Shown: piece after piece, positions 1 through 16,161 of the stretch
How the letters are laid out: the number at the start of each line of letters is the position of its first letter
Numbering within the stretch: the stretch's first letter is position 1
Assembly (NCBI GenBank): GCA_002361535.1
Contig: DETG01000005.1
Coordinates: 1 to 16,161, forward strand
Direction: 5' to 3'
Length of the DNA stretch: 16,161 bases
From: Prevotella sp. UBA3294
GTDB taxonomy: Bacteria; Bacteroidota; Bacteroidia; Bacteroidales; Bacteroidaceae
The notes under the pieces: model-generated
Database searches by the model: none
The model's input: only the letters and a program-made list of their open reading frames with translations
What the model was told of the DNA's origin: nothing
Made by a program: the position numbers and the translations under genes

Positions 1-46
1 CTTGAAGGGTTTTTCAGTGCCCTCGGATTTGCTCCCACCCCTTTGC

Positions 47-139
47 TTACATACAGCTCGTAACACCCATTGACGTGATCAGCGCGGTAAGGGCAGCAAC
101 GACCATCTCCAGGAAGGCCTTGAGCATTCGCTTCTTCAT
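47..139 (-). CDS. smalltalk family small protein, 30 aa
   Basis: I read this 30-residue frame directly from the minus strand. It starts MKKRMLKAFLE, continues with a hydrophobic stretch (about residues 9-26), ends GVTSCM and stops with TAA. The pattern of a basic N-terminus, one hydrophobic segment and a GVTSC-M end matches the Bacteroidetes proteins annotated as 'smalltalk protein', which are usually next to HU-like proteins and wall amidases. A strong Shine-Dalgarno (GAAAGGAGGAAA) lies just before the ATG and supports both the start and real translation. The function is unknown. It is the last gene of the minus-strand series, about 250 bases after the HU-like gene. V-T-S-C resembles a lipoprotein signal-peptidase II site, with only one residue after the cysteine. 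I am confident of the family by pattern and context, not by search. Confidence 0.85.
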   Translation of the reverse strand: MKKRMLKAFLEMVVAALTALITSMGVTSCM

Positions 140-157
140 TTTTCCTCCTTTCTCATC

Positions 158-196
158 TTTGAACGTTGAACTTTAAGCTTTGAACATTGAACTTTT
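158..196. repeat. iterated TTGAAC repeats between HU-like and smalltalk genes
   Basis: TTGAAC or GAACTTT words recur at short spacing here, and a related run (ACTTGGAACTTGGAACTTT) lies at 268-286. The 252 bases between the HU-like stop and the smalltalk start hold these repeats and no convincing gene. Their role is unknown; they would lie in the 5' leader of smalltalk if the two genes are co-transcribed. Confidence 0.5.
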
Positions 197-391
197 GGAG
201 CAGCGAGGGCCATTGTGCTTACACGTTTGGCCGAGTCGTGACAAAAGTCATGGAACGAAGTGACATAACTTGGAACTTGGAACTTTATGATTACTGCTGT
301 GGTTCCCTTTTCTCCTTAACGGATTAGACTCATTAGGCGAGCCGTCGGTATCTCACAGTGGAGTAGTGATAAAGTTGGGAGAGGGTGGGGT

Positions 392-835
392 TTAATCCCC
401 ACCGTTCTCTTCCGGCTTCTCCTCATTCACCTGAGGCACAGGCACCACGGTACAGCCGTTGATGAACGTCTTCGAACGGTTTCCGTTAGCAGCGATCTTC
501 GTCTCCGGCTGGAACACCACGTGAACGTTCTTCACATGCTTGCGCACGTCGTAGTCATCTGCCTCGTCAATGCCTTTGGAACTGATTCCGAGCTTGAAGG
601 CTCCGAAGCCGTTCAGGTGAACGCGCTTTGAGTCCTGAAGCACATCGGCCATGGTCTCGATCAGTTCGGCAATGACAGCCACGATGTCCGACTTCTTCAG
701 CGTACAGTTGCGCTGCATGATGGTGGCAAGCTTGTTGATGTCCACCGTCTCGGTGATCACAGCCTTGGCATACCATTTGCCGCGGTTCCTCGCGTTCTCG
801 CCCTTCACCTGTGATAATCGGTAAAATACTGACAT
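392..835 (-). CDS. HU-like DNA-binding protein (HU-HIG type)
   Basis: This is a 147-residue protein beginning MSVFYRLSQVKG. That opening, followed by KWYAKAV, is characteristic of the Bacteroidetes HU-like (HU-HIG) family, which binds DNA as a histone-like dimer. The middle (about residues 28-75) is the helical HU body, with 'IVAVIAELIETMADVL'. 'VHLNGFGAFKLGISS' near residues 77-91 is the typical HU beta-strand and turn. The C-terminal tail is acidic (NEEKPEENGGD). I chose 835 over the in-frame ATG at 880 because a strong AAAGGAGGACTAT Shine-Dalgarno sits directly upstream and family members start MSVFY. It has its own promoter at 945-975, between it and the end of res. It probably belongs to the same cassette as smalltalk. 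Its exact role, structural or element-specific, cannot be told from sequence. Confidence 0.88.
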   Translation of the reverse strand: MSVFYRLSQVKGENARNRGKWYAKAVITETVDINKLATIMQRNCTLKKSDIVAVIAELIETMADVLQDSKRVHLNGFGAFKLGISSKGIDEADDYDVRKHVKNVHVVFQPETKIAANGNRSKTFINGCTVVPVPQVNEEKPEENGGD

Positions 836-900
836 ATAGTCCTCCTTTCTTTGTACCCCTGGGGTCGTCCCTCCTTTCACTGACGTACCCGGGGGTGGTT

Positions 901-922
901 AAACATACGGCGGTGCACCACC
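901..922 (-). promoter_or_regulatory. hairpin in the leader of the HU-like gene
   Basis: On the minus strand the leader reads GGTGGTGCACCGCCGTATG. CGGTG and CACCG can pair to form a short hairpin directly after the promoter. The 16 bases at 904-919 match 11510-11525, in the leader of the M15 peptidase, at 14 positions. This suggests a common leader element, but the role is not known. Confidence 0.4.
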
Positions 923-944
923 GGCAACCTCCCTGATTGCAGTG

Positions 945-975
945 CAAAGGTACTACATTTTGAAAGCGAAAACAA
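945..975 (-). promoter_or_regulatory. Bacteroidetes-type promoter for the HU-like gene
   Basis: On the minus strand TTG (973-975) is followed, after 20 bases, by TACCTTTG (945-952), which fits the Bacteroidetes consensus TTTG-N19/20-TAnnTTTG. Transcription would start near 938, giving a leader of about 100 bases before the ATG at 835. It lies in the gap after res, so HU-like expression need not depend on the restriction genes. Confidence 0.75.
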
Positions 976-1029
976 GGAAAAGCGTGTTGGGCAGTTAGCC
1001 AAAAAAGACCCAAACTCCTTTCCAAGTCA

Positions 1030-4000
1030 TTAATCTTGTGATTTGCTATCCAATAATACTATCATTGACAGCATTTGTTCTATATAATCTCTGTCATCAT
1101 CTTTCTGGAAAAGCACATGATGGTCTGCAAAATCCTTCTGAGAGCCCCAGTCATTCACTTCCCGGTATTTGGTGTTGGATATGATAAAACTGTTCAGTTT
1201 GATATCCACATCCCTTAGCGATGGTTCAATCTCTGCTTTCAGTTCCTTAAAGAGGTTTATCTTTTCGTTTTCCAGTCGGTTCTTCAGATTGCGGATTCCC
1301 TTGGGGTCGATGAACACCACATGTTGATGCTCACCATTTTTCAGCCACAGGATAAAGTCGGGGTAGAAATTGCTGTTCTCAAAAAAGCCTATGCCCTTAC
1401 GGCTCTCATTGCGAAGCAGATATAACTCTTTCCCTTTCAGTAAATCATTCTGGCGGTTATTATAGTAATCGCGCAAATCTTCGACGAACTTGGATTCTCC
1501 TTCATTCAAGGCGATAGGCGACACTTTTATCAAAGGCTCGTTGTTTTCAGAATCCACAAGCACGTTTTTTCCTACTTCGTTCTTGGGATTTAGGCAGAGC
1601 AATGGATAATACAGATGTTGGTCAAAACGGAGAGACTTAATCCAGTTTCTATATATCGACATGTCAGCACTTGTCTTAAAATTCTCAGCAAGCTCGCGTA
1701 GTCGCTCTATCCACTCTTCTTTGTCCTTTCTTACTTCTACTGTATATTCGTCAAAGAAGTTATTATCATCTTCGCTGAGATAAACCGTTTCCAGGTGTTG
1801 CTTCTCATAACGACCTCTGCAAATCTTGAATGCATGTTCCAGATATCCACCTAACAGCGAGATCGTGATATCTTCCCAACGAGCAACATCCAAAGCAAAA
1901 TGATTGCCTTCCATTTCTTCACGTTGGATCTTCAATTCATACCAATCGTGTTCTTTCATCAGGTCTTTCAAGAAGGTCATATCTATCTCCATATTGGTCC
2001 AACCACGCTCCTGTTTCAGATGTTCCAAGGCGAAAAACACCCTGTTCCAACTGATAAATGCCAGATGACGAGTACCGATGAACTGGGGGGCAACGACAGG
2101 TGCCTCCGCTGCCGAGTCACTCTCAAGGGCCTGCACCTTGGGCATACGGTCAAGTTTGATGAAAGCCCCCTTCCTGTAATCCTTCGGATAGACGGTTACA
2201 TCTTTCTTGAAGTCATATCCTTTCTTTAGGCGAACCACCTTCAGTTTCTTGCTTCCTAACAGATTAATGGTAGGTATTTCGATTTTCTCATATCTGTCAA
2301 CACTTGATGGCAATCCTTCACCTTCCAGATATTTACGGAAGGCATCCATATACTCAGCACGAACGCCGAACACATTCAGTGTTTCTATCTCACGGATAGC
2401 CTTTGGCAGTTTACCCACCTGATAACCAGCATCCAGTTTTGAGCTACGCTTCAACGAATATTTAAAGCCTTTCAGTCGAACACCACGACCAAATAACTGT
2501 ATAATTTCAGAGCCTTCACTGCGCCCAACATTCATCAGTCCCATGACAGATACGCGCCAACTGCTCCATCCTTCATTGAATTTCTTCGAGCCAATCAGAA
2601 TACTGATAGTGGAACTTTCCTCATCAATATTTGAGAAAAGTGACTTACCTGTAAACTGTGGTGTAGAGCAATTCAACCCTTTCTCTTTACACAATTTCAT
2701 CAGGCTATCTGTATCACCCACATTGATCACTCCAAAGTGACGGGCGTCACCCAAGCGAAGTCCTATTTCATCATTCTCGCCACCGCTCAGTTTCTCAATA
2801 TAGAGATGAGCATTCGATACCGTGCTGTTAAACAACTTCTGGCGAATCTGTTGATATACCTCACGGGAATAAGTCATTTCTTGCCCTTCCTTTATCCCAT
2901 CTCGGCAAAGCATAAACGAGTCGGCAAAGAGGTTGTAGCCCTCAGTGCTACGGATACCGTCTTCATAAGATAGCAGACGCTTGATATAAAGGCTAAACTC
3001 GTCTGGGTGTTCAATAAAGTCCTGAATGAAGAATAATATCTGAACCACATCACTCACAGAGTGCTTGTTTTCAGTTCGTACAGCCGTTACTTTGTCACCT
3101 ACGAAAATACCTAAAGGACGGGCTATGAGGAATTCTTTTCGAATGCGGGGCGTTGACTGATACACCAGCATCTGCTCATATAAACAAAGCAGATAGGCCG
3201 TCATATACATATTGAAGACCTCTTCATTATCCCACTGGCTCATGTTCATGATACGGTAGTCCTTCCCATAGCCGTCTTCATAGAAATAACGGTAACTATA
3301 GTCGAAGATGACACTTTTACCATACTCATTCAGAAGTGCATCCTTGCTGGCACCACTTTGGGCTGCAATGGCCTGTCCGAAGGTGGCAGAATATTCAAAA
3401 GAGAAGCCCTCTTTTGTCAATGTGTTACGATAACCTTTCCAAACGTCTCCACCACTTCCTCTGTGACCTTCATCCACCAATACTAAGTTATTGCCTTCAA
3501 AACTCTCAACAGCTACCGTCTTATCTCCATCCGTCAAGGCCAGTTTGTTTACATCAATCACTTCAATGGTCTGACCTTTAAAGAAATGATTTTGTGCCTG
3601 CTTGGAGAAAATCTCTGCCACAAAGCCTGATGATTGCAGCCCCTTTAGATGCTGACGTGACAATCCTTCATTTGGCGTCAGTACAATGATTCGATTCAGT
3701 TTCTTAGCATGATATTTCTGCTGATAAAACAGGAACTGCTTGATGTTGATATGCATCAGCAGCGTTTTACCAGAACCAGTAGCATTCCAGAAAGCAAGTT
3801 TATTCAAATCGTTTTCCTCGAAAGGAGCAATCTCTTTCCAGTTACCTTCTTCTGTGGTAAAACGACTCTTCAAAAACTCATTAATCTCTGCCAACAACTT
3901 TTTGCTATCAGCAAAATAGTAATCCAAATAAATTTCAGTAAAAAGCAGGGAAAGGTATTGGAAATATTTCCACTGAACTTTATGCTGCCTACGCTGGTTA

Positions 4001-4257
4001 ATCTCCTTGGTGAACTTCACAATATGGCGATCATATTCCAGCAACTGCAGCTCTGTGATACTACTTTTATATAACAGAAAGCGAATCTGATAATACAACT
4101 TTGAGATACCATCATCGTCTGTCCCCTCTAACGAGGGATCTTTTAGGTCCTTGCTCAGTTCTTCCAAATCTTTGCATCCAAAGAGGTGCAACAAGTACTT
4201 GTTCAGAACAAGTGCCTGTCCGAGTTTTACAGGAGGTACAAATTGTTTCTTTGCCAT
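1030..4257 (-). CDS. res: type III-like restriction enzyme, Res (helicase-nuclease) subunit
   Basis: This 1075-residue protein is the ATP-dependent cutting subunit of a type III-like restriction system; it would act with Mod on unmodified foreign DNA. Helicase motifs appear in order: Walker A ATGSGKT (about residues 159-165), motif II DEGH (262-265), SATF (motif III) and motif VI QLFGRGVRL (587-595). Near the C-terminus 'YPDFILW' followed by 'FIDPKG' gives a PD-(D/E)xK nuclease signature (D967, D984, K986), as in type III Res proteins. The domains are intact and no frameshift is visible. The ATG lies 3 bases after the mod stop codon, and GGAG at the end of mod serves as ribosome site, so the two genes are translationally close and surely co-transcribed. 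There is no specificity subunit, which argues against type I. Confidence 0.9.
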   Translation of the reverse strand: MAKKQFVPPVKLGQALVLNKYLLHLFGCKDLEELSKDLKDPSLEGTDDDGISKLYYQIRFLLYKSSITELQLLEYDRHIVKFTKEINQRRQHKVQWKYFQYLSLLFTEIYLDYYFADSKKLLAEINEFLKSRFTTEEGNWKEIAPFEENDLNKLAFWNATGSGKTLLMHINIKQFLFYQQKYHAKKLNRIIVLTPNEGLSRQHLKGLQSSGFVAEIFSKQAQNHFFKGQTIEVIDVNKLALTDGDKTVAVESFEGNNLVLVDEGHRGSGGDVWKGYRNTLTKEGFSFEYSATFGQAIAAQSGASKDALLNEYGKSVIFDYSYRYFYEDGYGKDYRIMNMSQWDNEEVFNMYMTAYLLCLYEQMLVYQSTPRIRKEFLIARPLGIFVGDKVTAVRTENKHSVSDVVQILFFIQDFIEHPDEFSLYIKRLLSYEDGIRSTEGYNLFADSFMLCRDGIKEGQEMTYSREVYQQIRQKLFNSTVSNAHLYIEKLSGGENDEIGLRLGDARHFGVINVGDTDSLMKLCKEKGLNCSTPQFTGKSLFSNIDEESSTISILIGSKKFNEGWSSWRVSVMGLMNVGRSEGSEIIQLFGRGVRLKGFKYSLKRSSKLDAGYQVGKLPKAIREIETLNVFGVRAEYMDAFRKYLEGEGLPSSVDRYEKIEIPTINLLGSKKLKVVRLKKGYDFKKDVTVYPKDYRKGAFIKLDRMPKVQALESDSAAEAPVVAPQFIGTRHLAFISWNRVFFALEHLKQERGWTNMEIDMTFLKDLMKEHDWYELKIQREEMEGNHFALDVARWEDITISLLGGYLEHAFKICRGRYEKQHLETVYLSEDDNNFFDEYTVEVRKDKEEWIERLRELAENFKTSADMSIYRNWIKSLRFDQHLYYPLLCLNPKNEVGKNVLVDSENNEPLIKVSPIALNEGESKFVEDLRDYYNNRQNDLLKGKELYLLRNESRKGIGFFENSNFYPDFILWLKNGEHQHVVFIDPKGIRNLKNRLENEKINLFKELKAEIEPSLRDVDIKLNSFIISNTKYREVNDWGSQKDFADHHVLFQKDDDRDYIEQMLSMIVLLDSKSQD

Positions 4258-4260
4258 CGA

Positions 4261-7200
4261 TTACTCCTCCATAAACATACGGTTTAAGAACTCCTCGTCT
4301 GTGAGCATCACCTGCCAATTCTCATCATCATGAATCTTTGACTGCAAGGTGTTTTCACCATTCACGTAGATGACATCCACATCCTTAGCCAAATCACGTA
4401 GCTCTGGCTTTTCGAAACATTCCAGTAACCTGGCGTTATCTATCTTCTCCTGATTACGCCAGATAGCCATAGTCTTCTGATGTTCGCGGTGGGTTTCACC
4501 CAAAACTACGCAGATGTTATCATCTTCTAACCAGCGTTCTTTCTCTACATTCAAACCTATCAGGTAATTGAACGTATCCACCATATCCACCTTCGTCGGA
4601 ACCAGTTCATTATTACGCGTGGTCTTCAGTTCTACATTGAATGGATTTACAAACATCTTCAAGTCGAGCAATGAATCTCTGGACTCTGTATCAAGCAGAT
4701 AGTTGAGCATATAGCCATCTTTGAAGTCATCCTCGAATTCTAACTCCTGCTTCTTCAGTTTCAGATTGTTAAGTGTATCTTCGTACTGCTCCAAGCGGAT
4801 GTATTTGAAACACTGGGAAACGCCCTTGCGAGAAACAGGCTTACCGTTTTTCCAGTCTTCAGAGTAGATTACTTTTTCAACACGTGTTCTTGTAACGTCA
4901 TCAAAATAAGTTCCCATCTCAACTGTAAGATACTTACGATGATTCATTTCTTTATTTTCCTTAATAACAGCATGAGCCGTTGTACCAGATCCTCCGAAGA
5001 AATCAAGGATGACCGCATTTGGTTTGTTTAGGCATGCTAATTGGACACTCTTAGTAAGCGTATTTATAGATTTTGGGAAATCAAATTTTTTACTTCCTAA
5101 TATGTTAATCAACAAGGTATTTCCATAACTACCCGCATCATATTCACCACCTTTCCAAACGGTTTTCGGGATTGTCATTTCATGAGTAACAAATAAATCC
5201 CAGATTCCATCATCTTCAATAGCCGTTATTCTATTAAGGTTCTCATTAATGGAATCCAAACCGAAATTCCATCTTCTTTCAACCAAATTCTGATCAATTG
5301 GCCATATTGCTATCGTACCGTCAGGCATTACTTCATTCTTATTTGGATGATAATTATCATCAGGAACTTCACCAACTTTGACAATCTTTCCATTCTTAAC
5401 GTATATGGGATAAAATGATTGACGTCTTTCTGTTCTCTTAGAATTTTCACCCCAACGTCTCATTTTTCTTGGAGTGTCGTTTTCCTCTAAAATTCTTGCT
5501 ATCGCATTTTTGTTAGTTTCTTCTGTTATGAATATTGCATATTCATGAGTTCTGTTGAAATCTTTTGTAGGCGATCCTTTAGGATTATGCACTACGGTTA
5601 TTGGTGATATTCTGTGTTCAGTAAACCTTTCTTTTAACAACATGGAAAGGTTTGTTAATTCCGTATCATCTATAGCCACCGTATATACGAAATTAGAAGC
5701 AAGAAGATTTTGAGATAATATTAATCTGTCCTGCATTAAAGATAGCCACGATGAATCCAAATACCCATTCTTATATAGAATTGGTGCAGAATCTGTATTG
5801 TATGGTGGATCAATATAGCAATAATCTACACCTTGACTATACTTATTCTGCAAGAACTGCAACGCCTGGAAGTTCTCACTATTAATCAGCAAGCCATTTG
5901 TCTGTTCATCAATATTCTCAAAACTTGCAGCCAACTGATGCTTGAACTTCGCATCGAAGAAAGCCGTGTCGAGTACCAGATAAGGATTCTGTTTTAGGAA
6001 CTCGATAGTCAGAGGCTCACTATAGCCTTCCTTCATCAAGTCACCTTTAATCTCGTCAATAGCAAAAAGTCGCACCCATTCCTTACGCTGAGCATCATTA
6101 TGAATAATGTCTTGGTAGAGGCTTTCCGGCACGCGGTCGAGAGTGATGCAATAATCGCTCTGAACCACAAATTTCTTCTTCAGCCACAACTTCTTCTGGA
6201 AATTCTCCAACTGCGCTAACATCTGGATAATCTTCTGACCTACATTTTTGATAGCCTTGGCTACACCTAAGCGCTTCTGAATGTTTATCTCATCGAGGTC
6301 ATCAATATTGATCACCTCATTCTTCAGGTAGAAGTCAAGTTCGCGACTCAGGAAACCACCAAGGTCCTTATGGATGAAATAGTCAAAAGAGTTCTTGGCC
6401 ATATAGTCCGTCAGATGCTTTTCCAAAAGCGTTCTTTCGGGCTTCTTGGGCAGAGGCATCAGAGTAGTAATCAACTGCTGGTAATCTGCGGGCAACATTG
6501 CGGAAATCTCCTCAAGGGCAGCGGTTCTCAAATCATCCTGTTTAGTGGCCTTGGGCATCAGTTCGTATGTGAAATAGATGTTTAGATCACCATTTTCAGC
6601 CATCTCCACCACCTTTTCTTCTGCGCCTTCTTCAGGCTTATATAGTGCAAAGCGACGCTCCTTGCCTTTGTCTGACTTATTGTTGTTCTGCTCTGTGGAG
6701 GCATCTTTCAGCACAAAGTGAACCTTACGATGCGACTTTGGCAGTTCAAAGGTATAGTCACGGAAATACTCTGAGGTCTTGATGTAATACTGATCAGAGT
6801 TGGCCCAGTGCAGTTTTACTTCCTCACCGTTATAGGGTATGGCGTATGTGTCAGCCTTATAGCGTCGCTTTGAGAGGAAATCCCCTCCCTCATAATAGCG
6901 CGAGAAGAAAGTGACAAGGTGAGAAAACACCTCGTTACGTAGTTCCTCAGGATTGCCCATCTTGTGAAGCTGTTCTTCGTTGGCGTCGTATTCCTTTCTT
7001 AACGGAATAGTCGGAGGAAGAACACTGATGTCACCGCCAGCCATTTCTAAGATTTCCTTCTGGCGCTTTTGTAGTCTTTCCAATTCCTTCTCATCAATAT
7101 CCAAAGAACTGCCCACCTGCTTAAGCAGACGATTCTCAAGGAAATCCTGTATGTCGTCGCGTTTCTGGTTCATGATGCGGTAAATGCCAAAGTCCAGCTC

Positions 7201-7266
7201 TGCATGATCCATCATAAAAATTTCCTGAAGCTTTGCCAAAAATTCTTCGTAGTATTTATTGACCAT
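4261..7266 (-). CDS. mod: type III-like DNA adenine methyltransferase (Mod)
   Basis: This protein (1001 residues from the chosen start) is an N6-adenine DNA methyltransferase that would set the specificity of the mod-res pair. The catalytic motif DPPYN begins near residue 486, and the AdoMet-binding motif 'DFFGGSGTTAHA' near 755. DPPY before FGGSG is the beta-class order typical of type III Mod. The segment between them should hold the target-recognition domain; it is markedly AT-rich. The protein is well above the roughly 600-700 residues of classical Mod proteins because of a roughly 450-residue N-terminal region beginning MVNKYYEEFLAKLQEIF, with a coiled-coil-like stretch, whose function I cannot assign. 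I prefer the start at 7266 to 7344: the promoter-like TATCTTTG at 7293-7300 lies between them, and the family motif LDFGIYR follows closely. It heads the operon with res. Confidence 0.88.
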   Translation of the reverse strand: MVNKYYEEFLAKLQEIFMMDHAELDFGIYRIMNQKRDDIQDFLENRLLKQVGSSLDIDEKELERLQKRQKEILEMAGGDISVLPPTIPLRKEYDANEEQLHKMGNPEELRNEVFSHLVTFFSRYYEGGDFLSKRRYKADTYAIPYNGEEVKLHWANSDQYYIKTSEYFRDYTFELPKSHRKVHFVLKDASTEQNNNKSDKGKERRFALYKPEEGAEEKVVEMAENGDLNIYFTYELMPKATKQDDLRTAALEEISAMLPADYQQLITTLMPLPKKPERTLLEKHLTDYMAKNSFDYFIHKDLGGFLSRELDFYLKNEVINIDDLDEINIQKRLGVAKAIKNVGQKIIQMLAQLENFQKKLWLKKKFVVQSDYCITLDRVPESLYQDIIHNDAQRKEWVRLFAIDEIKGDLMKEGYSEPLTIEFLKQNPYLVLDTAFFDAKFKHQLAASFENIDEQTNGLLINSENFQALQFLQNKYSQGVDYCYIDPPYNTDSAPILYKNGYLDSSWLSLMQDRLILSQNLLASNFVYTVAIDDTELTNLSMLLKERFTEHRISPITVVHNPKGSPTKDFNRTHEYAIFITEETNKNAIARILEENDTPRKMRRWGENSKRTERRQSFYPIYVKNGKIVKVGEVPDDNYHPNKNEVMPDGTIAIWPIDQNLVERRWNFGLDSINENLNRITAIEDDGIWDLFVTHEMTIPKTVWKGGEYDAGSYGNTLLINILGSKKFDFPKSINTLTKSVQLACLNKPNAVILDFFGGSGTTAHAVIKENKEMNHRKYLTVEMGTYFDDVTRTRVEKVIYSEDWKNGKPVSRKGVSQCFKYIRLEQYEDTLNNLKLKKQELEFEDDFKDGYMLNYLLDTESRDSLLDLKMFVNPFNVELKTTRNNELVPTKVDMVDTFNYLIGLNVEKERWLEDDNICVVLGETHREHQKTMAIWRNQEKIDNARLLECFEKPELRDLAKDVDVIYVNGENTLQSKIHDDENWQVMLTDEEFLNRMFMEE

Positions 7267-7292
7267 ATTTCGGTGTTTAACGTTTTCTGATG

Positions 7293-7300
7293 CAAAGATA
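7293..7300 (-). promoter_or_regulatory. probable -7 box of the mod-res promoter
   Basis: TATCTTTG on the minus strand fits TAnnTTTG and would start transcription near 7286, about 20 bases before the mod ATG. I do not see a good TTTG box at the proper distance upstream, so the promoter may be weak or activated. The gene-free DNA upstream carries the palindromic repeat at 7379-7438, which could act as an operator. Confidence 0.45.
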
Positions 7301-7378
7301 ACAATTATTTTTGAGAATATGTCATTCTTCGAAAACAGATTCAAGGAAAATCACATTATTTAAGAAAACTGAAGTAAC

Positions 7379-7438
7379 GGTTCCAAATGTCCTTTTCGGA
7401 TAATATGCTCTCCAAAAGTGACAGATATAGACTGTCAC
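7379..7438 (+). repeat. left copy of a 60-bp inverted repeat (candidate element end)
   Basis: This segment contains CTTTTCGGATAATA and then a 21-bp interrupted palindrome (GTGACAG, 7 bases, CTGTCAC; 7418-7438). Nearly the same sequence is found in inverted orientation at 12285-12346; by eye about three quarters of positions agree, with one or two gaps. The two copies point toward each other and bracket five minus-strand genes. They may be terminal repeats of a mobile element, or paired binding sites for one regulator. Confidence 0.6.
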
Positions 7439-7463
7439 TGATTCATGTTCCTTTTGTACGAAA

Positions 7464-7481
7464 GGCACCTGCTTCGGTGCC
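7464..7481. other. short hairpin GGCACC/GGTGCC
   Basis: GGCACC-TGCTTC-GGTGCC is a perfect 6-bp stem with a 6-base loop. It sits between the inverted repeat and the 21-bp repeats. No T-run follows on either strand, so it is not a clear terminator. It resembles the GC-rich hairpins in the leaders at 901-922 and 11500-11525. Confidence 0.4.
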
Positions 7482-7515
7482 ATCATGGTGGAACCAGTAG
7501 GGGATCTTTTCCGCT

Positions 7516-7609
7516 GAAAACGGCGTTTTCAGACGTGGAAACAACGTTTTCAGACGCGAAAACGGCGTTTTCAGAGGATGAAAACAAGGATTTCGGAGGA
7601 TGGAAACAG
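7516..7609. repeat. about five tandem 20-22 bp palindromic repeats
   Basis: Units start near 7516, 7538, 7558, 7580 and 7602. The clearest is GAAAACGGCGTTTTCAGA, whose GAAAAC...GTTTTC part is self-complementary. The last two units are degenerate. The mean period of 21 bases is 7 codons, so a frame on either strand reads as heptad repeats (for example LKTPFSR on minus, KTAFSD on plus), but no well-supported gene uses them. They lie just downstream of the zinc-ribbon gene. Confidence 0.7.
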
Positions 7610-7614
7610 GGGGT

Positions 7615-7800
7615 TCATGGAGGAACACCCCGTTTCCGTGCATTCTTTCTCTCTTCCAGTTCGCGGAGGATGCGGCGCTCGCGACTGGGTTTGACGTAAT
7701 AGAGCCATTTGCAATGGTTACACACCCGACGGTAGGTTCCCGTCTTCATTCGTTCTAATTTCGATCGGGGCAGGTTCTGCCCGCATTTTGTACAAATCAT
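7615..7800 (-). CDS. small zinc-ribbon protein, 61 aa, unknown function
   Basis: A 61-residue basic protein beginning MICTKCGQNLP. Two CxxC pairs (C3/C6 and C27/C30) about 20 residues apart make a classic zinc ribbon. The C-terminal half (WLYYVKPSRERRILRELEERKNARKR) is strongly basic and helical. This suggests DNA or RNA binding, or a protein adaptor, but I do not recognise the family. It is on the same strand as the primase-helicase, about 230 bases downstream of it, with a GC-rich hairpin repeat between. The ATG at 7800 is the first residue before the conserved-looking CxxC, and no longer start is plausible. Unlike the opposite-strand frame overlapping it, its composition and cysteine pattern look like a real protein. 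Confidence 0.65.
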   Translation of the reverse strand: MICTKCGQNLPRSKLERMKTGTYRRVCNHCKWLYYVKPSRERRILRELEERKNARKRGVPP

Positions 7801-7817
7801 GGTTTTCTTTTGATTGT

Positions 7818-7930
7818 CACCCCGACCCTGCCCCTCCCCTTAAAGAGGCGGGGAGCGCCATGCGGCATGAAACCGCCAACACTGCGCAGCCACTCCCCTC
7901 CCATCTAAGGGGAGGGGCAGGGGTGGGGTG
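7818..7930. repeat. GC-rich hairpin repeat, family copy 1
   Basis: The outer arms, 7818-7841 (CACCCCGACCCTGCCCCTCC...) and 7907-7930 (...GGAGGGGCAGGGGTGGGGTG), are inverted repeats with few mismatches. The roughly 65-bp interior, read on the minus strand, resembles the interior of the repeat at 10754-10934 (GGCTG-CGC-GTGTT...CATG...CCGCATGGC). This is an interspersed palindromic element lying between genes; it could fold in RNA and affect transcript ends or stability. Confidence 0.7.
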
Positions 7931-8027
7931 AGTTAGGTTCTTATGTTTCGCAAGTTCTATTTTTCGAAGCAAGAGGTAAGAAGCAGGAAGCAAGAGAAAG
8001 CGAAGCCTGCGAAAGTTCAGTTAGGTT

Positions 8028-9953
8028 TTACACTTCATTGAGCGGTAGCGGAGGTTCCTTTGTCAGGCCCAGCCAGCAGTGGTTGTTCATGGGCAGGATC
8101 TCGTACTGGTTAAGCTGGTCGGTGATGTGGATGGTTTTCACCGCCCCGTGCCTGTAGTTGTCGGGGTTGAAGGAGAGGTGGCAGATGCCCTTGCGCCCCA
8201 TCTGGTCGTCGCGCACCTTATCGATGATCACCTTCAGCAGGTGCATCTGTCTGTTCCCCCCTTTGCGGTTCGCCCTGTCGTCGTTGACCAGCACCAGACC
8301 GTAGTCGGCCCTGTTGCGGAACTCCGCCGATCCCGAAGCGTTGTACAGTGAGGTGATCTCCTCTCCCTTCTGCGGTTTGGAAGGGTGTACCACGATGATG
8401 ACGAGCAGTCCGGTGCGATGTGCGAAGAGCTCGATCTCTGCGAGGATGTCGCCGATCTTCATCGTGTCGCTTTTCGCCCCGTCGGGCAGCTGGATGTAGT
8501 TAAAGGGGTCGAGCAGCAGCTGTCGTATGCCGTAGCGTGCCTGTAGCTGTTCGGCTCTGTGGAGCAGTTTATGGATGGTGCGCCCTGATGTCTCCGTGAT
8601 GAAGAACACATTGTCCTGCAGCCAGTCGAGGATCCGTTCAGCCATGGGTTGCGGTATCGACACCTGTCGGTAGTCGATGCCCTGCTCGGTGGTCACCGTC
8701 TCCTTGCGGAAGCGCCGACCGGCCAGTGTCGTGGCGAGCCGTTCCACATGTCTTTCCGGTGGGAACATCTCAGGGGAATAGAGTGCCGCCTTCCATCCGT
8801 GCTGTACGCAGAGGTTCAGGATGAGGTCGTCGGCGAAGGTTGACTTCCCCGTGTTCGGTTCCCCGACGATGATTACCGACCGTCCTGCCTCGAACTGCAC
8901 ATGATCGTCGAACTCCCCCCACCCCACCTTCTTCCCCGGTGGTACGCCATACTGCCAGATGTCGAGCACGCGCTGCCGGTAGTCGGCGATTGTCTCCACG
9001 CCCGTGATGGGACAAGGCTGCGCATGGTTCATGCACTGCATCACGGCATCCTTTCCGTAGTTCATCAGCATCTCGTTGGCATCCTTGGCGTAGTGTGTCA
9101 CCGTACCGTTGTCGCTGCTGCTGGTGACCTCCCATCTCACGATGCGGCACCGTGCCTCCCCGAAATACTCCGCCAGCCGCTGCCGCATTTTCTCCCCTTC
9201 CTCATCCATGTCACCTGCCAGGTAGATGGTTTTCAACGGATCGAAGTGCGAGTATCGGAACCGGTCGAAGGAGTGCGTGTCGGTCTGTGCTCCGTTCCCT
9301 GCACTGATCACGTTGTCGTAGCCCGTCTCGATGAGTGCCAGAGCGTCCATCATGCCCTCAGTGATGATGACGGAGTCCTGTCCCAGTGCGGCATCGATGT
9401 TCCAGGGGATGATCTCGCAGCCGCTTTCCATGGCGAACTGCTTGTCGGTTGTCTTGTACTGGATATTCACCACGCGGTTTCCCTCGATGAAGGGGAAGGC
9501 GAGGCAGTCGCGCTCCAGCTTCCCGATCATCATACGTGCCGACCTCACGCCGGTGCGCTGTGCCGTCTGCGGCTGGATACCCCTGCGGAACAGGTAGTCG
9601 ATAGCCACGGCACTGAGTGGTGTGAGCTTCGTTGTGTCGGGCAGGCTGTACGACTGTTTCCGCGCTGTCTGTCGTTTGTCGTACTCCCTCACCTTTTCGC
9701 TGATGATGAACCGGAATCCGCATTTGTAGCATTTCCCGAATCCTGTGAGACGGTCGAGTCGCACACAGGGGTCATTGCCGTGTTTCTTGACATCGGCGCA
9801 GTCAGGACAGGTGCATCTCACCACCTGCGGGAGCTCACCTTCGCTGTCGGCCTTCGTCTTGATGTTCAGCTGATCCCAGGGCACGATGTAGTAACCCGTG
9901 GGCGTCTGTTGCCAGTTCTTCACTGACTTATATATGAGTTCGTCTTGCTTCAT
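8028..9953 (-). CDS. primase-helicase (DnaG-type zinc finger, Toprim, DnaB/T7 gp4-like helicase)
   Basis: This 641-residue protein has the layout of phage T7 gp4 and Twinkle. CPDC (49-52) and CYKC (75-78) form an N-terminal zinc ribbon, as in DnaG primases. A Toprim domain follows, with the catalytic glutamate in ITEGMMDA (E199) and acidic cluster GDMDEEG (247-253). The C-terminal half is a RecA-like hexameric helicase: Walker A GEPNTGKST (364-372), Walker B LLLDPF (D482), VVHPSKP (about 522-528) and GSAEFRNRADYGLVL (541-555), the equivalent of the DnaB/gp4 DNA-binding and arginine-finger region. It should unwind DNA at a fork and may lay down primers. All key motifs are present. Its ATG overlaps the end of the upstream gene by 26 bases, so the two are coupled. 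High GC (one 60-base stretch counted at about 58%) sets it apart from mod-res. It most resembles phage or element replication proteins rather than the host replisome. Confidence 0.88.
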   Translation of the reverse strand: MKQDELIYKSVKNWQQTPTGYYIVPWDQLNIKTKADSEGELPQVVRCTCPDCADVKKHGNDPCVRLDRLTGFGKCYKCGFRFIISEKVREYDKRQTARKQSYSLPDTTKLTPLSAVAIDYLFRRGIQPQTAQRTGVRSARMMIGKLERDCLAFPFIEGNRVVNIQYKTTDKQFAMESGCEIIPWNIDAALGQDSVIITEGMMDALALIETGYDNVISAGNGAQTDTHSFDRFRYSHFDPLKTIYLAGDMDEEGEKMRQRLAEYFGEARCRIVRWEVTSSSDNGTVTHYAKDANEMLMNYGKDAVMQCMNHAQPCPITGVETIADYRQRVLDIWQYGVPPGKKVGWGEFDDHVQFEAGRSVIIVGEPNTGKSTFADDLILNLCVQHGWKAALYSPEMFPPERHVERLATTLAGRRFRKETVTTEQGIDYRQVSIPQPMAERILDWLQDNVFFITETSGRTIHKLLHRAEQLQARYGIRQLLLDPFNYIQLPDGAKSDTMKIGDILAEIELFAHRTGLLVIIVVHPSKPQKGEEITSLYNASGSAEFRNRADYGLVLVNDDRANRKGGNRQMHLLKVIIDKVRDDQMGRKGICHLSFNPDNYRHGAVKTIHITDQLNQYEILPMNNHCWLGLTKEPPLPLNEV

Positions 9954-10683
9954 CTTGTATGTACTGCTGTTGTGATTGATTGAGTTGTGTATAGGCAGAG
10001 CGCATCATGAAGTTCTCCGATGGCATGCTCTTGCGACGGTCGTGCTCAGTCTGCCTGTCGAGTTCGTCCAAGGGCACCCAGCGGTCGGACACCACGCTCC
10101 ACCCGCTATAGACATCGGTCTGAGGAGGCGCCCACCACGGTACGGTGTTCCCATGACTGTCGTGCCGCACTCCTTCGAGGTCGATGGTCTCGTAGGCCGA
10201 CGGACCGATCACGCACCGGGTGCCGTTGGGGAGGCTGCCGGCATGACTGTCCTCTTCACTGCCGTCATGAGGGGGCTGGGGGGTGGTGGGTTCCGGGCGG
10301 GTGTCTTTCTGACACACGCCGCCCGGTTTTTCTTTGTTTTCTTTTTCTATTTCTTTTTCTATTTCTTCACCTGCGTTCCTTTTAATACGCGCAGGTGAGT
10401 ATTCAATCATGAATGAATCCCGGAAGCGTTTCCCCTCAATCTCGAACAGGCCAAAATCGCAAATAATATGGTTGATATAGGCCCTCGATTTCCTGGCCTG
10501 GGAAGCAAGTGCCGACAGCTGCGCATTCGTATAAAGACCTTCTAAGTCATCACACTGGGAGAGATACAGCAGGATCATCATATAGGTTCCAAAGCCTGTG
10601 CCCCCTTCTTCTGTAAGGAGATCGGTCAGCTCAGGCCTGGACAACACACTGCGATACAATTTGATAAATCCCTTATTCTTCAT
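9928..10683 (-). CDS. replication-initiator-like protein with putative winged-helix N-terminus
   Basis: This 251-residue protein starts MKNKGFIKLYRSVLSRPEL. The first 100 or so residues (GTYMMILLYLSQC..., then SALASQARKSRAYINHIICDFGLFEIEG) look like the winged-helix N-terminal domain found in phage and element replication organisers, loosely like the Lin1244/Lin1753 (DUF4373) group. A charged low-complexity link follows (EEIEKEIEKENKEK, about residues 108-121), then a Pro/Gly-rich region and a polar tail. It precedes and overlaps the primase-helicase by 26 bases, a common pairing of initiator/loader and helicase. I infer that it brings the helicase to an origin. No catalytic motif is visible. 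The family assignment is tentative; the coding call is firm. Confidence 0.7.
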   Translation of the reverse strand: MKNKGFIKLYRSVLSRPELTDLLTEEGGTGFGTYMMILLYLSQCDDLEGLYTNAQLSALASQARKSRAYINHIICDFGLFEIEGKRFRDSFMIEYSPARIKRNAGEEIEKEIEKENKEKPGGVCQKDTRPEPTTPQPPHDGSEEDSHAGSLPNGTRCVIGPSAYETIDLEGVRHDSHGNTVPWWAPPQTDVYSGWSVVSDRWVPLDELDRQTEHDRRKSMPSENFMMRSAYTQLNQSQQQYIQDEARRTHI

Positions 10684-10753
10684 TGTAAAAAGATTTCAAA
10701 CGTTTTAAAGTTCTGTTGTAGGTGTTCATTTTGTTTTTATCATAAAATTACTG

Positions 10754-10934
10754 ACCCCACCCCTGCCCCTCCCCTACGATGGGAGGGGAGCGGCTGGCGC
10801 TGTGTTAACATGAAGCAGTCCGCATGGCAATCCATTACAATGGGGAGCTGCTGGTGCTGTGTTAACATGAAGCAGTCCGCATGGCAATCCCCTCCCATTG
10901 TAGGGGAGGGGTGAGCGTAGCGAGGGGTGGGGTC
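10754..10934. repeat. GC-rich hairpin repeat, family copy 2, with duplicated 57-bp core
   Basis: Outer arms (ACCCCACCCCTGCCCCTCCC from 10754, and GGGGAGGGGTG... to 10934) are inverted repeats, interrupted on the right by GAGCGTAGC. Inside, a 57-bp unit is present twice in tandem (10785-10841 and 10842-10898); 35 bases (10799-10833 and 10856-10890, starting GCTGTGTTAACATGAAGCAG) are identical. The core is related to that of the copy at 7818-7930 in the opposite orientation. It fills the gap between the M15 peptidase and the replication genes. Confidence 0.75.
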
Positions 10935-10941
10935 CTGTCAC

Positions 10942-11394
10942 TCATTCCTTCATCAGCTGGAGTGCCTGACCTCTGTTCTTTTTCATATCGATGCGGCAGC
11001 TCACATGCACCCACCATGAGCCCCTTCGGGAATGCTCGAGGATCAACTGGTCGTAGGGGATGTGCTCTTTCATCCAGTTGAAAAGGAAACGCGCCATCTG
11101 TTCCTCACTCCCTACCGACAGGGGCCACCACCGCCGGGCAATCTGGATATCAGCGGCTTCACCCAGCAGATGCTGGGAATTACTGACACCACCCACGGCA
11201 CGGTTCAGCGGTTCGCAACGGTAACCGCTGGTGATGAGGATGGGGCGGCAGAGTTGCAGACGGGTAGGTTCCAGACAATTCACGGTGAGGTTCCTGATGC
11301 GCAGGATATGACACTTCAGGGGGATATTGGGGATTCCGAGTCGTTCGGCTGTTCTGGAGTATAGGAATTCCTTAAGCCTGAAATGTGCTGACAT
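10942..11394 (-). CDS. M15-family peptidase (D-Ala-D-Ala carboxypeptidase / endolysin-like)
   Basis: This 150-residue protein starts MSAHFRLKEFLYS and matches the compact Peptidase M15 type (M15_3) that cuts peptides of cell-wall peptidoglycan using zinc. The metal ligands are visible in SQHLLGEAADI (H75, D82) and WVHVS (H130), with E120 in 'LILEHS' a likely general base. The pattern ITSGYRCEPLN around residue 55 is typical. There is no signal peptide or membrane segment, so export would need a holin-like route or lysis, as for phage endolysins. I chose 11394 over an in-frame ATG at 11421 because GGAGG lies 4 bases before it and family members start like this. It has its own promoter (11597-11627) and a leader of almost 200 bases. 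Confidence 0.85.
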   Translation of the reverse strand: MSAHFRLKEFLYSRTAERLGIPNIPLKCHILRIRNLTVNCLEPTRLQLCRPILITSGYRCEPLNRAVGGVSNSQHLLGEAADIQIARRWWPLSVGSEEQMARFLFNWMKEHIPYDQLILEHSRRGSWWVHVSCRIDMKKNRGQALQLMKE

Positions 11395-11478
11395 CGGTTC
11401 CTCCATGTCAATAATATTCATAAAAAACAGTTGATAAATTAGGTTGATTTTGATAGAAAAGAAATGCCTTGGGCGGAC

Positions 11479-11525
11479 GTGGATGAGACACCCACTTTTC
11501 GGGCACCATCATACGACGGTGCCCG
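11479..11525 (-). promoter_or_regulatory. two stem-loops in the leader of the M15 peptidase gene
   Basis: CGGGCACCATC/GACGGTGCCCG (11500-11525) forms an 11-bp stem with one mismatch and a 4-base loop. GTGGATG/CACCCAC (11479-11495) forms a second stem with one G-T pair. Both lie between the promoter and the ATG. No U-run follows, so they are unlikely to be simple terminators; control of mRNA stability or translation is possible. Part of the first stem (11510-11525) matches the HU-like leader. Confidence 0.5.
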
Positions 11526-11596
11526 ATAGTAATAATTGCATTGTTACCTTTTTCATTGTTATAGATCTTTTTTTTGTCATGAATAAAAACACAATG

Positions 11597-11627
11597 CAAA
11601 GGTAGTGAAAAAGCGAGGCGATTGCAA
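11597..11627 (-). promoter_or_regulatory. Bacteroidetes-type promoter for the M15 peptidase gene
   Basis: On the minus strand TTG (11625-11627), then 20 bases, then TACCTTTG (11597-11604). This is the same arrangement and the same -7 box as before the HU-like gene. Transcription should start near 11590, 19 bases or more past the stop of the upstream 125-residue gene, so that gene and the peptidase are separate units. Confidence 0.75.
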
Positions 11628-11645
11628 GGAACGGCCTACAATGTG

Positions 11646-12023
11646 CTATACAATTGTATATAGGAAAAGGCACATGAGGGGCAGGACATTCACTGTCTTG
11701 TACTTGCGCAGCTGGGCATAGAGGGTGGGCATGCTGCACGACAGGTTGGTGTGATCCACGAGATAGATGGCCAGCGTGCGCATGTTGTCATCCACCAGGG
11801 GATGATGGCACAGGAGCCTTCCCAAGTCGATCAACACGTTCATCACCTGGATCCTGCTGAAATCGAATGCGAACCACGACAGATCCAGGGCATCGACATC
11901 GGGAGGACAGCCGATGAGGAAGGGGCGCCAGGAGTTAATAACTTGCCGCAATTCCTGATGGAATGATGGGCGGAACAATGCAGACAGCGATGTGTCTTTC
12001 ACGATTAAATCTCTGTGTTTCAT
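11646..12023 (-). CDS. hypothetical protein, 125 aa
   Basis: I do not recognise this protein, which begins MKHRDLIVKDTSLS. It is predicted mostly helical, with hydrophobic stretches (for example VNVLPLMCLFLYTIV at the extreme C-terminus) but no clear signal peptide, metal site or catalytic motif. It is supported as a gene by its own well-formed promoter at 12221-12251, position as first gene of the minus-strand series, and the absence of competing frames with a better context. It lies inside the 7.4-12.3 kb inverted repeats. No strong Shine-Dalgarno is seen before the ATG (AATATTTATG), which is common in Bacteroidetes. The function cannot be inferred. Confidence 0.6.
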   Translation of the reverse strand: MKHRDLIVKDTSLSALFRPSFHQELRQVINSWRPFLIGCPPDVDALDLSWFAFDFSRIQVMNVLIDLGRLLCHHPLVDDNMRTLAIYLVDHTNLSCSMPTLYAQLRKYKTVNVLPLMCLFLYTIV

Positions 12024-12076
12024 AAATATTAATGTTAGAAAAACAGAGGTGGGGCATCAGGAAAGAAATCAACTTC

Positions 12077-12136
12077 GGGTTCACCACAAACCCTACCAGA
12101 GAAGTCATACCAAAATGCCCACACCTGGAGGGTGTG
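12077..12136 (-). promoter_or_regulatory. two stem-loops in the leader of the 125-aa gene
   Basis: CACACC-TGGAG-GGTGTG (12120-12136) and GGGTT-CACCACA-AACCC (12077-12093) can form stems within the roughly 190-base leader. The arrangement, two stem-loops between a TAnnTTTG promoter and the ATG, is like that of the M15 leader, although the sequences differ. Confidence 0.4.
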
Positions 12137-12220
12137 AGCTGGCAGACAATCTTTCTCTGGTTTCTTTTTTTATATGGTGATTTGAAGTTAAAAGAAAGCT
12201 GTCATTGCTCTTTTATGTTG

Positions 12221-12251
12221 CAAAGTTATGAAATAATGGCCAACCCACAAA
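12221..12251 (-). promoter_or_regulatory. Bacteroidetes-type promoter for the 125-aa gene
   Basis: On the minus strand TTTG (12248-12251), then 19 bases, then TAACTTTG (12221-12228), a full match to the Bacteroidetes consensus. Transcription should start near 12214. The right copy of the inverted repeat lies 34 bases upstream. Confidence 0.75.
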
Positions 12252-12284
12252 ATTATTCGCTGCCTTTTTTGGCTACATTTTTAC

Positions 12285-12346
12285 GTGACAGTCTATAGAC
12301 TGTCTTTTTTAGGGGGACTATTATCCGAAAAGAACATTAGAAATCC
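12285..12346 (-). repeat. right copy of the 60-bp inverted repeat (candidate element end)
   Basis: Read on the minus strand this is GGATTTCTAATGTTCTTTTC..., with CTTTTCGGATAATA and then GACAGTCTATAGACTGTC, a perfect 18-bp palindrome (12287-12304). It pairs with the copy at 7379-7438, in the opposite orientation. The outer side carries the CGGATAAT block and the inner side the palindrome in both copies, as expected for element ends. Confidence 0.6.
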
Positions 12347-12356
12347 TCTCAAGATC

Positions 12357-12414
12357 GTTGGATTTCATCCTACCTTTTCTCGCCATGGCAAGAAAAGGTA
12401 GGATGAAATCCAAC
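12357..12414. repeat. 58-bp near-perfect palindrome
   Basis: The arms are 29 bases each, meeting at GCCATGGC. They pair at 28 of 29 positions; the only mismatch is 12381 against 12390. The arm starts GTTGGATTTCATCCTACC. No T-run follows closely on either strand. It could form a cruciform or a very stable RNA hairpin, act as a bidirectional transcription barrier next to the candidate element end, or be a recombination site. Confidence 0.85.
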
Positions 12415-12436
12415 TATACAGTTTTTATGTCTAAAG

Positions 12437-12568
12437 TAGAGCCTGATTACATTGCAAACAAAGTCTGATTGCGTTGAAAGTAAAGCCTACTTAATGTTTA
12501 CGTAGAGTCTACTTAATGTTTACGTAGAGTCTATTTGCGATGAAAGTAGAGTCTGTTTATCCCACACG
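12437..12568 (+). repeat. 22-bp direct repeats (iteron-like), five units plus a partial
   Basis: Units with an exact 22-base period start at 12437, 12459, 12481, 12503, 12525 and 12547 (degenerate in its second half). The conserved head is TAGAGTCT (variants TAGAGCCT, CAAAGTCT, TAAAGCCT). The units at 12481 and 12503 differ at only 2 of 22 bases (TAGAGTCTACTTAATGTTTA CG form). Units abut with no spacers, so this is not a CRISPR. The layout is like replication iterons or a regulator-binding array. Confidence 0.8.
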
Positions 12569-13037
12569 GAAGTTGCTCTTATTTTCCTATGCTCTGCACC
12601 GATGCGGCATGGCGAAAACTGAAGAAATGGATCAATTTGAACACTATTCTGAAGGCAAAGCTGTAACAGCAGAACTACCAAGAAGGCATACGGTCGTTCA
12701 CACCGCGCATGGTGGCATGTATTTTTGAAGAGTTGGGAAGTAACTTTGTTGGCTTGTTTTTTTCTCATCTACCATATACGTTGCTGCAAGCCATGCTCCT
12801 GATGGGCCTGCGAGGCGCCTTCATTCCGATGCTAGCATACGGTCGGCTGTCGTTATTGAATAAAGAAGTTAAAAGCTAGATGTCCTGTCTCTATTCAAAC
12901 GTTCTAACAGCGCCTTTTGATTTTGACAAAGCATACGGCTTAACTTCTTAGGCCGAAAGGTCGATAACTACTTTGTTGGGTGATAGTGAGGAATGGGGGT
13001 AACTCGTGCCTAAAAAATATTAATTCTTTGTAGATAT
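12569..13037. other. gene-free interval between repeats and GNAT genes
   Basis: I see no convincing gene in these 469 bases. Short frames on both strands (12540-12728 plus; 12520-12768 minus) run into the 22-bp repeats and have no family features. GCATACGG occurs three times (near 12686, 12833 and 12929). The stretch may be a decayed element or a dispersed intergenic repeat. Confidence 0.5.
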
Positions 13038-13069
13038 TTTGTTTATGCCATGGGATTTGATTAATTTTG
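13038..13069 (+). promoter_or_regulatory. Bacteroidetes-type promoter for the GNAT gene pair
   Basis: TTTG (13038-13041), then 20 bases, then TAATTTTG (13062-13069), a full match to the consensus on the plus strand. The start of transcription would be near 13076, 50 bases before the ATG at 13126. It would drive both GNAT-like genes and perhaps parE. Confidence 0.75.
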
Positions 13070-13125
13070 CAAGATATACATGACAATGAGATCATTGCAC
13101 TGATATTGATTAAAACCAGAAAACC

Positions 13126-14274
13126 ATGGCAGCAGTACAAATCAAGAGGGTGGAGACGAAGGCTGAACTGAAGACTTTCGTGGATTTCCATTACGATCTT
13201 TACGAGGGGAATGAATACGACGTTCCCAACCTATTCAGTGATGAGATGTTCACGTTGGGTAAAGACAAGAATGCCGCGTTTGATTTCAGCGAGGCAGAAT
13301 ATTTCCTCGCCTACAAAGACGGAAAATTGGCAGGCAGGGTGGCCGCCATCATCAATCATAAGGCCAACGAACGGTGGCAGCGCAAGAGTGTGCGTTTCGG
13401 ATGGATTGACTTCATTGATGACATCGAGGTGAGTGCTGCCCTCTTCGAGGCTGTTGAACGCTATGGTCGTGAGAAGGGCATGACCGAAATAATCGGTCCG
13501 TTGGGATTCACCGACTTCGATCCCGAGGGTATGCTCATAGCAGGCTTCGACCAACTTGGCACCATGGCCACCATCTATAACTACCCCTACTACCCGCAGC
13601 ACATGGAGAAGCTGGGCGGCTGGGAGAAAGACAACGACTATGTGGAGTTTAAGATCTTCATCCCGGAGAAAATTCCCGAGAAGTTTGCCAAGATTGCGCA
13701 GATGGTGGAGAAACGCTATAACCTCCATACACGGAGCCTGACGTTGAAGGAGATCTACAAGGAGGACTATGGATTGAAGGTGTTCCATCTGATCAATGCC
13801 ACCTTCAAGGATCTCTATGGCTTCTCTGAACTCTCAGACCGTCAGATTCAGCAGTATCTCAATATGTATCTGCGCTGGGCTGACCTGAACTTAATTGTGG
13901 TGATAGAAGACTGGAACACGCCCGAGCATAAGTTGGTGGGGGTGGGTATCACGTTGCCTTCGCTCTCAAGGGCGATGCAGAAATGCCGCAGAGGAAGGCT
14001 GCTTCCTTTCGGCTGGTGGCATCTGATCCGATCCCTGAAGTTCCACAAGACGAAATATGTGGATTTGGAAATGGTGGGTATCCTACCCGAATATCGCATG
14101 AAAGGGGCTAACGCCCTGCTCTTCGCCCACCTGATTCCCTGGTATCAGAAATATGGCTTCGACTGGGGAGAGAGTCAGGTAGAGATGGAATCGAACGAGA
14201 AAGTGCAGAGTCAATGGCAGTATCTGGAAACGGAACAGCACAAACGCCGCCGCTGTTATATCAAGAAAATCTAA
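13126..14274 (+). CDS. GNAT-like acyltransferase, first tandem copy
   Basis: This 382-residue protein begins MAAVQIKRVETKAELK. Its pattern, 'EAEYFLAYKDGKLAGRVAAIINHKANE' near residues 62-90 and 'VGILPEYRMKGANALLF' near 315, fits a protein with GNAT-type folds; the second motif resembles the acetyl-CoA binding loop (R/Q-x-x-G-x-G/A). It is longer than single-domain GNAT proteins and may hold two GNAT halves. The substrate is unknown. No signal peptide or membrane segment is seen, so it is cytoplasmic. Residues throughout match the downstream gene (roughly half identical by eye), so the two arose by tandem duplication. It follows a good promoter, and parE lies downstream. The family is frequently annotated only as 'N-acetyltransferase' in Bacteroidetes. 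Confidence 0.8.
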   Translation: MAAVQIKRVETKAELKTFVDFHYDLYEGNEYDVPNLFSDEMFTLGKDKNAAFDFSEAEYFLAYKDGKLAGRVAAIINHKANERWQRKSVRFGWIDFIDDIEVSAALFEAVERYGREKGMTEIIGPLGFTDFDPEGMLIAGFDQLGTMATIYNYPYYPQHMEKLGGWEKDNDYVEFKIFIPEKIPEKFAKIAQMVEKRYNLHTRSLTLKEIYKEDYGLKVFHLINATFKDLYGFSELSDRQIQQYLNMYLRWADLNLIVVIEDWNTPEHKLVGVGITLPSLSRAMQKCRRGRLLPFGWWHLIRSLKFHKTKYVDLEMVGILPEYRMKGANALLFAHLIPWYQKYGFDWGESQVEMESNEKVQSQWQYLETEQHKRRRCYIKKI

Positions 14275-14300
14275 CTGAAGAAGGAGTTTGAAACCTCTAC

Positions 14301-15464
14301 ATGAAAATAAAAAAAGTTGAAACGAGAAAGGAGCTGGAAGCATTCATCCAGTTTAGATATGATCTTTACCGTGATGACCCCTACGATGTGCCTTACCTGC
14401 ATTTCGATGAGATAAACACCTTGTGCAAAGAGAAGAACGCATCGTTTGAGGATTGTGAAGCCGATTACTTCCTGGCTTATGAAAGAGACAAGGTGGTGGG
14501 CCGTGTGGCAGCCATCATCAACCATAAGGCTAATGAACGATGGGGGAAGCGGATTGTGCGCTTCGGGTGGTTTGACTTCATCGATGACCTGACTGTGAGC
14601 AAGACATTGTTACAGACCGTAGAGGAGTGGGGTGCCCAGCGGGGAATGGTCCAGATGGTGGGGCCAATGGGTTTTGCAGATACTGACCGTGAGGGAATGC
14701 TCGTGGAGGGCTTCGACACCCTGGCTACGGTGTATGCCCATTACAACTATCGTTACTACCCCGAGCACATCGAGCGCATGGGCGGCTTCCGCAAGGACAA
14801 CGACTACGTGCAGTGCATGGTAAGGGTGCCCGAGGAGGTTCCCGACAAGTTCGCACGTATCTCGAAGATGGCATCGGAGCGCTTCCACCTCCGCGTGCAC
14901 AAGCTCACCAGAAAAGAGCTGCTGCGACAGGGCTATGGCAGGAAGATCTTCCAGTTGCTCAATGCCACCTATAAGGATCTCTATGGGTTCTCCCAGCTGT
15001 CGGAAAAGAAAGTCGATCAGCTTGTGGACCAATATATCAAGATTGCCGACATGAACCTGATCACCACAGTGGTTGACGGGAACGACAACGACAAGATGGT
15101 GGGGTTTGGCATTACATTCCCTTCACTGTCGGAAGCCATACGCAAGACCCACGACGGCAGGCTGATGCCATGGGGGTGGTGGTATCTGATCGATGCCATC
15201 AGATGGCACCATGCCGACACGGTGGATATGCTGCTCATCGGGGTGTTGCCCGAATACCGTTCACGCGGTGCCAATGCCCTGATCTTTAACGACTTGGTGC
15301 AGCAGTACCAGCACTATGGATTCAAGTGGGCTCAAGCCATGCCACAGATGGAAACGAACAGTCATGTGCTCAGTAACTGGCAATATTTCGATGCTCATGT
15401 GAACAGGCGGCTGAGATGCTACAAGAAGGATATCGGCATGGGGAGTGAGGGCACGAAGGTGTGA
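14301..15464 (+). CDS. GNAT-like acyltransferase, second tandem copy
   Basis: This 387-residue protein begins MKIKKVETRKELEAF and is a paralogue of the gene just upstream, colinear over nearly its whole length. Shared blocks include GRVAAIINHKANERW, VRFGW-DFIDD, KDNDYV, FKDLYGFS or YKDLYGFS, and VLPEYRSRGANALIF, the likely acetyl-CoA loop. The C-terminus has a short extra tail (DIGMGSEGTKV). The start lies 26 bases after the first copy's stop, with AAGGAG upstream, so both are in one operon. It is not truncated. Divergence in the regions between shared blocks suggests different substrates, but none can be named. The stop is 39 bases before the parE start, so co-transcription with parE is plausible. 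Confidence 0.8.
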   Translation: MKIKKVETRKELEAFIQFRYDLYRDDPYDVPYLHFDEINTLCKEKNASFEDCEADYFLAYERDKVVGRVAAIINHKANERWGKRIVRFGWFDFIDDLTVSKTLLQTVEEWGAQRGMVQMVGPMGFADTDREGMLVEGFDTLATVYAHYNYRYYPEHIERMGGFRKDNDYVQCMVRVPEEVPDKFARISKMASERFHLRVHKLTRKELLRQGYGRKIFQLLNATYKDLYGFSQLSEKKVDQLVDQYIKIADMNLITTVVDGNDNDKMVGFGITFPSLSEAIRKTHDGRLMPWGWWYLIDAIRWHHADTVDMLLIGVLPEYRSRGANALIFNDLVQQYQHYGFKWAQAMPQMETNSHVLSNWQYFDAHVNRRLRCYKKDIGMGSEGTKV

Positions 15465-15503
15465 GAGCGAATGATTATCTAAGAGCGAAAGCGTAAAATA
15501 TAT

Positions 15504-16161
15504 ATGGAAGAGCAAATCAAATATACAGATGATAATATCCGGCATCTGTCGGATATGGAACATGTGCGCACCCGTCCTGGTATGTACATTGGTCGCTTGG
15601 GTGATGGCTCGTTGCCCGAGGATGGCATCTACGTGCTGCTGAAAGAGGTCATCGACAACTCTATCGATGAGTTCAAAATGAATGCCGGAAAGCGCATTGA
15701 GATTGACATCGAGGAGAATCTGCGAGTGCGTGTACGTGACTATGGTCGTGGCATCCCCCAAGGGAAATTGGTGGAGGCTGTGAGCGTACTGAATACCGGC
15801 GGCAAATACGACTCGAAAGCCTTCAAGAAGAGCGTGGGACTGAATGGTGTGGGTGTGAAGGCGGTGAATGCCTTGAGTTCCCATTTTGAGGTGAGGAGTT
15901 TCCGTGATGGGAAGATGCGCGCCGTGACCTTCGAGCGTGGCGTGCAGACAGGCGACAGAACGGAGGACACTCAAGATGAGAACGGAACCTATATCTTCTT
16001 CGAACCTGATGATACCCTGTTCAAGAATTACAAGTTCCACAACGACATCATAGAGATCATGCTGCGTAACTACACCTACCTGAACACGGGGCTCACCATT
16101 ATGTATAACGGCCGGCGCATCCTGAGCCGCCACGGTCTGGAAGACCTGCTGAGCGACCGCA
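15504..16161 (+). CDS. parE: DNA topoisomerase IV subunit B (ParE), 5' part, cut by window end
   Basis: The frame opens MEEQIKYTDDNIRHLSDMEH and stays open to the last base (219 codons). It is the N-terminal GHKL ATPase domain of a type IIA topoisomerase: HVRTRPGMYIG (20-30), the Mg-binding N-box EVIDNSIDE (48-56), DYGRGIP (79-85) and GLNGVGVKAVNALS (112-125). The opening sequence and LLKEVIDNSIDEFKM are closer to ParE than to GyrB in Bacteroidetes. The enzyme unlinks daughter chromosomes, using ATP, with ParC. Only about a third of the protein is present; nothing suggests it is broken. No strong Shine-Dalgarno is seen. ParE versus GyrB is a call from recollection of the family and would be settled by the missing part. 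Confidence 0.88.
   Translation, partial: MEEQIKYTDDNIRHLSDMEHVRTRPGMYIGRLGDGSLPEDGIYVLLKEVIDNSIDEFKMNAGKRIEIDIEENLRVRVRDYGRGIPQGKLVEAVSVLNTGGKYDSKAFKKSVGLNGVGVKAVNALSSHFEVRSFRDGKMRAVTFERGVQTGDRTEDTQDENGTYIFFEPDDTLFKNYKFHNDIIEIMLRNYTYLNTGLTIMYNGRRILSRHGLEDLLSDR

Follow-up and report, generated by a model that had tools for sequence, protein, structure and literature searches.

Introduction

Short palindromic repeats of the REP/BIME and MITE types are dispersed between the genes of bacterial genomes. In Bacteroidales, recurring gene sets combine VapE/BT4734-like, HU-HIG and endolysin-type genes. Mobile gene modules and places of variable defence genes have been described in several systems. In Acinetobacter, dif/pdif modules are described as genes bounded by short sites, which are recombined by host XerC/D in trans (PMC12907356, PMC6449649, PMC13141974). 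P2-like phages and P4-like satellites are reported to carry defence hotspots (PMC9122126), and Tn7-like transposons to carry defence genes as cargo (PMC8649781). Titles and abstract openings of the literature on related topics gave no account of the module or of the repeat described below.

The DNA analysed here, called the window, is the entire contig C51 (16,161 nucleotides) of Prevotella sp. UBA3294, a genome (G000) of 2.73 Mb in 133 contigs that is 80.7% complete. A first-pass annotation had described two inverted 60-bp repeats with palindromic cores that bracket five genes. It read these genes as a block that moves or inverts as a unit between the repeats, and named a common regulator of both sites as the alternative. 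We conclude, at a probability of roughly 0.6, that the genome holds at least four copies of a small dispersed unit, the 60-mers being two of these, and that the unit lies at joints of a larger, mobile and cargo-bearing module.

Results

The inverted pair and other repeats of the window

The features of the window are the following; G262 is, as judged from sequence similarity, the closest relative met.

1–25, no strand: IS1182-like element end, in a terminator-like hairpin after HU
392–880, minus strand: HU-HIG DNA-binding protein, last of the conserved module genes
1005–7402, minus strand: cargo, type III restriction-modification between two joints, missing from both HU-side contig ends of G262 (C34, C19)
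1030–4257, minus strand: res (REase_III, 6e-198)
4261–7344, minus strand: mod (MTase_III, 1.6e-209)
7379–7450, plus strand: left copy of the unit, with box CTTTTCGGATA at 7392–7402, spacer, palindrome GTGACAGATATAGACTGTCAC at 7418–7438 and GATTCATG
7615–7800, minus strand: 61-residue zinc-ribbon-like protein (name from the first-pass annotation; no family match), 83–92% identical in L030, L064 and L066
8028–9953, minus strand: TOPRIM primase/DnaB-type helicase, by family match and homologues
9928–10683, minus strand: initiator-like protein (likewise named earlier; no family match), position conserved
10942–11421, minus strand: M15 peptidase, endolysin-like, by family match, conserved
11646–12023, minus strand: 125-residue protein, first gene of the block, with a G153 homologue (38%) in the equivalent place
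12262–12346, minus strand: right copy of the unit, with palindrome at 12287–12304 and box at 12323–12332
12354–12417, no strand: hairpin with 32-base arms from another dispersed repeat, centre GCCATGGC

The two repeats align as had been described. Positions 7379–7438 and the reverse complement of 12285–12346 have CTTTTCGGATAATA identical in both arms, and both contain a GACAG/CTGTC palindrome with a loop of 7 or 8 bases, outside which the similarity is weaker. Without gaps, the arms 7381–7424 and 12300–12343 are 44 nt long and 77% complementary. With gaps they extend to 53 bp at 81%, with an E value of 4.3e-7 in a search of the whole genome; the inverted pair is therefore beyond chance. Inverted intergenic repeats are common in the window. 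It holds 27 exact inverted 14-mer pairs, compared to a mean of 0.56 and a maximum of 6 in 100 first-order Markov sequences, a count that takes in other repeats and hairpin arms as well. A longer inverted pair (7887–7944 with 10739–10796, 58 nt, 84%) lies within the block itself. The five block genes are on one strand, which HU, res and mod share. Outside the view of the first-pass annotation are two more copies of the repeat on contig C85, and a conserved gene set that extends past the left repeat.

Several other repeat families are found near the block. The longer inverted pair belongs to GC-rich inverted repeats of the CCCCACCCCTGCCCCTCCCC type, also present at 7819–7864 and 10885–10934, which bracket the primase/helicase and initiator genes; CCCCACCCCTGCCCCTCCCC-like sequences are dispersed in G262, G179 and G094. 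On contig C5 of G262 the M15 gene is deleted, and one joint of the deletion lies near a GC-rich repeat. A second palindromic intergenic family has GCCATGGC at its centre and occurs at 12382–12545 and elsewhere in G000 (C57:10248–10412, C85:437–517, C133:4428–4461). Its partner arms differ at each place, and stretches of it are found at 83–92% in G179 and G094. Arrays of 21–22-bp near-palindromic units lie at 12433–12559 (AAAGTAGAGTCTACTTA type, with at least 12 listed places in G262) and at 7516–7583 (GAAAACGGCGTTTTCAG type), and an analogous array stands by the zinc ribbon in G153.

Form and distribution of the unit

Aligning the copies gives a unit of about 70 bp, which consists of a box CTTTTCGGAT, a spacer of about 14 bp and the palindrome GTGACAG-N7/8-CTGTCAC, followed by GATTCATG in several copies and by AAAATG in others. 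The two window copies differ in loop length, 7 versus 8 bases, and are oriented oppositely relative to the adjoining genes. The region of the right copy (12275–12391) is 97% identical to C85:358–474 over 117 bp. A 71-base query around this copy, searched in G000 and 149 other genomes of the genus, finds three places, all in G000: itself, C85:363–433 (97%) and the left copy (81%). The strict pattern of palindrome plus box finds four places among 398 genus genomes, again all in G000 (7392–7436, 12287–12332, C85:255–300 and C85:370–415). Zero places in the other 397 genomes is a result for the strict form only, and the pattern undercounts: G262 is among the 398, and its two full units are missed as they have CATCCGAAAAG where the pattern asks for TATCCGAAAAG.

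These two full units of G262 lie on C34, between a umuC-like gene and HU, and on C28, between uraA-like and cobB-like genes (named by eye). Three further palindromes of G262 have no box; two of them lie in the HU–zinc ribbon slot, on C34 and C19, and the third is on C16. When 30 chosen genomes were searched with the palindrome pattern, three places were found in G000, the right copy being outside the pattern through loss of the outer bases of one arm, and five in G262. Seven of the other 28 genomes have one to three places each and 21 have none; control matches appear in 3 of the 30. In the modules of G153, G131 and G024, described below, we could not detect a unit with the strict pattern, with the palindrome pattern or in a scan of L064–L066, and the single palindrome-pattern place of G153 is on a contig other than that of the module. 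Absence elsewhere refers to the strict form in 398 genomes and to the palindrome in 30.

The unit thus has the properties of a dispersed intergenic palindromic repeat, with several intergenic copies at unrelated genes: four in G000, and two full and three box-less ones in G262. No module gene was found within the 7.6 kb read around the full unit on C28 of G262, and module joints are therefore not the unit's sole place. This is at least one copy that occurs singly before unrelated genes, the case which the first-pass annotation had named as speaking against repeats as ends. A search for the corresponding empty site, at the uraA/cobB-like site of G000, aligned the cobB side alone.

Parts of the unit are less specific. 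The box alone, with one mismatch allowed, gives 17 matches versus 3 in the control, and the 14 inexact ones have no such palindrome beside them. The palindrome alone (3–9-base loop, 5-base arms) gives 28 places per strand versus 53 in the control and is thus uninformative without the rest. Comparison with known RNA families gave eight matches in the window, all below the family gathering scores; six fall on the large hairpin at 12336–12429 and none on the unit. A 20-base pattern of the unit had no match in IMG/VR.

Conserved gene order

The primase/helicase occurs in 11 of 200 genus genomes (E 1e-30). We compared the window proteins with the primase/helicase loci by tblastn, which leaves 19 loci after three G000 stretches are dropped and L065 and L066 are counted as one. 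Zinc ribbon and HU are found in window order, with a variable gap between them, at seven of the 19 (L030, L064, L067, L070, L071, L072 and L073). L066 in G131 has the zinc ribbon without HU. L032 and L068 have HU without a zinc-ribbon match, on the opposite strand in L068, and L076 has a weak HU match. The remaining eight loci, several of them cut by contig ends, have neither. The gap between zinc ribbon and HU measures 0.24 kb in G153 (L064) and 1.7 kb in Xylanibacter ruminicola (L030). It ranges over 2.7–6.3 kb among the five G024 copies and reaches 6.7 kb in the window.

Comparison of the loci gives the order of the module as 125-residue gene, M15 peptidase, initiator-like gene, primase/helicase, zinc ribbon, variable cargo and HU-HIG. 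The five genes that the repeats bracket are most likely not a mobile unit by themselves. In a terminal-inverted-repeat element the mobile DNA ends at the repeats; here the conserved set reaches HU, past the left repeat, and no transposase or recombinase is found inside. Family scans of the module genes found no integrase, capsid, packaging, transposase or recombinase gene, in agreement with the earlier statement that the block contains no recombinase.

The cargo slot and its joints

In the window, mod and res lie next to each other, as is characteristic of type III restriction-modification. Other modules have other genes in this place. The gap of L030 contains an AAA/DUF4143 ATPase gene. In G024, an ORF of 682–693 residues adjoins the zinc ribbon and is VapE-like in the one copy tested (L070). 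The space between this ORF and HU contains AbiLi- and RloB/AbiLii-like genes in L073, a RhuM/Fic protein in L067, small ORFs in L070 and L071, and no ORF as long as 90 residues in L072. We read the slot next to HU as a cargo slot that can hold defence-type genes. The EcoRI-type methylase and the GmrSD/HNH protein of G153 are on the other side of the module, so they are not cargo of the HU slot. For the restriction cargo of the window, plasmid records gave distant matches only (60–80% identity in 20 records, at most 10% of the query covered).

The joints of the cargo are seen by comparison with G262. On both C34 and C19, the sequence follows the window up to 1004, continues with about 6 bases (TGAAAT) and then follows the window from 7403 on, with the palindrome and the start of the zinc ribbon, to the contig ends. 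Positions 1005–7402 are therefore absent there. The left repeat lies on the cargo joint, because HU of G262 adjoins the palindrome without restriction genes between them. It straddles this joint, with box CTTTTCGGATA on the cargo side and the palindrome on the module side. G262 shares the palindrome and what lies to the right of it, and the box has no counterpart there. In five other units the distance between box and palindrome is near-constant. Either cargo joins would leave the box form of the unit, or G262 would have deleted cargo and box together; both inner palindromes of G262 being box-less, gain and loss of cargo look the same at the joint. The HU match on C19 (L146) is limited to the first 49 residues, and this contig carries in addition a 1302-residue Eco57I/ResIII-type methylase-helicase with an adjoining type IV-like nuclease.

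Outer edges of the module

Contig C85 starts with 25 transposase codons, followed by the IS end. Over these codons the identity to two annotated IS1182 transposases is 60% and 56%, with E values of 0.01 and 0.2 that are weak by themselves. The start of the window is an IS end that resembles the one on C85, and GATTTG stands beside both. Joining the flanks of C85 and the window over one GATTTG creates a hairpin where C34 of G262 has one, between the outer unit and HU. C85 thus probably adjoins the window via a single IS1182 copy, with the other end of the window's copy at the C85 end, a link based on a short duplication and a hairpin and on no read. Joined in this way, the sequence would run from the GT operon over unit b, unit a and IS1182 to HU and the restriction genes, and from there over the left unit, the genes from zinc ribbon to 125-residue gene and the right unit to the GNAT genes, which would place units at both outer edges of the module.

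The C85 units are beside a gene run that resembles GT/nadA/ispG/purE (named by eye), and on C34 of G262 a unit is likewise at the HU-side outer edge. On C27 of G262, the counterpart of the GT operon, other genes come next, and no unit or module gene is found in the 9 kb read. On the right side, contigs C24 and C5 of G262 both depart from the window at 11729, inside the 125-residue gene, whose match there is confined to the last 29 codons; they share about 95 bp more and then diverge. Similarity of G262 to the window resumes at 13006 only, so that this right-hand joint has no relative for comparison. An empty site for 7379–12346 with a target duplication was looked for, and no relative with both flanks was found. 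Provided that C85 adjoins the window, five of the six full units are at a module edge or joint, two of the five in tandem there.

Mobility and origin of the module

Module proteins of G000 and G262 are nearly identical: HU in 162/162 residues, M15 in 158/159 and the initiator-like protein in 80/80 over its first 80, with 93–97% for the last 29 residues of the 125-residue protein. For the DNA of the GNAT and GT regions we observe 87% and 84% identity. Four contigs of G262 (C19, C34, C24 and C5) terminate inside module sequence, which we take to be two module copies that the assembly has collapsed. The G262 matches listed, with 40 of 109 first-look candidates scored, do not include the primase/helicase. 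In G024 the primase/helicase occurs at five places.

One SusC/SusD stretch (89% over 4.8 kb, same direction) adjoins the module in both G153 and G131, and the module has opposite orientations in the two, as defined relative to the left neighbour only, the right flanks being non-collinear. The next 1.7 kb outward, with a tyrosine-recombinase gene, are inverted between the two genomes. At the edges of the G153 module the best inverted repeats are 18–19-nt pairs that loosely bracket it, and at the G131 breakpoints no inverted pair was found between the gaps compared. No unit was seen at the modules of G153 and G131 in the searches described above, so it would not be needed for whatever turned or re-inserted the module there. 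These comparisons show that the module is mobile. Recombination in trans is a candidate mechanism for its movement.

The surroundings of other modules were recorded as well. L064, L065 and L072 are near tyrosine-recombinase genes at surface-protein loci: G153 and G131 have SusC/SusD there (L064 being the locus tested for the integrase domain), and G024 has fimbria-like genes (by eye). On C11 of G131 (L065 9240 to L066 2678), an insertion of about 10.4 kb with resolvase-like genes inside (by eye) splits the primase/helicase gene.

The primase/helicase and the M15 peptidase match phage families. Distant relatives of the primase/helicase are found in 1106 of 50,697 phage records, all below 60% identity and at about 26–32% in the rows seen. 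A pattern scan of IMG/VR found no close relative, and the DNA at 7360–12430 has no match in phage or plasmid records. A satellite-like origin of the module is possible.

Discussion

A dispersed repeat at module joints is the most likely explanation of the inverted pair; repeats as ends of the five genes, or as a common operator, fit less well. The units would mark the points at which cargo and module blocks came together. In the simplest form of this proposal, the scattered copies would provide homology for recombination in trans, by host recombination or by the recombinase of another element.

Unlikely is a selfish or passive intergenic palindromic repeat of the REP/BIME or MITE kind that came to module edges by chance in an intergenic mosaic. 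The genome does have mosaic palindromic repeats (12275–12391 matches C85, 12382–12545 matches C57) and a GC-rich inverted pair inside the block. One unit has no module gene in the sequence read around it, and in the forms searched the unit is found in two near genomes only. The location of five of the six full units at a module edge or joint if C85 adjoins the window, two of these in tandem, argues against a chance distribution.

A more specific reading is speculative, and we regard it as improbable. The unit would be a recombination site, with the palindrome and its 7–8-base centre as crossover core and the box as accessory arm. A host or co-resident recombinase would act in trans with the module's HU-HIG as a bending helper, defence cargo would be loaded and unloaded at the HU joint and module blocks would be turned, as in a pdif-like cassette system in Bacteroidales.

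We are equally doubtful of an operator, in which a dimeric regulator would bind the palindrome ahead of both mod and the 125-residue gene. Such sites are usually palindromes of 20–22 bp, and the left and right copies are upstream of these two genes. If C85 is taken without the link to the window, both its copies lie upstream of the start of the IS1182 transposase. The alternative of one regulator at both sites is nevertheless disfavoured by the position of three of the six full units between converging 3' ends: the outer copy on C34 of G262 and, only if C85 adjoins the window, both C85 copies. In addition, the window copies point opposite ways relative to the adjoining genes, and a simple operator would need neither the box nor the fixed spacing.

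Least probable is an element of about 5 kb with the repeats as its ends, moving or inverting as a whole through functions supplied in trans: the inverted order, the common palindrome and the mobility of the module, with opposite orientations beside one locus elsewhere, agree with it, and the earlier reading holds in so far as the block is part of a mobile module, but HU-HIG belongs to the conserved set and lies outside the repeats, beyond the restriction genes, the left repeat is a cargo joint, further copies are on C85 and on C28 of G262, no unit was seen at the modules of G024, G131 and G153 (though the strict pattern would miss variants), and loops of 7 versus 8 bases would not favour strand exchange between the two.

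If the module is a carrier, with a phage-type replication core, HU, a defence slot and no recombinase found, it would move restriction and abortive-infection systems between Prevotella. Sister genomes with and without cargo give exact joints at which cargo exchange can be tested. An inverted pair seen in one window can mislead, and joints become visible by comparison only.

The dispersed repeat at module joints resembles several known systems in part. As in dif/pdif modules, gene modules occur with short sites and a host system, here putative, would act in trans. In contrast to them, copies also occur without a module, and a palindrome with a 7–8-base loop and a separate box only loosely resembles dif. 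The unit differs from REP/BIME- and MITE-type repeats in that most full units are at module joints, given the probable position of C85, and in its conserved non-palindromic box at near-fixed distance. Defence cargo on a mobile backbone is shared with Tn7-like transposons, which differ by their transposase; no such gene is among the scanned module genes here. With P2-like phages and P4-like satellites the module has in common a backbone in which one place holds variable defence genes, and its primase/helicase and M15 match phage families. It differs from them in that its scanned genes include no integrase, capsid or packaging gene, in the lack of a DNA match for 7360–12430 in phage records and in the lack of an IMG/VR relative of the primase/helicase by pattern scan. 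Compared to the recurring Bacteroidales gene sets, the window copy has no VapE gene and holds type III restriction genes in the slot, whereas the G024 copies unite a VapE-like gene (tested in one), HU, primase/helicase and M15 much as those sets do.
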